Source: Chitinibacter sp. FCG-7 (GTDB lineage Bacteria; Pseudomonadota; Gammaproteobacteria; Burkholderiales; Chitinibacteraceae). From it: 64,000 nucleotides of DNA. The notes below the pieces were generated by a model. The model saw only the letters and a program-made list of their open reading frames with translations. It had not been told where the DNA came from and did no database searches. The DNA lies in the NCBI RefSeq assembly GCF_040047665.1, contig NZ_CP157355.1:1984001-2048000 (forward strand), read 5' to 3'. The position numbers and the translations under genes are program-made. Position 1 is the first letter of the stretch. Every line of letters begins with the position of its first letter. This document shows positions 1 through 64,000 of this stretch, one piece after another.

Positions 1-301
1 CAACCGCTTCAAACTGGCCTGATGCCTGCAGCTTTTGCAGATAAGCGTTCAGCTCGGCGCCAGACAGGCCTTTGGGTAGCTGTAGAACGTGTGATTCGCC
101 GTCGGCCATGGTAAAGCTGTGCTGCGCTTTGCCCTGGGCGGCTTCTTTGAGCGTTTGTCCCAGATCTTCGGCGTTCATGCTGCGCATCATCGGCGATGCT
201 TTGAGCTTGACGACAATCCGGTCTACCGTGTTGGCGTGTGCGCCGATGGCCATGGACGCAAGGGCGCCAGCCACCAGCAATGAGCTGCGTGTGAATTTCA
301 T
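1..301 (-). CDS. Secreted protein, probable start of an S8-type (subtilisin-like) protease; cut by window edge
   Basis: The first 100 codons of a gene that leaves the window at position 1. The ATG at 301 is preceded by GGAG eight bases upstream. The protein begins with a signal peptide (MKFTRSSLLVAGALASMAIG then AHA), followed by TVDRIVVKLK and a short alpha/beta-looking segment. Signal peptide plus a DRIVVK-type opening is common in the propeptide of secreted betaproteobacterial and xanthomonad S8 peptidases. The catalytic domain lies outside the window, so the family is inferred from the prosequence alone. It is divergent from nothing: the next gene to the right is also on the minus strand and ends in its own terminator. 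Confidence 0.5.
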   Translation of the reverse strand, partial: MKFTRSSLLVAGALASMAIGAHANTVDRIVVKLKASPMMRSMNAEDLGQTLKEAAQGKAQHSFTMADGESHVLQLPKGLSGAELNAYLQKLQASGQFEAV

Positions 302-644
302 TTCAGGATCTCCATCCATTTTTGGTAAGGTAAATTCCCCATTGCACCGTTTGCGCCGGTTTTATAAGTATCGCGTGATGGGGAGAGCGCAGCTTATTGC
401 ATTTGTCATATTGCCAAGACTTGAGGATTTCCCTAATGCAGACCAGTGTTGTGGGCTGGCTAACACGGCTAGCAATGCTCAAGGGGTATCAGCTTGAAAT
501 GGTTGCTGGATAAGTGCTGCAGCGTCATACCTTGATGGTGTAAGTCAAGGTGCAAGATAGCTTAATACCACTTTGTCGCAAAAAGTGTCATCAGGCGGTC
601 ATCTGCCCTTGGCGCTGCGTTGGCCGTGACTAAAACTGGCAGGC
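302..644. other. Intergenic region upstream of the secreted protease gene
   Basis: This stretch between the protease start and the chemoreceptor terminator must hold the promoter of the minus-strand protease gene. I see no convincing coding frame, no tRNA and no clear repeat in it. Confidence 0.4.
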
Positions 645-679
645 AAAGAAAAACCCCTTGCCGGGAGATTGGCAAGGGG
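645..679 (-). terminator. Rho-independent terminator of the chemoreceptor gene
   Basis: A nine-pair stem, CCCCTTGCC/GGCAAGGGG (654-662 with 671-679), is followed on the minus strand by a T-rich run. It lies 60 bases past the chemoreceptor stop codon. Confidence 0.8.
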
Positions 680-736
680 TATGTTGATACAGCTATTAAT
701 CAATAATGTTTTGGTGTTGATACTACTAGGTGGTAT

Positions 737-3178
737 TTATTGCATCGCCAGCAATCTGGGCATTCCGGCGTCCGGTTGGGCTGCTTTGCTTAAAATGGCT
801 TGAATACCACTGGGTGTGGCGTGGCTGAGTTTGAAGACGCTCACCGCCGCCGACAGTGCTTTGGCCTGCTCTTGCAGCGATTCGGCTGCGGCGGCGGCTT
901 CTTCCACTAGCGCGGCGTTTTGCTGCGTCACTTCGTCCATATGCGTCACCGCCTGATTCACCTGCGCAATGCCCGCGCTTTGCTCGATGGACGCGTTGGC
1001 GATTTCACCGATCAGGATGCGCACGCGTTCGATACTCGATTCCACTTGCGCCATTGTTGTACCTGCTTGGTTGGCTTGCTGGCTGCCGTGGTCAACCTGC
1101 GCCACCGAATCGCTGATCAAGACCTTGATTTCCTTGGCGGCCACGGCCGAGCGCTGCGCCAGATTGCGCACTTCAGAGGCCACCACGGCAAAGCCGCGGC
1201 CTTGCTCGCCAGCGCGCGCGGCTTCCACCGCTGCGTTCAGCGCCAGAATATTGGTCTGGAAGGCAATGCTGTCGATCACGCTGATGATGTCAACAATCTT
1301 GCGCGACGATTCCTGAATCGAGCCCATGGTCTGCACGACCTGCCGCACCATCACGCCGCCATCCTGCGTCACTTGGGCTGACGCATGCGCCAGCTGATTG
1401 GCTTCTTTGGCGTTATCGGCGTTCTGGCGCACGGTACCGGTTAACTCCTCGGTGCTGGCGGCGGTTTCTTCCAGATTGGCGGCCTGTGATTCGGTGCGGC
1501 GCGACAAATCGGCATTCCCCTGCGCGATTTCGCCAACGGCTTGCTGGATCGTAATGCCGGCCTGCTGAATCTCGCCCACCAGATGCTGCAGATTATCTAC
1601 CGTGGTATTGACCGCATCGCTGGTTTCGCCAAACAGCCCCGGATAATGCTGGGTGATTTTCTGCGTCAGATCGCCATCGGCCAGCGCCTGGGCAACGCGC
1701 ATCACGTCGCGCAGGCCGGTATCTGTGATGCGGGACAATTCATTGAGCCGCTCGGCCAGACTGAGCGAAAAGCCTTTTTTGTCGCCGGTATTGAGCCGCG
1801 TACTGAAGTCGCCATGCTCGGCGGCTGCGCTGACCATGGCGTTGACTTCATTAATAATCGTATTGAGTGTGCCCACGGTGGCATTGACACCGGTTTTGGT
1901 GCGGCCAAATAGGCCTGGGTAGTCCTTGCTAATGCTCTGGCTTAAATCACCCTGCGCCAACGCTTCGGACACGCGCAGCACGTCGTTAAAACCCACATCG
2001 CAGGTGATAATTAGCTGGTTGAGATTTTCCAGCATCGCTTTGAACATGAATTGATACTGGCTGGCGTCGCAACGCGGACTAAAGTCGCCGTTGGCACCGG
2101 CCTCGGCCAGCCGCTGGATGTCGCTGCTGATCGCCAGCAAGGCGCGTTTGACTTCGGCAATTGACTGCGTGATTTTGGCTTTTTCACCGGGCAGGGCGGG
2201 CATATCCGGCGTGAAATTGCCCTGGGAATACTGGCCGATGACGTCAATCGTGGTCTCGATAACACGGATATGATCATCCACCAGCGTGTTCACCTGAGCG
2301 GCCATCTCGCCAAAAGTGCCGGGGTACTGGCGAGCATCCAGCCGCGCGCTCATCATCCCGGCGGCATGCTGGCTCGCCATACTTTGCTGGGCGCGGACAA
2401 AATCCTGAATGGCGCTTTGCATCTGCTGCATGGCCAGCATGAGCTGGCCAGTTTCATCACGGCTGTGAATCTCGATCTGATTATCCAGCCGCCCCTGTGC
2501 GATATTCTGCGCAATCGTTACCGCGCGTGACAAGGGGTTGGAGATGGCGCGAATCAGTAGCACACCGGATAGCGCTGCCAGCGCCAGCCCCAGCAGGATC
2601 AGACCAATCGACAGCGTGCGCACCGATTCAAAGGTGGCTTGCGAGTTGTTAAATTCGGTTTTGGCCACTGTTAGCTGCAGATCGATCAGCTCGCTGACTT
2701 TTTCACTGATCGGATCAATGCTGGCATACAGCGGGCCGTCGAAGGCGATCAGCTCGCCCTGAATATTGCCTTGGCGGCCTTTTAAGTAGCTTTCCAGCTT
2801 GGCAATTTCGGCATCGGCGTGTTGAAACAGCGTCAGCGCCTGATTGGAGAGCTGCTGCTCTTCGGCGGTGAGCGTGGTGGATTGGTATTTATCCCATTCG
2901 CTGTGGATCAGGGTATTGGCGCTGGAGACTTGCTTGAGCGTGGTTTCGGCGTCAACCAGCCCGGCGTTGGCTTTGTTGACGGCATCAATCACGCTGACGG
3001 CGTAGGCGTCGGCGATGATTTTAAGCTGCTGCAGCGGAATAACCCGGTCTTCGTAGACAGTTTTGATCGAATTATTCGTTTTGTTCAGGCTGTAAATGCC
3101 CAGAGCGCCAATGCCGATCAGCAACAAAGCCAGAAAGGCGATGGTGTAGATCAAGCGCGATTTGATTGAGAGCTGCAT
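737..3178 (-). CDS. Methyl-accepting chemotaxis protein with stacked HAMP-like repeats
   Basis: Transmembrane chemoreceptor of 813 residues that would signal to CheA/CheW. The ATG at 3178 (MQLSIKSRL) is chosen over one 19 codons upstream because AGGTG precedes it. Order: membrane segment about 10-28, periplasmic four-helix-bundle sensor ([20 protein letters not shown]), second membrane segment near 190-212, HAMP, then at least two more related segments of the form DVxRVxxALAxGDLxQxI followed by YPGLFG, then the cytoplasmic signalling hairpin with its invariant tip ([20 protein letters not shown]). The receptor is longer than the usual 530-560 residues because of the repeated linker. There is no NWETF-type CheR tether at the C-terminus. 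The ligand cannot be told from sequence. Single-gene unit with its own terminator. Confidence 0.95.
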
Positions 3179-3406
3179 CGGTATCACCTTTGTTGATTTA
3201 TTTTTGTAACTTACACGTTTGAATACGGTAAGCATTCTCTGTGATAGCTGTATGTATTTGGAATAGCAAAGGCCTTATCCGGTGTTTGCGCTAATACCAC
3301 TGACGGGCGGCGGGCTTGACACTACTTCTTTGGAGGCATGCCTGCAGACGAGCGACACGGTATAGTTTGGGGTATATAAAATGCGATCAAACCGGGGGTG
3401 GAGCAG

Positions 3407-4141
3407 ATGTTCAGAGTGCTGATTTTGAGTGTGGCCTTGTGTCTGGGCATGCCAGCTACGGCAGCAACGGTGAAGGTGGCGGCGGCTTCGAATTTTGTTG
3501 CACCACTCAATGCACTGGCGGCCGATTTTGCCAAGCGCAGCGGTCATCAGTTGCAGATCAGCAGCGGAGCGACTGGCAAGCTGTTTGCACAAATCAGCCA
3601 TGGCGCGCCATTTGAAGTTTTTCTGGCTGCCGACGATGAAGCGCCGGGCAAGTTGGCGGCGGAGGGTTTGGCCAGAAAAGATACCCTGTTTACGTATGCG
3701 ACTGGACGTCTTGTTTTATGGTCTTCTACGGGCAATACCCCGAATGAAAACACTCTGAAAACGAGCGATTTAAATAAACTGGCGCTCGCCAACCCCAAAG
3801 TTGCGCCCTATGGCCGCGCGGCGGTGGAATATCTGCAGGCGCAAGGCCTGTATAACGGGCTGAAGAGCAAGCTGGTCTATGGCGAAAATATCGCGCAGGC
3901 ACTGCAATTTGTTGCTACTGGCAATGCCGAGTATGGCCTGATCGCCGCCTCGCTGGTGATGCTCGATGGTCAGTTCACGTTGGGGCAGGGCTGGCTGGTG
4001 CCTGCGCAGTATCATCAGCCGATTCGGCAAGATGCGGTGTTGCTTAATCTGGGGCAGGGCAACGCCGCCGCGACGGCCTTTTTGCACTATCTGAAATCCG
4101 CGCCCGCCCAGCAGATTATCCGCCGCTATGGGTACCAGTAA
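3407..4141 (+). CDS. modA: Molybdate ABC transporter substrate-binding protein ModA
   Basis: Periplasmic molybdate-binding protein of about 244 residues. A signal peptide (FRVLILSVALCLGMPATAA) is followed by VKVAAASNFVAPLNALAADF and the ligand-binding SSGATGKLFAQI, both typical of ModA. A GTG three codons upstream (3398) is in frame, but the ATG at 3407 gives a normal signal peptide; a GGAG lies close before it. It is the first gene of a transport operon: modB starts two bases after its stop. No ModE site was recognised upstream. Confidence 0.93.
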   Translation: MFRVLILSVALCLGMPATAATVKVAAASNFVAPLNALAADFAKRSGHQLQISSGATGKLFAQISHGAPFEVFLAADDEAPGKLAAEGLARKDTLFTYATGRLVLWSSTGNTPNENTLKTSDLNKLALANPKVAPYGRAAVEYLQAQGLYNGLKSKLVYGENIAQALQFVATGNAEYGLIAASLVMLDGQFTLGQGWLVPAQYHQPIRQDAVLLNLGQGNAAATAFLHYLKSAPAQQIIRRYGYQ

Positions 4142-4143
4142 TC

Positions 4144-4818
4144 ATGCTTAATGCAGACGACTTGGCCGCCATTTACCTGACCATCAAGCTAGCCGCCACC
4201 ACCACCGTGATCTTGCTACTGCTGGCCACGCCGCTGGCCTGGTGGCTGGCGCGTAATCAGGGCTGGTGGGCCAAAGTGATCGGTGCCGTGGTCACATTGC
4301 CGCTGGTGCTGCCGCCCACGGTGATTGGCTTTTATTTACTGATTACGCTGGGGCCAAATGGTGGGCTAGGGCAATTCACGCAAGCGCTGGGGCTGGGCTT
4401 CTTGCCGTTTACTTTCTGGGGGCTGGTACTAGCGTCGATCATTTATTCGCTGCCGTTTGCCGTGCAACCCTTGCAGCAGGCCTTTGCTGTGATCGGTGCG
4501 CGGCCGCTGGAAGTGGCCGCTACTTTGCGCGCCTCGCCGCGCGATACGTTTTTTAGTGTGGTGTTGCCGCTGGCCAGACCCGGTATCATCACCGCCGCGG
4601 TGATGAGTTTTGCGCACACCGTCGGCGAATTTGGTGTCGTGCTGATGATAGGCGGCAATATCCCGCACGAAACGCGCGTGGTGTCGGTGCAGATTTATGA
4701 TCATGTCGAAGCGCTGCAATATACGCAGGCGCACGCCTTGGCGCTGACGATGCTGGTGTTTAGTTTTATCGTCTTACTCGCACTGCATGTATTAAATAAG
4801 CCGGTGCGAACCATTTAA
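4144..4818 (+). CDS. modB: Molybdate ABC transporter permease ModB
   Basis: Inner-membrane permease, 224 residues with about five hydrophobic segments. The cytoplasmic EAA loop that docks on the ATPase is visible (EVAATLRASPRDTFFSVVLP), and LPLVLPPTVIGFYLL is characteristic of ModB. It begins two bases after modA. The cognate ATPase gene modC does not follow directly but lies about 1 kb downstream, after two unrelated genes. Confidence 0.95.
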   Translation: MLNADDLAAIYLTIKLAATTTVILLLLATPLAWWLARNQGWWAKVIGAVVTLPLVLPPTVIGFYLLITLGPNGGLGQFTQALGLGFLPFTFWGLVLASIIYSLPFAVQPLQQAFAVIGARPLEVAATLRASPRDTFFSVVLPLARPGIITAAVMSFAHTVGEFGVVLMIGGNIPHETRVVSVQIYDHVEALQYTQAHALALTMLVFSFIVLLALHVLNKPVRTI

Positions 4819-4836
4819 TTCATTTGGAAAAAAGCA

Positions 4837-5199
4837 ATGAGTACTGTTGAAATCGAAGTGGCCAATTTTTACCGCGAAGTCGCGCAAAGCCAAACGATCT
4901 GGAGCATTAAAGACGACGTCGGTTTCCCTGCTCCCATCGGTGGCAAAGGCAAACGCGCGATGCCATTCTGGTCGAGCAAAGCGCGCGCCGCAGAAGAAAT
5001 CTCCAACGTGCCATCGTTCAAAGGTTTTGAGCCGGTGGCGATTGCATGGGATGTTTTCGCGCAGCAAATGCTGCCCGGCATGGAGCGCGATGGCCTGCTC
5101 GCCGGCGTGAATTGGTCGTCGATTGCTGCGGTGTCGGTGGATGTGACGCCTTCGGAATTGCAAGCTTTGGTTGAAAGTGCACGAATTAAATCACATTAG
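4837..5199 (+). CDS. DUF2750 domain protein
   Basis: Small soluble protein of 120 residues matching the DUF2750 family: an N-terminal IWSIKDDVGFPAP segment, then MPFWSSKARAAEEI, and near the end MERDGLLAGVNW. No biochemical role is established for this family. It begins 18 bases after modB, in the same direction and with base composition like its neighbours, so it is probably co-transcribed with the molybdate genes. Its place between modB and modC is unusual and no functional link to molybdate is visible. Confidence 0.8.
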   Translation: MSTVEIEVANFYREVAQSQTIWSIKDDVGFPAPIGGKGKRAMPFWSSKARAAEEISNVPSFKGFEPVAIAWDVFAQQMLPGMERDGLLAGVNWSSIAAVSVDVTPSELQALVESARIKSH

Positions 5200-5234
5200 T
5201 TTCCAGAAGTAATTCCTGACCAAAAGAGGTATTA

Positions 5235-5825
5235 ATGCTTGAAGCCTTGATCGTTAATTTTACAAACTCTAGTGATGGTGGATTTAATTATTCTGATGGG
5301 ATCGCCATTGCGGCTGTACTAGTTTCAATGGCGGCTTTTTTTTATTCAATTTGGGCAGCAAAAACTGCAAATGCGATTGCTCTTCTTGATGTTCGGGCGA
5401 AGATCGCTATGGAGCTTGATGATTTTGTGATGCTACTAGAAATTGGGCGTGTCACAAAGGAAGATGGAGTGATGATTTGCCCATTTAATGTTTCTGCAAT
5501 AAATGATGATACTATTAAAATTACTACTTGTTGGGCTATGGTTCGAGACTTTCGCAAGAGGAGCTTCAAGTCTAAGTATATATTTGATGTTGAGGTTGCT
5601 AAAAGAGTAGAAGGCTACCATGGTTTAATTCATATATATTTAGTTGAACTGGAGTGCGCTAACAGGGATTTTAAAATTTATAAAGTCATTAGTAAATCAA
5701 TAGTTGAGAAGTTAGATGATTTATATTATGACTTAATACGTGAAGGGAAGGCGATTCGAGACTTGATTGATAAAGAAGCTCGAGTTGTAATTAAGTCGCC
5801 TTTTGATACCGATTTTAATCCTTAG
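5235..5825 (+). CDS. Hypothetical membrane-anchored protein, AT-rich
   Basis: Unrecognised protein of 196 residues. One membrane segment lies at about residues 21-44 (GIAIAAVLVSMAAFFYSIWA), leaving a cytoplasmic, charged alpha-helical remainder. The arrangement of a short N-terminus, one helix and a soluble domain resembles small membrane-tethered accessory proteins, but I cannot name a family. The DNA is clearly richer in A and T, with many AAT, ATT and TTA codons, than the flanking mod genes. This and its position between modB and modC suggest acquisition by transfer. An AAAGAGGT ribosome-binding site precedes the ATG. Confidence 0.7.
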   Translation: MLEALIVNFTNSSDGGFNYSDGIAIAAVLVSMAAFFYSIWAAKTANAIALLDVRAKIAMELDDFVMLLEIGRVTKEDGVMICPFNVSAINDDTIKITTCWAMVRDFRKRSFKSKYIFDVEVAKRVEGYHGLIHIYLVELECANRDFKIYKVISKSIVEKLDDLYYDLIREGKAIRDLIDKEARVVIKSPFDTDFNP

Positions 5826-5831
5826 TTATAG

Positions 5832-6920
5832 ATGGCGATGAATTTATTGCATCTACAACTATCAGCTCAGCTGGGCGACTTTTCGCTCGATGTTGACTTA
5901 ACGCTGCCTGCTACTGGCGTATCGGTACTGTTTGGCCCTTCAGGTTGCGGCAAAACGACCGTATTGCGCGCGATTGCGGGGCTGGCGCCGCAGGTGCGTG
6001 GCGTGGTCAATATTGCCGGTGCGCTGTGGCAGGACGAGGCGAGCTTTGTGCCGCCGCATTTGCGCGGCGTCGGGATGGTGTTTCAGCAGCCGAGTTTGTT
6101 TGCACATTTATCAGTTGCGCAGAATCTGCAATTTGGGCTTAAGCGCACGCCAGAGTCGCAGCGGCGGGTGAGCTATCAGCTGGCGCTGGACTTGCTGGGT
6201 ATTGCAGCGCTGTTGCCGCGTAAACCGGCGCAGTTATCCGGCGGCGAGCAGCAAAGGGTGGCGATTGCGCGTGCGTTGCTGGCGTCCCCGACGCTGTTGC
6301 TGCTTGATGAGCCGCTGGCAGCGCTCGATGCGCCGCGCAAGGCCGAGTTGCTGCCCTATCTGGCTCAGCTTAATCGTGAACTCAATATCCCGATGGTGTA
6401 CGTGACCCATGCGATGGATGAAGTCAGCCAGCTGGCCGATTATCTGGTGCTGATGAGTGCCGGGCGGCTACTTGCACAGGGCGAGCTGGCCAGCACGCTG
6501 GCGCGGCCGGATTTGCCTGCGCAGTTTGCCGAGGAGCGCTCGACGATTCTGGACACCCGCGTGGTTGAGCTTAATGCCGAGTTTCATCTGACCCGTTTGG
6601 TCTTTGGGCTTGATGGAGAGCAGGGGGCGCTTTGGGTGCCGAACAAACAGCATCAGCTGGGCCAAGCCCAGCGGCTGCGGATTATGGCGCGCGATATTAG
6701 TATCGCGACTTCGGACGAAGCGCACAGCAGTATCGTGAATCGCTTGCCAGCGCGGATCACGGCGCTATTGCCGACTACGCATCCGGCGCATGTTCTGGTG
6801 CAAATGTCGGTGCATGGTGTGAGCTTGACGGCGCAAATCACCGCCTTGTCGCAAGCGCGGCTGCAACTGGTGGTGGGGCAGGCGGTATGGGCGCAGGTGA
6901 AGGCGGTCGCTTTGTTGTAA
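5832..6920 (+). CDS. modC: Molybdate ABC transporter ATPase ModC
   Basis: ATPase of the molybdate importer, 362 residues. Visible motifs: Walker A GPSGCGKTT near 33-41, Q-loop VFQQPSLF, signature LSGGEQQRVAIARALL, Walker B LLLLDEPLAALD and the switch histidine VTHAMDE. The C-terminal third carries a molybdate/tungstate-binding MOBE-type domain (LPARITALL...GQAVWAQVKAVAL). The start is ATG 5832 or ATG 5838; neither has a strong Shine-Dalgarno, perhaps because the gene was separated from modB by the AT-rich insertion. It ends the operon. Confidence 0.93.
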   Translation: MAMNLLHLQLSAQLGDFSLDVDLTLPATGVSVLFGPSGCGKTTVLRAIAGLAPQVRGVVNIAGALWQDEASFVPPHLRGVGMVFQQPSLFAHLSVAQNLQFGLKRTPESQRRVSYQLALDLLGIAALLPRKPAQLSGGEQQRVAIARALLASPTLLLLDEPLAALDAPRKAELLPYLAQLNRELNIPMVYVTHAMDEVSQLADYLVLMSAGRLLAQGELASTLARPDLPAQFAEERSTILDTRVVELNAEFHLTRLVFGLDGEQGALWVPNKQHQLGQAQRLRIMARDISIATSDEAHSSIVNRLPARITALLPTTHPAHVLVQMSVHGVSLTAQITALSQARLQLVVGQAVWAQVKAVALL

Positions 6921-7104
6921 TCTTTGGGTATATGTTTGTACGGTATAGTGGGCATGCCCTGCAAAGATATACATGAGATATGTATGTGTTGGCGTAAGCT
7001 TTGGCTTGTCGCACAACGGTGCATGCGCGCTATGCCCGGCTTTGCAAATGACATTGGGCTACGGATAATCAAGAACTTATTAGATATTGCTAATCGAGAA
7101 TGGC

Positions 7105-8565
7105 GTGAAATTGATTCCCAAACGTTTGCACCTACTGCTGCTGGTGGCAACCTTGCTGGTGCTGGGTTTTCTCACGACCAGCCTGGCTAGCTACTGGGTT
7201 TCGCGTGACGAGATTCATCACGGCATTGTGAGCAACGCGCTACCGCTGACCGGCGACAATATCTATTCCGAAATCCAGAAAGACATGCTGCGTCCGGTGT
7301 TTATTTCGGCGCAGATGGCGCACGACACCTTTGTTCGCGACTGGATTCTGGATGGCGAGCGCGACGTAAACCAGATTGTGCGCTACCTCAAGGAAGTGAA
7401 AACCAAAAACGGCACGCTGACCAGCTTTCTGGTCTCCGAGCGCAGCCGGCATTACTACCATGCCGGGGGAGTGCTCAAAGACGTGAGCGAGCAGGAGCCG
7501 CGCGACGCCTGGTATTTCCGCGTACGGCAAATGAGCCAGCTATTTGAAACCAATGTCGACCCCGATCTGGCGCACCGCGACAAGATGACCATTTTCATCA
7601 ACTACCGCGTGCTCGATTATCAGGGCCAATTTATTGGGGCGATTGGCGTGGGCATTACGCTCGATACCATGTCGCAACTCTTGCAAAGCTACGAGCGGCG
7701 TTTTGCGCGGCAGATTTATTTTGTGAATGCCAAGGGCGAGGTGGTACTCACCGGGCAGAGCAAGCAGCATCGCGGCTCGATTCGCACCCAGCCGGGGCTG
7801 AGCGAGATTGCCGGGCAGATTATTAATCGCAGCACCAAACCCACGCAGCTCAATTACCACCATCAGGGGCAGGATATTCAGGTTAATTCGCGCTATATCC
7901 CCGAGCTGGGCTGGTATCTGATTGTTGAGCAGAACGAAACCGAAATCCTGCGCCCTGTGCAGCGCGTTCTGCTGCTCAATTTGGTGATTTCGGCGCTGGT
8001 GACGCTGATGGTGATTGCGCTGGCGCTCTACAGCATCAATCGCAACCAGCGCAAGCTGGAAAAAGTGGCGACAATTGATGCGCTGACCCAGCTGTACAAC
8101 CGGCAGGCGTTTGAAGTGGTGCTGGCGCAAAAGCTGAACGAGCTGGCGCGGCGGCCACGCGCGATTTCGGGGGTGTTTGTCGATATTGATCTGTTCAAGC
8201 AGGTGAATGACGAATTTGGCCACGCCGCAGGCGATCAAGTCTTGCAGGAATTTGCCCAGCTGCTGCGCAATGCTGCACCGCGCACTTCGGATATTCTGGC
8301 GCGCTGGGGCGGGGAAGAGTTTATTCTCATTCTGGATGATTGCGATCTGCTGCACGCCGTTGATCTGGCCGAGCGCCTGCGCCTGAGCGTGGCCAGCCAC
8401 CATTTTGATCTGCCTACCGTTCGCCCAATCACCATTAGCGTGGGCGTGACGCAATGGCAAAATGGCGAGTCACTGGCCGACTTTTTCCAGCGGATTGATA
8501 GTTTGCTCTACTTTGCCAAAACCCATGGCCGTAACCAGGTGGTTGATCGTTTGCCTGCCGTGTAA
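7105..8565 (+). CDS. Membrane diguanylate cyclase with dCache-type sensor
   Basis: Makes cyclic di-GMP from two GTP. Start chosen at GTG 7105 (VKLIPKRLHLLLL), with GAG six bases upstream; frame open from TTG 7087. Layout: membrane helix at about 8-28, long periplasmic sensor of Cache type, second helix near 290-312, then a GGDEF domain beginning DALTQLYNRQAF. The active site is RWGGEEF, and an RTSD motif lies five residues before it, so the product-inhibition I-site is intact. No EAL domain is present. The gene is monocistronic, downstream of modC. The signal is unknown. Confidence 0.92.
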   Translation: MKLIPKRLHLLLLVATLLVLGFLTTSLASYWVSRDEIHHGIVSNALPLTGDNIYSEIQKDMLRPVFISAQMAHDTFVRDWILDGERDVNQIVRYLKEVKTKNGTLTSFLVSERSRHYYHAGGVLKDVSEQEPRDAWYFRVRQMSQLFETNVDPDLAHRDKMTIFINYRVLDYQGQFIGAIGVGITLDTMSQLLQSYERRFARQIYFVNAKGEVVLTGQSKQHRGSIRTQPGLSEIAGQIINRSTKPTQLNYHHQGQDIQVNSRYIPELGWYLIVEQNETEILRPVQRVLLLNLVISALVTLMVIALALYSINRNQRKLEKVATIDALTQLYNRQAFEVVLAQKLNELARRPRAISGVFVDIDLFKQVNDEFGHAAGDQVLQEFAQLLRNAAPRTSDILARWGGEEFILILDDCDLLHAVDLAERLRLSVASHHFDLPTVRPITISVGVTQWQNGESLADFFQRIDSLLYFAKTHGRNQVVDRLPAV

Positions 8566-8697
8566 TTAATTGACGTGATAGAGCGGCAATAGTGCATAGG
8601 GGCAGATCGCCAATCGGTTTATGCTGGAGTCATTGTTTGGATTGATCAACCCGATTCCCGCCGAGCGGGAAGCTCAGCACCATGGAGAACAGTCGCA

Positions 8698-9192
8698 ATG
8701 AAGAAAAGTACGATTAAAACCCTCCCTTTGACCGCGTGTACTCTGGCCATGACTGCGCTCGCCAGCATGGCGGCACACGCCCAGAGCGACCCGCTCAAGG
8801 CTTTTCCAGCTGCAGAACCTGGCTATCAGCGCATTGTGATCAAGCTGCCGCCAGTGAAAAATCCCGATTTGTATCGCGTGCAACTGATTCCGGGCAAAGT
8901 GATCGACGCCGATTGCAATACACGCGGTTTACGCGGCGAAATCGACGAAGAAACCGTCAAAGGCTGGGGATATAACTACTGGAAAGTCGAAAAAGTCGGC
9001 CCGGGCCCGACCACGATGATGGCCTGCCCGCCGGGCACCAGCAGCCGTAAATTTGTGCCGGTGTATTCCGACGACGACCTGATTCGCTACAACAGCAAAT
9101 TGCCGGTGGTGGTGTACGTGCCGAATGATGTTGAGCTGCGCTACAAAATCTGGCGTGCCCCGGAGAAAGCCAAAGTGGGTTCGGTAGAATAA
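8698..9192 (+). CDS. eco: Ecotin, periplasmic serine protease inhibitor
   Basis: Dimeric inhibitor of trypsin-fold serine proteases, 164 residues with a signal peptide ending near MAAHA. The match to ecotin is clear: the EGWGYDYY-like VKGWGYNYWKVEKV, the reactive loop TTMMACPPG with Met at P1 flanked by the disulfide cysteine, and RYNSKLPVVVYVPNDVELRYKIW. In known organisms ecotin protects the cell against host or predator proteases. A GGAGAA ribosome-binding site precedes the ATG. Single gene followed directly by a terminator hairpin. Confidence 0.93.
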   Translation: MKKSTIKTLPLTACTLAMTALASMAAHAQSDPLKAFPAAEPGYQRIVIKLPPVKNPDLYRVQLIPGKVIDADCNTRGLRGEIDEETVKGWGYNYWKVEKVGPGPTTMMACPPGTSSRKFVPVYSDDDLIRYNSKLPVVVYVPNDVELRYKIWRAPEKAKVGSVE

Positions 9193-9193
9193 A

Positions 9194-9220
9194 AACAACG
9201 GGGCTTTCGCCCCGTTGTTA
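9194..9220 (+). terminator. Ecotin terminator hairpin, left copy of a 27 bp duplication
   Basis: AACAACGGGG/CCCCGTTGTT stem just past the ecotin stop codon. An identical 27-base copy lies at 9366-9392, on the other side of the dispersed repeat. Confidence 0.75.
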
Positions 9221-9247
9221 GGCTGTAAATAAAGTGAGAATCCGTGA

Positions 9248-9350
9248 TTTTCAAGTCTCGGCAAAGCCGATCCTAAGCAATAAGGCCTTGATGTTTTATT
9301 CCCACCCCTCCCGTCCCCTCCTTGAGGGGAGCCTCGCTTCGCGAGTGGGG
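9248..9350 (+). repeat. Dispersed intergenic repeat, copy A
   Basis: Non-coding repeat with internal small palindromes (TCGGCAAAGCCGA, CCTTGAGGGG, CTCGCTTCGCGAG). Its last 60 bases (9291-9350) are identical to the reverse complement of 40487-40546, and the rest is similar. It lies between two perfect copies of the ecotin terminator hairpin. No coding capacity. Confidence 0.85.
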
Positions 9351-9365
9351 TTTATCATTTGATAT

Positions 9366-9392
9366 AACAACGGGGCTTTCGCCCCGTTGTTA
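9366..9392 (-). terminator. Second copy of the ecotin hairpin; would serve the AGCS gene
   Basis: Identical to 9194-9220. Here the palindrome extends outward by five more bases on each side (GATAT...ATATC), giving a 15-pair stem. It lies just beyond the stop codon of the convergent symporter gene. Confidence 0.7.
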
Positions 9393-9403
9393 TATCAATG
9401 CGT

Positions 9404-10873
9404 CTACTTGCGGTGATCGGCTTCAGACAATTGTGCTTTGCGTTCTACCCAGAAATCGGCGTCAGCAATGCCCAGTTTGACCGGATCGAAATCCGGCTCC
9501 AGCCCTTGTGCCTGTTGTGCTTCGTAATCATTCAGCGCTTTGAGCGCCGGTTTTTGCAGCAACAGGATGGCGATGATATTAAGCCAGGCCATCAAGCCCA
9601 CTCCGATATCGCCCAAGCCCCAGGCCAGATCCGAGCTGCGCACCGCGCCGTAAACCACGGTAGCCAGCAGCATGAATTTGAGCAGAAATAGCGCGGTGCC
9701 GCTGCCTCGACGGTTGCGCAGCAGATAAGCCACATTCGTCTCGGCGATGTAGTAGTAGGCAATAATGGTGGTAAAGGCAAAAAACAGCAGCGCTACGCCA
9801 ACAAACATCGCGCCAAAGCCGGGGAAAATACTCTCCACTGCCGATTGCGTGTAGCCCGTACCGGCTTCCATATTGGGCAAACCGTTAAACAGGAAACTGC
9901 CAGCCTGATTCGGATCGGCGACGTTGTATTTGCCGGTAATCAGGATCATAAACGCTGTGGCCGAGCAGACAAACAGTGTATCCACATACACGGCAAATGC
10001 CTGCACGATGCCCTGTTTGGCTGGGTGGCTCACCTCAGCCGCCGCCGCTGCATGCGGGCCGGAGCCTTGGCCTGCTTCGTTGGAATACACGCCACGCTTC
10101 ACGCCCCACATAATAGCCATGCCGATCATTGCACCAAATCCGGCATCAAAGCTCAGCGCCGAGCTGATGATCAGGCGCAGCACTTCGGGCAGCAGGCTGA
10201 TATTGAGCGCGATTACCACGCAGGCCATCAGGATGTAGCCCAGCGCCATAAACGGCACGATGATTTCGGCAAAGCGTGCAATGCGTTTCACGCCGCCGAA
10301 CACAATCAGACCCAGCGCAATCACCACGCCCAGCGCCGTGGTTTCAGGCGGAACGCCAAAAGCATTTTGCAAACCGCTGGCGATCCCGTTGGCCTGCATG
10401 CCCGGCAACAACAGGCCGCAACCCAGAATGGTGGCCAGCGCAAAGGCAATGGCGTACCAGCGCATTTTCAAGCCACGCTCGATGTAGTAAGCCGGGCCGC
10501 CACGGAATTGGCCATCGACGCGCTCTTTGTAGATCTGCCCTAAAGTGCACTCCACATACGATGTGCTGGCGCCCAGAAAGGCCATCATCCACATCCAGAA
10601 CACCGCGCCCGGCCCGCCAAAGGCGATCGCCGTGGCTACACCGGCGATATTGCCTATCCCCACCCGGCCCGACAGCGTCATGGTCAGCGCCTGAAACGAG
10701 GAAACCCCTTCGCTTGATGCTTTGCCGTCAAACATCAGGCGAAACATTTCGCGCAGATGCCGTACCTGCATAAAGCGGGTGCGAATTGAAAAATACACGC
10801 CCACGCCCAGACACAGATAAATCAGTGCCGAGCTCCAGACATACGAGTTAATCAGATTGACCAAATCCTGCAT
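9404..10873 (-). CDS. AGCS-family sodium:alanine/glycine symporter
   Basis: Inner-membrane sodium-coupled amino acid transporter of 489 residues with about ten hydrophobic segments. AGCS hallmarks are GRVGIGNIAGVATAIAFGGP near residue 70, GGPAYYIERGL, and the conserved VYSNEAGQGSGPHAAAAAEV in the middle. Substrate (alanine, glycine or serine) cannot be decided from sequence. A GGGAGAGG ribosome-binding site precedes the ATG. Single gene, convergent with ecotin. Confidence 0.93.
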   Translation of the reverse strand: MQDLVNLINSYVWSSALIYLCLGVGVYFSIRTRFMQVRHLREMFRLMFDGKASSEGVSSFQALTMTLSGRVGIGNIAGVATAIAFGGPGAVFWMWMMAFLGASTSYVECTLGQIYKERVDGQFRGGPAYYIERGLKMRWYAIAFALATILGCGLLLPGMQANGIASGLQNAFGVPPETTALGVVIALGLIVFGGVKRIARFAEIIVPFMALGYILMACVVIALNISLLPEVLRLIISSALSFDAGFGAMIGMAIMWGVKRGVYSNEAGQGSGPHAAAAAEVSHPAKQGIVQAFAVYVDTLFVCSATAFMILITGKYNVADPNQAGSFLFNGLPNMEAGTGYTQSAVESIFPGFGAMFVGVALLFFAFTTIIAYYYIAETNVAYLLRNRRGSGTALFLLKFMLLATVVYGAVRSSDLAWGLGDIGVGLMAWLNIIAILLLQKPALKALNDYEAQQAQGLEPDFDPVKLGIADADFWVERKAQLSEADHRK

Positions 10874-11171
10874 TGCCCTCTCCCAGTATGCTTTTGCTAT
10901 TTGATCAGCTGATTGTCGGCGTCACGCCATAGCCCAGCTATTAGGAAAAACCGACATGGGGGATTGCCGTAGAGGCGGGGAGGGGCTTACTCGAGGTTGT
11001 ATATATGAACATTGATGGATTGTTAAGTAGGTCTGCCAAGCTTAGTTGGAATGATGAGAATCTAAGTCTTTGATTTACATAGAGTCATGGTCAACAGTAT
11101 TCAAGCTATCTGTGGCGTGCGTACTTATACGTTATACGTACAATCAAGATTGCAAATGCGTGTATTAAATT
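10874..11171. other. Intergenic region between symporter and pilin operon
   Basis: Contains the symporter promoter region on the minus strand. I looked for a glycine riboswitch and found none. Beyond short chance frames I see nothing in it. Confidence 0.4.
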
Positions 11172-11198
11172 AACAAGCCCTCATACTGAGGGCTTGTT
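11172..11198 (-). terminator. Terminator of the minor-pilin operon
   Basis: Twelve-pair stem AACAAGCCCTCA/TGAGGGCTTGTT with a three-base loop, 18 bases past the last pilin stop codon; only moderately T-rich afterwards. Confidence 0.75.
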
Positions 11199-11216
11199 GG
11201 CTAATTGACTAATTCT

Positions 11217-12317
11217 TCAATTACATCCTGCTGTTGCTTGAGTAATCTCGGTCCATGGTTTACCTGAGCCGGAAGGGCCATTGTTAGAGTTTGGATTTTG
11301 GCCTTGTGTCCATTGTTTTGCTAAGTAGTATTTAATGCTTTGGCCTTGCGTATGTTTGACAATATTGCCTGCGGTGTAAACGAGAGATGTGCTCCAAGTC
11401 GCGCAGAGTACCCCAGCAGGTGTAGCTGTTGGTGCGATAGTGGGTGCAGCTGTAGGCGCCGCTGTTGGTGCATTCGTAGGTGCATTTGTGGGGGCTGATG
11501 TTGTATTTGGGTCTGTTGTTGTGGCAGGTGTGACTGCTGGTGTTACAGCCGGAATGACGCCGCTATTGGCAAAGATGTCCCGCGAACAATAAGGCGCTTC
11601 ACCGACTTTCTTCCAGTAGTCTGGATGATTGGTATCGCCGTCTGCATCATTATTTTTGGGCTGGTTAAAGCCGGGCTTAGGGCAGCCTTCTGCTTTATAA
11701 CAAATGAAATAGCGATTTTCTGCCTGATTGCCTTGTCTGACAATATCGCCCTCTTCCCAGCCATGCGAGGCATTCCAAATTTTAAAAGTGAGGGATTTGC
11801 GATAATCAGTGAGTAGAATACGAGCCTCAACATATTGATCGGCCACCGGAGCAACCTCACCTTGCCCACCCCAGCTTGCGCCGTCCCAGCGCACTTTGGA
11901 AACAACTTCAGCGGCAGAGACACCTGTCGGACATTTGCCTGCGGTCACCGCTTGATCTGACCCATCGGCCTTTGCCTTGCAGGTTAACGCAATACTGCAA
12001 GTGCGGCTCATCTTATTATGTGAGCCATTGACGCTACCATTGCATAATGTATCGAGATCTATAAATCCCATCACCTTCATTTCTTCAGTGACTGTAGCGG
12101 TCGTATCTGTCAAGCTGCAATTGGCACGCTCGGACTCAGCTCGAATCCTTTCTAGGGCCTGATAGGCATAAGCCTGTGCCTCTACCCTCTGCTTGTTATA
12201 GGCCGATGATTTCAAGGTTTGCCCCTGCAAGCTGGTTAGTGCCAATACGCTGATGCCAATGACCACGAGTGCAATAAGGACTTCAATCAGGCCTATGCCT
12301 TTTTGTTTATGGCGCAT
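11217..12317 (-). CDS. pilV: PilV-type minor pilin with two carbohydrate-binding-like modules
   Basis: Type IV prepilin of 366 residues, far longer than ordinary PilV. The N-terminus KGIGLIEVLIALVVIGIS is a PilD-processed class III signal with Glu at +5. After the pilin body come a module at about residues 181-244 (W, GWEEGDIV, RYFICYKA, DYWKKV), a Pro/Thr/Ala linker at about 254-303 built from APTNAPTAAPT repeats, and a final module at 305-365 bracketed by cysteines (W308, VYTAGNIV, YYLAKQW, NP, PW). The W-Y-GxxV-Y-A-W-NP-W spacing is that of ChtBD3/CBM5-12 chitin-binding domains. Its ATG overlaps the pilX-like stop (TAATG). Inference: a pilus-tip adhesin for chitin or a similar glycan. Confidence 0.85.
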   Translation of the reverse strand: MRHKQKGIGLIEVLIALVVIGISVLALTSLQGQTLKSSAYNKQRVEAQAYAYQALERIRAESERANCSLTDTTATVTEEMKVMGFIDLDTLCNGSVNGSHNKMSRTCSIALTCKAKADGSDQAVTAGKCPTGVSAAEVVSKVRWDGASWGGQGEVAPVADQYVEARILLTDYRKSLTFKIWNASHGWEEGDIVRQGNQAENRYFICYKAEGCPKPGFNQPKNNDADGDTNHPDYWKKVGEAPYCSRDIFANSGVIPAVTPAVTPATTTDPNTTSAPTNAPTNAPTAAPTAAPTIAPTATPAGVLCATWSTSLVYTAGNIVKHTQGQSIKYYLAKQWTQGQNPNSNNGPSGSGKPWTEITQATAGCN

Positions 12318-13522
12318 TAGAAATCCCTCCAGCCTGATTTACCCGCATAGGATAGAACGATGAATTCGTCAAAAAGGCTTTTTGCCCCGGGATCGGCCCA
12401 GAAATGAAGCGAGCCATAAACATTCATATTGCCTTCGACTGCCATCATTCCTTTTATCCTGCAATCGCAGCTGAGATTGACGTCTCCGCCGACATAGACC
12501 ATTCCCCATGAATGGTCAGTTACTTGTTGAAACCAGTTTGATGGGCCGCTGTTTAGATTTCCTGTAATAATGACAATCTTGCCTTCCGGATCGATTGGAT
12601 TGCCATCGGGTTTATAAATTAAGTGGTCGCCTTTGGTCGTTGCATCGCCCTCAATCCAGATGTATTTATTTGGATCTAAGTCGCCGCTATCGATTCTTGC
12701 TTTGATTTCATTTTTGTCTTTGGTGCCAAAATACTGCTTGAAATAATTGCTATCCGATTTTTGCTCCCGGTCGGTTGCCGCTTTTTTGGTTGGGCTTTCT
12801 TGGCAATTGGGCTGATTGCCTGGCAAGGTGCAGTCATAGCCTGGTGGCATGCCTGTTTTGGGCTCCCAGTTGGTGTAATACATTGTGGTGCTATCAAATA
12901 AAGATCCTGCTGATGTGGAACAACCCGATGCGGTAGCGGGAGCATATTGGCCTGCAGTACAATTATTAATCGTATTACCGTAACCAATACCTGAGGCTCC
13001 ATTCGGGGCTGAATGTACGGTCACTGATGTGCCAGATACCCGGTTTAAAGTGTCATTGATACTTAAATAATCGTTTACAACCCCGCCGACCTGTTCATAG
13101 CTAATGTATTGTGTCACCACGGCTTTCGCGTCGCTGCAATCAGCAGGTAAACAGCCGGTGCTGCTTAATTGCAATCTGGGCAGGCCAGTTACCGGATCGT
13201 TGGCAATGGTATTGGCTTTCAGTGAATATGCTAGATTGCTGAGCGCGTATTTTGCATCCAGTGTCACGGTGCCGGGTGTGGCGTTGAGCCCATTCAAAAG
13301 TGTTTTATTTTTATTTTTATCGATTAGCTGTGCGGTAAATCCGGCGACGCCGGCATTCGCTGCTTCAAGGGCTTTTGCGCGGAAAAAGAGTTGGTTGCTG
13401 GCCTTGCTGTCCTGAATGACCTGCCGACTTAGCGTCAAGCCGCCCAGTGTGATGACAATTAATAGCAAGGATGACACCAATAGCGTTGTTGCGCCGTGTT
13501 GACGATATAAGCTTGGGTTCAT
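12317..13522 (-). CDS. pilX: PilX-type minor pilin / pilus assembly protein
   Basis: 401 residues. The N-terminus RQHGATTLLVSSLLLIVITL with a long hydrophobic helix and few charges is the PilX N-terminal domain. Unlike classical PilX it lacks the FTLIE motif but keeps the helix. The C-terminal region has glycine/valine repeats (VYVGGDVNLSCDCRIKGM then AVEGNMNVYGSLHF) suggesting a short beta-helix. In type IV pili, PilX works with PilV, PilW and FimU in the tip complex that primes assembly. The gene follows pilW by ten bases and overlaps pilV by one. Confidence 0.85.
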   Translation of the reverse strand: MNPSLYRQHGATTLLVSSLLLIVITLGGLTLSRQVIQDSKASNQLFFRAKALEAANAGVAGFTAQLIDKNKNKTLLNGLNATPGTVTLDAKYALSNLAYSLKANTIANDPVTGLPRLQLSSTGCLPADCSDAKAVVTQYISYEQVGGVVNDYLSINDTLNRVSGTSVTVHSAPNGASGIGYGNTINNCTAGQYAPATASGCSTSAGSLFDSTTMYYTNWEPKTGMPPGYDCTLPGNQPNCQESPTKKAATDREQKSDSNYFKQYFGTKDKNEIKARIDSGDLDPNKYIWIEGDATTKGDHLIYKPDGNPIDPEGKIVIITGNLNSGPSNWFQQVTDHSWGMVYVGGDVNLSCDCRIKGMMAVEGNMNVYGSLHFWADPGAKSLFDEFIVLSYAGKSGWRDF

Positions 13523-13532
13523 TTTTTTGTCC

Positions 13533-14174
13533 TTAGTCTGCTGCGGTCAATGTATTGATTACACTGACGTTAAACATGTCGACGGCCAGATTGTTGACTT
13601 TGATTTTTGTCGAATCAAGGTTACTGAGCGCTGCGTCACTATGCTCATTTTTTGCTTCTGCTTCATAACTCAGATTGAGAGTACCTGCACTATTGGGATA
13701 TTGGCTGATTGAGAATGAGGTCACCTTGATTCGGGTGCCATCAATTAATGATTCCCAATTGTTTGAGCCGGCCTCATCACTGCATTTGCCAGCCGGGTTG
13801 TTGCGCATTTGAATCTGATTATTAATAAATCTGAATCCTGAGACATTCAGGATAGAAGTTGCGCCATTATTATTGTAGTAATTGCTTAAAATGCAGCTTG
13901 TACTAAATATGCCGGGTGTTAAGGCATTTAAATCCGGAGCTGCTAATTCAACAGGGGCGAATCCCGATCTTCGTAATTCAGAAATCATCAGGTTTTCAGC
14001 AAAACGCATTTCTTTACCAAGGCTAATTTCTCTCAGTGTGTTTTTCTGAGCACCCACGCTGCCATAGAAATAGGCACAGATTGCAGTAAGGAGAGACAAA
14101 CCGATGCCAATTGAGATCAGTAGTTCGATCAGTGATGTCCCGCGCTGCTGTTTGATGGATCGTTTCATAGACAA
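13533..14174 (-). CDS. pilW: PilW-type minor pilin
   Basis: 213 residues. Class III prepilin signal RGTSLIELLISIGIGLSLLT with Glu at +5, followed by an alpha helix and KEMRFAENLMISELRRSGF, typical of PilW. It would be cleaved by the prepilin peptidase and join the minor-pilin tip complex. Its start overlaps the end of the upstream fimT-like gene by ten bases, so the two are translationally coupled. Shorter than many PilW proteins (about 300 residues). Confidence 0.85.
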   Translation of the reverse strand: MSMKRSIKQQRGTSLIELLISIGIGLSLLTAICAYFYGSVGAQKNTLREISLGKEMRFAENLMISELRRSGFAPVELAAPDLNALTPGIFSTSCILSNYYNNNGATSILNVSGFRFINNQIQMRNNPAGKCSDEAGSNNWESLIDGTRIKVTSFSISQYPNSAGTLNLSYEAEAKNEHSDAALSNLDSTKIKVNNLAVDMFNVSVINTLTAAD

Positions 14175-14755
14175 TCTCCTCCTGTACTAACAGCGGTGTA
14201 ACGGCCAACTTTCTTTGTTGAGGTACTGTTGGTGCATACTTTGACTCGGCCACTGCTGCCAATCGTGATAAATAGTTCCTGGCCTAGCGATGAACTGAGC
14301 GTTAAAGATTTTTTGCCGCTGCCCGTCCATTTGCTATTGTCCAACTCTCTGGGCATGCCATTGATAGGATCAAATTTGAAATCATTGTCAAAAGCTGCTG
14401 TGTTGGCTGAAATGTTGCTCCAGTCGCTACTTTCTTTTGTAAACCTGCGTTTACAGCTGCCTTTTGTTGCATTGAGTGGGGTCGTCGAATTGCAGGTACA
14501 GCTTGCTGCACCATTTGCATTGCATACCGAGTATTTCCAGCCCGTTTCCAATGTAAAGTAGCTGGCTTCATTGGTGCGAATGGATTCATTGCGCGCTAAA
14601 ACCAAGTCTGATGAAATGCTTTCTGCTGCTGTAATTATCCGTTCTTGTTCGATCATTTTATTAAAGCTGGGAACTGCCACCGCCAATATGATGGCCATGA
14701 TGGCAACCGTAATCATGAGTTCAATCAGTGTGAAGCCCGTGGAGTGATATCGCAT
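14165..14755 (-). CDS. GspH/FimT-family minor pseudopilin (FimU/FimT type)
   Basis: About 196 residues from the ATG at 14755 (MRYHSTGFTLIELM). Upstream ATG codons at 14788 and 14797 would add an untypical leader before the prepilin site. The segment GFTLIELMITVAIMAIILAV is a perfect class III signal, and ESISSDLVLARNESIR matches the GspH/FimT fold; cysteine pairs follow. First gene of a four-gene minor-pilin operon (FimT/U, PilW, PilX, PilV). PilE and PilY1 genes, often found next, are absent here. Confidence 0.85.
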   Translation of the reverse strand: MRYHSTGFTLIELMITVAIMAIILAVAVPSFNKMIEQERIITAAESISSDLVLARNESIRTNEASYFTLETGWKYSVCNANGAASCTCNSTTPLNATKGSCKRRFTKESSDWSNISANTAAFDNDFKFDPINGMPRELDNSKWTGSGKKSLTLSSSLGQELFITIGSSGRVKVCTNSTSTKKVGRYTAVSTGGDCL

Positions 14756-14896
14756 GATCAGATCTTGGCGAATTAAATGACTTTGCATTCTAACCAAGAT
14801 TTTTCTTCTTCACTATTTCGCAGGGGTTTTTGTCAGTAAATTGTTGAAATGATGAAGGTATTTTGTCAGCTGTTGGTTGACGAAATGGCATTCGAT

Positions 14897-16357
14897 TTAG
14901 GCCGTACGCGGCGCTGAGTTATCGACTATGTTGCCAAGGGTATAGACTTGCAGCCTAATTTCATCATTGCTTAGCGATGAATACCCCATTAGAAATCCCT
15001 CGCCTTGCGGCTCACCCAGATAAAATTTGCTCAATGGTCGCATTGGCAGGCCTTGGGCGATCCCAGCGGCTGCCCATTTTGCCTCGCAGCCCGCCGGGCA
15101 CCAGACGGCAAATTGCAGGCCGCCGCTGGTATTGACCAGCGTGAGCTGCGGGCAATGCTCGGCGAGCTGGGCGATTAGCAAATCGCGGCGACTTTTATAG
15201 AGCGTGCGCATCTGGCGCAAATGGCTGGCGAAATGGCCGCCATTGATAAAATCGGCCGTCACCGCCTGCATCAGCTGATTGCTATGGCCGTCAAATGCCG
15301 TGCGCGCCAATGTAAACGGCGTAACCAGCTCGGGCGGCAGCACGAGGTAGGCGAGACGCAAAGAGCCAAATAGCACCTTGCTAAATGTCCCCATATAAAT
15401 CACGCGGCCTTGCGTATCGAGCCCTTGCAGCGAGGGTAGCGGGCGCTGCTCGTATTGAAACTCGCCGTCGTAATCGTCCTCGATAATCCACGCCTTCATC
15501 GCCGCAGCCTGCTCCAGCAGCGCCATGCGACGCGTCAGACTCATGGCCATTCCCAAGGGGTATTGGTGTGAAGGTGTTGTGTAGATGAGCTTTGGCACGG
15601 GGTACTTGGTGGCAGTATCTTCATCGATTTGCATGCCTTCGGCATCCACCGGAATCGGGCAAATCGCGGCACCGGCACTTTGCATCGCATTGCGCGCGCC
15701 CAGATAGCCGGGGTCTTCGAGCCAGACCGTATCGCCCGCGTCGATCAATAATTGTGCCGTGAGCTGGATCGCCTGCTGCGAGCTGCTCAAAATCACAATC
15801 TGGCTGGCGTCGCAGACCACATTGCGCGATTGCGCCAGATAGCTGGCAATGGCCGCTCGCAGCTCGGGCAAGCCTTGCGGATCGCCATAACGCATCAGTT
15901 TTTCGCCGTCTTTTTTCCAGCGTTGCTGCATCAGCTTGCCCCACAGCTCGCGTGGGAAGGCGCAGCTATCGGGCTGGCCGGTGAAAAAAGACGTTTGCGT
16001 GAGTGGATTCACCCCATCTCGGCACGCGCCCATCTCCGCAATCGCCTGCCCGCGTTGTGATAATCCGGCCGCTGCTTTGCGCGGCGCAGCGGTTTGACGC
16101 TGAGCGGCAATCGCGACAAAGCTGCCCGCGCCCACTTTGCGTTGCACATAGCCTTCCGACTCCAATCGTGCATACGCTAATTCGACCGTACTGCGCGACA
16201 GCTGCAAATCGGCGGCCAGCGTTCGCGTCGCAGGCAGGCGGCTGGCCAGCGTTAAATGGCCATCCAGAATGGCATGGCGCAAAGCGCGGACCAATTGCTC
16301 ATGCAAGGGCAAATCGGCTTGGGCGTGGCTGGCGAAGAGCGTGGGGAGGGCGGACAT
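14897..16357 (-). CDS. MocR/PdxR-family transcriptional regulator
   Basis: 486 residues: an N-terminal GntR winged helix (LHEQLVRALRHAIL, LPATRTLAADLQLSRSTVELAY) joined to a fold-type I aminotransferase domain. The PLP lysine lies in VIYMGTFSKVL, and the upstream substrate-binding region is ILSSSQQAIQL. Members bind PLP as effector and usually control a divergent gene. Here the divergent operon is GNAT/rhodanese/PaiB/GNAT, which is probably its target; the 180-base gap holds both promoters. No transaminase activity is expected, as is typical of the family. Confidence 0.92.
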   Translation of the reverse strand: MSALPTLFASHAQADLPLHEQLVRALRHAILDGHLTLASRLPATRTLAADLQLSRSTVELAYARLESEGYVQRKVGAGSFVAIAAQRQTAAPRKAAAGLSQRGQAIAEMGACRDGVNPLTQTSFFTGQPDSCAFPRELWGKLMQQRWKKDGEKLMRYGDPQGLPELRAAIASYLAQSRNVVCDASQIVILSSSQQAIQLTAQLLIDAGDTVWLEDPGYLGARNAMQSAGAAICPIPVDAEGMQIDEDTATKYPVPKLIYTTPSHQYPLGMAMSLTRRMALLEQAAAMKAWIIEDDYDGEFQYEQRPLPSLQGLDTQGRVIYMGTFSKVLFGSLRLAYLVLPPELVTPFTLARTAFDGHSNQLMQAVTADFINGGHFASHLRQMRTLYKSRRDLLIAQLAEHCPQLTLVNTSGGLQFAVWCPAGCEAKWAAAGIAQGLPMRPLSKFYLGEPQGEGFLMGYSSLSNDEIRLQVYTLGNIVDNSAPRTA

Positions 16358-16537
16358 TGGTCTGGCCTGCTTGCGTAAATTGGTTTGTAGTTCAAAACCA
16401 TTATGCCCTTACAGTAGAGGCATGACTAGACGCGCCAATCGGATGTAAATGAGGCGAGATTTTTTACTTAACGCTGCATTTTCCGCTTGAGAGGTTGGCG
16501 CGCTCCAGCGTGTTTTTTTTAAAGATGGAGTATTGCC

Positions 16538-17059
16538 ATGCAAATCCGCTTCGCAACGGCCAACGATGCCGACGCCATTGCCCGCCTGCATGTGCAAAGC
16601 TGGCAGCAAACGTATCGTGGGACTTTAAGCGATCATTATCTGGACGAGCTGGCTCTGGCGGAGCGCAGCCAGATTTGGCAACGGCGCTTGAGCGCGCCAG
16701 CGGCTAATCAGCGGGTGTGGCTGGCGTGTGACGATAAGCTGTTATTGGGGTTTTGCTGCCTGTATTTGGCACAGGATGCGCAATGGGGCTCGTATCTTGA
16801 TAATTTGCACGTGGCCGCCAACGCACAGGGTTTGGGTATTGGCACGCGATTGATGGCGACTGCCGCTGTCTGTGTGCAGGCGGAGTATATCAAGCAAGGG
16901 CTTTATTTATATTGCAATCAGAGCAATACATCCGGGCAGTATTTTTATCGGCAGCGCGGTGGCCAAGTGTGTGGCAGTGAAATCTGGCATGCGCCTGACG
17001 GTAGCGCGGTGAAGGCTTGGCGCTATGTGTGGGCTAGTGCAGCTGAATTGATTAAATAA
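16538..17059 (+). CDS. GNAT-family N-acetyltransferase
   Basis: 173 residues. N-terminal IRFATANDADAIARLHVQSWQQTYRG is a standard GNAT opening, and the acetyl-CoA loop is AANAQGLGIGTRLMATA. Substrate unknown. A GGAG site precedes the ATG. First gene of the operon divergent from the MocR regulator, with 14 bases to the next gene. Confidence 0.88.
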   Translation: MQIRFATANDADAIARLHVQSWQQTYRGTLSDHYLDELALAERSQIWQRRLSAPAANQRVWLACDDKLLLGFCCLYLAQDAQWGSYLDNLHVAANAQGLGIGTRLMATAAVCVQAEYIKQGLYLYCNQSNTSGQYFYRQRGGQVCGSEIWHAPDGSAVKAWRYVWASAAELIK

Positions 17060-17073
17060 TTAGGAGAAAAAAC

Positions 17074-17511
17074 ATGAGCGCAGTTTTATCATCCGGGTTG
17101 GCGACACCGCAGGCGGCAGAAGCCTTTTTTGCCGAGCAATTAAAATACCGCACTGATCCCGCCGATCTGGCTGCCGATTTGGTCGCGGGCGAGGTCGGCA
17201 TTGTGGTGCTCGATACCCGCTCGCCAGCGCACTATCAGGCCGCGCATATTCCGGGGGCGATTTCGTTTCCGCATCGCACGATGAATGAGGAAAGCACCCG
17301 TGAGCTCGATCGTAGCAAAGTGTATATATGCTATTGCGACGGCATCGGTTGCAATGGTTCAACCTGGGGCGCGTACAAAATGGCTAAGCTGGGCTTTCAG
17401 GTCAAAGAGCTAATTGGCGGCATTCACTGGTGGCGGCAGGATGGCTTGGCGGTGGCGACGGGCGATGAGCCGGGGGTATTAACTGAAATTTCAATCCAGT
17501 GTGCGTGTTGA
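17074..17511 (+). CDS. Rhodanese-like domain protein
   Basis: 145 residues, a single rhodanese domain: VVLDTRSPAHYQAAHIPGAISFPHRTM is the CH2A-like region. The active-site loop is YCDGIGCNGS, so a catalytic cysteine is present but the loop departs from the classic CxxxxR. Would transfer sulfane sulfur or act in a redox role. TAGGAGAA precedes the ATG. The stop TGA is followed at once by the ATG of the PaiB gene, so translation is probably coupled. Confidence 0.87.
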   Translation: MSAVLSSGLATPQAAEAFFAEQLKYRTDPADLAADLVAGEVGIVVLDTRSPAHYQAAHIPGAISFPHRTMNEESTRELDRSKVYICYCDGIGCNGSTWGAYKMAKLGFQVKELIGGIHWWRQDGLAVATGDEPGVLTEISIQCAC

Positions 17512-17512
17512 T

Positions 17513-18094
17513 ATGTATACCCCTAAACATTTTCAGCCGGTTGATCGCCAGAGTGAGTTGCAACTGATGGCTGATTTCCCGTTGGCCACCATTGTGCATG
17601 GCGGCACAGCAGGGCTAGAGGCGAATCTGATCCCCTTGTATTCGCATGACGATGGTAGCGAGTTGGGCGTATTGCGTGGGCATGTGGCGCGCGCCAATCC
17701 GCTGTGGCAACAGGCGGGCGCTGAGGTGCTGGTGCTGTTTCAATCGCCTAGCCAGTATATTTCTCCCGGTTTTTACCCTAGTAAAGCGCGTGATCCGCGA
17801 GTCGTGCCGACGTGGAATTATTCAGCGGTGCAAATTCACGGCCAGTTAAAGCTGATCGAATCGGATGAGGTGCTTTTGCAGTTGCTGACTGAAGTCACGG
17901 CACGGCATGAACGACAGCAAACAATGCCTTGGCAGGTCAGCGATGCGCCTGCGCCTTATCTGGAGAAAATGCTGGCGGCGATTGTCGGCATCGAAATTCA
18001 GATCCAGCGGCAATCAGGTAAATTTAAACAAAGCCAGAATCAAAGCACTGAAAATCAGGCTGGCGTGCGTGCTGCTTTGGCGGCCAGCGTTTGA
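17513..18094 (+). CDS. PaiB-family FMN-binding regulator
   Basis: 193 residues from ATG 17513 (MYTPKHFQPVDRQSELQLM). PaiB/FMN-binding split-barrel features are MYTPxHF at the start, HIPxL-like LIPLYS, LRGHVARANPLWQ and PTWNYSAVQIHG. In Bacillus, PaiB represses sporulation and protease genes, and the family binds FMN; its role here is unknown. It sits two bases after the rhodanese stop in the operon controlled by the divergent MocR regulator. Confidence 0.88.
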   Translation: MYTPKHFQPVDRQSELQLMADFPLATIVHGGTAGLEANLIPLYSHDDGSELGVLRGHVARANPLWQQAGAEVLVLFQSPSQYISPGFYPSKARDPRVVPTWNYSAVQIHGQLKLIESDEVLLQLLTEVTARHERQQTMPWQVSDAPAPYLEKMLAAIVGIEIQIQRQSGKFKQSQNQSTENQAGVRAALAASV

Positions 18095-18120
18095 TGGTTG
18101 GCAGATAGGGAAATCGCGAT

Positions 18121-18825
18121 ATGTATATTAATGAATTCGGTCAGCCACTGGGGCCAGTCGTCAACAACTGGCAAGGCGCGCGCTTTCCAGCCCCCAAAGT
18201 ATTAAGCGGCTGGGGCTGTCGTCTTGAGCCGCTGGATGCCGCTGTGCACGCGGCTGATCTCTGGCAGGCATTCAGTGCCGACAGCGGCGCAATGTGGACA
18301 TACTTTAGTGCAGGCCCCTACGCGAGTTTGGCCGAGTTTCACGCGGAACTGGCAGAACGTGCGCAGCAAGCTGACCCGCAGTATTACACGATCATTGATG
18401 CCAGCTCAGGTAGGGCGTTGGGGTTGGCCAGCTACTTGCGGATCATGCCCAGTGGCGGCAGTATCGAGGTGGGCTGGCTGCATTTTTCGCCCGCACTGCA
18501 GCGCACCCGATTAGCCACCGCAGCAATGGTGCTGATGATGGAATACGCCTTTGAATTAGGTTATCGCCGCTATGAATGGAAATGCAATGATCTAAATGCA
18601 CCTTCCAAACGTGCCGCAGAGCGATTGGGTTTTACCTTCGAGGGTATTTTCCGCAATGCCACGGTCAATAAAGGCCGTAGTCGTGATACGGCATGGTTTT
18701 CTATTCTGGATAGCGAATGGCCAAAGTTACAAGAGGCATACGAAGCTTGGTTGGACGATGCCAACTTCGATGGCACCGGTCAGCAGAAACGAAAATTAGC
18801 CGAATTTATGCCTCAGCACAGCTAA
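18121..18825 (+). CDS. GNAT-family acetyltransferase, RimJ/RimL type
   Basis: 234 residues. RimJ/RimL-like order: LSGWGCRLEPLDAAVHAADLW, then GSIEVGWLHFSPALQRTRLA and YRRYEWKCNDLNAPSKRAAE, ending RLGFTFEGIFRNATVNKGR. Known relatives acetylate N-terminal residues or small molecules. Last gene of the operon, followed by a terminator. Two GNAT genes flanking a rhodanese and a PaiB gene beside a MocR regulator is a set I recall from several proteobacteria. Confidence 0.88.
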   Translation: MYINEFGQPLGPVVNNWQGARFPAPKVLSGWGCRLEPLDAAVHAADLWQAFSADSGAMWTYFSAGPYASLAEFHAELAERAQQADPQYYTIIDASSGRALGLASYLRIMPSGGSIEVGWLHFSPALQRTRLATAAMVLMMEYAFELGYRRYEWKCNDLNAPSKRAAERLGFTFEGIFRNATVNKGRSRDTAWFSILDSEWPKLQEAYEAWLDDANFDGTGQQKRKLAEFMPQHS

Positions 18826-18826
18826 A

Positions 18827-18852
18827 ACTCAGCCCGCGCCAGCGGGCTGAGT
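18827..18852 (+). terminator. Terminator of the GNAT/rhodanese/PaiB operon
   Basis: Stem ACTCAGCCCGC/GCGGGCTGAGT with a four-base loop, followed by GCTTTTCG, directly after the stop codon. Confidence 0.8.
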
Positions 18853-19064
18853 GCTTTTCGAATCTGGTTTTGCTCGGTTTGAGTGTTCTGTTTCGTTGTT
18901 TCTGCCCACTGCGCGCAATTTTTGCTGGTTTTTCCGCGTTTTGCTGAGCGTTTCGCTGGTGCTGTTGTTTGTCTTTCTGCGCTTTTTGCCAAAATAATTC
19001 GATTTTCGTTTCCTTTCCGATCAATCACTTAGCACCTTTGTTGGATTTTCTTCGCCGATAGGTG

Positions 19065-19093
19065 TTGACGACTTCTAGGGGCGTGGGTATAGT
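19065..19093 (+). promoter_or_regulatory. rRNA operon promoter
   Basis: TTGACG (19065-19070) and TATAGT (19088-19093) are separated by exactly 17 bases, 230 bases upstream of the 16S gene. The region before it, from 18853, is T-rich with no gene. Confidence 0.8.
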
Positions 19094-19153
19094 TCGGCCT
19101 CTCTGCTGATGACGCAGCGAAACGAAGTAGTCGTTTCTCTGGTTGTTCAGCCC

Positions 19154-19165
19154 GATCTTTAACAA
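19154..19165 (+). promoter_or_regulatory. boxA antitermination site in the rRNA leader
   Basis: GATCTTTAACAA resembles the NusB/NusE boxA (TGCTCTTTAACA). A second boxA-like GTTCTTTAACAA lies at 21314-21325, before 23S. Confidence 0.7.
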
Positions 19166-19168
19166 ATT

Positions 19169-20899
<1,731 letters not shown>

Positions 20900-20974
20900 A
20901 GATTTTGAAGATACAGAGAAAGTAGCTGAGCAATGAAGCAATTCATTGTTGGGTTACGGACTTGGTTGGAAGCT

Positions 20975-21051
20975 GGGTCAGTAGCTCAGTCGGTTAGAGC
21001 ACCGTCTTGATAAGGCGGGGGTCGCTGGTTCGATTCCAGCTTGACCCACCA
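20975..21051 (+). tRNA. tRNA-Ile (GAT)
   Basis: 77 bases with encoded CCA. Anticodon GAT at 21009-21011, acceptor GGGTCAG paired with TTGACCC. Usual place in the 16S-23S spacer. Confidence 0.97.
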
Positions 21052-21089
21052 TTGATTCATCAGTGGAAACAGCTTAGTAATGCCAGATT

Positions 21090-21165
21090 GGGGGATTAGC
21101 TCAGTTGGGAGAGCACCTGCTTTGCAAGCAGGGGGTCGTCGGTTCGATCCCGTCATCCTCCACCA
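21090..21165 (+). tRNA. tRNA-Ala (TGC)
   Basis: 76 bases with encoded CCA. Anticodon loop CTTTGCAAG, acceptor GGGGGAT paired with ATCCTCC. Follows tRNA-Ile by 38 bases. Confidence 0.97.
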
Positions 21166-21173
21166 ATCAAACT

Positions 21174-21415
21174 GTGAGGTGTTAGGCGTGAAGAGTAAGG
21201 TGTAAAACCTGTTCCAAACTAGCTTAAACGAGATATCACAATTGAAGCAATTAACACCGTTAGTTGTTTGAATTCTGATTTCTTAAATCAGCGGCGATTT
21301 AATTGGCTGTATCGTTCTTTAACAAAATAGAAGAAGTAATATCTCCTAATTAAACAATGTAGGAGTGAAGTTGGGTTTGAGGTTTACGCCTCACGCCTTA
21401 CGCCTCACTCCTTAC
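21174..21415 (+). repeat. Imperfect inverted repeat in the 16S-23S spacer
   Basis: Arms of about 35 bases, 21174-21209 and 21381-21415, are reverse complements with some mismatches. Each arm is itself a tandem of GAGGCGTAA-like units. They enclose boxA and could form a long stem ahead of 23S. Confidence 0.6.
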
Positions 21416-21545
21416 AGTATGAAATTGGGTTGATTGTATCTGCTAGTCGAAAGACTAGCCGTTGAATAGCCTGAGAAACTATTCAACAAGTCGTAAATAC
21501 CGATACTCTAAACCGAGATCACGGTAAAACGTGTTTGAGGTTATA

Positions 21546-24433
<2,888 letters not shown>

Positions 24434-24591
24434 ATAACCTGAGACGCGTTATGCGATGAAGGTGCAATCGACCCGATTGCGAATTGTTGAATAAAGAGAT
24501 GAACCGGAAGCATGCGAATGCGACTGATGAAAGATTACTTCTTCTATTGATTTCGAGTAGTTGTTTGAAAAAACAGCGACTCACCCAGTTT

Positions 24592-24708
24592 TGTCTGGTG
24601 ACCATAGCGAGGTGGTCCCACTCCTTCCCATCCCGAACAGGACAGTGAAACGCCTCAGCGCCGATGATAGTGCGGATTGCCCGTGTGAAAGTAGGTCATT
24701 GCCAGACT
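24592..24708 (+). rRNA. rrf: 5S ribosomal RNA, copy 1
   Basis: About 117 bases with GTGGTCCCAC and GTGAAACGCC cores. Terminal helix begins TGTCTGG and ends CCAGAC. Followed by its own hairpin. Confidence 0.96.
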
Positions 24709-24720
24709 TCCCTATTCAAG

Positions 24721-24743
24721 TACCCAGCTCGGTGAGCTGGGTA
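24721..24743 (+). terminator. Hairpin after first 5S gene
   Basis: TACCCAGCTC/GAGCTGGGTA stem with a short loop, followed by a T-rich stretch. Similar in sequence to the hairpin after the second 5S. Confidence 0.7.
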
Positions 24744-24818
24744 CTTGTTTATTTGTGAAATACCCAGAATTTGGTGTTTTGTGAGCCAGTCCAGCGGACA
24801 CAAAAGACTTACCAGTTT

Positions 24819-24935
24819 TGTTTGGTGACCATAGCGAGGTGGTCCCACTCCTTCCCATCCCGAACAGGACAGTGAAACGCCTCAGCGCCGATGATAGTGC
24901 GGATTGCCCGTGTGAAAGTAGGTCATTGCCAAACT
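24819..24935 (+). rRNA. rrf: 5S ribosomal RNA, copy 2 (tandem)
   Basis: Near-identical tandem duplicate of the first 5S, including part of the flanks. Terminal helix is TGTTTGG...CCAAAC: relative to copy 1 a C-G pair became T-A on both strands, so pairing is kept. This covariation implies both copies are under selection. Confidence 0.95.
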
Positions 24936-24943
24936 CCCCATAC

Positions 24944-24972
24944 TGACCCAGCTCGAAGAGCTGGGTCTTTTG
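24944..24972 (+). terminator. Terminator of the rRNA operon
   Basis: GACCCAGCTC/GAGCTGGGTC stem followed by TTTTG. Confidence 0.8.
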
Positions 24973-24997
24973 CTATCTACGGTATAAAGATGTATGG

Positions 24998-25029
24998 AAA
25001 AAAGCCCAACTCGCTGAGTTGGGCTTTTT
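24998..25029 (-). terminator. Terminator of ubiVT, bidirectional in form
   Basis: AAAAAGCCCAACTC/GAGTTGGGCTTTTT with A- and T-runs on both sides, lying between the convergent rRNA operon and ubiT. Confidence 0.85.
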
Positions 25030-25043
25030 GTTTCATGCGAATA

Positions 25044-25475
25044 TTAAATGCCGAATCGCAGGCGGATTGGCTGCGGGATTCTTTCGAATAGCGGTGAGAA
25101 ATCGGTGGCATCCATCAGGTTTTTCAGCTGTAAACCCAGCTCGGTATCGCCAGCAATGGTCAGGCGGCGTTGGAAAAACAGCGTGTCGGGGTCTTCCTGT
25201 CGTCGGGCGATAATCCAGTAATCTGCCAGACTCGCGCCAAAGATCACATCTGGCGTTTGCGTGCTGGTGACAAAGCGCCCGCACTGAAAACTATACGAGA
25301 GCCCGCAGCCGATGTCGCTGGCTTGCAGGCGTACCGTACGACCTTCCAGCCAGCCGAAGTCTTCTTCTGGCCACAATTGATGGTGTACCAAGTTCAGCGT
25401 CGTCACTACCCCTAAGGCTGGCGGGGCTTCCGGTAGTCTTTGCAAAACACGAATTATGGCTTGGGGGATTTTCAT
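25044..25475 (-). CDS. ubiT: UbiT, SCP2-domain lipid-binding accessory protein
   Basis: 143 residues with an SCP2 sterol-carrier-like domain ([20 protein letters not shown], then [20 protein letters not shown]). In E. coli, UbiT is needed with UbiU and UbiV for ubiquinone synthesis without oxygen and is thought to carry the lipid intermediate. Its ATG overlaps the ubiV stop by four bases, so the pair is one operon. Assignment rests on the domain plus the ubiV neighbour. Confidence 0.88.
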
Positions 25476-26353
25476 TGCGAGGCTCCCTGCATGGATCGGA
25501 TACCTGCCTGGCCATGCCAGTAACCATTGACTAGGCCTTCCGGATTGATCTGCGTCCAGTTTGCAGTATTTGCATGGGTATTGATCTGTGAATAATAAGC
25601 AGCAATGATTTCAGCTGTATACCCTGCTTGTGGGCTAATGCGCAGATAGTCGATATTGCGTAGTTGTGGCACATCGTTAATCAGCGCATGACAGGCTGCC
25701 GATTGGGTTTGAATGCCATTGATGCGTAGGAAATCCTGCCCCTCGCGGGTTTTTAGCAACATGCCATCGGCGTGTTCGATGCATTTAAACTCACACGCAT
25801 CCTTGCTTAGATCAAAGTGACGGGCAGTGAAGCAGCGGGCTGAAAACGCCAGTGGTAAGCGGCCATGCGCAAAAATCTCGGTTTCAATCGCCACTGTTTT
25901 TTCGGCCAGAATTGCAGCTACAGTGTTTGCACTGGCTTCCAATGGGGCTACCCAGCGCGTTGCGCCTGCATTGGCGTGCCAATCGAGCGCCGGGCCGTTG
26001 TAGATATTCAAGTGCGGCCCGGCGATGTAGGCGATACCTGCCTCACGGGCGATGCGGATCGCGCCCAAATCATTCGCTTCCAATAAGCCGCCAGCTTGGG
26101 CGAGTTTGCGCAGGCTGGAGAGATCAGAGCCTGATTCCAGTACGGCTTGCGAGCTGTAGATAACTTGCTTGCCGCTTTGCGCCAGCTCGGTGCCCAGCGC
26201 CAGCCAGTCGGCAGTGCGCAATTCATGCCGCCGTGCGCAGACGACTTCACCTAAATAAATGCTGAGCACTGGCCAATCGGCTGCTTGGGCGTAAAAATCG
26301 AGCACCTGTTGTTTGGGCCAGTAATAGAGTAAAGGACCTAGGGTCAATTGCAT
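25472..26353 (-). CDS. ubiV: UbiV, U32-family Fe-S protein for anaerobic ubiquinone synthesis
   Basis: 293 residues, peptidase-U32-like barrel. In E. coli the UbiU-UbiV complex hydroxylates the ubiquinone ring without O2 and binds a 4Fe-4S cluster through four cysteines. Here candidate ligands are Cys in EVVCARRHE and three in [32 protein letters not shown] is diagnostic. First gene of the ubiVT operon. An FNR-like site lies 100 bases upstream. Confidence 0.92.
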
Positions 26354-26452
26354 ATTGGTACCAATTGTGTGGGTTTATGGACTTTCTACAACAGTAATAT
26401 TGGATGCGATTTCTACATGGCGAAGATTCGCCGTTATTTCGGTGGAAAATTA

Positions 26453-26466
26453 ACGATATAAATCAA
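26453..26466 (-). promoter_or_regulatory. FNR/Anr-like box upstream of ubiV
   Basis: On the minus strand, TTGAT-TTAT-ATCGT against the consensus TTGAT-N4-ATCAA: eight of ten positions. It lies 100 bases before ubiV and 155 before the divergent membrane-protein gene. No strong -10 was picked out. Confidence 0.45.
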
Positions 26467-26620
26467 TTGGATATATTTCAGTTTCCTGTGCAATACTCGA
26501 AAACCTGCATGTAATTTATGTTGAGTGAACTACGTCACACAAAATCCGCTGCGGCTTGCACTGCTGAAATGTTTTAATTTTGCAAAGCATGTGCTTAAAA
26601 AAACAGTAATGAGAAAATAA

Positions 26621-27244
26621 ATGAGTGAAAGTTCATTGCGCGTCCTGGTGTTATTCCCGCATTTACTAGCTTGCTGCGTTGCCTTGGGTGCCATTTTATT
26701 GTCCGATGCCAAATTCCTGCTTAAACGCGGTGTACTTAATGATCAGGAACGTGCCGCATTGCATGATTTAAGCCGCGTTGCCTGTATTGCGCTGGGTTTT
26801 CTCTGGCTGACGGGTTTGAGCATTATTGCGATTGATTTTGGACATTTTCCTTCCTGGGCCGAATTAGTTAGCAAGCCTAAACTCATCGCCAAATTAACCG
26901 TGGTGATTATTTTGAGCATCAATGGTTATTTATTACATCGCTTTGTCCTGCCACATTTTGTGCAGAAAACCGATCTGAATCAGCTAGCGCACCGCCGTAT
27001 TTATCTGATGCTAATGCTGGGTGCATTATCAGGTGCATCGTGGGTGTTTGCCGCTTTCCTGGGGATTGCCCGTCCTTTGACTGCCATCTTGGGTTACTCC
27101 GGTTTTATGGTGACTTATCTGGTGATCGTGCTGGGCGCAATCGCTTCGGCCTCACTGTTTGCCAAACATATCTTTATTCCATCCATTCCTACCAAGCCCG
27201 TGCGTCAGGCTCGCTCACGCAAAGGTCAAAGGGCTACCGCTTAG
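26621..27244 (+). CDS. Polytopic membrane protein of unknown function
   Basis: 207 residues with about five or six membrane helices (LLACCVALGAILLSD, CIALGFLWLTGLSIIAI, LTVVIILSINGYLLH, LMLGALSGASWVFAAFLGI, YLVIVLGAIASASLFA). I do not recognise a named family with confidence. It lies between ubiV and ubiU, divergent from the first and overlapping the stop of the second by four bases tail to tail. Histidines in or near helices (FPHLL, LHRFVLPHF) would suit haem or metal binding, but that is conjecture. Ends in a basic tail. Confidence 0.75.
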   Translation: MSESSLRVLVLFPHLLACCVALGAILLSDAKFLLKRGVLNDQERAALHDLSRVACIALGFLWLTGLSIIAIDFGHFPSWAELVSKPKLIAKLTVVIILSINGYLLHRFVLPHFVQKTDLNQLAHRRIYLMLMLGALSGASWVFAAFLGIARPLTAILGYSGFMVTYLVIVLGAIASASLFAKHIFIPSIPTKPVRQARSRKGQRATA

Positions 27245-28248
27245 CGCCATGGCCGGCTATAGGCACCCAGTGTTTGCTGGTGGCCTTCTGACACCTTGTC
27301 CAGTGCCTGTTGCCACGCGGGCTTGACCGTGTAGCGCGGGTCAGCGGCGGCATCAAGCGCGGCGCGCAATGTTTTGGTGACTTCAGCGGTATAGGCCGGA
27401 CTGCGCTGGCGGCCTTCCACTTTGATCGCACGCACGCCAATCCGTAATAGCTCTGGCAACACCGATAAGGCGTTCAGGCTGGTCGGTTCTTCCAGTGCAT
27501 AATAAGTGGCGTCGTTCACTTCAAAACGCCCTTTGCACAGTGTTGGATAACCGGTCGGCTCACCAGCCTCGAAATGATCGATCAATATGCCATTGAGCCG
27601 TGTATCCATAGTATTGCCCTGCGGAAGCCATTGCACATGGCTTGCAGGCGAACACACCCCATGGGTATTTGGTGACTCGCCCGTTGCATAGCTCGATAAA
27701 ATACAGCGCCCTTCGGCCATGACGCATAAGCTACCAAAGCCGAAAACTTCAATCTCAACCGTCGTGTTTTTAATCACGTATTCCACCTGCGGTAGCATCA
27801 GCACGCGTGGTAGCACGGCGCGGCGAATGCCAAAATAATCCTGCGCCAGATTCACCGCTTCAAAATTGGTTGCCGAGCCCTGCACCGACAAATGGCGATT
27901 GAGCTGCGGATGCACGCGCATTGCATAGTCAAGCAAGCCCAAGTCGGCCAGGATGACCGCATTAGCACCGGCGTCGGCGGCGGCATCAATCGCGGCATGC
28001 CATTCTTTGACGCGGCCTGCCTGTGCGTAGGTATTGATCGCCACCAGTACCTCTCGGCCACGCGACTGGGCGTATTCAATGCCGCTGCGGATTTGCGTAT
28101 CGGTGAAATTGAGCCCGGCAAAATTGCGCGCATTGGTGGCATTTTTAAACCCCAGATACACCGCATCGGCACCGTGATCGACGGCGGCTTTCAGTGCGGG
28201 CAGGCTGCCGGCAGGGCAAATCAGTTCAGGCAGTGTGGCAGCGGACAT
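27241..28248 (-). CDS. ubiU: UbiU, U32-family Fe-S protein for anaerobic ubiquinone synthesis
   Basis: 335 residues; partner of UbiV. U32 features: ELICPAGSLPALKAAVDHGADAVYLG at the N-terminus, then VEIEVFGFGSLCVMAEGRC and GVCSPASHV, giving three cysteines of the expected 4Fe-4S set. In E. coli, ubiU and ubiV form one operon; here ubiU is separate from ubiVT by the membrane gene but in the same orientation. An FNR-like site lies 67 bases upstream of the ATG. Confidence 0.92.
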   Translation of the reverse strand: MSAATLPELICPAGSLPALKAAVDHGADAVYLGFKNATNARNFAGLNFTDTQIRSGIEYAQSRGREVLVAINTYAQAGRVKEWHAAIDAAADAGANAVILADLGLLDYAMRVHPQLNRHLSVQGSATNFEAVNLAQDYFGIRRAVLPRVLMLPQVEYVIKNTTVEIEVFGFGSLCVMAEGRCILSSYATGESPNTHGVCSPASHVQWLPQGNTMDTRLNGILIDHFEAGEPTGYPTLCKGRFEVNDATYYALEEPTSLNALSVLPELLRIGVRAIKVEGRQRSPAYTAEVTKTLRAALDAAADPRYTVKPAWQQALDKVSEGHQQTLGAYSRPWR

Positions 28249-28573
28249 CGCAATATCCCGATTTTCTAGCTGTATGCAGAAAGTGCAGCTTAGAGCCTGC
28301 GCGCCAGCATGGCTTTAATGCAGGTCAAATTTTGTGTCACTGCTTTTGGCTGAAAGGGAGTAGTTCCAAAGTGATGCATGGCCGATCAGCTGCAGGGATT
28401 TCGTGCCTATTTGCGGCAAAAACGCTGAATTCAGTAAATTAATTAGGCAATTAGTGCAAAACTGGCTTGGCGTGCGGCCTGTCTTGCTAGAAAATACGGG
28501 TACGAATGATTACTGGCTACAGGCACACTACGGGCTATCCGTCCGCAGTTGGACACCTAGAAGGGATTACACA
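28249..28573. other. Divergent spacer between ubiU and gnd
   Basis: Holds the FNR-like box for ubiU and, toward 28570, the gnd ribosome-binding site. An open frame extends upstream of gnd from 28403 but has no similarity to the enzyme and no good start. Confidence 0.5.
28315..28328 (-). promoter_or_regulatory. FNR/Anr-like box upstream of ubiU
   Basis: Minus strand TTGAC-CTGC-ATTAA against TTGAT-N4-ATCAA: eight of ten positions, symmetric. It lies 67 bases before ubiU, a reasonable distance for activation. Confidence 0.5.
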
Positions 28574-29485
28574 ATGAATATCGCAATGATCGGTTTGGGC
28601 AAAATGGGCGGCAATATGGCGCGCCGTCTCGCGCGTGGCGGAGCCAATGTGTTTGGCTTTGATGTCAGCGCTGAGACGCGTGAAGGCTTGGCAAAAGAAG
28701 AAGCCAACTTCCGTGCCTTTGCTTCTGTGCCTGAATTGATCGCTGCGCTGCCAACGCCGCGCGTGGTGTGGCTGATGCTGCCATCGGGTGATATTTCTGA
28801 AGCCGCGTTTGCCGAAATGAAAACCCTGCTCGCGCCTGGCGACTTGATCATCGACGGCGCGAACGCCATGTATAAAGACAGCCAGCGCCATGCGGCTGAA
28901 TTGGCTGAGCTGAATATCAAATTTGTTGATGCTGGTGTTTCTGGCGGCGTTTGGGGCTTGCAGAATGGTTATTGTTTGATGTTTGGTGGTGATAAAGATG
29001 CCGCTGAAATCGCCACGCCATTTATGAAAATCTTGGCTCCCGATGCGACTCGCGGCTGGACGCACACCGGCCCTGCTGGCTCTGGCCACTACACCAAAAT
29101 GCTGCATAACGGCATTGAATACGGCATGATGCAAGCGTTTGCCGAAGGCTTTGCAATGCTCAAGGCGAAGAAAGAATTCGATCTGGACGTGGCTGAAATC
29201 GCCGAAACCTGGCGCCATAGCTCGGTCGTGCGCTCATGGTTGCTCGACTTGGTGGCAGAATCATTCTCGCATGACGTTGAATTGGCCGATTTGAACGCCT
29301 ACGTGCCTGATTCTGGTGAAGGTCGTTGGTCGGTGCTGGAATCGGTTGAGCTGGGCGTACCTGCCCCAGTGATGGCAACGAGCTTGTATGCGCGCTTTGC
29401 TTCACGCGGCAATGACGACTACGCAATGAAAATGTTGTCGTTGATGCGTAATGCCTTCGGCGGCCACGCCATGTCGAAAAAGTAA
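28574..29485 (+). CDS. gnd: 6-phosphogluconate dehydrogenase, decarboxylating (short type)
   Basis: 303 residues. Converts 6-phosphogluconate to ribulose 5-phosphate with CO2 release. The start is ATG 28574 with AAGGGA upstream. N-terminal Rossmann motif IGLGKMGGNMARR, substrate loop DAGVSGGVWG and catalytic KMLHNGIEYGMMQ are present. About 300 residues is the length of the GntZ/YqeC-like branch, which is often NAD-preferring, not the 470-residue NADP enzyme. Single gene with a strong terminator. Confidence 0.93.
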   Translation: MNIAMIGLGKMGGNMARRLARGGANVFGFDVSAETREGLAKEEANFRAFASVPELIAALPTPRVVWLMLPSGDISEAAFAEMKTLLAPGDLIIDGANAMYKDSQRHAAELAELNIKFVDAGVSGGVWGLQNGYCLMFGGDKDAAEIATPFMKILAPDATRGWTHTGPAGSGHYTKMLHNGIEYGMMQAFAEGFAMLKAKKEFDLDVAEIAETWRHSSVVRSWLLDLVAESFSHDVELADLNAYVPDSGEGRWSVLESVELGVPAPVMATSLYARFASRGNDDYAMKMLSLMRNAFGGHAMSKK

Positions 29486-29543
29486 GCGATTACGCTTATT
29501 GAAAAGCCTGCGCGGGACTTCACCGCGCTGAGCTATCAGCCCC

Positions 29544-29570
29544 AAACGCCGTCTTTGACGGCGTTTTTTT
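29544..29570 (+). terminator. Terminator of gnd
   Basis: AAACGCCGTC/GACGGCGTTT stem with a short TTT loop, then a run of T. Confidence 0.9.
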
Positions 29571-29611
29571 ACAAATGAATATTTAACTTAGCCACTATCG
29601 AGATTTCTGAG

Positions 29612-30127
29612 ATGCCTATTGTTCGACTTATTGAAGGGCCCGTAGGTGCAGGCAAGTCTACCTTTTCAGGTTCATTAGTGACCGACACTAACGGCGTACA
29701 TATTGCCCTTGATGAATGGTTCGCAAGACTGTTTAGTTCAGACCGTCCGGAGGGTGATTTCATTCCTTGGTATATTGCTCGGAAAGAACGCCTTTTGGAG
29801 CTCATCTGGACTCATAGCAAAACCATTCTCAATTCTGGCGCAGATGTGATTCTCGAGCTTGGGCTTATCCAGAGGCAGCAGCGAATGGACTTCTGTCGTC
29901 AGGTAATCTCTGAAGGTTACGCTCTAGTGATGTACGAACTCGATGCTCCTAGAGAGGTACGCAGAGCCCGAGTTCACGATCGCAATTTAAATCGAGGAGC
30001 CACGTTTTCTATGGTTGTCCCGGATCATATTTTCGAAATTGCCAGCAATATGTGGGAGCCTTCGGATGAGTTTGAACGCGATGAGTATGCAATTGAATAT
30101 GTATCGTCAACTGTTGGTGATGAATGA
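29612..30127 (+). CDS. P-loop kinase/ATPase of the AAA_33 type
   Basis: 171 residues. Walker A is EGPVGAGKSTFSG at residues 8-20, followed by an LDEWFARLF acceptor-side aspartate, VILELGLIQRQQR, and a lid-like arginine region (EVRRARVHDRNLNRG). This layout is that of small kinases such as the chloramphenicol phosphotransferase/zeta-toxin-like group, so it probably phosphorylates a small molecule. No antitoxin gene lies beside it, which argues against a zeta toxin. Codon use is somewhat more AT-rich than the neighbours. Confidence 0.75.
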   Translation: MPIVRLIEGPVGAGKSTFSGSLVTDTNGVHIALDEWFARLFSSDRPEGDFIPWYIARKERLLELIWTHSKTILNSGADVILELGLIQRQQRMDFCRQVISEGYALVMYELDAPREVRRARVHDRNLNRGATFSMVVPDHIFEIASNMWEPSDEFERDEYAIEYVSSTVGDE

Positions 30128-30232
30128 TGACCAACTCTCAATGAGGCAAGAATTTTCCGCCCCTCTTCTCGCCATTTCGCCGTAATACCGCGATAATTGC
30201 GACTCTTTGATTTTCTTTTTGGAATCTGCGCC

Positions 30233-31231
30233 ATGCATCATCAGCACATGCTCAAATCTTATATATATCACGGCCTGACCGCTGGCCCCAAGCTGGTGGT
30301 GCTCGGCGCGGTGCATGGCAATGAGATTTGTGGCCCGATCGCGATTGAGCGCATCATGCGCGAGCTGGACGCGGGTGAATTGGTGCTGCAGCGTGGTCAG
30401 ATTACCTTTATCCCCATCACCAATCCGCTGGCGCATGCCAAAAACGAGCGCAATGGTGATCGCAACCTGAACCGCAATCTGCGCCCGAATGCCTTGCCGC
30501 ATGATTTTGAAGATCGCATCGCCAATATGCTGTGCCCGATTCTGGAGCAGCAGGATGTGCTGCTTGATCTGCATTCAACGACCAACCCGCCGGGCGAGCC
30601 GTTTATCATGCTCGGGCCAGAAAACAATGATGGTGAATTGTCGCCATTTTCCCGCGCCGCCGAAGAAGAAGCGCTCGCCGTGCGTCTTGGGCCAAAACGT
30701 ATCGTTGAAGGCTGGCTGGAAACTTACGCCGAAGGCGTGAAAAATCGCCTCGCCCATAGCAATGCCAGCGAGCGCGCGCAAATGCTCAGTACCGACCCAA
30801 GCTACGGCGTCGGCACCACTGAATACACGCGCGCCCATGGCGGTATTTCGCTGACTTTGGAATGTGGCCAGCATCTGGATGCCGATGCGCCTGAAGTGGC
30901 CTACCAAGCCATTCGCAACACCATCGCCCAACTGCATTTGGCCGATTTGCCCGCGCCTGCGGTACAAACCGAGTTTGAGTTACTCAAACTCACGCAAGTG
31001 ATTGATCGCCACGATGCCGGTGATGCCTTTGTGAAAACTTGGGCGAGCTTCGATAAATTACACGCTGGCGATGTGATCGGCCACCGCGCCGACGGCAGCG
31101 CCGTGACCGCGCCAGCTGATGGCTACATCCTGTTCCCGAATCCGGCTGCCAATCCGGGTAATGAGTGGTTCTACTTCGCCCAGCATAGCGACCGGCTGGT
31201 CGATGGGATGAAATCAACGCGGTATGCATGA
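30233..31231 (+). CDS. Succinylglutamate desuccinylase/aspartoacylase-family zinc hydrolase
   Basis: About 332 residues, M14-like amidohydrolase. Zinc ligands are in LGAVHGNEICG and, later, LLDLHSTTNPP; the NLNRNL motif binds the substrate carboxylate. The catalytic glutamate is likely in SLTLECGQH. The start is ATG 30233 or 30248; neither has a strong ribosome-binding site. Family members cleave N-acyl amino acids (AstE, aspartoacylase); substrate here unknown. No ast genes are nearby, so AstE proper is unlikely. Confidence 0.87.
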   Translation: MHHQHMLKSYIYHGLTAGPKLVVLGAVHGNEICGPIAIERIMRELDAGELVLQRGQITFIPITNPLAHAKNERNGDRNLNRNLRPNALPHDFEDRIANMLCPILEQQDVLLDLHSTTNPPGEPFIMLGPENNDGELSPFSRAAEEEALAVRLGPKRIVEGWLETYAEGVKNRLAHSNASERAQMLSTDPSYGVGTTEYTRAHGGISLTLECGQHLDADAPEVAYQAIRNTIAQLHLADLPAPAVQTEFELLKLTQVIDRHDAGDAFVKTWASFDKLHAGDVIGHRADGSAVTAPADGYILFPNPAANPGNEWFYFAQHSDRLVDGMKSTRYA

Positions 31232-31283
31232 TGAGGTATTGCTCGCTAGGCCATATACAAATTGGTTTTGCGTGATATACATC

Positions 31284-31316
31284 AAAACCGCCAGTTCGCA
31301 CTGGCGGTTTTTTTTG
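31284..31316 (+). terminator. Terminator of the AstE-like gene
   Basis: AAAACCGCCAGT/ACTGGCGGTTTT around TCGC, followed by a long T run. Confidence 0.9.
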
Positions 31317-31408
31317 CGCACTCAGATGCAGCCTTCCAACACCCCGCGCTAAATCCTTCGTTTACGCTGGATGTAATGGTCTAATCATGTCATTCAAGGA
31401 GGGGATAT

Positions 31409-32149
31409 ATGCCAATTCTGCTATTGGGCTGGGTGGTACAGATTTTTCTAATTATCCACGTCGTGCGCACTGGCCGCCCTAACTGGTGGATTTGGGTGCT
31501 GTTCGCTGCGCCCTTTATTGGCGGGCTGGCGTATTTTGTGGTCGAAATCCTGCCGGGCAGCCGTACTGAACGCCAAGTGGGTAAGATCGGCAAGAATATT
31601 GTTAAATCAATCAATCCCGACCTTGATTTGCGCCGCCGGGCGCAAGAACTGGAAATCTGCGGCAGCGTTGATAATAAACGCAAACTGGCCGAGGAATGTC
31701 TTGAACGCGGCATGCCGCAAGATGCGGTGGCGCTGTATGCCAGTACGCTCAATGGCCCGTATAAAAATGACCCCCATCTGATTTTTGGTCTGGCACGCTC
31801 GCATTTTGCCAACACCGATGTGGCAGCAACGCAGCGTTTATTGAGCCAGTTGCAGCTGGAACATCCGCAATTTCAACGCGAAGAAGTGCAGTTGTTGCAA
31901 GCGCGCAATGCCACGTATGGCGACGATGTCGCAGCGGCTTTGCAGCAGCTTGAGGCCGTAACGGCGATTTATTCGGGTCTGGAAGCCGCGTTCCGGTATG
32001 GCGAGTATTTACTCCGTCAGGGGCACAATGCCAAAGCCAGCGAAGTATTAAATGGCCTGATTAATAAAGCCAAGCTATTCAAAATCCAGCATGAAGAAGA
32101 ATTGTATTGGCTTAAGCAGGCGAAACGCTTGCTGGCTTCAATTAAATAA
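31409..32149 (+). CDS. Membrane protein with PLDc_N-like start and TPR-like repeats
   Basis: 246 residues. Two hydrophobic segments at the N-terminus (LLLGWVVQIFLIIHVVRTG and WWIWVLFAAPFIGGLAYFVVE) resemble the N-terminal hairpin of cardiolipin-synthase-like proteins, without any HKD domain. The rest is helical, with TPR-like pairs (AEECLERGMPQDAVALYAS, GLARSHFANTDVAATQRLL, AAFRYGEYLLRQGHNAKASE). Function unknown; perhaps a membrane scaffold. AAGGAGGGG precedes the ATG. Confidence 0.8.
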   Translation: MPILLLGWVVQIFLIIHVVRTGRPNWWIWVLFAAPFIGGLAYFVVEILPGSRTERQVGKIGKNIVKSINPDLDLRRRAQELEICGSVDNKRKLAEECLERGMPQDAVALYASTLNGPYKNDPHLIFGLARSHFANTDVAATQRLLSQLQLEHPQFQREEVQLLQARNATYGDDVAAALQQLEAVTAIYSGLEAAFRYGEYLLRQGHNAKASEVLNGLINKAKLFKIQHEEELYWLKQAKRLLASIK

Positions 32150-32159
32150 TTAGCCAGGT

Positions 32160-32200
32160 ATTGCCCTGCAGGTCAATTCCAGATTGACCCACAGGGCAAT
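32160..32200. terminator. Shared hairpin between convergent genes
   Basis: ATTGCCCTG and CAGGGCAAT with inner GGTCAA/TTGACC pairs form a long stem between the TPR-like gene and yegD. No T run, so termination is less certain. Confidence 0.55.
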
Positions 32201-32204
32201 ACAT

Positions 32205-33461
32205 CTAACCATATCGCTGCTGTGCCACGACCGCCAAGCCACAGCCCACACTGCCAAAATGATCGCCCTCGACCGCGCGGGCGGCGGGGAAGGCGGCCGA
32301 TAGCGCGCTGCGCAGCGCCGGTACGGCTGACGAGCCGCCGGTGAAAAACAACGTTTGCACGGCTTCAGGCGCGACGCCGGCCTGCTTTAAGGTATCGAGC
32401 GCCGAGGCGCACACGCGGCGGGTTTCTTGTGCAATCGCGTTTTCAAATGTGTCGCGGCTGATATTGGACAGCAGGCCTTTTTCGGCTTCGACCAGATCGA
32501 GCGCGACGCTAAGCTGATTCGATAAGCCGATTTTAGCTTCCTCAACCCGCATCGCCAGATGGTGACCTGCTTGCTGGCGAATCACGTTCAGCAGCCGCTC
32601 AAAGCGCACTTTATCGACCACTTCGGGCGAAATATCTTGGAAGGTGCGCCACATTTTGCGCGTGTAGGCAAAGTTGATCGTGTGCCAAGTGGCGAGCTGG
32701 AAAAACACGCTATTGGGAAATTCGGCGTTGTTCGTCAGCAAGCTACCCATGCCCAGCTCGGGCATCACGCCAGCGAGTGACAGGCGCTTGTCAAAATCAG
32801 TACCCCCGATATGTACCCCGCCACTCGCCAATAAATCCGAGCTACGGTCGGCCATACCCCGGAGTTCGGGCGAGAGGCGCACCAAGGAGAAATCGGACGT
32901 ACCGCCGCCAATATCGACAATCAGCACCAATTCTTCTTTTTCGATGCGCTGCTCGTAATCATGCGCGGCGGCGATGGGTTCGAACTGGAAGCTGACTTCT
33001 TTAAAACCCAAACCGCGCGCGATTTCGGCCAGCGTGGCTTCAGCCTGATCGTCGGCGGCCTTGTCGTCGTCGACAAAATGCACCGGGCGGCCGAGCACGA
33101 CGGCATCGAATGACGTGCCTGCCGATTGTTCGGCGCGGGTTTTTACCTCACCGATTAGATGACCGATCAGGTTTTTAAACGATAAATGCCGCCCGCCGAT
33201 TTCAGTGCCTGCATCCATCAGACTGCTGCCGAGCAGGCTTTTCATCGAGCGCATCAGGCGGCCTTCATAGCCTTCCAGATATTCGGCCAGCGCGGCGCGG
33301 CCATAGGCCATGGTGTCTTCTTCAACATTGAAAAACACGGCGGAGGGCAGGGTGAGCTTGCCGTCTTCCAGCGCCAGCAGTTGCGCCCCGGTAGGCCTGA
33401 CAATACCTGCGGTGGAGTTGGAAGTGCCAAAGTCGATACCGCAAGCGGATAATTGAGTCAT
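32205..33461 (-). CDS. yegD: YegD-type Hsp70-family protein
   Basis: 418 residues: only the actin-like ATPase domain of Hsp70, without the peptide-binding domain, as in YegD. Motifs: GIDFGTSNSTAGI (phosphate 1), VVLGRPVHF, LIVDIGGGTSDFSLVR (phosphate 2), and TLFFTGGSSAVPALR (adenosine). Role unknown; predicted chaperone-like. Convergent with the TPR-like gene; monocistronic. Confidence 0.92.
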   Translation of the reverse strand: MTQLSACGIDFGTSNSTAGIVRPTGAQLLALEDGKLTLPSAVFFNVEEDTMAYGRAALAEYLEGYEGRLMRSMKSLLGSSLMDAGTEIGGRHLSFKNLIGHLIGEVKTRAEQSAGTSFDAVVLGRPVHFVDDDKAADDQAEATLAEIARGLGFKEVSFQFEPIAAAHDYEQRIEKEELVLIVDIGGGTSDFSLVRLSPELRGMADRSSDLLASGGVHIGGTDFDKRLSLAGVMPELGMGSLLTNNAEFPNSVFFQLATWHTINFAYTRKMWRTFQDISPEVVDKVRFERLLNVIRQQAGHHLAMRVEEAKIGLSNQLSVALDLVEAEKGLLSNISRDTFENAIAQETRRVCASALDTLKQAGVAPEAVQTLFFTGGSSAVPALRSALSAAFPAARAVEGDHFGSVGCGLAVVAQQRYG

Positions 33462-33695
33462 GAAAACCTGCGGTTTGAGGGGCTAAGGAGGGCGTGGAAG
33501 ACTACGCGGATTGGCAGCTGGCGTCAAATTGAGCGGCGCAATGCGCCGACTGCTGGCACAAAAATCCGCTTCGTTGGGTATAAAAAGACGTTCTGGCTGC
33601 CTTGAGCAGCGCTTGGGGCGCGAAAACGCACTCTTGGTAGGGGCGTTTTGCAATACAATGTAACTTGATTCCTATTTCGATTTTTTGGGCGAGCA

Positions 33696-34385
33696 ATGAT
33701 TTTTTTCTGTGGCGACACGCATGGCCGGTTTGAGCATGTGATCCGCGCGGTGCAGCAGCACCGGCCGGACGCCATTGTCTTGCTCGGCGATATTCAGGCG
33801 CCCAAGCCACTGGATGAAGTCCTGGCCGAGATTCTGGATCTAACCGAGGTGTGGTATATCCACGGAAACCACGATACAGATACCTTCTACGACTATACCC
33901 ACCTGTTTGAATCCAAATTAGCCGATCGTAATCTGCATGGCCGCGTGGTGGAAATTGCTGGCAAACGCGTTGCTGGCTTGGGGGGGATTTTCCGTGGCCA
34001 GATCTGGATGCCGCCCGCGCATCCGAATTACCCGAGTCAGGCGCATTATCTGGCGCATTGCGGGCAAAGCAATTACTGGCGCGGCGGCTTGCCGCGCAAG
34101 CATCGCAGCACGATTTTCTACACCGATTATCAGGCACTGGGTCTGGAGCAGGCCGATATTCTGGTGACGCATGAAGCGCCGAGTTGCCATCCCTATGGTT
34201 TTCACGCGCTCGACCAGCTGGCGCACAAGCTGGGTGTGAAGCAATCTTTTCATGGCCACCAGCACGATTGCCTCGACTACCGTCCGCACGATCTGCGACT
34301 GGGTTTTCAGGCCTATGGCGTGACCTTGCGCGGCATTACCGATGAAAACGGCCAGATTATCGACGCCGGTATCCTGCCCGAATAA
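33696..34385 (+). CDS. Metallophosphoesterase
   Basis: 229 residues, calcineurin-like fold. The metal motifs are in order: FCGDTHGRFEH, LLGDIQ, YIHGNHDTD, VTHEAP, SFHGHQHD. The first motif has DTH instead of the usual DxH, which still supplies both ligands. Substrate unknown. Monocistronic, between yegD (divergent) and a small exported protein gene. Confidence 0.9.
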   Translation: MIFFCGDTHGRFEHVIRAVQQHRPDAIVLLGDIQAPKPLDEVLAEILDLTEVWYIHGNHDTDTFYDYTHLFESKLADRNLHGRVVEIAGKRVAGLGGIFRGQIWMPPAHPNYPSQAHYLAHCGQSNYWRGGLPRKHRSTIFYTDYQALGLEQADILVTHEAPSCHPYGFHALDQLAHKLGVKQSFHGHQHDCLDYRPHDLRLGFQAYGVTLRGITDENGQIIDAGILPE

Positions 34386-34501
34386 GCTACTGCCATCCCG
34401 GCCACCACAATTTTCTCCTTGGCCATCCGCACATTTTGCGGTTCATCTCTGATTCAGCTTGGCTCCTTGATAATGGGGCCATCTAACTCAGGAGAACGGC
34501 A

Positions 34502-34930
34502 ATGTGGACTTTATCTATTCAGGCCAGTCTGGCAGCGCTGGCGCTGTCAGCCATCAGCTGGAGCGCGCAGGCGGCTGATGTAGGGGTGTCAATCCGTGTG
34601 GGCGATCCTGATTTTTACGGGCAGATTGAAATTGGCGAGCGTTTCAGACCCCGGGTGATTTACGAGCAGCCGCAAATCATCCACCGTACGCGCTATGTGT
34701 ACGAGCCGGTCTATCTGCGGGTGCCCCCGGGCCATGCACGGCACTGGTCACGCCATTGCGGCCGCTATCGCGCGTGCGCACGGCCAGTTTATTTTGTTCA
34801 GGATGGCTGGTACCGAGACACCTATCGCCATCGCGGCCACTGGCGTGATCGCGACGATTGGCATAAGGATTATCGAGGCCGCCGTGATGACGCTCATCCA
34901 CGCCACCACGGTCGTCATCACGATGATTAA
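34502..34930 (+). CDS. Exported histidine/arginine-rich hypothetical protein
   Basis: 142 residues with a signal peptide ending near SAQAADVGVS. After it come SIRVGDPDFYGQIEIG and tyrosine/proline strands, then a strongly basic, His/Arg/Asp-rich tail (HRGHWRDRDDWHKDYRGR). Such small periplasmic proteins are common in Betaproteobacteria and have no set function; metal binding through the His-rich tail is possible. AGGAGAA precedes the ATG. Its stop overlaps the end of the convergent acyltransferase gene. Confidence 0.8.
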   Translation: MWTLSIQASLAALALSAISWSAQAADVGVSIRVGDPDFYGQIEIGERFRPRVIYEQPQIIHRTRYVYEPVYLRVPPGHARHWSRHCGRYRACARPVYFVQDGWYRDTYRHRGHWRDRDDWHKDYRGRRDDAHPRHHGRHHDD

Positions 34931-35787
34931 TAAGGGCTGGCTTCACCCTCGGGCCGCGTTTTAAACCGGCGGTGAAGCCAGAAATACTGGCTTGGATGGG
35001 CCAGCACGCGCTCTTCGATAAACTGGTTCATTCTGAGTGTGTCAGCTGCCATATCGCTGCTAGGGAAGTTTTCCCAAGCGGCTTCAAAACGTAGCAGAAT
35101 GTGGTTTGCCTGCAATGTAGCAATCATTGGGATGACCGCCGCCTTGCTCATTTGCGCGATGCGCGATAGCGCAGGAATAGTCGCAGTTTGGACGCCGAAG
35201 AAAGGTACAAAGATCGATTCTTTGGGGCCCAAATCCTGATCTGGCAAATAATAAAACGCAATGCCTTGTTTTAACGCACGAATGATGGGGCGAATGCCTT
35301 CGGCGCGTGGCACCAGCAAGGGCTGGCGAAAACGGCGGCGGATACGTAGGCTGATTTCATTAAATGCCCCGCGTTGTGACGCCAGATAAGCCGAACCGTC
35401 ATGTTCCATGGCATAGCGCACGCCGCCAAAATCAAGTGCCAGAAAATGGGGCGAGAGTAAAATCACTGGTCGCCCCTGATGGGCTTGCAGGTGATGCTCT
35501 CCCTCCACCTTCACTAGGCGACGAATCCGCTGCTCGCTGCCCCAGTACAAAATGCTATAGGCCAGAAACAGCTGGGCGGCCTGACAGAAATGCTGACGTA
35601 ACACGCGGCTACGCTGGCTGGACGGCCAATCGGGAAAGCATAAGGCCAGATTGACCGCGCCGATTTTTCGGCGGCGCTTGAGCAGTAAATACAATGCATA
35701 ACCGATGGGTTGCGCCAGCCAGCCCATGACGCGAAACGGTATCCAGTGGATGATCCAGAGCAAACCTGCCAGCAAGCGGGTGCTCAT
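34927..35787 (-). CDS. LpxL/LpxM-type lipid A acyltransferase (second of pair)
   Basis: 286 residues, N-terminal membrane anchor and a lysophospholipid-acyltransferase fold. The catalytic HX4D is in LLSPHFLALDFGG; YYLPDQDLGPKESIFVPFFG and RRFKTRPEG fit HtrB-type enzymes. It would transfer an acyl chain from ACP to the lipid A precursor on the inner membrane. Its ATG overlaps the stop of the preceding acyltransferase by four bases (ATGA), so the two secondary acylations are probably made together. Confidence 0.9.
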   Translation of the reverse strand: MSTRLLAGLLWIIHWIPFRVMGWLAQPIGYALYLLLKRRRKIGAVNLALCFPDWPSSQRSRVLRQHFCQAAQLFLAYSILYWGSEQRIRRLVKVEGEHHLQAHQGRPVILLSPHFLALDFGGVRYAMEHDGSAYLASQRGAFNEISLRIRRRFRQPLLVPRAEGIRPIIRALKQGIAFYYLPDQDLGPKESIFVPFFGVQTATIPALSRIAQMSKAAVIPMIATLQANHILLRFEAAWENFPSSDMAADTLRMNQFIEERVLAHPSQYFWLHRRFKTRPEGEASPY

Positions 35788-36662
35788 GGCTGCTGCTCCG
35801 GTGGTAGCGGCGCGCCAGCAGGGTGCTTGTAGCGGCTATAGCTCCAGAAATACTGTTCGGGTATCTGGCGGATCAAATCTTCGATGTTCTCATTGAGCAG
35901 GGCTGCATCGTGTTCGGCATCCCCAGTTAATTCGCCGGCAAAAGGCTGGACATGAAAGCGATAGCCACGGCCAATACCGAGCCGTTCGGTGTAACAGGGC
36001 AGCACGATGGCATTGCTGGCTCGAGCCATTTTGGCGAGCAGACCCATGGTGTAGGCTGGCTTGCCAAAAAAGGGTGCCCATGTGCCATCCCCATTACCCG
36101 GTACCTGATCCGGGAGCAGGTAAGCAATGCCGCCCTGTTTTAAGGTCTTCAATAAAATTCTGACGCCAGCGGCGTTGGCCGGGGCGGGCTCTGCACCGCC
36201 GCGCGAGCGGGAGTAGATCATCAATGGTTCGAGATAATTCTGTTTTGGAGGGCGGTATAGCCCTGAAAAGCCCTTCCCAGTTGAGCCAAACACATATACC
36301 CCGGTTAATTCCAGTGCACCCAGATGGGGTGACATAAAGATGATCGGCCGCCCTGTCGCTAGCGCCGCTTCGACATATTCCCAGCCGCGTTTTTCTTTAA
36401 CCAGTGGCAGCAGCTCATTAATCGGCCTCATCCAGTGTGGCAAAAATTCTAATGCGGCAATGCCGTGCGCAGGAATACTTGACTTGATTAATCGGTTATA
36501 ATCGGCCTTATTTTTTGCGATCGCACTTTGTTTTAGATTGGTTCGTAGCACGCGGCGGTGACGGGGGGAGCCCCACCAGACCAGCCAGCCGACGATCCAG
36601 CCTAGCGCTTGCAGCAAGGGCAGTGGCAATCGGGCCAATAATTTTGATAGCGTCAGCAGCAT
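35784..36662 (-). CDS. LpxL/LpxM-type lipid A acyltransferase (first of pair)
   Basis: 292 residues from ATG 36662 (MLLTLSKLLARL); a TTG eight codons earlier is in frame. HX4E motif in FMSPHLGALELTGVY, and YLLPDQVPGNGDGTWAPFFG, as in LpxL-family enzymes. Paired with the next gene by a four-base overlap. Divergent from metK across less than 100 bases. Which of the two adds which chain cannot be told from sequence. Confidence 0.9.
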   Translation of the reverse strand: MLLTLSKLLARLPLPLLQALGWIVGWLVWWGSPRHRRVLRTNLKQSAIAKNKADYNRLIKSSIPAHGIAALEFLPHWMRPINELLPLVKEKRGWEYVEAALATGRPIIFMSPHLGALELTGVYVFGSTGKGFSGLYRPPKQNYLEPLMIYSRSRGGAEPAPANAAGVRILLKTLKQGGIAYLLPDQVPGNGDGTWAPFFGKPAYTMGLLAKMARASNAIVLPCYTERLGIGRGYRFHVQPFAGELTGDAEHDAALLNENIEDLIRQIPEQYFWSYSRYKHPAGAPLPPEQQP

Positions 36663-36745
36663 CTTGGTGTTGTGAATGTTTTTCAAATTCCGATTGTAGC
36701 TGCGATTGGCCCACAGGGGTCATGTAACCGAGGGTAATAACAGCA

Positions 36746-37918
36746 ATGAAAGATTTTTTATTTACATCCGAGTCGGTATCCGAAGGCCATCCGGACAAAG
36801 TTGCAGACCAGATTTCCGATGCGATTCTGGACGCGATTTTAACGCAGGATAAAACCGCTCGCGTGGCGGCTGAAACGCTGGTCAACACCGGTTTGGTGGT
36901 GCTGGCGGGTGAAATCACCACCAACGCCAATATCGACTACATCCAAATTGCTCGCGATACCATCAAGCGCATTGGTTACGACCATTCCGACATCGGTTTT
37001 GATTACAAAACCTGCGCGGTGCTGGTGGCTTATGACAAACAATCTCCGGATATCGCGCAAGGCGTAAACGAAGGTCAGGGCCTTGATCTGGACATGGGCG
37101 CTGGCGATCAGGGTTTGATGTTTGGCTATGCGTGCGATGAAACGCCACAATTGATGCCAGCGTCAATTTACTACGCGCACCGCTTGGTACAACGCCAAGC
37201 CGAATTGCGCAAAGACGGCCGCCTGCCATGGCTGCGCCCCGATGCAAAATCGCAAGTGACGCTGCGTTACGACGGCGAAACCGGTAAGGTCAAAGAAGTT
37301 GACACGATTGTCCTGTCGACTCAGCACCACCCGGATGTGTCACACGCGCAATTGTCGGAAGCGGTGATCGAGCATGTGATCAAGCCCGTGCTGCCAGCCG
37401 AATGGATTACGCCGAATACCAAATTCCTGGTGAATCCAACGGGTCGTTTCGTGATCGGCGGTCCAATGGGCGATTGCGGTCTGACTGGCCGTAAAATCAT
37501 CGTTGATACCTACGGTGGTGCCGCGCCACACGGCGGCGGCGCGTTCTCGGGTAAAGACCCGTCGAAAGTGGATCGCTCGGCAGCGTATGCAATGCGTTAT
37601 GTCGCGAAAAACATCGTTGCAGCGGGCATCGCCAAACAGTGTCTGGTACAAGTGTCTTACGCCATTGGCGTAGCGCAACCGGTGTCGATCATGGTCGATA
37701 CCTGGGATACCGGCGTGATTTCCAACGACAAAATCGTTGAATTGATCAAAGCGAACTTTGATCTGCGCCCGAAAGGCATTATCCAGATGCTCGATTTGCA
37801 GCGTCCGGTCTACAGCCGCACCGCAGCATACGGCCACTTCGGTCGCGAAGAGCCCGATTTCACATGGGAACGCACTGATAAGGTCGAACAGCTCAAAGCA
37901 GCGGCCGGTTTGAAGTGA
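36746..37918 (+). CDS. metK: S-adenosylmethionine synthetase
   Basis: 390 residues. Makes SAM from methionine and ATP. Signatures: [32 protein letters not shown], and [19 protein letters not shown] with the P-loop and metal residues. Full length. The ribosome-binding site is GAGGGTAA. No SAM or SAH riboswitch is seen in the short leader. It lies in the same direction as ahcY, 1 kb downstream, which removes SAH. Confidence 0.97.
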
Positions 37919-37920
37919 TA

Positions 37921-37949
37921 AAAAGGTGGACTTAGGTCCACCTTTTTTA
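37921..37949 (+). terminator. Terminator of metK
   Basis: AAAAGGTGGAC/GTCCACCTTTT followed by T, immediately after metK. Confidence 0.9.
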
Positions 37950-38017
37950 TTGCAAGCAACACGTGTGTGTCATTGCTGATGCCCCGTGTAGTTCAGTTGC
38001 TTGAATTGGTGGTTTTA

Positions 38018-38287
38018 GTGAAAACGACAATCAAATTTTTACTCGGTTTGGTGCTGATCTTTTTGGTCTTTGCGGGTGTGATTGCGCAACGAATTTATAC
38101 CCGCGCAATTGAAGTCTCACCATTAGGTCGTGACATCGACTTTAATGGCGATAGCCAAATTTCATTCTTCGAAGCAATTGATGGTGCAGAGATTAAGTAC
38201 AGCAATATCATCGTGAATGGTAAAAAATGCAAAGACTATTCAGAACCAAAAACAGGATCGACTTGGCGAGTAATTTGTGAAAAGTAA
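38018..38287 (+). CDS. Small membrane protein with a single EF-hand loop
   Basis: About 89 residues from GTG 38018, with GGTGG upstream. A membrane helix at residues 6-23 (KFLLGLVLIFLVFAG) is followed by DFNGDSQISFFE at 41-52, a good EF-hand calcium loop (Asp1, Asn3, Asp5, Ile8, Ser9, Glu12). A cysteine lies at each side of the C-terminal segment (KKCKDY, RVICEK). Probably faces the periplasm and binds calcium. Unknown function; ten bases before the next gene. Confidence 0.65.
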   Translation: MKTTIKFLLGLVLIFLVFAGVIAQRIYTRAIEVSPLGRDIDFNGDSQISFFEAIDGAEIKYSNIIVNGKKCKDYSEPKTGSTWRVICEK

Positions 38288-38296
38288 GAGGTTCCT

Positions 38297-38752
38297 ATGC
38301 TGATTTCAACAAGACTGGCTTCGCCCCCCGAATACCGCAAACTGGCCAGTTGGTTTGCCGACGCAGGCCAAGCTGCACCGACGCTGGCTGATATGGTGTT
38401 GCTCGCGGAACAGAATGCCGAGTTGTGTGGCGCGCTGCGCGTGGTGATGGCGCGTGGCTTCATCCGGCTCGATAGTGTGATTGCGCGCGATGATGAGGTT
38501 TTGCAGCTCTTATTGCAGCAATCAACGCGCTGGGTCGGGCGCGAGGTGTGCTGGTCGCTGGCGTCTGTACAAGCGTTGCCGATGTATATGGCTACAGGCT
38601 TTATCCAACAAGACTCAGCGGCAGATACCCTGATGGTCGAGGCGAATGAGCGTGGTTTGCTGATTGTGATGCGCCCTGTGCCACCGGAAGCCGAAGCGAC
38701 CGAAGAGATCGCCGTGGCCGCCAGTGCTGGCTCGGCCTTGCCGCCGGTCTGA
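38297..38752 (+). CDS. Probable divergent GNAT-fold protein
   Basis: 151 residues. GLRVVMARGFIRLDSVIARDDEVLQLLLQQ and the closing ALPMYMATGFIQQDS look like the second half of a GNAT fold, the latter matching the common LYxxxGF motif. The acetyl-CoA loop is not clear, so the activity may be lost. AGAGGT precedes the ATG. It sits between the EF-hand gene and the SAH riboswitch. Confidence 0.65.
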   Translation: MLISTRLASPPEYRKLASWFADAGQAAPTLADMVLLAEQNAELCGALRVVMARGFIRLDSVIARDDEVLQLLLQQSTRWVGREVCWSLASVQALPMYMATGFIQQDSAADTLMVEANERGLLIVMRPVPPEAEATEEIAVAASAGSALPPV

Positions 38753-38815
38753 TGACAGGCAATTCACCACGACCGGGCTGCCAGACGCCGATTTTTACGC
38801 TAGAATTCGCCCACA

Positions 38816-38894
38816 CCGAGGGGCGCTGCAGCCGCCGGCCTGATCAAGGCTAGGCGTTCAGGCTCGGTACTATCCAAACCCAACTGCGCTCACC
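38816..38894 (+). promoter_or_regulatory. S-adenosylhomocysteine (SAH) riboswitch
   Basis: CCGAGGGGCGCTGC at 38816, TCAGGCTCGG near 38858-38867 and CTGCGCTCACC ending at 38894 match the conserved core of the SAH aptamer: CCGAG pairs with CTCGG, and GGCGC can pair with GCGCT. It is known to turn on ahcY when SAH rises. A small hairpin (AACCCTG/CGGGTT, 38903-38917) follows and may be part of the expression platform. Confidence 0.85.
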
Positions 38895-38993
38895 TATCGT
38901 TAAACCCTGCCGGGTTCGATGACCGTCGCTACAGCTAATCAACATGCTGCCGACTCAAGGTGAGCATCGACCCGGCCACATGGAGTATTAATC

Positions 38994-40430
38994 GTGGCCG
39001 CTTCTCAAAACGTTCAAAACAGTTTCAAAGACTTTCACGTAGCCGATATCAGCCTTGCCGCCTGGGGCCGCAAAGAGCTGAACATTGCCGAAACCGAAAT
39101 GCCGGGTCTGATGACCGTGCGCGACGAATACAAAGCGCAGCAGCCACTCAAAGGCGCGCGCATTGCCGGTTCATTGCACATGACCATCCAGACTGGCGTG
39201 TTGATCGAAGCACTGCAAGCACTCGGTGCTGAAGTGCGCTGGGCGTCGTGCAATATTTTCTCGACGCAAGATCACGCCGCAGCGGCGATTGCCCTGAATG
39301 GCCACAACGGCCAAGGCACGCCAGTATTCGCATTCAAAGGCGAATCGCTGGAAGAATACTGGCAATTCACGCACCAGATCTTCGAATGGCCCAATGGTGA
39401 ACACGCGAACATGATTCTGGATGATGGCGGCGATGCAACCTTGCTGCTGCATCTGGGTGCGCGCGCTGAAACCGATCTGAGCCTCGTTGCCAATCCGACC
39501 AACGAAGAAGAAACCGTGTTGTACGCGGCGATCAAGGCGCAAATCGCCAAAGATCCAACATGGTACTCAACACGTTTGGCTGCGATCAAAGGCGTGACTG
39601 AAGAAACTACGACTGGTGTACATCGTTTGTATCAAATGCACGAGCAAGGCAAACTGGCTTTCCCGGCAATTAACGTCAACGACTCGGTGACCAAGTCCAA
39701 ATTCGACAATCTGTACGGCTGCCGCGAGTCTCTGGTTGATTCGATCAAACGCGCGACCGACGTAATGGTAGCGGGTAAAGTGGCGCTGGTATTGGGTTAC
39801 GGCGACGTGGGTAAAGGTTGTGCGCAATCATTGCGTGGCCTGGGCGCGACCGTGATGGTGACCGAGATCGACCCGATTTGCGCGTTGCAAGCAGCAATGG
39901 AAGGCTACCGCGTGGTGACGATCGACGACGTGGCTGACCAAGTGGATATCTTCGTAACGACGACCGGTAACGTTAGCGTGATCGCGCACGAACACCTCGT
40001 TCGCATGCGTAACAACGCGATCGTGTGCAATATCGGTCACTTCGATTCTGAAATCCAAGTTGCCAGCCTGCGTCAATACGAGTGGGACAATATCAAGCCA
40101 CAAGTCGATCATATCGTCTTCCCGGACGGCAAACGCATTATCCTGCTGGCCGAAGGTCGCTTGGTGAATCTGGGCTGCGGTACAGGTCATCCATCATTCG
40201 TGATGTCAAACTCGTTTGCGAATCAAGTGTTGGCGCAAATCGAGTTGTTCACCAAGCTGGATCAATACCCGGTTGGCGTGTACGTGTTGCCTAAGCATCT
40301 GGACGAAATGGTTGCGCGTCTGCACCTGAAGAAAATCGGCGCGAAGCTGACGGTGTTGACCGATGAGCAAGCCGCCTACATCGGCGTACCGAAAGAAGGT
40401 CCTTACAAGCCTGCACACTACCGCTACTAA
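38994..40430 (+). CDS. ahcY: Adenosylhomocysteinase
   Basis: 478 residues from GTG 38994, with GGAG eight bases upstream. Hydrolyses SAH to adenosine and homocysteine. Motifs: [43 protein letters not shown] loop [14 protein letters not shown] and the C-terminal [12 protein letters not shown]. The GTG start and long leader fit control by the SAH riboswitch. Completes the SAM cycle with metK nearby. Confidence 0.97.
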
Positions 40431-40450
40431 TCGACTCGCTTTTTAAATCA

Positions 40451-40471
40451 AAACGCCCCTTGTGGGCGTTT
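40451..40471 (+). terminator. ahcY terminator hairpin, left copy of a 21 bp duplication
   Basis: AAACGCCCCTTGTGGGCGTTT, an eight- or nine-pair stem, lies 20 bases past the ahcY stop. An identical copy is at 40633-40653. Confidence 0.75.
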
Positions 40472-40486
40472 CTGATTGATGACAAG

Positions 40487-40603
40487 CCCCACTCGCGAAG
40501 CGAGGCTCCCCTCAAGGAGGGGACGGGAGGGGTGGGAATAAAACATAAAGGCTGCGAATTCAAAGTCTTGTTTCCTAGGCTCGGCTTTGCCGAGACTTGA
40601 AAA
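40487..40603 (-). repeat. Dispersed intergenic repeat, copy B
   Basis: Reverse-orientation copy of the repeat at 9248-9350; 40487-40546 is identical over 60 bases to the reverse complement of 9291-9350. It too lies between two perfect copies of a terminator hairpin. Copy B is about 14 bases longer in its middle. Confidence 0.85.
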
Positions 40604-40632
40604 ATGTCAGAACCCACTTTGTCAGCAGCCTG

Positions 40633-40660
40633 AAACGCCCCTTGTGGGCGTTTTTGCTTT
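40633..40660 (+). terminator. Second copy of the ahcY hairpin, with T tail
   Basis: Same 21 bases as 40451-40471 followed by TTGCTTT. This copy has the better T tail, so it may be the original 3' half. Confidence 0.75.
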
Positions 40661-40710
40661 TTGGCGTGTCTGGAGCCAAACTGGAAAGCCACATTGTGAG
40701 TGGTCTCAGT

Positions 40711-40983
40711 ATGAACTCAAACTATGTCCCGATTGCCTGCGATATTTATGATTATCTGGAAATTGCCGCCATGCATCGCGAGCCTTTGCGCATCGTGCTG
40801 CACAATGGCGCGGTATTTGAGGCGCAGGCTTGCAATGTGCTTGTGCGTGAACATATTGAGTATTTTGAAGTCAATTGTGCAGGTGTGCAGCGGCAGATCC
40901 GCCTTGATGAAATCAAGACGATAGAGTCAATTGCGTCTCCGCCGCACTTTGCACGTATCAGCATCAGCCCCCAACCCGAGTAA
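40711..40983 (+). CDS. rof: Rof-family Rho-binding antiterminator
   Basis: 90 residues from ATG 40711. YVPIACDIYDYLEIAAMHRE matches the Rof opening, and LHNGAVFEAQACNVLVREHIEYFEV and IRLDEIKTIESI continue the Sm-like barrel. Rof (YaeO) binds the Rho primary RNA site and blocks termination. The frame extends upstream to 40597 but only through terminator and repeat DNA. Sixteen bases before the next gene. Confidence 0.85.
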   Translation: MNSNYVPIACDIYDYLEIAAMHREPLRIVLHNGAVFEAQACNVLVREHIEYFEVNCAGVQRQIRLDEIKTIESIASPPHFARISISPQPE

Positions 40984-40998
40984 AGCTAAAGGATTGCC

Positions 40999-41817
40999 AT
41001 GAAGATCGATACCCGTCGTGATTTTCTCAAGATCAGTCTGGCCAGCGGTTTTGCGCTGGCGGTGCAGCCGGTGGCTGCAAGTACGATTCAAACCGATAGT
41101 GAAGGCTTGCTGGCGGGCGAAATCCGCATTGGCGATATGCCGGGCTATCGGGCGCAGCCAGCGGGCACATCCGCTGCTTTGCCGACCGTGATTGTGATTC
41201 AGGAGATTTTCGGCGTTCACGAACATATTCAGGATTTATGCCGCCGTCTGGCCAAGCAGGGTTATCTGGCGATTGCGCCCGAGCTGTATTACCGGCAAGG
41301 CGATCCACGGACTTATACCGATACCAATGAGCTGGTGAAAAATCTGGTTAGCCAGGTGCCGGATGCACAAGTGATGAGCGATCTTGATCAGGTGGCACAG
41401 TGGGCGGCCAGTCATGGTGGGGATGCCAATCGTCTGGCGGTGACCGGCTTTTGCTGGGGCGGACGCATTACCTGGCTGTATGCCGCGCACAATCCGAAAT
41501 TGAAAGCCGGGGTAGCCTGGTATGGCCGATTGATCGGGCAGGCCAGCGCCAATACGCCCAAACAGCCGATTGATGTCGCGCGGGAACTCAAAGCACCCGT
41601 ACTCGGCTTGTATGCCGGGCAGGATAAAGGTATTTCGCTCGATAGTGTTGAGCAGATGAAAGCCGCACTCAAGCAGCAGCGCCAGCCTTTTGGCATGTCG
41701 GTCTATGAATCGGCCACGCACGGCTTTAACGCCGACTACCGGCCTAGCTATCATGAGGCGGCAGCGCGCGACGCGTGGGAGAGCATGCTCAAATGGTTCA
41801 GGCAGTTTGGTGTTTAA
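40999..41817 (+). CDS. Dienelactone hydrolase-family protein, Tat-exported
   Basis: 272 residues. N-terminal DTRRDFLKISLASGFALAV is a twin-arginine signal. The alpha/beta hydrolase triad is Cys in TGFCWGGR, Asp in YAGQDKG and His in ESATHGFN, as in dienelactone hydrolases. Substrate unknown; many relatives are general carboxymethylenebutenolidase-like. TAAAGGA precedes the ATG; downstream of rof. Confidence 0.9.
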   Translation: MKIDTRRDFLKISLASGFALAVQPVAASTIQTDSEGLLAGEIRIGDMPGYRAQPAGTSAALPTVIVIQEIFGVHEHIQDLCRRLAKQGYLAIAPELYYRQGDPRTYTDTNELVKNLVSQVPDAQVMSDLDQVAQWAASHGGDANRLAVTGFCWGGRITWLYAAHNPKLKAGVAWYGRLIGQASANTPKQPIDVARELKAPVLGLYAGQDKGISLDSVEQMKAALKQQRQPFGMSVYESATHGFNADYRPSYHEAAARDAWESMLKWFRQFGV

Positions 41818-41928
41818 GCGTTAAGATGATAGCACCTTGGCTTCACCCTACTGACACGACGGTGTCAGTAGGGGGCTGGCATGCTGTGGGTACTGCAATC
41901 GGCAGTGATTTTCTCAAGGAGAAATACC

Positions 41929-42291
41929 ATGCATGCACTGAACTGGTTTGAAATTCCTGTAGTTGATCTGGCGCGCGCCATCTCATTTTACGAGCAACTG
42001 CTGGCCAGCACGCTGCAGCGCACCCAGTGTGGTGGCGAGCGGGTGCTGCTGCCGCATCAGCCTGGTGCGGTGGGTGGCGAGCTGACAAAAACCGACGGAG
42101 TAAGCCCAGCAGCAGGCGGCGTTTTGCCTTATCTGAACGCCAATGGTCAGCTTGATGTGTTGCTTGAGCGCCTGCAAACAATGGGCGCGCAGATTGAGCT
42201 GCCCAAAACCGAGATTTCACCTGAAATCGGCTCGATTGCCATTTTCATCGACAGCGAAGGCAACCGCATCGGTTTGCACTCCGAGCCATGA
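41929..42291 (+). CDS. VOC-family (glyoxalase-fold) protein
   Basis: 120 residues from ATG 41929, with AAGGAGAA seven bases upstream. MHALNWFEIPVVDLARAISFYEQLL is the standard first half of the fold, and GSIAIFIDSEGNRIGLHSEP the second. Relatives are called YdjK/extradiol-like or bleomycin-resistance-like, but activity here is unknown. It stands just before a WYL regulator, which is often adjacent and may control it. Confidence 0.87.
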   Translation: MHALNWFEIPVVDLARAISFYEQLLASTLQRTQCGGERVLLPHQPGAVGGELTKTDGVSPAAGGVLPYLNANGQLDVLLERLQTMGAQIELPKTEISPEIGSIAIFIDSEGNRIGLHSEP

Positions 42292-42414
42292 TGGATGCGG
42301 CATAATCCTTAGGTTCTATTGATGTATCGGTCTGTTGATGCTTAGGTCTGCGGATTGCGCTTGGCCATCAGCCCATCATCAGCAGACCATTCCCTCTACT
42401 TCAAAGCCGTATTT

Positions 42415-43104
42415 ATGCGCCGCGCCGACCGTTTATATCAGATCACGCTTTTTTTGCGCAGCCGCTCGCTCACCACCGCGCGCTGGCTGGCGCAAACGCT
42501 CAGCGTGTCCGAACGAACCATTTACCGCGATATTGCCGATCTGCTGTGCACGGGGCTGGATATCGAAGGCGAGGCGGGCGTCGGTTATCGACTGCGGCAG
42601 CGTAATGAGCTGCCGCCGCTGAGCTTTGGTGCCGCCGAGCTCGATGCGCTGCGTCTGGGTTGCCGACTGGTCGCCCAGTGTGCAGATCCATCGCTGGTGC
42701 TGGCGGCCAGACAGGCTTTGGCGCGGATCGAGGTGGCGCTGCAGGATGCAGGCCAGCGCCTGCCTGAAACGGCAATTTTTGTTCCGGCCAGCGACGAAAT
42801 GGCAAGCTTGCCTGCGCTGGGTTTGCTGCGTGAAGCCATCGCGCGGCGTCTGCTGGCGCATTTTGCCTACACCCGCGCTGACGGTGCAGACAGCGAGCGC
42901 CGGGTTCAGCCGCTGGGCCTGTTTTACTGGGGAAGCGGCTGGACGATGGTGGGCTGGTGCGATTTGCGCAATGATTACCGGCAGTTCAGGCTTGATCGCA
43001 TGCTCTCGCTGGTGCTGACCGACCAGCCCTTTGCGCAGGTGAGCGGGCGCAATCTGAGCGATTATTTCCGCCGCGAAGGCATTCCAGCGGACTGCTTTCG
43101 TTAA
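42415..43104 (+). CDS. YafY-type helix-turn-helix/WYL transcriptional regulator
   Basis: 229 residues from ATG 42415. An N-terminal HTH (RRADRLYQITLFLRSRS, ERTIYRDIADLL) is followed by the WYL ligand domain (VQPLGLFYWGSGWTMVGWC, YRQFRLDRML). Members are regulators responding to ligands or ssDNA. Possibly controls the upstream VOC gene. The next operon is convergent, so this gene ends a unit. Confidence 0.9.
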   Translation: MRRADRLYQITLFLRSRSLTTARWLAQTLSVSERTIYRDIADLLCTGLDIEGEAGVGYRLRQRNELPPLSFGAAELDALRLGCRLVAQCADPSLVLAARQALARIEVALQDAGQRLPETAIFVPASDEMASLPALGLLREAIARRLLAHFAYTRADGADSERRVQPLGLFYWGSGWTMVGWCDLRNDYRQFRLDRMLSLVLTDQPFAQVSGRNLSDYFRREGIPADCFR

Positions 43105-43138
43105 CTTCATTAACTATTCGCGCGCTCCGACGATTGCT

Positions 43139-43996
43139 TCAGTCCCGCTGGCTGCTTTGCAGCTGCGCGCTGATCTGGCGTGCCAGTCGCGAAATCGAAT
43201 ACATTCCGCCATTGGTCCACACAGGCGGCATGGCATAAACCCGCCGCTCCCGCACCACAGGCAACGCCTGCCATAATCGGCTGCGTTCCAGCTCGGCTTG
43301 CCGGGGAAATGGTGCAATATGCAGCAGCAAGCCCTGATCCAGCGCGGCCAGATCGGGGATTTTTCGCAGCCGGGTGCCCCAGGCGGTGCGCTGCTGCGGG
43401 CAGGCATTTTGCAGCCCCAGCGCGTGCATTGCCGCCTCGGGCAGCGAGTTTTCGCCGTAGACCCAAAAGCTGGCCGGTGAGGCAAAGCGGATCAGGCATA
43501 CCGCGGGCGGCTTGGCGCCAAAACGCTGCCCAATCGTCTGGCGCAGCCTAGCCAGCTCAAGACCTTGCTGGCGCACAAAGGCTGCATGCTGCGCGAGGCG
43601 ATCAAGCCGGACTGCCAGACGGCGCTGCAATTGCTCGGCGGCGCTGGCGTTATCGTGCTCGGCTCGGAATGCGTCGAGCAGCAAGGTGGGGGCAATCTTT
43701 TCCAGATTGGCCTGCATGCCCGCCAGCGCCGGGTTGATGACGATCAGATCGGGTTTCAGCGCGTAAATGCGCTCCAGATTAGGCTCCAGCCGGCTGCCCG
43801 CGTCCAGCACTTTGCTGGGTAGCGCCGGTTCAACGACCCATTGCTGATAGTCAGCACGGTCGGCGACCGCAATCGGCGTGACACCCAGTGTCAGCAGGTA
43901 TTCGGTGGCTTCCCAGCTCAGCGCAATCACGCGGCTGGGCGCGGCCTGCAGCAGACTGCTCAAGACCAGCCCCAGTACCAAGGCAATGATTTTCAT
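43139..43996 (-). CDS. fhuD: Iron-siderophore ABC transporter substrate-binding protein (FhuD type)
   Basis: 285 residues with signal peptide MKIIALVLGLVLSSLLQAA. Class III periplasmic binding protein: SRVIALSWEATEYLLTLGVTPIAVAD, and LKPDLIVINPALAGMQANL. It delivers ferric hydroxamate siderophore to FhuBC. Its ATG overlaps the fhuB stop by four bases; last gene of fhuCBD. Confidence 0.9.
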   Translation of the reverse strand: MKIIALVLGLVLSSLLQAAPSRVIALSWEATEYLLTLGVTPIAVADRADYQQWVVEPALPSKVLDAGSRLEPNLERIYALKPDLIVINPALAGMQANLEKIAPTLLLDAFRAEHDNASAAEQLQRRLAVRLDRLAQHAAFVRQQGLELARLRQTIGQRFGAKPPAVCLIRFASPASFWVYGENSLPEAAMHALGLQNACPQQRTAWGTRLRKIPDLAALDQGLLLHIAPFPRQAELERSRLWQALPVVRERRVYAMPPVWTNGGMYSISRLARQISAQLQSSQRD

Positions 43997-45942
43997 GTTC
44001 TGCTCCGTGGCGAACTCAAAAGGGCCAGCAGCAGCAAGCTGCCGCAGGCCAGCGAGCCCAAAGCACCTACCGGTAGCTGGTTGGGGAAAAACGCCGTGCG
44101 GCTGGCCAGATCGGCCAGCGCCAGCATCGCTGCGCCCAGGAGCGTGGCCAGACCAAGCTGGCTGCCCAGCCTGCGTGCGCCCAGCTTGATGGCCAGCTGG
44201 GGCAGAACCAGGCCGATAAACGCCATCGGGCCAAACTGGCTGCTGATCACCAGACTGAGCAAGCCCGCCAGCAGTAGCAATACCCAGCGTGCGTGGCGCA
44301 CATCCAGCCCGGTGGCGCGGGCGTGCGCTTCACCCAGCGACAGGAGCGTCAGCACGCGCGCCGTGCCCAGCGTGATCAGCCCCAGCAGGGATACCAGCCC
44401 GAACAGGCTTGCCGCCTGTGCGGCCGTGGTGTGGTAGGTTGAGCCAGCCAGCCAGTTCAGCAGTTGAAAACTGTCGTTATTGCCCTGCGCGAGCACAAAT
44501 TGCAGCACCGCTTCAAGCAGCGACGACAAGCCGATTCCCAGCAAAATCAGCCGTGCTGGGCTTTGGCGTGGTGCCAGCCAGCACAGCGCCAGTAATACCA
44601 GCGCCGCGCCTGCGGCAGAAAACAGCCACGGTGACAGGCTGGAGCCCAGCAGCAGACCAGCCAGCATGCCCAGACTGGCACCCGAAGAAATTCCGAGCAA
44701 ATCGGGGCTGGAGAGCGGATTATTCAGCAAGCGCTGCAAAATCAGCCCGGCAATCGCCAGCCCCATGCCTGCGGCACACGCGGCCAGTAGCCGTGGCCAG
44801 CGCAAAGACCAGATGGCCGCTTCGGGCCAGCCCAGCACCCATGCGCCCCCGGCATCACGGCTGCCGAGCGCGCACAGCAGCAGGATCAGCAATCCGGCCG
44901 CCAGCCAGAAGGCCAGCGGCAGCAAACGGCGCGATTTGCCAGGGCTCGATAGCAGGGCGACGCCATCGGCCAGCGGCTGCTTCAGGCATAGCCAGATCAG
45001 CACTGGCGCACCCAGCAAGCCAGCCGCCGCGCTGCTGGGTAGTATGTCCGACAGCCATTGCGATGCATACATAGCCAGAGTATCGGCCAGTAGCAAAGTA
45101 ATAGAGCCGATCAGCGCGGCATACCTCATATTGTCGGCCGGGCGGCTGGCACCGAGCAAACGGGCTAGCGCCGGAGCCAGCAGGCTGACAAAGCCGATCA
45201 GGCCCACCGCACTAATCGCCAGTCCATTGAGCCACAGCGCCAGCAGGCTGCCCACCAGCGCCAGCCGCAGTACATTCAGCCCGGCGGCGGCGGCGGCTTC
45301 GCTGCCCAGCTGCAAGAGCTGCAGCGGGCGGCAGAGCAGCGGCAATAGCAGCAGCGCGGGCAATAGCCGGGGTAGTACCCAGTGCACCCAGTACCAGTCA
45401 TTCTGCGCCAGATCGCCTGCGCCCCAGACCAGTAGCGAGCGGCTGTATTGATCGTTCATCATTACCGCAATCGCCGCCACGCTGCCCAGCAGCAAATTCA
45501 GCGCCGTGCCCGCCAGCAGCGCGCCCAGACCGTGCAATTGCCGCCAGCCTGCCAGCGCACCCAGCAGCAAAAAGCTCAGCAAGCTGCCGCCCAGCGCCAG
45601 CCACTCGATGCCGATCGCGCTCCCCGGCCACAGCAGGCCGCCGAGCACAATGGCGCACCATGCGCCTGCCGATGTACCCAATGTCATCGGCGAGGCCAGC
45701 GGGTTGAGCGTCAGTTGCTGCAGCAGGCTGCCCGATAAAGCCATGGCTGCGCCGAGCAGCATCGCCAGAATTGTCCGGGGTAGATGGGCGTGCAGAAAGA
45801 TCATCTCCTCGATCTGCCCGTCGCCAGGTTGGCGGATGGTCTGCCATTGCTCGCCCAGCGACAGCGGCGTGGCCAGTTGCAGGTGGCTGAACGCCAGCAC
45901 GATCAGCGCCACGCCCAGCAGTGTCAGGCTAGGGCGCTTCAT
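43993..45942 (-). CDS. fhuB: Double-length ferric-siderophore permease (FhuB type)
   Basis: 649 residues, two fused FecCD domains of about 320 each, about twenty membrane helices. Each half has the LLGAAMALSGSLLQQLTLNPLA-type segment (first: GAAMALSGSLLQQLTLNPL; second: GMGLAIAGLILQRLLNNPLS) and a GFVSLLAP/MAFIGLVLP loop facing the ATPase. The fused form is diagnostic of FhuB. ATGA overlaps at both ends link it to fhuC and fhuD. Confidence 0.95.
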   Translation of the reverse strand: MKRPSLTLLGVALIVLAFSHLQLATPLSLGEQWQTIRQPGDGQIEEMIFLHAHLPRTILAMLLGAAMALSGSLLQQLTLNPLASPMTLGTSAGAWCAIVLGGLLWPGSAIGIEWLALGGSLLSFLLLGALAGWRQLHGLGALLAGTALNLLLGSVAAIAVMMNDQYSRSLLVWGAGDLAQNDWYWVHWVLPRLLPALLLLPLLCRPLQLLQLGSEAAAAAGLNVLRLALVGSLLALWLNGLAISAVGLIGFVSLLAPALARLLGASRPADNMRYAALIGSITLLLADTLAMYASQWLSDILPSSAAAGLLGAPVLIWLCLKQPLADGVALLSSPGKSRRLLPLAFWLAAGLLILLLCALGSRDAGGAWVLGWPEAAIWSLRWPRLLAACAAGMGLAIAGLILQRLLNNPLSSPDLLGISSGASLGMLAGLLLGSSLSPWLFSAAGAALVLLALCWLAPRQSPARLILLGIGLSSLLEAVLQFVLAQGNNDSFQLLNWLAGSTYHTTAAQAASLFGLVSLLGLITLGTARVLTLLSLGEAHARATGLDVRHARWVLLLLAGLLSLVISSQFGPMAFIGLVLPQLAIKLGARRLGSQLGLATLLGAAMLALADLASRTAFFPNQLPVGALGSLACGSLLLLALLSSPRSRT

Positions 45943-46703
45943 GCCACCACCGCCACGGCGTGTTTGCCCGCGCGCGGCAAAATATCGAGCGCGATGCCGT
46001 ATAAATCGTGCAAATCGGCGTGGGCGAGCAAAGCCGCTGGCGTGCCGTCAAACCAGACTTGGCCGCGTTGCAGCGCGATAATCCGATCGGCGTAGCGCAG
46101 CGCCAGATTCAGGTCGTGCAGGATGGCAATGACGGCACAGGACTGGCTTTCCACTTGGCTGCGCAGCAATTGCATGAGCTGATACTGATGCGCCAGATCA
46201 AGCGCCGAGCTGGGCTCGTCCAGCAGCAGCATCGGCGAATTTTGTGCCAGCAGCATCGCCAGCCACGCACGCTGGCGCTCGCCGCCTGAGATCTCATCCA
46301 GCGCATGGCTGGCCAGATGTGCCACATCGGCCGCGCGCAATGCCGCGTCGACCTGCGCCTTGTCATCGGCCTGCCAGCGCGAAAGCCAGCCGCGCCAGGC
46401 AAAGCGCCCCAGCTCGACCAGCTCGCGCACCTGCATCAGCGCCGCTTGCGGAATCTGCTGCGGCATATAGGCCACCTGCCGCGCCAGCTCGCGCGGCGCA
46501 TAGCGCATCACCTCGCGCTGATTCAGCAGTACCTGCCCCTGATCGCTTTTGAGCTGGCCCGCCAGCAGCTTGAGCAGTGTTGATTTGCCCGAGCCATTGT
46601 GGCCCAGAATCACCGTCAGCCCTTGCGGCGGGATACAGAGCTGCTCGATCTGCAGCAAGGTGCGGCCATTGCGGCTGAGTTTGACGTCTTTAAGTTGATA
46701 CAT
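45939..46703 (-). CDS. fhuC: Ferric-siderophore ABC transporter ATPase (FhuC type)
   Basis: 254 residues. Walker A GHNGSGKST, Q-loop AYMPQQIP, signature ISGGERQRAWLAMLLAQ, Walker B LLLDEPSSALD and switch ILHDLNLA are intact. First gene of fhuCBD. Transcribed alone from a promoter in the 317-base spacer that also holds an inverted-repeat element. Confidence 0.95.
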   Translation of the reverse strand: MYQLKDVKLSRNGRTLLQIEQLCIPPQGLTVILGHNGSGKSTLLKLLAGQLKSDQGQVLLNQREVMRYAPRELARQVAYMPQQIPQAALMQVRELVELGRFAWRGWLSRWQADDKAQVDAALRAADVAHLASHALDEISGGERQRAWLAMLLAQNSPMLLLDEPSSALDLAHQYQLMQLLRSQVESQSCAVIAILHDLNLALRYADRIIALQRGQVWFDGTPAALLAHADLHDLYGIALDILPRAGKHAVAVVA

Positions 46704-46783
46704 GCGTTGGTATGCTTCTGAAGTTATTAGTAGTATTGGTCTGTATGGCTATACCCTAGGTGGGTTGGCAATGCTCTCAATTT

Positions 46784-47027
46784 GTGTTGATCATTTTTAG
46801 CGCCTTCGGCGCGATGTTTCACAGTCGCAATCCGCGACGGGGACTCACTTTTCTTGCTCCGCCAAGAAAAGTAAGCAAAAGAAGGCGGCCCCCGCCTGCG
46901 GCCCTCCGGGCTTCCCTCGGTCGGTCGTGAGCCAAACGATAAAACTGTTTGTCTCGCTCCACTCTCTCGGCGATGGGCGACAGGGGATTTCAAGCCTTAG
47001 ATCCACCAGCGAAGCTCGGATCAACAC
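46784..47027. repeat. 244 bp MITE-like element with 9 bp inverted ends
   Basis: Ends are GTGTTGATC (46784-46792) and GATCAACAC (47019-47027). Inside lie several palindromes (AGCGCCTTCGGCGC, ACTTTTCTTG/CAAGAAAAGT, GGCGGCC). Non-coding despite an open frame across it. Its right end covers the stop codon of fhuF. The internal motif is one I recall as a frequent intergenic repeat in related genomes. Confidence 0.7.
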
Positions 47028-47755
47028 GTATTAAGAACATCGTCGGTAGGCTCTAGCTCAAAGCTGATTTTTTCCAGCCGGGTTGCCATTGGCCAGCGCG
47101 GGCAGGTGCTGCAGGCTTCTGCACCAGGTAGGCGAAAATGCTGGCAGCAGCCCTGACGGTTCAGCGCCGGAACGCAAGCACCGGACGGTAGTTGCACCTG
47201 CATCAGCTTGCCGTGTTGCTGCCATTGCAGTGCGTCCAGCCAGAGATAGGTTTGTTCATCAAGCTGGTCTGCGCTCCAGTTGCAATGCCGTGCCGCTAGC
47301 AGCAGCGCCGACAGCACGCAATCGACACTCATGCAGGCCGCCTGTTTGGCCGAATAGCGGCTGAGCTGAACGAGCTGCTGGTAATGCTGCTGGTGATAGC
47401 GCAGCAAGGATTGCGCCGCCTGCGTGATCAAGGGCGTGCCCGCCTCGCTAATCACCGCGTCGGCGGGCAAGCTCCACGCTTGTGTGACGCCAGCGCTCGC
47501 CGTTTGCCAGAAATGCTGCAAATCCAGCGCGCGATGGGCGCAATGCACCGCCAGCACACTGGCGTAAGCCGGTTGCCACATCAGCATGCCCCAGCTGCGC
47601 GCACGCCAGTAATGCACCCCGGCCGCAGGCGTGCTGCTTTGCCAGTGTGCGTACAATTCGCCCGCCAGCGAATGCTGTTCGCCACGCGCAGGCCCGGTCT
47701 GCCCGTGCAGATACGGGCAAACGCGGGCTATCTCACTCAATACCGCCTGTAGCAA
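47021..47755 (-). CDS. fhuF: FhuF-type siderophore-iron reductase
   Basis: 244 residues from TTG 47755, which follows the stop of the synthetase gene directly. C-terminal GCCQHFRLPGAEACSTCPR gives the CC-x10-C-x2-C that holds the 2Fe-2S cluster of FhuF. It reduces ferric hydroxamate in the cytoplasm to free iron. Last gene of the siderophore operon. The stop codon is provided by the inverted-repeat element beyond. Confidence 0.9.
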   Translation of the reverse strand: MLQAVLSEIARVCPYLHGQTGPARGEQHSLAGELYAHWQSSTPAAGVHYWRARSWGMLMWQPAYASVLAVHCAHRALDLQHFWQTASAGVTQAWSLPADAVISEAGTPLITQAAQSLLRYHQQHYQQLVQLSRYSAKQAACMSVDCVLSALLLAARHCNWSADQLDEQTYLWLDALQWQQHGKLMQVQLPSGACVPALNRQGCCQHFRLPGAEACSTCPRWPMATRLEKISFELEPTDDVLNTC

Positions 47756-49573
47756 TTACACCTCGCCCATGCTGGCCGGATCACGCCAGCGCGCCAGCGG
47801 ATTGACCAGACGACCGGCCATTTGCAAGCCGCTGGCTGGGTCTTCCAGATTGAGCATGTGCTTGTTATTGGCCATTTGCAGACGATTCAGGCACGAATGC
47901 GCAAAGTCGGCGGCAAATAGGTCGTAGCGGGCAAATTGCGTGACCAGTTGCGGGTGTTCGGCCTGATAGCGATGCGTGCAGCGCGCGACGGCATGCCAGA
48001 ATTGCTCGACGCTATAAGCGCATTGGTCGTGCAGAATGGCCGCGACATGACGCAGATAGCCGTCAAAGACGTCAATAAACAGGCACAGTGTCTTCATGTC
48101 GTCCGGGATACTCGTCGAGATGCGCTGGGCGACTTCCGGTAGCTCGACGGCTGGGTTGAGGATGGCGACTTCTTCGGCAATGTCTTTCATCAGCACGCGT
48201 GCGACGCGGTGATCTTTCAGAATCATGATCAGGTTTTCACCGTGCGGCATATAGATCAGATCGTGCTGGTAGAAGCAGTGCAGCAGCGGCGCAAAATAGG
48301 CGTCCAGATATTCGGCGACCCATTGATCGGTGCTGATGCCCGATGCGGAGATCAGCTCGGCGATCAGCGCACGGCCCTCGTTGTCCAGATGCGCCAGCGC
48401 TGTCATCGTCATCAGCTTTTCGCCCTGCTGCAGATGTGTGCTCGGGTTTTCGCGCCAGAGCGCGGCCAGCATTTTCTTGAAGGCGTTGTTTTCCTTGATT
48501 GCCGCTTCGTAATACGGGTTGCGATAGCCGATGGCGGCGACTTCGCGCAGGATATGAAAGCCTTTGCTTTGCAGATAGGCGTCGCCCTCGACCAGCGCAT
48601 ACACCCAGTCGTTGATCGCCGGCGTTGCCAGCATGTAATACGGCGACAGGCCGCGCATAAAGCCCATGTTCAGCACCGATAGCGCGGTTTTGACGTAGCG
48701 TTTTCTGCTATCGCTGACATTGAAAAAGGTCCGGATCGATTGCTGCGCCAGATATAAATCATCGCCCGTACCCAAGAACACAATCTGCTGCTGGGCAATT
48801 TCGGCTGCAAAGGCCATCGCCAGTTTGTTTTGCCATTGCCACGGGTGCGCAGGCATCAGCCAGTAGTCGCCATCGTTCAGGCCCAGCGCCTGTAAACGCT
48901 GGCGGAATGTGGCAAGCTGCGCTTCGCCCAGCTCTTCGCGCATCATCTGCTCGTAATCAAGCGTGGCCGAGATCGACAAAGTCGCGCGTTGTTTATGCAC
49001 CGCCAGCCAGACAATCTGGAATGGGGTGGCCGCTTCCGGCGCGTAGCGGCGATAGTCGTTGGCGTCAAAGCCCAGCCGGCCATTATTGGCGACAAAGCAC
49101 GGGTGGCCTTCGCTCATCGCGGTTTCCACGCGCTGGAAATCGGAATGAATCAGCTCGGCTGCGCTGGGCGCTGCGCGGTCATGCTTGTACGCACTGCCAT
49201 AGAGCGTGCTGCTGATTTCATCCAGATAGACCGGCAGCACATGCTCTTTGAGCAGCAATTGCTCGCGCAGCTCAAGCATAAACAACAGCGCGTCCAGCGC
49301 CTGCGGCTGCTCGCCGCTCTGCTTGCTGATTGAATCGGCGGGAATGCTCCAGTGATTCAGCGCCAGCACTTCGGCGCGAAAGCGATAGCTGATTTCACCG
49401 TCATCGCTATGAATCTGGTATTGCCCATCGGTTTGCAGCTCCGGCGTGAGCAGGCCTTCGTGGGCAAATTCGCTAATGGCCTTGCGCACCAGCAAGCGGT
49501 TGACCTTCTGCCAGATGGCAGGATTCAGGTGGGCGCATTCGGCCAGAGTGGGGGCGGGCAGGCGAGTGGTCAT
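47756..49573 (-). CDS. alcC: NIS siderophore synthetase (AlcC type)
   Basis: 605 residues from ATG 49573, GGAG upstream. IucA/IucC-family synthetase that joins and cyclises N-hydroxy-N-acyl diamine units using ATP. Seen motifs: LLKEHVLPVYLDEISS, GHPCFVANNGRLGFDAND, LMPAHPWQWQN, and MPHGENLIMILKD. Only one such gene is present, which fits a macrocyclic dihydroxamate (alcaligin, putrebactin, bisucaberin) and not aerobactin, which needs two. ATGA overlap with the acyltransferase gene. Confidence 0.92.
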   Translation of the reverse strand: MTTRLPAPTLAECAHLNPAIWQKVNRLLVRKAISEFAHEGLLTPELQTDGQYQIHSDDGEISYRFRAEVLALNHWSIPADSISKQSGEQPQALDALLFMLELREQLLLKEHVLPVYLDEISSTLYGSAYKHDRAAPSAAELIHSDFQRVETAMSEGHPCFVANNGRLGFDANDYRRYAPEAATPFQIVWLAVHKQRATLSISATLDYEQMMREELGEAQLATFRQRLQALGLNDGDYWLMPAHPWQWQNKLAMAFAAEIAQQQIVFLGTGDDLYLAQQSIRTFFNVSDSRKRYVKTALSVLNMGFMRGLSPYYMLATPAINDWVYALVEGDAYLQSKGFHILREVAAIGYRNPYYEAAIKENNAFKKMLAALWRENPSTHLQQGEKLMTMTALAHLDNEGRALIAELISASGISTDQWVAEYLDAYFAPLLHCFYQHDLIYMPHGENLIMILKDHRVARVLMKDIAEEVAILNPAVELPEVAQRISTSIPDDMKTLCLFIDVFDGYLRHVAAILHDQCAYSVEQFWHAVARCTHRYQAEHPQLVTQFARYDLFAADFAHSCLNRLQMANNKHMLNLEDPASGLQMAGRLVNPLARWRDPASMGEV

Positions 49574-50178
49574 GCGGTAGTCTCCAGTTCGGTAGCTTGC
49601 AGAAAAGAGGCGCGATCGCAAATGGCAAACCAGGCGGTTTTGTACGAAAGCTCGATGGTGTGCTGATAGCAAAAACCGGCGTCGCGATTGATCGGGTGGA
49701 TTTTCTGGTTGTTCACATCCGGCTCGACCACCACGCGCAAATGGCGGCTCTGGCTAAACAGAAAGGCCAGAATCGTCTGCATCACCGCACGGGTAAAGCC
49801 ATGTACGGCGGGGCCGCTGGCGGGGGCGACCAGAAAATGCATGCCGATATCGCCCGCTTGCACGGCGTAATGCTGGCCGAGTTCGTCATGCGCCGGATCG
49901 TAGGTTTCGAGCAAAAATGCGGGCTGGCCAGCGTAAAAAGCCAGATACGGCGCACAATGCGCCGACTCGATTTGCTGGCGATAGCAGTGTGCCACTTCTT
50001 CGGGGGTGGCCTGCTGCATGCCCCAGAAGCTGGCGCGCGGCGCGGTGACCCACTGGTGCAGCAATCCAAAATCGGCGCTGGACAGTGGCCGCAATTCAAA
50101 TAGCCCCACGCCGCTGACGGTGTGGCAAAAAACCATCTCGGGTGTGGCAGCGGTCTCGTTCAAATCACGGCAGGACAT
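49570..50178 (-). CDS. alcB: Siderophore acyltransferase (AlcB/IucB type GNAT)
   Basis: 202 residues from ATG 50178, GGAG nine bases upstream. AlcB-family GNAT: FELRPLSSADFGLLHQWV, FWGMQQATPEEV, YDPAHDELGQHYAVQAGDIGMHFLVAP, and RVVVEPDVNNQKIHPINRDAGF. It would acylate the N-hydroxylated diamine with succinyl- or acetyl-CoA. Overlaps the exporter gene at its start and the synthetase at its end. Confidence 0.9.
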   Translation of the reverse strand: MSCRDLNETAATPEMVFCHTVSGVGLFELRPLSSADFGLLHQWVTAPRASFWGMQQATPEEVAHCYRQQIESAHCAPYLAFYAGQPAFLLETYDPAHDELGQHYAVQAGDIGMHFLVAPASGPAVHGFTRAVMQTILAFLFSQSRHLRVVVEPDVNNQKIHPINRDAGFCYQHTIELSYKTAWFAICDRASFLQATELETTA

Positions 50179-51337
50179 CGGCAGTTCTCCGGGTGGGCAG
50201 CGCGGGGGCCGCATTGATCAAGGGATACAGCAGCAAGCTCAGCAAGAGCCCGGCGGCAGCGAGCCAGAACGGCGTGCTCAAACCGTGCAGGCTAACCAGC
50301 CAGCCTGCGCTGTAATACGACATCAGTACGCCGATGTTCTGAAACAGATTGATCTTGCTGTAATCGTGCGCGTACGCTGCCGGGCTGCTTTTTTCGAAAA
50401 TCAGCGCATCAAGGCGCACGGTAAGCTGGAATGAAGCCCAGCCAAACAGCACGCGGCCAAAGAGCACCCAGCCGGTGAGCCCCGAGCCTTGCAGCAGCAA
50501 ACCGGCCATGCCCAGAATCAGGCAGAAGACCGCATGGTTGGCCAGGCTCTGTAGGCCAAAGCGCTGGTTGAACCACAGCGCCAACAGACCCACCGCCGCC
50601 GGTATTGCGTACACCCACGCCGCCAGCTGCACGCCATGTTCGGGCTCGATCTGCTGCCAGTACTGCACAAAAAACGGCACGATCTGGTATTCGCTGAAAT
50701 AAAACACCAGCATCAGCACGCCCAACGGATAAATCCCGCGCGAGGTGGTGACAGGCTGGGCCGTGTCTTCGGCCGGTGGTGCAGGCTGCTCCAGCCCGGC
50801 GTAAATCAGATAGGCGCAGACGCCAATCTGCACAATATCGCCGACGGCCATCAGCAGAAAAGCGTGTTCCAGCGGCCAGTGAGTGAGCGCAAAACCCCCC
50901 AGCACCGCGCCGGCAATATGCCCAAAGTGCACGACAATCGACAGAATGCCGATGGTATGGCCGTGATTGGCTTCGTCCTCCCCTGCCATCAGATAGGGGT
51001 AAATCAATAAATAGCTGGCCTTGAAGACGATCATCGCCAGCGACAAGACCCAGAACAGCCACAGGCTATCGGTAAAACTGCAGGCAATACACAGCAAGCC
51101 CGCGCCAATCTGCGTCCAGAGCAGTAGCCGTAAAGTGCCGCCGTGGCGCACCATGCGCGCCCAGAAGGGCAGCGCCAGCATGGCCACCAGACAAATCGCC
51201 GCGGTATACGTGCCGACGTGTTCGGGGTTGCTCACGCCAAAGCGCTCGGCAAAATACTGCGGATAAAACGGCAGCAACATCGTGTCGGCGACCACGGCCA
51301 CCGCGGTCATGGCAATCAGCCAGAATTTCAAGCCCAT
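50165..51337 (-). CDS. MFS transporter, probable siderophore exporter
   Basis: 390 residues, about twelve membrane helices. FWLIAMTAVAVVADTMLLPFY begins it; the loop LPFWARMVRHGG is the MFS A-motif region. By position inside the operon, between monooxygenase and acyltransferase, it is the exporter of the new siderophore, as AlcS is in Bordetella. Its ATG overlaps the monooxygenase stop by ten bases. Confidence 0.87.
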   Translation of the reverse strand: MGLKFWLIAMTAVAVVADTMLLPFYPQYFAERFGVSNPEHVGTYTAAICLVAMLALPFWARMVRHGGTLRLLLWTQIGAGLLCIACSFTDSLWLFWVLSLAMIVFKASYLLIYPYLMAGEDEANHGHTIGILSIVVHFGHIAGAVLGGFALTHWPLEHAFLLMAVGDIVQIGVCAYLIYAGLEQPAPPAEDTAQPVTTSRGIYPLGVLMLVFYFSEYQIVPFFVQYWQQIEPEHGVQLAAWVYAIPAAVGLLALWFNQRFGLQSLANHAVFCLILGMAGLLLQGSGLTGWVLFGRVLFGWASFQLTVRLDALIFEKSSPAAYAHDYSKINLFQNIGVLMSYYSAGWLVSLHGLSTPFWLAAAGLLLSLLLYPLINAAPALPTRRTADVLP

Positions 51338-52635
51338 GCCATTTCCTGCTGTTCGGTGGCGCTAAGGCCAAATTGCTGGAAAGCCACGCGTTGCTCGATT
51401 GGGTAGGGCGAATGCCCCAGCACTTCGTGCAGAATGACCGAATTGCGATGGCAGGCCATGGTTAGATCGGGCGCGGCCAGACCATGCGTATGCAGCTCGG
51501 CGTTTTGCACAAAAATCTCGTTGCCGTGCAGGTCAATGCTGTAGTTGCGGCGCACGGCCAGACGGCCTTGCGCATCGTGGCGGATGCGATGCTGCACGCC
51601 TTGCATAAATGCCGGTGCCTGGTAGCCATAGCCGCTGGCGATGACCAGCCCGTCGTAATCGGCGTGCTCACACTGGCCGGTTTCATGGTGGTGCAACTTC
51701 AGTGTGTAGTTGCCGTTTTTCAGCGTTAGCGCCTGCATTTCCACATTGCTGAGCAAGCGACTGGGCAGCTCGCCATCGAGCTTGAGGCGATACAACTCGT
51801 CAAAAATGGCGTTGATCAGCGTGCGATTAATGCCTTTGTACAGGCCTTTTTGCGATTCCAGCAGTGGCGAGCGGGTGTGATCGGGCAGTGCGTGGAAGTA
51901 GTCGATGTAATCGGGCGAGGTCATTTCCAGCGTGAGCTTGGTGTATTCCAGCGGGAAAAACCGTGGCGAACGAGTGATCCAGTCGATCTGGTAATCATGG
52001 CGACGCGCATCCTGCAACAGATCAAGGTAAATCTCGGCCGCGCTTTGCCCGCTGCCCACCACGGCGAGGCGTTTTTTCTGCTGCAGCTGGGTTTTGCGCG
52101 CCAGATATTGCCCGCTGTGAATCACCGGTACGCCATCGCAGCAGGGCGGCAATTGCGGCTTGGTGCCGGTGCCCAGCACCAGTTTTTTGGCTAGGTATTG
52201 GCTGCTAGCGCCCGTCCTGGTTGATGTGCAGGTCAATACATAGCAGGCCTGCTGTTCGTCGTAGCGCGCAAACTGCACAAACTGCCCAAAGCGCAGATTG
52301 CTTAGCTTGCCCGCCACCCACTGGCAGTACTGGTTGTATTCCTGCCGCAGCAGAAAGAAATCTTCCTTGATGTAAAAGGCGTACAGACGGCCGCTTTGCT
52401 TGGCGAAATTCAGAAAACTGTACGGGCTGGTCGGGTCGGCCAGCGTGACCAGATCGGCGATAAACGACGTCTGCATCGTCGCCCGATCCAGCAACATGCC
52501 CGGGTGCCAGTTGAAATGATCGGCCATATCAAAAAACAGCGTATCGAGCCCGGCAATCGGCTCGCTCAGGGCGGCCAGCCCCAGATTGAAGGGGCCAATG
52601 CCAATGCCGATTAAGTCGTAAATCTTGTTTTGCAT
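51328..52635 (-). CDS. alcA: Siderophore N-hydroxylase (AlcA/IucD type)
   Basis: 435 residues from ATG 52635, GGAGAT upstream. FAD- and NADPH-dependent N-monooxygenase: FAD motif IGIGPFNLGLAAL, DHFNWHPGMLLDRATMQTSF, NADPH motif AVVGSGQSAAEIYLDLL, and ATGYGY-like IASGYGYQAP. Hydroxylates putrescine, cadaverine or lysine; which one is not visible. First gene of the siderophore operon, under a Fur-box cluster shared with the divergent receptor. Confidence 0.92.
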   Translation of the reverse strand: MQNKIYDLIGIGIGPFNLGLAALSEPIAGLDTLFFDMADHFNWHPGMLLDRATMQTSFIADLVTLADPTSPYSFLNFAKQSGRLYAFYIKEDFFLLRQEYNQYCQWVAGKLSNLRFGQFVQFARYDEQQACYVLTCTSTRTGASSQYLAKKLVLGTGTKPQLPPCCDGVPVIHSGQYLARKTQLQQKKRLAVVGSGQSAAEIYLDLLQDARRHDYQIDWITRSPRFFPLEYTKLTLEMTSPDYIDYFHALPDHTRSPLLESQKGLYKGINRTLINAIFDELYRLKLDGELPSRLLSNVEMQALTLKNGNYTLKLHHHETGQCEHADYDGLVIASGYGYQAPAFMQGVQHRIRHDAQGRLAVRRNYSIDLHGNEIFVQNAELHTHGLAAPDLTMACHRNSVILHEVLGHSPYPIEQRVAFQQFGLSATEQQEMAWA

Positions 52636-52722
52636 GCTTATCTCCAAGCGTCAACAGCCCCTTATTGGCTGTCAGGTGCAATTCATCTGCATCAAAGAAT
52701 GATCGCTGCGGACTATAACGTA

Positions 52723-52758
52723 GATGACAATGATTATCAATGGCATTATCATTCTCAT
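52723..52758. promoter_or_regulatory. Fur-box cluster, divergent operator
   Basis: CAATGATTATCAATGG and CATTATCATTCTCATC carry two overlapping Fur motifs (GATAAT/ATTATC repeats), midway between alcA and the receptor gene. Iron-bound Fur would repress both. Confidence 0.82.
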
Positions 52759-52804
52759 CGCTTGGGGTATTTGAATCCCAACTCGATGAACGATGAGGAT
52801 AGGT

Positions 52805-54937
52805 ATGAAGCAAGTGAAATGGAGAGTGCATCCGCTGGTGCTGGCCTTATGCGCAGCAGGCATGACAATGAGTGCGGGGGCCGTGCTGGCCAGCGATGCT
52901 GCGCTATTGCAGGAGGTGGAAGTCGCGGCCGAGACGGCGGCGCAGGAGCGGAATGCGGGGAACTGGTCGGTGGGTGAAAGCCGTGCGGCGACCAAGACCA
53001 CCACGCCGCTTAATGAGCTGGCGCAAGCGGTCAGCGTAGTCAGCCAGGCGCAGATCGAAGCGCAGATGCCGCGCACGATTGCGCAGGCGCTGGACTATGC
53101 GCCGGGTGCGTATTCAGGCCTCTTTGGCAATGCCATGCGCTACGACTACGTGGCCTTGCGCGGTTTTGCCGATACCAGCATGGCCAATACCACGCTGGAT
53201 GGCATGCGGCTGATGTCAGATGCGGGCAGCTTTAGCGCCTTCCAGATTGACCCGTATTTTGTCGAACGGATCGACCTGGTGCGCGGGCCGATTTCGGTGC
53301 TGTACGGCAATGCCGCGCCGGGCGGCATGGTGGCGCTGATGAGCAAGCAGCCGCAAATGGCCAAGCACAGCGAAATCCGTCTGGAGCTGGGCAGCCACAA
53401 TACGCTGGGTCTGGGCTTTGATCTGGCCGGTGGCCTGAGCGATACCTTGAGCTATCGCCTGACCGGCTTGGGGCGCGAAGCTGACAGCATGCAGGATCAC
53501 GCCAGCGAAAAGCGGCTGGTGATCATGCCGCAACTGATGTGGCTGCCGTCGGAAAATACCGCCTTGCTATTGCAAGCCTACGCGCAGAACGACCCGGAAG
53601 GCGGGTATCACAGCGGCACGCCGTATGAGGGCTCGGTGATTGCACACGCCGGACGCAAAGTGAGCCGCGAGTTTTTTGACGGCGAGCCGAACAAGGATCA
53701 ATTTGACCGCGAACAGCGCATGCTGGGCTATCAGTTTGCCCATCGTTTCAACACGGCCTGGCAAGTGCGGCAGAACGTACGCTACACCAACTCGGATTAT
53801 GTCTCCAAGCAGTTTTATCAAAGTGGCTGGAGTAGCGATACCGAGCTATCACGGGGGTATAGCTTCTCGAAAGAGGAGCTGAAAGGCCTAGCGGTCGATA
53901 CCCGTGTGCAAGGCACATTTGCTACGGGTGCGCTGATTCATGATGTTGTCGCCGGGCTTGATTATCAGGGGCGCAAAAATACCGGCTTCTGGGGCTGGGG
54001 CACGGTGGCGGGCATTGATGCCTTCCAGCCGGTGTACGGCAACACGACGGTTAGCAATATTGGCAAATCGAACTGGGTGCGTGAATTCAGACAGCTGGGC
54101 TACTACCTGCAAGACCAGATCACATTGGGTGCGTGGCGCTTGACCGGCGGGATTCGCTACGATCGCGCCAAGACCTCCACGCTGGATACCGACACCCAGA
54201 GCAAAACCGAATGGGACGGCGGCGAAACCAGCCGTCGCCTGGGCGTGCTGTATTTGTTCGACAACGGCCTGGCGCCGTATGCCAGCTATAGCGAATCGTT
54301 TGACCCCAGCAGCAATGTCGATGCAGCCGGTAAAGTTCTGCAGCCATCGCGTGGCACGCAATGGGAAGTGGGCGTGAAATATCAGCCTAATTCCGCCACC
54401 ATGCTGACCGCCGCGCTCTACGATCTGCAGCAGAAAAATGTTGCCCGCATGGTGCCCGGCCAAGGCCATTTTGAATCAGTCGGCACGGTCAAATCGCGCG
54501 GGCTGGAGCTCGAAGGCCATCTTGCCCTGAGCAAGCAATTCAATCTGCAGGCGGCCTACACCTATAGCGATATGACCATCCGCAATGGAGAAGCGCAGGC
54601 CGAAGGCAAGCGCCCGCGCCAATCGCCAGAGCAGCTGGCATCGGCATGGCTGAACTACACGCCCGTCACCGGCGCCCGGATCGGGGTGGGCGCGCGCTAT
54701 ATCGGCAAGAGCTACGCCGATCTGGCCAACACCATGACCGTGCCAGCCGTCACGTTGTTTGACCTGTCGGCCAGCTTCGATCTGGGCGCCTGGCAAGGCC
54801 AGCTAAAAGGCGCCTCAGTGCAAATCAGCGCCAATAATCTGTTCGACAAAAACTATGTGGCAGCGTGCTACGGCGAAAATTATTGCTACTTCGGCAATGA
54901 GCGCAGCGTCAGCACCTCGATCAAATACAGCTGGTAA
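52805..54937 (+). CDS. TonB-dependent siderophore receptor
   Basis: 710 residues from ATG 52805 (AGGATAGGT upstream). Signal peptide to about residue 29 (LALCAAGMTMSAGAVLASD), plug domain (NELAQAVSVVSQAQIEAQM, then LDYAPGAYSGLFG and VALRGFADTS), a 22-strand barrel and a final aromatic residue (IKYSW). Of the FhuA/FauA type, for ferric hydroxamates. Divergent from the biosynthesis operon, so likely the cognate receptor. Ends in a terminator. Confidence 0.93.
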   Translation: MKQVKWRVHPLVLALCAAGMTMSAGAVLASDAALLQEVEVAAETAAQERNAGNWSVGESRAATKTTTPLNELAQAVSVVSQAQIEAQMPRTIAQALDYAPGAYSGLFGNAMRYDYVALRGFADTSMANTTLDGMRLMSDAGSFSAFQIDPYFVERIDLVRGPISVLYGNAAPGGMVALMSKQPQMAKHSEIRLELGSHNTLGLGFDLAGGLSDTLSYRLTGLGREADSMQDHASEKRLVIMPQLMWLPSENTALLLQAYAQNDPEGGYHSGTPYEGSVIAHAGRKVSREFFDGEPNKDQFDREQRMLGYQFAHRFNTAWQVRQNVRYTNSDYVSKQFYQSGWSSDTELSRGYSFSKEELKGLAVDTRVQGTFATGALIHDVVAGLDYQGRKNTGFWGWGTVAGIDAFQPVYGNTTVSNIGKSNWVREFRQLGYYLQDQITLGAWRLTGGIRYDRAKTSTLDTDTQSKTEWDGGETSRRLGVLYLFDNGLAPYASYSESFDPSSNVDAAGKVLQPSRGTQWEVGVKYQPNSATMLTAALYDLQQKNVARMVPGQGHFESVGTVKSRGLELEGHLALSKQFNLQAAYTYSDMTIRNGEAQAEGKRPRQSPEQLASAWLNYTPVTGARIGVGARYIGKSYADLANTMTVPAVTLFDLSASFDLGAWQGQLKGASVQISANNLFDKNYVAACYGENYCYFGNERSVSTSIKYSW

Positions 54938-54942
54938 AACTC

Positions 54943-54972
54943 AAGCCCGAAGACCCACAAGTCTTCGGGCTT
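54943..54972 (+). terminator. Terminator of the receptor gene
   Basis: AAGCCCGAAGAC/GTCTTCGGGCTT stem directly after the stop. Confidence 0.85.
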
Positions 54973-55078
54973 AACGCCGCGTATTGAATGGAGTGGCTGG
55001 GCAGGATGTATGCTGGGGCAATGGTCGCAATTTTGAGTGTTGCGATTAGGGGTATATGGCTGTAGGCATTGTTAAATA

Positions 55079-55399
55079 ATGTTTTTGATAACATACTCAT
55101 GGGGCACTCAGCTTGACGATGGTTTTCCGGCACTGGTGTAAGATGGCAACTATAGTCGTTTTGGGCCAAACAAGGACATCGTCGACGAGGTAAAACGGGT
55201 AGGTCTGTTTGGCGATCGATTTACATTGGTCGAAGTCGCAGAGTCTTGCGGGATAAACCGGATGACCTTGTCGAAAATTGCGGGCCAAAAAGACTGCAGC
55301 ACGGTCACCGATCATATTGATAAGCTGTGCGCTTATTTCGGGTGCGAGGTTGGGGATTTGCCTGTCTATGTACCCACAGACGAAGAGCACAAAGACTAA
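55079..55399 (+). pseudogene. XRE-family helix-turn-helix regulator, interrupted or without a start
   Basis: From 55142 to the TAA at 55397 the frame reads as an XRE domain: FTLVEVAESCGINRMTLSKI, then TVTDHIDKLCAYFGCEVGDL and a short acidic tail. No ATG, GTG or usable TTG lies before the domain. The same frame does have an ATG at 55079, but a TAA at 55139 stops it after 20 codons. The gene is probably broken by that stop or by a small indel. A sequencing error is possible. It would sit 42 bases before polB. Confidence 0.5.
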
Positions 55400-55441
55400 G
55401 CAGACTATCCAGATAATTGAAACAAGGCCATATCCCAGAGC

Positions 55442-57814
55442 ATGCTTCAAAAGGGATTTCTTCTCACTCGCCAATGGCGCGATACCGCGGCTGGGATCGA
55501 GCTTGATTTTTGGCTGGCAACTGATCATGGGCCACGCCACGTGCGCTTAACACATCAGACTTCAACCGCCTTTATTCCTGCCTGCCAGCGCGAGCAGACA
55601 GAAGCCATCTTACGCAACAAGAAGCATGGGCAGATGCGAGGCGCGGAGTTGCGCCCGCTTGCGCTGTCGGACTTTCAGCATCGAACAGTACTTGGCCTTT
55701 ATACCCATCAATACAAGCATCTGGGCAAGCTCGAGAGGCAATTGCGTCAAGCTGGCATTGACGTCTACGAAGCGGATATTTTTCCTACTGATCGCTACTT
55801 GATGGAGCGCTTTATCACCGGGCCGGTCTGGTTTCATGATCAGCCCGACTGTGAAGTTAGCGTATTAAATAGCGACCTTAAACCTGAGTCAGGCTATCGC
55901 CCCCAGCTACGCTTGGTCTCGCTCGATATTGAAACCAGTGCTCGCGGCGAGTTGTATTCGATTGCGCTAGAAGGCTGCGGTCAACGGCAGGTGTATATGC
56001 TTGGCCCGCAAAACGGGGAGGATCAGGAGTTTGATTTCACGCTCACCTACTGTGAAAGCCGCCCTCAATTGCTGGAGCAATTAAATCGCTGGATTGTGAC
56101 CTATGATCCAGACGCCATTATCGGCTGGAATCTGGTGCAGTTTGATCTGCGCATTCTGCAGCAACACGCAGAGCAATATCGCATCCCGCTGCGCCTTGGG
56201 CGCGACGGCAGTGTCATGGAGTGGCGAAAACATCCCCAGCAAGAGCATTTTTTTGCCAGTGTGGCAGGCCGGCTGATTATTGATGGCATTGAAGCGCTGA
56301 AATCCGCCACCTGGAGTTTTCCATCGTTCAGTTTGGAATATGTATCCCAAACCCTGCTTGGCGAAGGCAAGGCCAGTGACAACCCTTACCAGCGCATGGA
56401 TGAGATCCAGCGCCGTTTCGAGGAAGATAAACCCGCGCTGGCAAAATATAACCTCAAAGATTGCGAACTGGTTACGCGCATTTTTGCGAAAACAGAGCTA
56501 ATCCCCTTTCTGCTCGAACGTGCGACAGTCACTGGCCTACCGATAGACCGAAGTGGTGGTTCAGTCGCGGCATTTACCCACCGCTATCTGCCATTGATGC
56601 ATCGCTTAGGCTATGTGGCACCGAATTTGGGCGATATTCACGGGCAACCCAGCCCGGGTGGGTTTGTAATGAATTCGCAGCCGGGGCTTTATGATTCAGT
56701 GCTCGTGCTCGACTATAAGAGCCTATACCCCTCAATTATCCGCAGTTTTCTGATAGACCCTGTGGGCCTGATCGAAGGCATGCTTCATCCTGAAGATGAG
56801 TTTTCGGTGCCGGGCTTTGTGGGGGCGCGCTTCTCGCGTACCAAACACTGTTTGCCTGCGATTGTCAGCCAAATCTCGCAAGGACGGGAAGACGCAAAGC
56901 GTGAATCCAATGCGCCGCTGTCACAGGCGCTGAAAATCATCATGAACTCGTTCTATGGTGTGCTTGGTTCTAGTGGTTGCCGATTCTTCGATCCTCGCCT
57001 TGCGTCGTCGATTACGATGCGTGGGCATGAAATCATGCACAAGACACGTCAGTTGATCGAACAGCAAGGTTATACGGTGATTTACGGCGATACCGATTCG
57101 ACCTTCGTTTGGCTAAAACATGCCCATTCAGAGGCGCAGGCTGCGGACATTGGCCACCGACTAGCGAAACACATTAATCACTGGTGGCAGCAACATTTGC
57201 AATCGCAATTCGGTTTGGAAAGCGCACTCGAACTGCAATTTGAGAAACACTATTGCCGCTTCTTTATGCCCACAATTCGTGGCACCGAAGAAGGTAGCAA
57301 AAAGCGTTATGCGGGGCTCACCCTGCGCGCCGATGGCACGGATGAAATTGTCTACAAGGGGCTGGAAACCGTACGCACCGATTGGACGCCACTGGCCCAG
57401 CAGTTTCAGCAGGCGCTATACGGGCGTATTTTTAGGCAGCAAGCTTATCAGGACTTCGTCAGGGAATATGTTGAGCGCACATTGAATGGTGAGTTTGATG
57501 ACCTGTTGGTTTATCGCAAGCGACTGCGCCGGCCAATAGCCGATTACCAGCGCAACGTACCGCCCCATGTTCGAGCGGCGCGAATCGCGGATGAGTACAA
57601 CCGACAGCATGGTCGCCCTCAGCAATATCAAAACGGCGGGTGGATCAGCTATGTGATAACGGGCGCAGGCCCTGAGCCGCTCGAAGCCCGGCACCAGAAA
57701 ATTGATTACGAACACTACATTACATCTCAGCTCAAGCCGATTGCCGATGCGATACTGCCATTGCTTCAGGATAACTTTGATAACTTAATCAGTCGCCAAA
57801 AAAAGCTATTCTGA
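55442..57814 (+). CDS. polB: DNA polymerase II
   Basis: 790 residues, family B polymerase, very close to E. coli Pol II over its length. Exonuclease motifs [19 protein letters not shown] and YNLKDCELV; polymerase motifs [29 protein letters not shown] and YGDTDSTF, with RYAGL near the end. Proofreading repair polymerase, SOS-induced in E. coli. No well-formed LexA box was found just upstream. A hairpin follows. Confidence 0.96.
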
Positions 57815-57871
57815 GTCACTCATGCGAACAGAAAGTTTGGTCGATGCGTGCCGGTTGGCAAAAATAAAAGA

Positions 57872-57892
57872 CCGCAACCAATCAGATTGCGG
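57872..57892 (+). terminator. Probable terminator of polB
   Basis: CCGCAA/TTGCGG stem with a nine-base loop, 58 bases past the stop; no strong T run. From here to 58018 nothing else is seen. Confidence 0.5.
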
Positions 57893-58018
57893 CCATTGAG
57901 CCTAACTATCGTACTTGTGCTGTTCGGCCTTAGCAGCCGCCGGAGAGCTTCGTGTATAAAACTCCAAAGTAACGCTTTGCGGCAGTTGGGTTGACCGATG
58001 GGTTAGTCATCTGACCTA

Positions 58019-58183
58019 TTACTTAGTGCGATTGAGCTCGCTAATAAATGAACCTGGCACTTGCGGCAGCTCATTACCCTCCTTCAGTACTCCGATTAGT
58101 CCAGCGTCAATGACGACTTGGACACCTTGCGGAAGCGCCATGAATTTAATCAAGTCAGGGCGATCAATGGCTAATTGATAGAG
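58019..58183 (-). pseudogene. C-terminal part of the IS-split Imm33/DUF2185-like gene
   Basis: The frame YQLAIDRPDLIKFMALPQG continues to VPGSFISELNRTK and a TAA at 58019-58021. It joins in frame to the 3' end of the 59493-60059 fragment once the IS and one copy of the GAG duplication are removed. No start of its own. Confidence 0.85.
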
Positions 58184-58222
58184 TGAATCGCACCGGGTTT
58201 CGCGGAGGCTATTTGATTTGAG

Positions 58223-59008
58223 TCAGACCAACATGGCCTGCTCGCTTTGGTTACGATAATAGTTTGCTTCTGCTTCCGCAGGCGGGATATGGCCAATCGA
58301 CCCAAGCAAACGATGATGATTGAACCACGAAACCCATTCCAATGTCGCTAGCTCCACAGATTCTAGGCTTTTCCACGGACCTAAACGATGAATTACCTCC
58401 GCTTTGTAGAGCCCGTTAATCGTTTCAGCTAGTGCATTGTCGTAACTATCACCGGTCGTCCCTACGGATGGCTCAATACCTGCTTCAGCCAATCGTTCGG
58501 TATAGCGAATCGACACATATTGCGAACCACGGTCGCTGTGATGAATCAGCGCCTCACGCTCTGGCTGTCGCGCCCACAACGCCTGCTCTAATGCATCCAG
58601 CACAAACTCAGTGTGCATGCTGCGACTGACTCGCCAGCCCACGATATACCGAGCGAACACATCAATTACAAACGCCACATAGACGAAGCCTTGCCACGTC
58701 GATACGTAGGTAAAATCCGACACCCAAAGCTGATTCGGTCGTTCGGCGACGAATTGACGATTTACATGGTCTCGAGGGCAAACGGCAGCAGAATCTGAAT
58801 AGGTCGTTCGTACTGCTTTGCCACGAGTGACGCCGCGCAGACCAAGGCTGCGCATCAAGCGTTCAACGGTACAACGCGCCACCGTATGTCCATCACGTTT
58901 GAGCTGCCGCCAAACTTTTACGGCACCATAAACCTGATGATTCACTTTCCAGACGCGCGCAATTTCACTGCTCAGTTGCTCATCACGAATGGCTCGTTGG
59001 CAGCGCAA
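58223..59008 (-). CDS. IS3-family transposase OrfB (DDE integrase domain)
   Basis: 261 residues from the first ATG-like start; the frame is open further upstream ([20 protein letters not shown]) into orfA, so the real product is OrfAB made by -1 frameshifting near the orfA stop (TTGAAATAATC). Catalytic rve domain: LWVSDFTYVS, HHSDRGSQYVS, and GDSYDNALAETINGLYKAE supply the D, D and E. Confidence 0.93.
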   Translation of the reverse strand: MRCQRAIRDEQLSSEIARVWKVNHQVYGAVKVWRQLKRDGHTVARCTVERLMRSLGLRGVTRGKAVRTTYSDSAAVCPRDHVNRQFVAERPNQLWVSDFTYVSTWQGFVYVAFVIDVFARYIVGWRVSRSMHTEFVLDALEQALWARQPEREALIHHSDRGSQYVSIRYTERLAEAGIEPSVGTTGDSYDNALAETINGLYKAEVIHRLGPWKSLESVELATLEWVSWFNHHRLLGSIGHIPPAEAEANYYRNQSEQAMLV

Positions 59009-59124
59009 CGCTGGATTGCGCTGCTGAGCGACATAACGTCGATAGGCAGACGGGGCGACCTGTAAGAGTTTGCAGATCGGCTCGACCCCGTGCTGCTCAC
59101 GATGGGCATCGATGAATCCCCTGA

Positions 59125-59442
59125 TTATTTCAAGCGGCGGTCGAGCTCCGCCTGTGCGAAATACGCACTGGCCAGGCGCAGAATTTCATTGGCCTTTTTA
59201 AGTTCGCGCACCTCACGCTCCAACGCTTTGATGCGTTCGCTCTCTGCTGCGTTTTTGTTGGCTGGAACGGCGTCGCCACCTTGTCGACGGCACCATGTGC
59301 GCAGCGTTTCGGGCGTGCAGCCTATTTTGCTGGCAATTGAAACGAGGGTTGCCCACTCTGATGGATATTCAGCGCGGTGTTCAATGACCATGCGAACAGC
59401 GCGTTCGCGGATTTCGGGGGAAAATTGAGTTGATTTCTTCAT
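59125..59442 (-). CDS. IS3-family OrfA (helix-turn-helix)
   Basis: 105 residues. [20 protein letters not shown] is the HTH and [20 protein letters not shown] the leucine-zipper-like segment. Ends ELDRRLK-stop, where frameshifting into orfB takes place. Confidence 0.93.
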
Positions 59443-59492
59443 GGCACCATTCTCTCAAGAATTGGAGCCTCCGCGAAACCCGGTGCGATTCA

Positions 59493-60059
59493 GAGTGAGA
59501 TTTTTGCAAAGTTCTTTGGATCTTGAGATCCCTTATCGTCGTTCAGGTCCGACAGCCACCATCCTGAATCCAACTCCTTTGGATCAATCCGACTAAACAA
59601 GATATGCTGGATTTTCTTGTAGTTTCGATGAACAACTACACTTTGCTGCAGGGAGGGAAATGACAGCGACTGGCTTGGTGAAAAACTTTCTACCGTATCT
59701 TTCTGAGACCGCAGTTGTTTCAAGGTGCTATCGATAGAATCAACAAATTGGATGGGAACCGACTTCATATCCGGCTCCATGATCTTGAGCGTCCCGTTTG
59801 ACGTAGCCTCTAGCTTGGTTAACATCCAGCCCACTTGCATGGTTTCGCCACTTTTGAACCGCTCGCCAGCAGCTACCCTTTCTTCCAAACCGTTGAGAAA
59901 CCAAACGATATCCACACGAGGGATCGTAGTACTGGTAACTTGAATTTGAAACTCCGGATGGCCGAATTGTTTGCACTTCGTTGTTGCGTAGGTATCTGCG
60001 ACAGCAGCCTGCGTAATACAGAGAGAAAGCAACGATCCGAAAAGCGAACGAAGTATCAT
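59493..60059 (-). pseudogene. Secreted Imm33/DUF2185-like protein, N-terminal part, cut by the IS
   Basis: The first 189 codons of a gene; the stop now used (59490-59492) lies in the IS end. Signal peptide MILRSLFGSLLSLCITQAAVA, then a beta-rich part and LFSRIDPKELDSGWWLSDLNDD. Joined with 58019-58180 it is 242 residues, with a C-terminal DSGW...NFAKISLYQLAIDRPDLI region like DUF2185 (Imm33), an immunity-protein-type domain. Function is inferred only; no toxin gene lies beside it. Confidence 0.8.
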
Positions 60060-60298
60060 AGAGGGTCCTAAGATGGCTAACTTGATATAAACACCTGTAC
60101 TGGCGTATTTCTGGTTTCTGGTTTGTCTGGTTGTGGCCGACTGCCGTCAGCTGACTATTGATTGTCACCGTGTACCGTAGCTGACGCAAAAGTAAGTTGC
60201 ATGCTGTCTTTCGTTTTTGATTTCAGCCCAAGCTCTGCGACTTAGGTCGAACGTACTATCAGCCTAGATCAGTGAATGTATTAGCCTGTGAGGTTCCA

Positions 60299-61003
60299 TC
60301 AATCTTTATTGGCCTCCAAAGAGGTTATCCAATCACAAACACCTTGCTGCGCTGGTGCAGCAATACACTCCGCACCATATTGACGTGCAGAATTGGGAAT
60401 ATTGGGGTCGATCATCACGATGCGCGGTAGTCGTTGCATCGAGCGGATTAGATAAATCGGGTCGACAACGTTCAGGCTAGTGCCAACGACGACAAAAATA
60501 TCATCCTCAGTTAAATTGCTAGCAATTTGATAGAGGGTTTCGTATTGAGGCGCTGGCTCACCAAAAAAGACAATGCCCGGTTTAGTGATGCCACTGCCGC
60601 AGGCGGGGCAATCATCTGCTTGGAATGCCTCATCGCCAATGTGCCAGTAATGCAAACAAGCGGCACAGGACATTTGATCCACCTGCCCATGCAGGTGGAT
60701 GACGTCTTGAGTTCCCGCTTTTTCATGGAGTAAATCAATATTGGTGGTGATGACCGTGACGGGCGTTTTCCGCTGCAATTGCGCGATGGCGGCGTAACCA
60801 GCGTGCGGTTGTGCGTCGCCATATTGAAGTTTCCGAGCATTGTAGAATTCACGCGTTAGCTCACGGACGTTCTTGTCGAGGCGATAGCGATCGAAATTGC
60901 AGACCAGATTAATATCATGCTTTTCCCACAGGCCATCACTCGCACGAAATGTTGGCAATCCCGAATCAGCTGCCATGCCTGCGCCAGTAAAGAAGTAAAT
61001 CAT
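60299..61003 (-). CDS. Sir2-family NAD-dependent protein deacylase
   Basis: 234 residues. NAD-binding TGAGMAADSGLPTFR, the TNID motif, catalytic His in HLHGQVD, zinc cysteines CAAC...CPAC, and KPGIVFFGEP. VVVGTSLNVVDPIY is the second NAD loop. Removes acyl groups from lysines. Monocistronic. The 239 bases between it and the Imm33-like gene hold no visible feature. Confidence 0.93.
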   Translation of the reverse strand: MIYFFTGAGMAADSGLPTFRASDGLWEKHDINLVCNFDRYRLDKNVRELTREFYNARKLQYGDAQPHAGYAAIAQLQRKTPVTVITTNIDLLHEKAGTQDVIHLHGQVDQMSCAACLHYWHIGDEAFQADDCPACGSGITKPGIVFFGEPAPQYETLYQIASNLTEDDIFVVVGTSLNVVDPIYLIRSMQRLPRIVMIDPNIPNSARQYGAECIAAPAQQGVCDWITSLEANKD

Positions 61004-61517
61004 GCGTGTGCCCTATCGATTGATCGCACCATTGTAAACTGAATGGTTATCCATCCACATTTAAGTCGAGGCGATGAAAATGGGATGCTTGTTGAATACG
61101 CTTGCATCGCCAAACAGCCCGTATTTATGCAAATGAAGGGGCCGAACGACAGGTGTGATTAAACCATCTCGGCGGAGTAGAGAAGTCACGACCGTTAAAA
61201 GCTACCCATAGAGGCTGGCAGAGGGGGCTTCTGTCCGAGCCGCCAATGGGCTCCCTGAATGCTCCCCAGTAACCCAGCAATGAAACTCATCCGAGCCAAC
61301 ATGGCTAAATACCGAAAATAAATAAAGTACTTTTATGTCCCAGGGCAGCATTTTTCGGTGATGTCCAAACGGCGAAAATGTGGCGTGCGCTGTAAAAAAC
61401 GGCACAGGTGGGCGAAGGTCAAAAATGGCCTATTTCATCATGGTGCGTGTCACAGATTTGGCACAGAAAACGTCACAAATCGAGTCTGTGACCTTTTTGG
61501 CAAATTTTGGACGAAAA
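61004..61517. other. 514 bp without a recognised gene
   Basis: Upstream of the sirtuin gene and downstream of the tRNA-Met cluster. I see short open frames only, none with a family or ribosome-binding site. Confidence 0.4.
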
Positions 61518-61546
61518 AAAAACCTAGGCTTGAGGCCTAGGTTTTT
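61518..61546 (-). terminator. Terminator of the tRNA-fMet cluster
   Basis: AAACCTAGGC/GCCTAGGTTT stem with T runs on both strands, 8 bases past the last tRNA. Confidence 0.9.
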
Positions 61547-61553
61547 TCATTTT

Positions 61554-61629
61554 TGGTTGCGGGAATAGGACTCGAACCTATGACCTTCGGGTTATGAGCC
61601 CGACGAGCTGCCAACTGCTCCATCCCGCG
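61554..61629 (-). tRNA. Initiator tRNA-Met (CAT), copy 3 in order of transcription
   Basis: 76 bases with CCA. Starts CGCGGGA, with the initiator C1-A72 mismatch and GGGCTCATAACCC anticodon arm. T stem is ATAGG...CCTAT, whereas the other two copies have ACAGG...CCTGT: a compensated change. Confidence 0.96.
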
Positions 61630-61718
61630 TCTGTTTGCTATTTATTGGTCGACGCATCCAATAAATTCCCAGTTTCTATCATCAACGTCACAAGAAAATG
61701 ATTGGAAACTGGCGGTTT

Positions 61719-61794
61719 TGGTTGCGGGAACAGGACTCGAACCTGTGACCTTCGGGTTATGAGCCCGACGAGCTGCCAACTGCTCCATCCCGCG
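61719..61794 (-). tRNA. Initiator tRNA-Met (CAT), copy 2
   Basis: 76 bases with CCA; same body as copy 1 (61900-61975), T stem ACAGG...CCTGT. Confidence 0.96.
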
Positions 61795-61899
61795 TCTGTA
61801 CTTGGCGATCAGTATTGCTACTGAGAAAAACCACTTGCTGCGTCACACATTGTCACAGCGACTAAGTTGCACATCGAAGCGATTTTTGAGGAATTTGTC

Positions 61900-61975
61900 T
61901 GGTTGCGGGAACAGGACTCGAACCTGTGACCTTCGGGTTATGAGCCCGACGAGCTGCCAACTGCTCCATCCCGCG
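61900..61975 (-). tRNA. Initiator tRNA-Met (CAT), copy 1
   Basis: 76 bases with CCA; first in the transcript. The three genes are separated by 89-105 bases of unlike sequence. Confidence 0.96.
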
Positions 61976-62152
61976 ACAGAGGGGCGAACTATATAGCCCA
62001 AGCAGTCCAGTGTCAATTTATATTTACTTTTCAGGGTTTGAACGGTACTTTTACCGCCGAGTGCTCGGTGGTGCGCTTTGATGCGCGGCAAGACTGGCGC
62101 GAGCGATTTGGCCTACAATCGCTGCATTCTTGTGCGTGCGGGTGCGGCGATC

Positions 62153-62938
62153 ATGCAGACCATTTCCACTTCTCCGGTGTTGCCGCTGGACGAAATTCTA
62201 GCCCTGGCGCTGGACGCCGGGCTATTGATGCATCAGTCGGGCGCGGGCACGCACCGCACGTCATCGGCGATGCAGCGGATTGCCAGATCGTTGGGCGCGG
62301 CGCGGGTGGAGACGATGATTTCGTCGACCAATATTGGCGTGACGCTTGAGCGCGCTGGCGAGGCGGGCAATGAAACGCATACCGCCTTTCGCAAAGCGCC
62401 ACATATGGGGGCAAATTTTGCGACGCTGTCGGCGGTGCGCCGTTGGCTGCACCAGCTGGAGCAGGGCGAGCTTGATATTGCTACCGCACGGATTCAATTG
62501 GCCGCTATTGCCCAGCGGGCGATTCACTATCCACGCTGGTTTGTCACCATTATGGTGGGTATCTCTTGCGGGGCCTTTGCTGCATTGTTTGGTGGCGATA
62601 TACCTGCAATTTTGTTTACTACGCTGGGGGCCACTTGCGGGATGGCGGTGCGCTTTGCGCTGGTGCTGCGGCATTTCAAACCGTCGATTTTCGCCACGGC
62701 AGCGAGCTTTGTCGCGCTGCTATTGACCGGCCTGCTTGCGCAGCAAGGTAGCGCCACGCCGGATGCGGCGCTGGCCGCATCGGTGCTGTTTTTGATTCCG
62801 GGCGTGCCGCTGATTAATGGTGCGTCAGACCTACTCAATGGCAATTATCTGAATGGCATGGTGCGCTTTACGATGAGCGCGGTGATTATCTTTGGGATAG
62901 CAGTAGGGGTAAGTATTGCCCTGCGGCTGTTGAATTAA
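62153..62938 (+). CDS. Threonine/serine exporter, large subunit (ThrE-type)
   Basis: 261 residues from ATG 62153; an in-frame ATG at 62078 would add a 25-residue leader without a hydrophobic start. ThrE domain: LALALDAGLLMHQSGAGTHR near the N-terminus, then five or so membrane helices (VGISCGAFAALFGGDIPAI, FATAASFVALLLTGLLA, VLFLIPGVPLINGASDLLN). In two-gene systems it works with a small ThrE_2 subunit, which follows here by 11 bases. Confidence 0.9.
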   Translation: MQTISTSPVLPLDEILALALDAGLLMHQSGAGTHRTSSAMQRIARSLGAARVETMISSTNIGVTLERAGEAGNETHTAFRKAPHMGANFATLSAVRRWLHQLEQGELDIATARIQLAAIAQRAIHYPRWFVTIMVGISCGAFAALFGGDIPAILFTTLGATCGMAVRFALVLRHFKPSIFATAASFVALLLTGLLAQQGSATPDAALAASVLFLIPGVPLINGASDLLNGNYLNGMVRFTMSAVIIFGIAVGVSIALRLLN

Positions 62939-62949
62939 AAGGGCTGGCG

Positions 62950-63408
62950 ATGAATACCTGGTTGCTTGAGCTATGGGCGGCACCGGCGGCGCTGGGATTT
63001 GCGCTGCTATTTAATGTGCCGCCGCGTACTTTGCTGATGTGTGGCGTGTTGGCAATTGCCGGGCATGCGTGCCGTAAGCTGGTGATGGTGGGCGGCGGCG
63101 ATATTGTGCTGGGCACCTTGTGTGCCGGGCTGCTGATCGGCTTTTTCGCCGAATGGTGGGGCGCGCGGCGCGACGAACCGGGGGCGATTTTTGCGGTGAG
63201 CGCGGCGATTCCGATGGTGCCCGGTACTTATATGTATAAAGCGGTACAGGGTTTGCTGGGGATGGCCACTTTGCCGCATGGCGCAGATGGCACGCAATTA
63301 TTGGTCAGTGCCGGAGTCAGCGGCATTACCGCCTGTATGATTGTGATAGCCTTGGCCTTTGGCGTGGCGGCCCCGATGTTATTGTGGCCGCGTACGGCGC
63401 ATCACTAG
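62950..63408 (+). CDS. Threonine/serine exporter, small subunit (ThrE_2)
   Basis: 152 residues, four or five membrane helices (FALLFNVPPRTLLMCGVLAI, IVLGTLCAGLLIGFFAEWWG, FAVSAAIPMVPGTYMYKAVQ). IPMVPGTYMY is the counterpart of the PGVPL motif of the large subunit. Together they form the export channel. Ends before a terminator. Confidence 0.9.
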   Translation: MNTWLLELWAAPAALGFALLFNVPPRTLLMCGVLAIAGHACRKLVMVGGGDIVLGTLCAGLLIGFFAEWWGARRDEPGAIFAVSAAIPMVPGTYMYKAVQGLLGMATLPHGADGTQLLVSAGVSGITACMIVIALAFGVAAPMLLWPRTAHH

Positions 63409-63453
63409 TTATTTCTTACGCTTGCCGCATGCGGCGGTGCGGTAGTTTAAGTG

Positions 63454-63494
63454 GCGGCTGAATTTCTGTGGGGAAATTCAGCCGCAGGTTTTTT
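63454..63494 (+). terminator. Terminator of the exporter operon
   Basis: GCGGCTGAATTTC/GAAATTCAGCCGC thirteen-pair stem, then AGGTTTTTT. Confidence 0.88.
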
Positions 63495-63504
63495 GGGAGT
63501 GTTG

Positions 63505-64000
63505 ATGTCTCGTACGATTTATTTACTGCGTCATGGTCAAACCGAGCTCAATGCCGAGCGCCGGATGCAAGGCCATTGCGATTCGCCGCTGACCGAGCTC
63601 GGGCAAGCACAGGCGCGCGCGATGGGAGCGGTGCTGCGTCGACAGCTTGGCGATGCTCGCGATTGGCACGTTATCGCCAGTCCATTAGGGCGTGCGATGC
63701 AAACCGCCCGTTTGGTCTGTGAAGAGCTAGCACTGCCTGCCGAGGTGATTCAGGCCGAACCGCGCCTGATCGAGGTGGCGTTTGGCGAATGGGAAGCAGC
63801 GCAGGTTGAGCTATTACATGCTGAAATTCCGGTGCTGGCTACGCTGCCGAATTGGCACTTTAATGCCCCCAATTGCGAGCCATACGAAGCCGTGCTAGCG
63901 CGGATTGAGCAATGGTTAGCCGATCCCCTGTTGCCACACCAGCTCATTGTGGTCGCGCATGGCTTGCTCGGGAAAATCCTGCGCGGCGTGTATGCCGGTT
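63505..64000 (+). CDS. Histidine phosphatase-family protein, cut by window end
   Basis: The first 165 codons. RHGQTELNAERRMQGHCDSP at residues 9-28 is the phosphatase signature with the phospho-accepting His10; the acid residue is in EVAFGEWE, and the second His in VVAHGLLG. GGGAG precedes the ATG. Broad-specificity phosphoglycerate-mutase-like phosphatase; substrate unknown (cobC-like or a general phosphatase). Confidence 0.9.
   Translation, partial: MSRTIYLLRHGQTELNAERRMQGHCDSPLTELGQAQARAMGAVLRRQLGDARDWHVIASPLGRAMQTARLVCEELALPAEVIQAEPRLIEVAFGEWEAAQVELLHAEIPVLATLPNWHFNAPNCEPYEAVLARIEQWLADPLLPHQLIVVAHGLLGKILRGVYAG

Follow-up and report, generated by a model that had tools for sequence, protein, structure and literature searches.

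Transposases normally generate target duplications of near-fixed length, the two cuts being spaced by the geometry of the protein. Group IIC introns insert beside intrinsic-terminator stem-loops, a likeness to the element described here, from which they differ in being RNA-based, in having no inverted ends and in that they are not known to leave a hairpin duplication. In the IS1182 family of insertion sequences (NCBIfam NF033551, which includes IS1272 and ISBspe1-like elements), some members have palindromic targets (Siguier et al., as cited in passages of PMC4923244 and PMC5678879). According to the corresponding passages of Wan 2017 (PMC5678879), IS1272 replaces a hairpin without duplication, and duplication of the whole hairpin was drawn there as hypothetical pathway b. 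IS1272 and TnSha1 insert in hairpins, some of them confirmed terminators, with partial deletion and no duplication (Furi 2016, excerpts of PMC4923244).

The locus studied here resembles IS1272 and TnSha1, as presented in those parts of PMC5678879 and PMC4923244, in its link to the IS1182 family, in its hairpin or terminator targets and in the lack of a primary target sequence, but whereas IS1272 and TnSha1 delete part or all of the hairpin, here the hairpin is duplicated. Its full-length relatives belong to the IS1182 family by protein profile, while the element in the window has no transposase gene of its own and the clade concerned duplicates the hairpin. Like Correia, Chunjie and other bacterial MITEs (PMC10969869, in excerpt), it is short and structured, with inverted ends and target repeats; the excerpted text of that review names no terminator hairpin as a target, and the term IS1182 is absent from the review. 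SPRITE, in the same excerpts of PMC10969869, is also a small repeat with a terminator link, but it resembles a terminator itself, whereas here the terminator is that of a host gene. Among the matches listed for open-licence papers, we found no report of whole-terminator-hairpin duplication by an IS1182 clade or by its MITEs. ISfinder may list long direct repeats for single IS1182 members. The palindromic or hairpin targets of IS1182 members are already known; duplication of the whole hairpin and the MITEs that go with it, for which we found no description, are apparently new.

The window, a 64-kb stretch of DNA, comprises positions 1984001-2048000 of a 3.58-Mb single-contig genome, called the own genome below. 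Two copies of the element lie in it, of which copy B has the following features:

38994..40430, plus strand: gene with the hit terminator, tentatively ahcY (478-aa open frame)
40451..40471, no strand: left-hand terminator hairpin downstream of the putative ahcY (target duplication), equal to 40633-40653 and single in G001, G003, G004 and G005
40472..40632, plus strand: MITE copy B, 161 bp, absent at the orthologous site of four same-genus genomes
40472..40490, plus strand: left terminal inverted repeat CTGATTGATGACAAGCCCC, 17/19 to the family consensus CAGATTGATGACAAACCCC
40492..40504, plus strand: internal hairpin CTCGC-GAA-GCGAG, from sequence and predicted fold
40508..40522, plus strand: internal hairpin CCCCTC-AAG-GAGGGG, from sequence and predicted fold
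40580..40594, plus strand: internal hairpin CTCGGC-TTT-GCCGAG, from sequence and predicted fold
40614..40632, minus strand: right terminal inverted repeat, reading inward CAGGCTGCTGACAAAGTGG, 13-16/19 to the transposase-5′-side end of eight full-length elements
40633..40653, no strand: right copy of the terminator hairpin (target duplication), T-run retained

The preliminary description had recorded the hairpin at 40451-40471 and again at 40633-40653, together with an inverted match between 40487-40546 and 9291-9350, and both observations were confirmed. The two hairpins are identical copies of the 21-mer AAACGCCCCTTGTGGGCGTTT, with no further occurrence within the window, and the inverted match is exact over 60 bases, extending on neither side; the element unit (40472-40632) is larger than this match. 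The inverted ends are imperfect and have the general form CAGRYTGNTGACAAA. No open frame of at least 80 aa lies wholly within copy B, and two mechanical frames cross it. With its 161 bp, no transposase frame inside, many copies, inverted ends in common with an autonomous element (see below) and a target site duplication with a corresponding empty site, copy B has the properties of a MITE.

For the empty site, the ahcY region was compared with same-genus genomes and the downstream stretch was then read. Four of the five other genomes (G001, G003, G004, and G005) have a single hairpin and no element at this site, with the 3′ end of the putative ahcY conserved beside it; in the fifth, G002, the region downstream of ahcY differs. 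The flanks of copy B share 90 and 95% identity with G001 on the two sides, and the G001 site reads AAATCA-AAACGCCCCTTGTGGGCGTTT-TTGC, that is, the filled site minus the element and one hairpin. Comparison of filled and empty sites identifies copy B as an insertion into a predicted transcription terminator, with the whole hairpin left on both sides. Two terminators in element-free strains, the arrangement that would have told against an insertion, were looked for in the four relatives and none was found. The view that the duplication is a property of the target and not of the element agrees with the single hairpin in four of five relatives and with hairpins that differ between sites.

Copy A lies in the opposite orientation within a different hairpin pair:

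9194..9220, no strand: left hairpin of copy A, 27 bases equal to 9366-9392, of other sequence than that of copy B
9220..9366, minus strand: MITE copy A, older, partly decayed and with approximate ends, an insertion in common with G001
9366..9392, no strand: right hairpin of copy A, identical to 9194-9220

As had been proposed, this hairpin is unlike that of copy B, with 27 instead of 21 bases and a different sequence. The insertion is also present in G001 (92% identity across the whole query), where one of the two hairpins has decayed (L099), and no empty site was found, flank matches outside G001 being partial only. Copy A is the older event of the two.

Related sequences occur at 24 BLAST places in the own genome, some of them partial and two of them pieces of one copy; since the genome searches scored a limited set of candidates in each genome, the counts of MITE copies are minima. 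Copies were gathered from the genus and its relatives, and the direct repeat abutting both ends was given an ungapped score, after leaving out BLAST matches that started beyond position 20 or ended before 120 of the query, matches with a repeated 70-base core, and the pattern loci L025-L054. A flanking direct repeat scoring at least 10 was found in 39 of 61 distinct copies, against 7 of 1500 control pairs that combined the left flank of one copy with the right flank of another, and two of these seven passing pairs were orthologous insertions. The 61 copies are not all independent because orthologous insertions are among them (e.g., L013/L104, L015/L099). Of the 16 copies scored in the own genome, 9 passed; two of the 16 are of a second sequence type described below. 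Each of the 39 repeats folds into a hairpin in at least one of its two copies, mostly foot to foot, and the sequences are site-specific. The idea of a terminator-targeting element, raised in the preliminary description from two sites, is supported by this recurring layout with differing hairpins and by the empty sites.

Among the 22 copies below the threshold, L004, L006, and L010 have diverged or decayed hairpins by eye, L007 has only an 11-bp A/T-rich repeat and no hairpin, and at least L016, L019, L111, L113, and L117 are of the second sequence type, in which the MITE ends are absent. The 18-bp repeat of L074 forms a weak hairpin. The repeat and the palindrome do not always coincide; in L098, for example, the palindrome continues past the repeat, and repeat length correlates weakly with the maximal palindrome span (r = 0.34, 26 MITE copies). 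This value is low because A/T tracts carry the pairing beyond the cut points, and we therefore describe the target as a hairpin plus a short A:T foot and not as a maximal palindrome. Between the left and right hairpins of the 39 copies, differences affect 30 of 594 stem positions and 27 of 156 loop positions, a pattern to be expected if both hairpins remain useful. In 7 of the 61 rows (L013 and L104 being orthologous), a T-rich run after the left hairpin replaces the first bases of the left end, which under our interpretation would rebuild a terminator at that hairpin.

The second sequence type (L016, L017, L019-L021, L111, L113, L119) corresponds to the MITE interior without its ends and duplications. 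By eye, copies differ in both sides of a stem that surrounds its 3′ half (e.g., GAGGCGG/CCGCC, GTGCCGAG/CTCGGCAC), and the sequence sometimes lies near a gene stop codon. It may be a structured 3′-end element and the source of the MITE interior.

A suggestion made with the first observations was that a transposase with similar ends be sought. In the own genome, we found no match to the transposase of the hairpin-duplicating clade (see below) and no DUF772 gene, and an IS1182 family search gave one partial match only, to an IS5-like gene. Its PF01609 genes, one IS5-like and one IS4-like, were considered as candidates and neither has MITE ends by eye. An end-pattern search of the own genome with at most three mismatches gave 402 matches against 75 in the control, and the 30 loci read from these were all MITE ends or apparent chance matches. 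The MITE family looks stranded in the own genome now, because no transposase of this clade is found there. Two same-genus genomes, G002 and G005, contain IS1182-family elements above the family cut-off with ends CAGRCTGTGTAAAAAC, which by eye have a 4-bp repeat and no hairpin duplication; the repeat is GGTC in three of the four same-genus copies viewed and GGCC/GACC in the fourth. Since the ends of these elements differ from those of the MITE and the own genome has no DUF772 gene, sequence collections were searched for the end itself.

CACTTTGTCWGCAGCCTG occurs in 63 stretches of named bacterial genomes, including ones from Chitinibacter tainanensis and Chitinibacter sp. GC72; L218 and L215 show the same filled sites as loci of G004 and G001, which makes Chitinibacter the very probable genus. 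Hairpin abutment was assessed in 62 of them, the remaining one having too little flank. In 22 of the 62, a hairpin (stem score 7 or higher) lay within 3 bases of the end, compared with 2.0% of 3100 random positions from the same loci, and many of the 40 stretches without an abutting hairpin look like chance matches in genes. By eye, elements of the same layout occur in Aquitalea, Chromobacterium, and Pseudogulbenkiania. Elements with unrelated interiors were found as well: one of 163 bp with an exact 23-bp hairpin repeat in an Eubacteriales bin (L193), one of 165 bp with an inexact 20-bp repeat in Terasakiella (L209), and a three-fold array with paired hairpins in a bacterial bin (L199). The same terminal motif is seen in intergenic repeats at L233, L235, L236, L221 (a Nitrospirae bin), L199, and L238, several of them beside hairpins, with interiors such as CATTGCGAGCGAAGCGAAGCAA and GTCATTCTGAGCGAAGCGAAG; at L233 the two flanking hairpins differ. 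The repeats of the Nitrospirae bin, L199 and L238 may represent this type of MITE outside the phylum of the own genome, and a search with four interior strings of these cross-phylum repeats found no paper.

Viral contigs contained the end pattern in 19 stretches, one of them with a complete element of 1596 bp (L268) that has both MITE-type ends, the hairpin repeat AGCCACATAGTGGCT and a gene for a 479-aa protein. The transposase sought was thereby found: this protein scores 494 bits against the NCBIfam IS1182 profile (cut-off 270) and carries the Pfam domains DUF772 and DDE_Tnp_1_6. The family profile was applied to the L268 protein, and the other proteins of the hairpin set were placed by their 45-92% identity to it.

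Further full-length elements came from tblastn of plasmids (15 loci fetched among 40 matches listed, of 2,864 records) and from 399 genomes of the window's own order, of which 104 had a match at any distance; G215 has at least four copies at 59% identity. At 19 of the 26 loci analyzed, exact direct repeats containing a hairpin flank the element, with lengths of 15, 16, 18, 19, 20 (five loci), 22, 22, 24, 25 (three loci), 27, 28, 28, and 30 bp, and these loci span Gammaproteobacteria, Alphaproteobacteria, Bacilli, and the own order. The repeats start with A and end with T in 18 of 19 cases, with exactly one A:T pair at the foot of the stem in 12 of 19. At 17 of 19 sites there are at least five A in the 7 bases before the repeat or at least five T in the 7 bases after it, and with a threshold of four this holds for all 19. 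Hairpin deletion without target duplication, as in IS1272-type insertion, was found neither at these 19 loci nor at copy B. At L303-L305 (G150), three hairpins are shuffled among six flanks, each occurring twice and one pair differing by 1 base, a cyclic exchange that records recombination among the copies. At L309 the two hairpins differ from each other, and L306, L307, and L308 yielded no complete element. L271 and L272 lack convincing ends because their matches are partial.

Uninterrupted relatives of three of these sites were recovered. For the element on a B. subtilis plasmid, the joined flanks with one hairpin equal four other Bacillus plasmids at 100% (440/440 bases) and match a fifth at 99.5%. 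The Salinivibrio and Rhizobium cases have two such relatives each: those of the former match along the whole length, at 90 and 78%, and those of the latter along 84-85% of it. Several elements (e.g., L270, L300, L310, L313, L315) have further strong hairpins immediately internal to their inverted ends (e.g., AACCCCGTG...CACGGGGTT), conserved in place and variable in sequence; the MITE has CCCC-hairpins at the corresponding place.

A maximum-likelihood tree places the 22 transposases from hairpin-type loci, including those of the exchanged L303-L305 and of L309, on one side of a branch with support 100/99 and 17 others on the opposite side (long-branch warnings for L323, L274, and L164). Proteins had entered the hairpin set on the basis of their similarity to that of L268 (45-92% identity, others <33%), and for 6 of the 17 other rows (L163, L164, L274, L279, L280, L282) a duplication was either not found or not analyzed, so the tree is evidence of a single clade that has this habit and not of its absence elsewhere. 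The consensus left MITE end matches the transposase-3′-side end of eight full-length elements at 16-19 of 19 positions and the ends of two other IS1182 clades at 11-12 of 19. Matching the two ends side for side clearly beats the swapped reading in five of the eight elements and is nearly or fully tied with it in three (L302, L303, L318). The other IS1182 clades, with different ends (L158-L162, L181, L276-L278, L286, L291, L295), have repeats of 4 or 5 bp, mostly GGCC or GGTC, with GCCG in L276 and ATGCA in L278. The flanks of L161 form a clear palindrome around the short repeat, those of others less so, and by analogy 4- or 5-bp repeats within a palindrome would resemble pathway c of Wan 2017.

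We consider it very likely that the MITE is a non-autonomous passenger of one IS1182 clade, with CAGRYTGNTGACAAA ends inserted at the feet of terminator hairpins and the hairpin duplicated. The sequence comparisons above show that the element was inserted, that the duplication is local, that the ends are common to MITE and full-length elements, which family the transposase belongs to and, for both kinds of element, that empty sites exist. Movement of the MITE in trans by a transposase of this clade, none of which is found in the own genome, is inferred. The anatomy of a hairpin-duplicating element is well supported at the level of sequence, and the chemistry is proposed as follows. The transposase would pair both CAGRYTGNTGACAAA ends and join each of them, one per strand, to the 5′ foot of the hairpin, which would presumably be extruded as a cruciform when attacked; gap filling or repair would then copy the stem-loop to both sides. 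As the duplication would begin and end at the hairpin feet, its length would vary with the hairpin (15 to 30 bp). This two-fold variation of the stagger with the target suggests that the folded hairpin brings the feet together. With moderate confidence, we favor the view that this widespread clade has no fixed stagger, that the extruded terminator hairpin sets the duplication length, and that same-ended MITEs with unrelated interiors, in several phyla, were spread by the same rule. If this is true, hairpin removal by IS1272, the 4-bp repeats (perhaps at palindrome centers) and hairpin duplication would be three outcomes of one structure-guided reaction.

The same element and transposase might instead read the target as duplex DNA, a dimer sensing palindromic half-sites and the junction between A/T tract and G+C-rich stem, with flexible spacing and without any extruded hairpin. 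We regard this as a tentative alternative. Repeats bounded by A and T where the A-tract meets the stem (18/19) and palindromes exceeding the cut points at some sites would fit it, but the two-fold range of the stagger (15-30 bp) at hairpins of different sequence argues against it, as does the action of other IS1182 members on hairpins in another way (passages of PMC5678879 and PMC4923244). It is very improbable that another IS1182 clade, for example that with ends CAGRCTGTGTAAAAAC, moved the MITE: G002 and G005 show that such elements occur in the genus, and their ends have CAG.CTG in common with the MITE, but these ends match those of the MITE at only 11-12 of 19 positions and, by eye, are accompanied by a 4-bp repeat without hairpin duplication.

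Two further alternatives lie outside the IS1182 family. Spread as a REP/BIME-type palindromic repeat by a RAYT (Y1 tyrosine) transposase, a link also suggested at the outset, is very improbable. The interior of the element is palindromic and Y1 genes do exist in the own genome, which contributes two of the 20 Y1 matches found in four of six genomes of the genus, but at the eight of these 20 loci that were fetched, including both of the own genome, no element was present within 1.5-kb flanks or up to the contig end. Long inverted repeats at the termini and long direct repeats of the target also speak against it, and the full-length elements that share these ends carry an IS1182 transposase gene. 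REP/RAYT systems are not known to make a target duplication, contrary to the 21-bp duplication at copy B. That two terminators of neighboring genes arose independently, or that a simple local duplication came to enclose a repeat by accident, has next to no probability; intrinsic terminators may be tandem, but the single hairpin in four relatives refutes this for copy B, and the same layout recurs with different hairpins at many sites. Under the preferred reading, in which an IS1182-clade transposase acts at the hairpin feet, duplications of 15 to 30 bp that contain the hairpin make structure-guided targeting by a DDE-type enzyme directly testable, since the element, its end sequence and a series of naturally filled and empty sites are defined. 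Landing in terminators may be a safe-harbor strategy, as a hairpin remains for each neighboring gene. The signature CAGRYTGNTGACAAA beside a duplicated terminator may also help to recognize unexplained intergenic repeats.

Several minor observations were made along the way. An IS4-like element of the own genome with ends TAATGCCGTTCACTTAAG (L085:1150-2345, beside a tsaD-like gene) lies, by eye, inside a hairpin of terminator type (AAAAAAACCGCCTGTGTGGCGGTTTTTTT), where GCCTGTGTGGC is apparently repeated over 11 bp; terminators of this genome would then be hit in a second way. An Rfam search over 39000-42000 gave two matches, both sub-threshold, one of which is a weak full-length match to anti-hemB at 40446-40531 on the minus strand (19.2 bits, gathering threshold 49.5, E 0.26); anti-hemB-like motifs perhaps include MITE ends beside terminators. 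Elsewhere in the window, the near-identical repeats of more than 100 bp at 24590-24700 and 24820-24930 look by eye like two 5S rRNA genes, and the long repeats at 61554-61975 are due to three tRNA-Met genes (anticodon CAT) in tandem.
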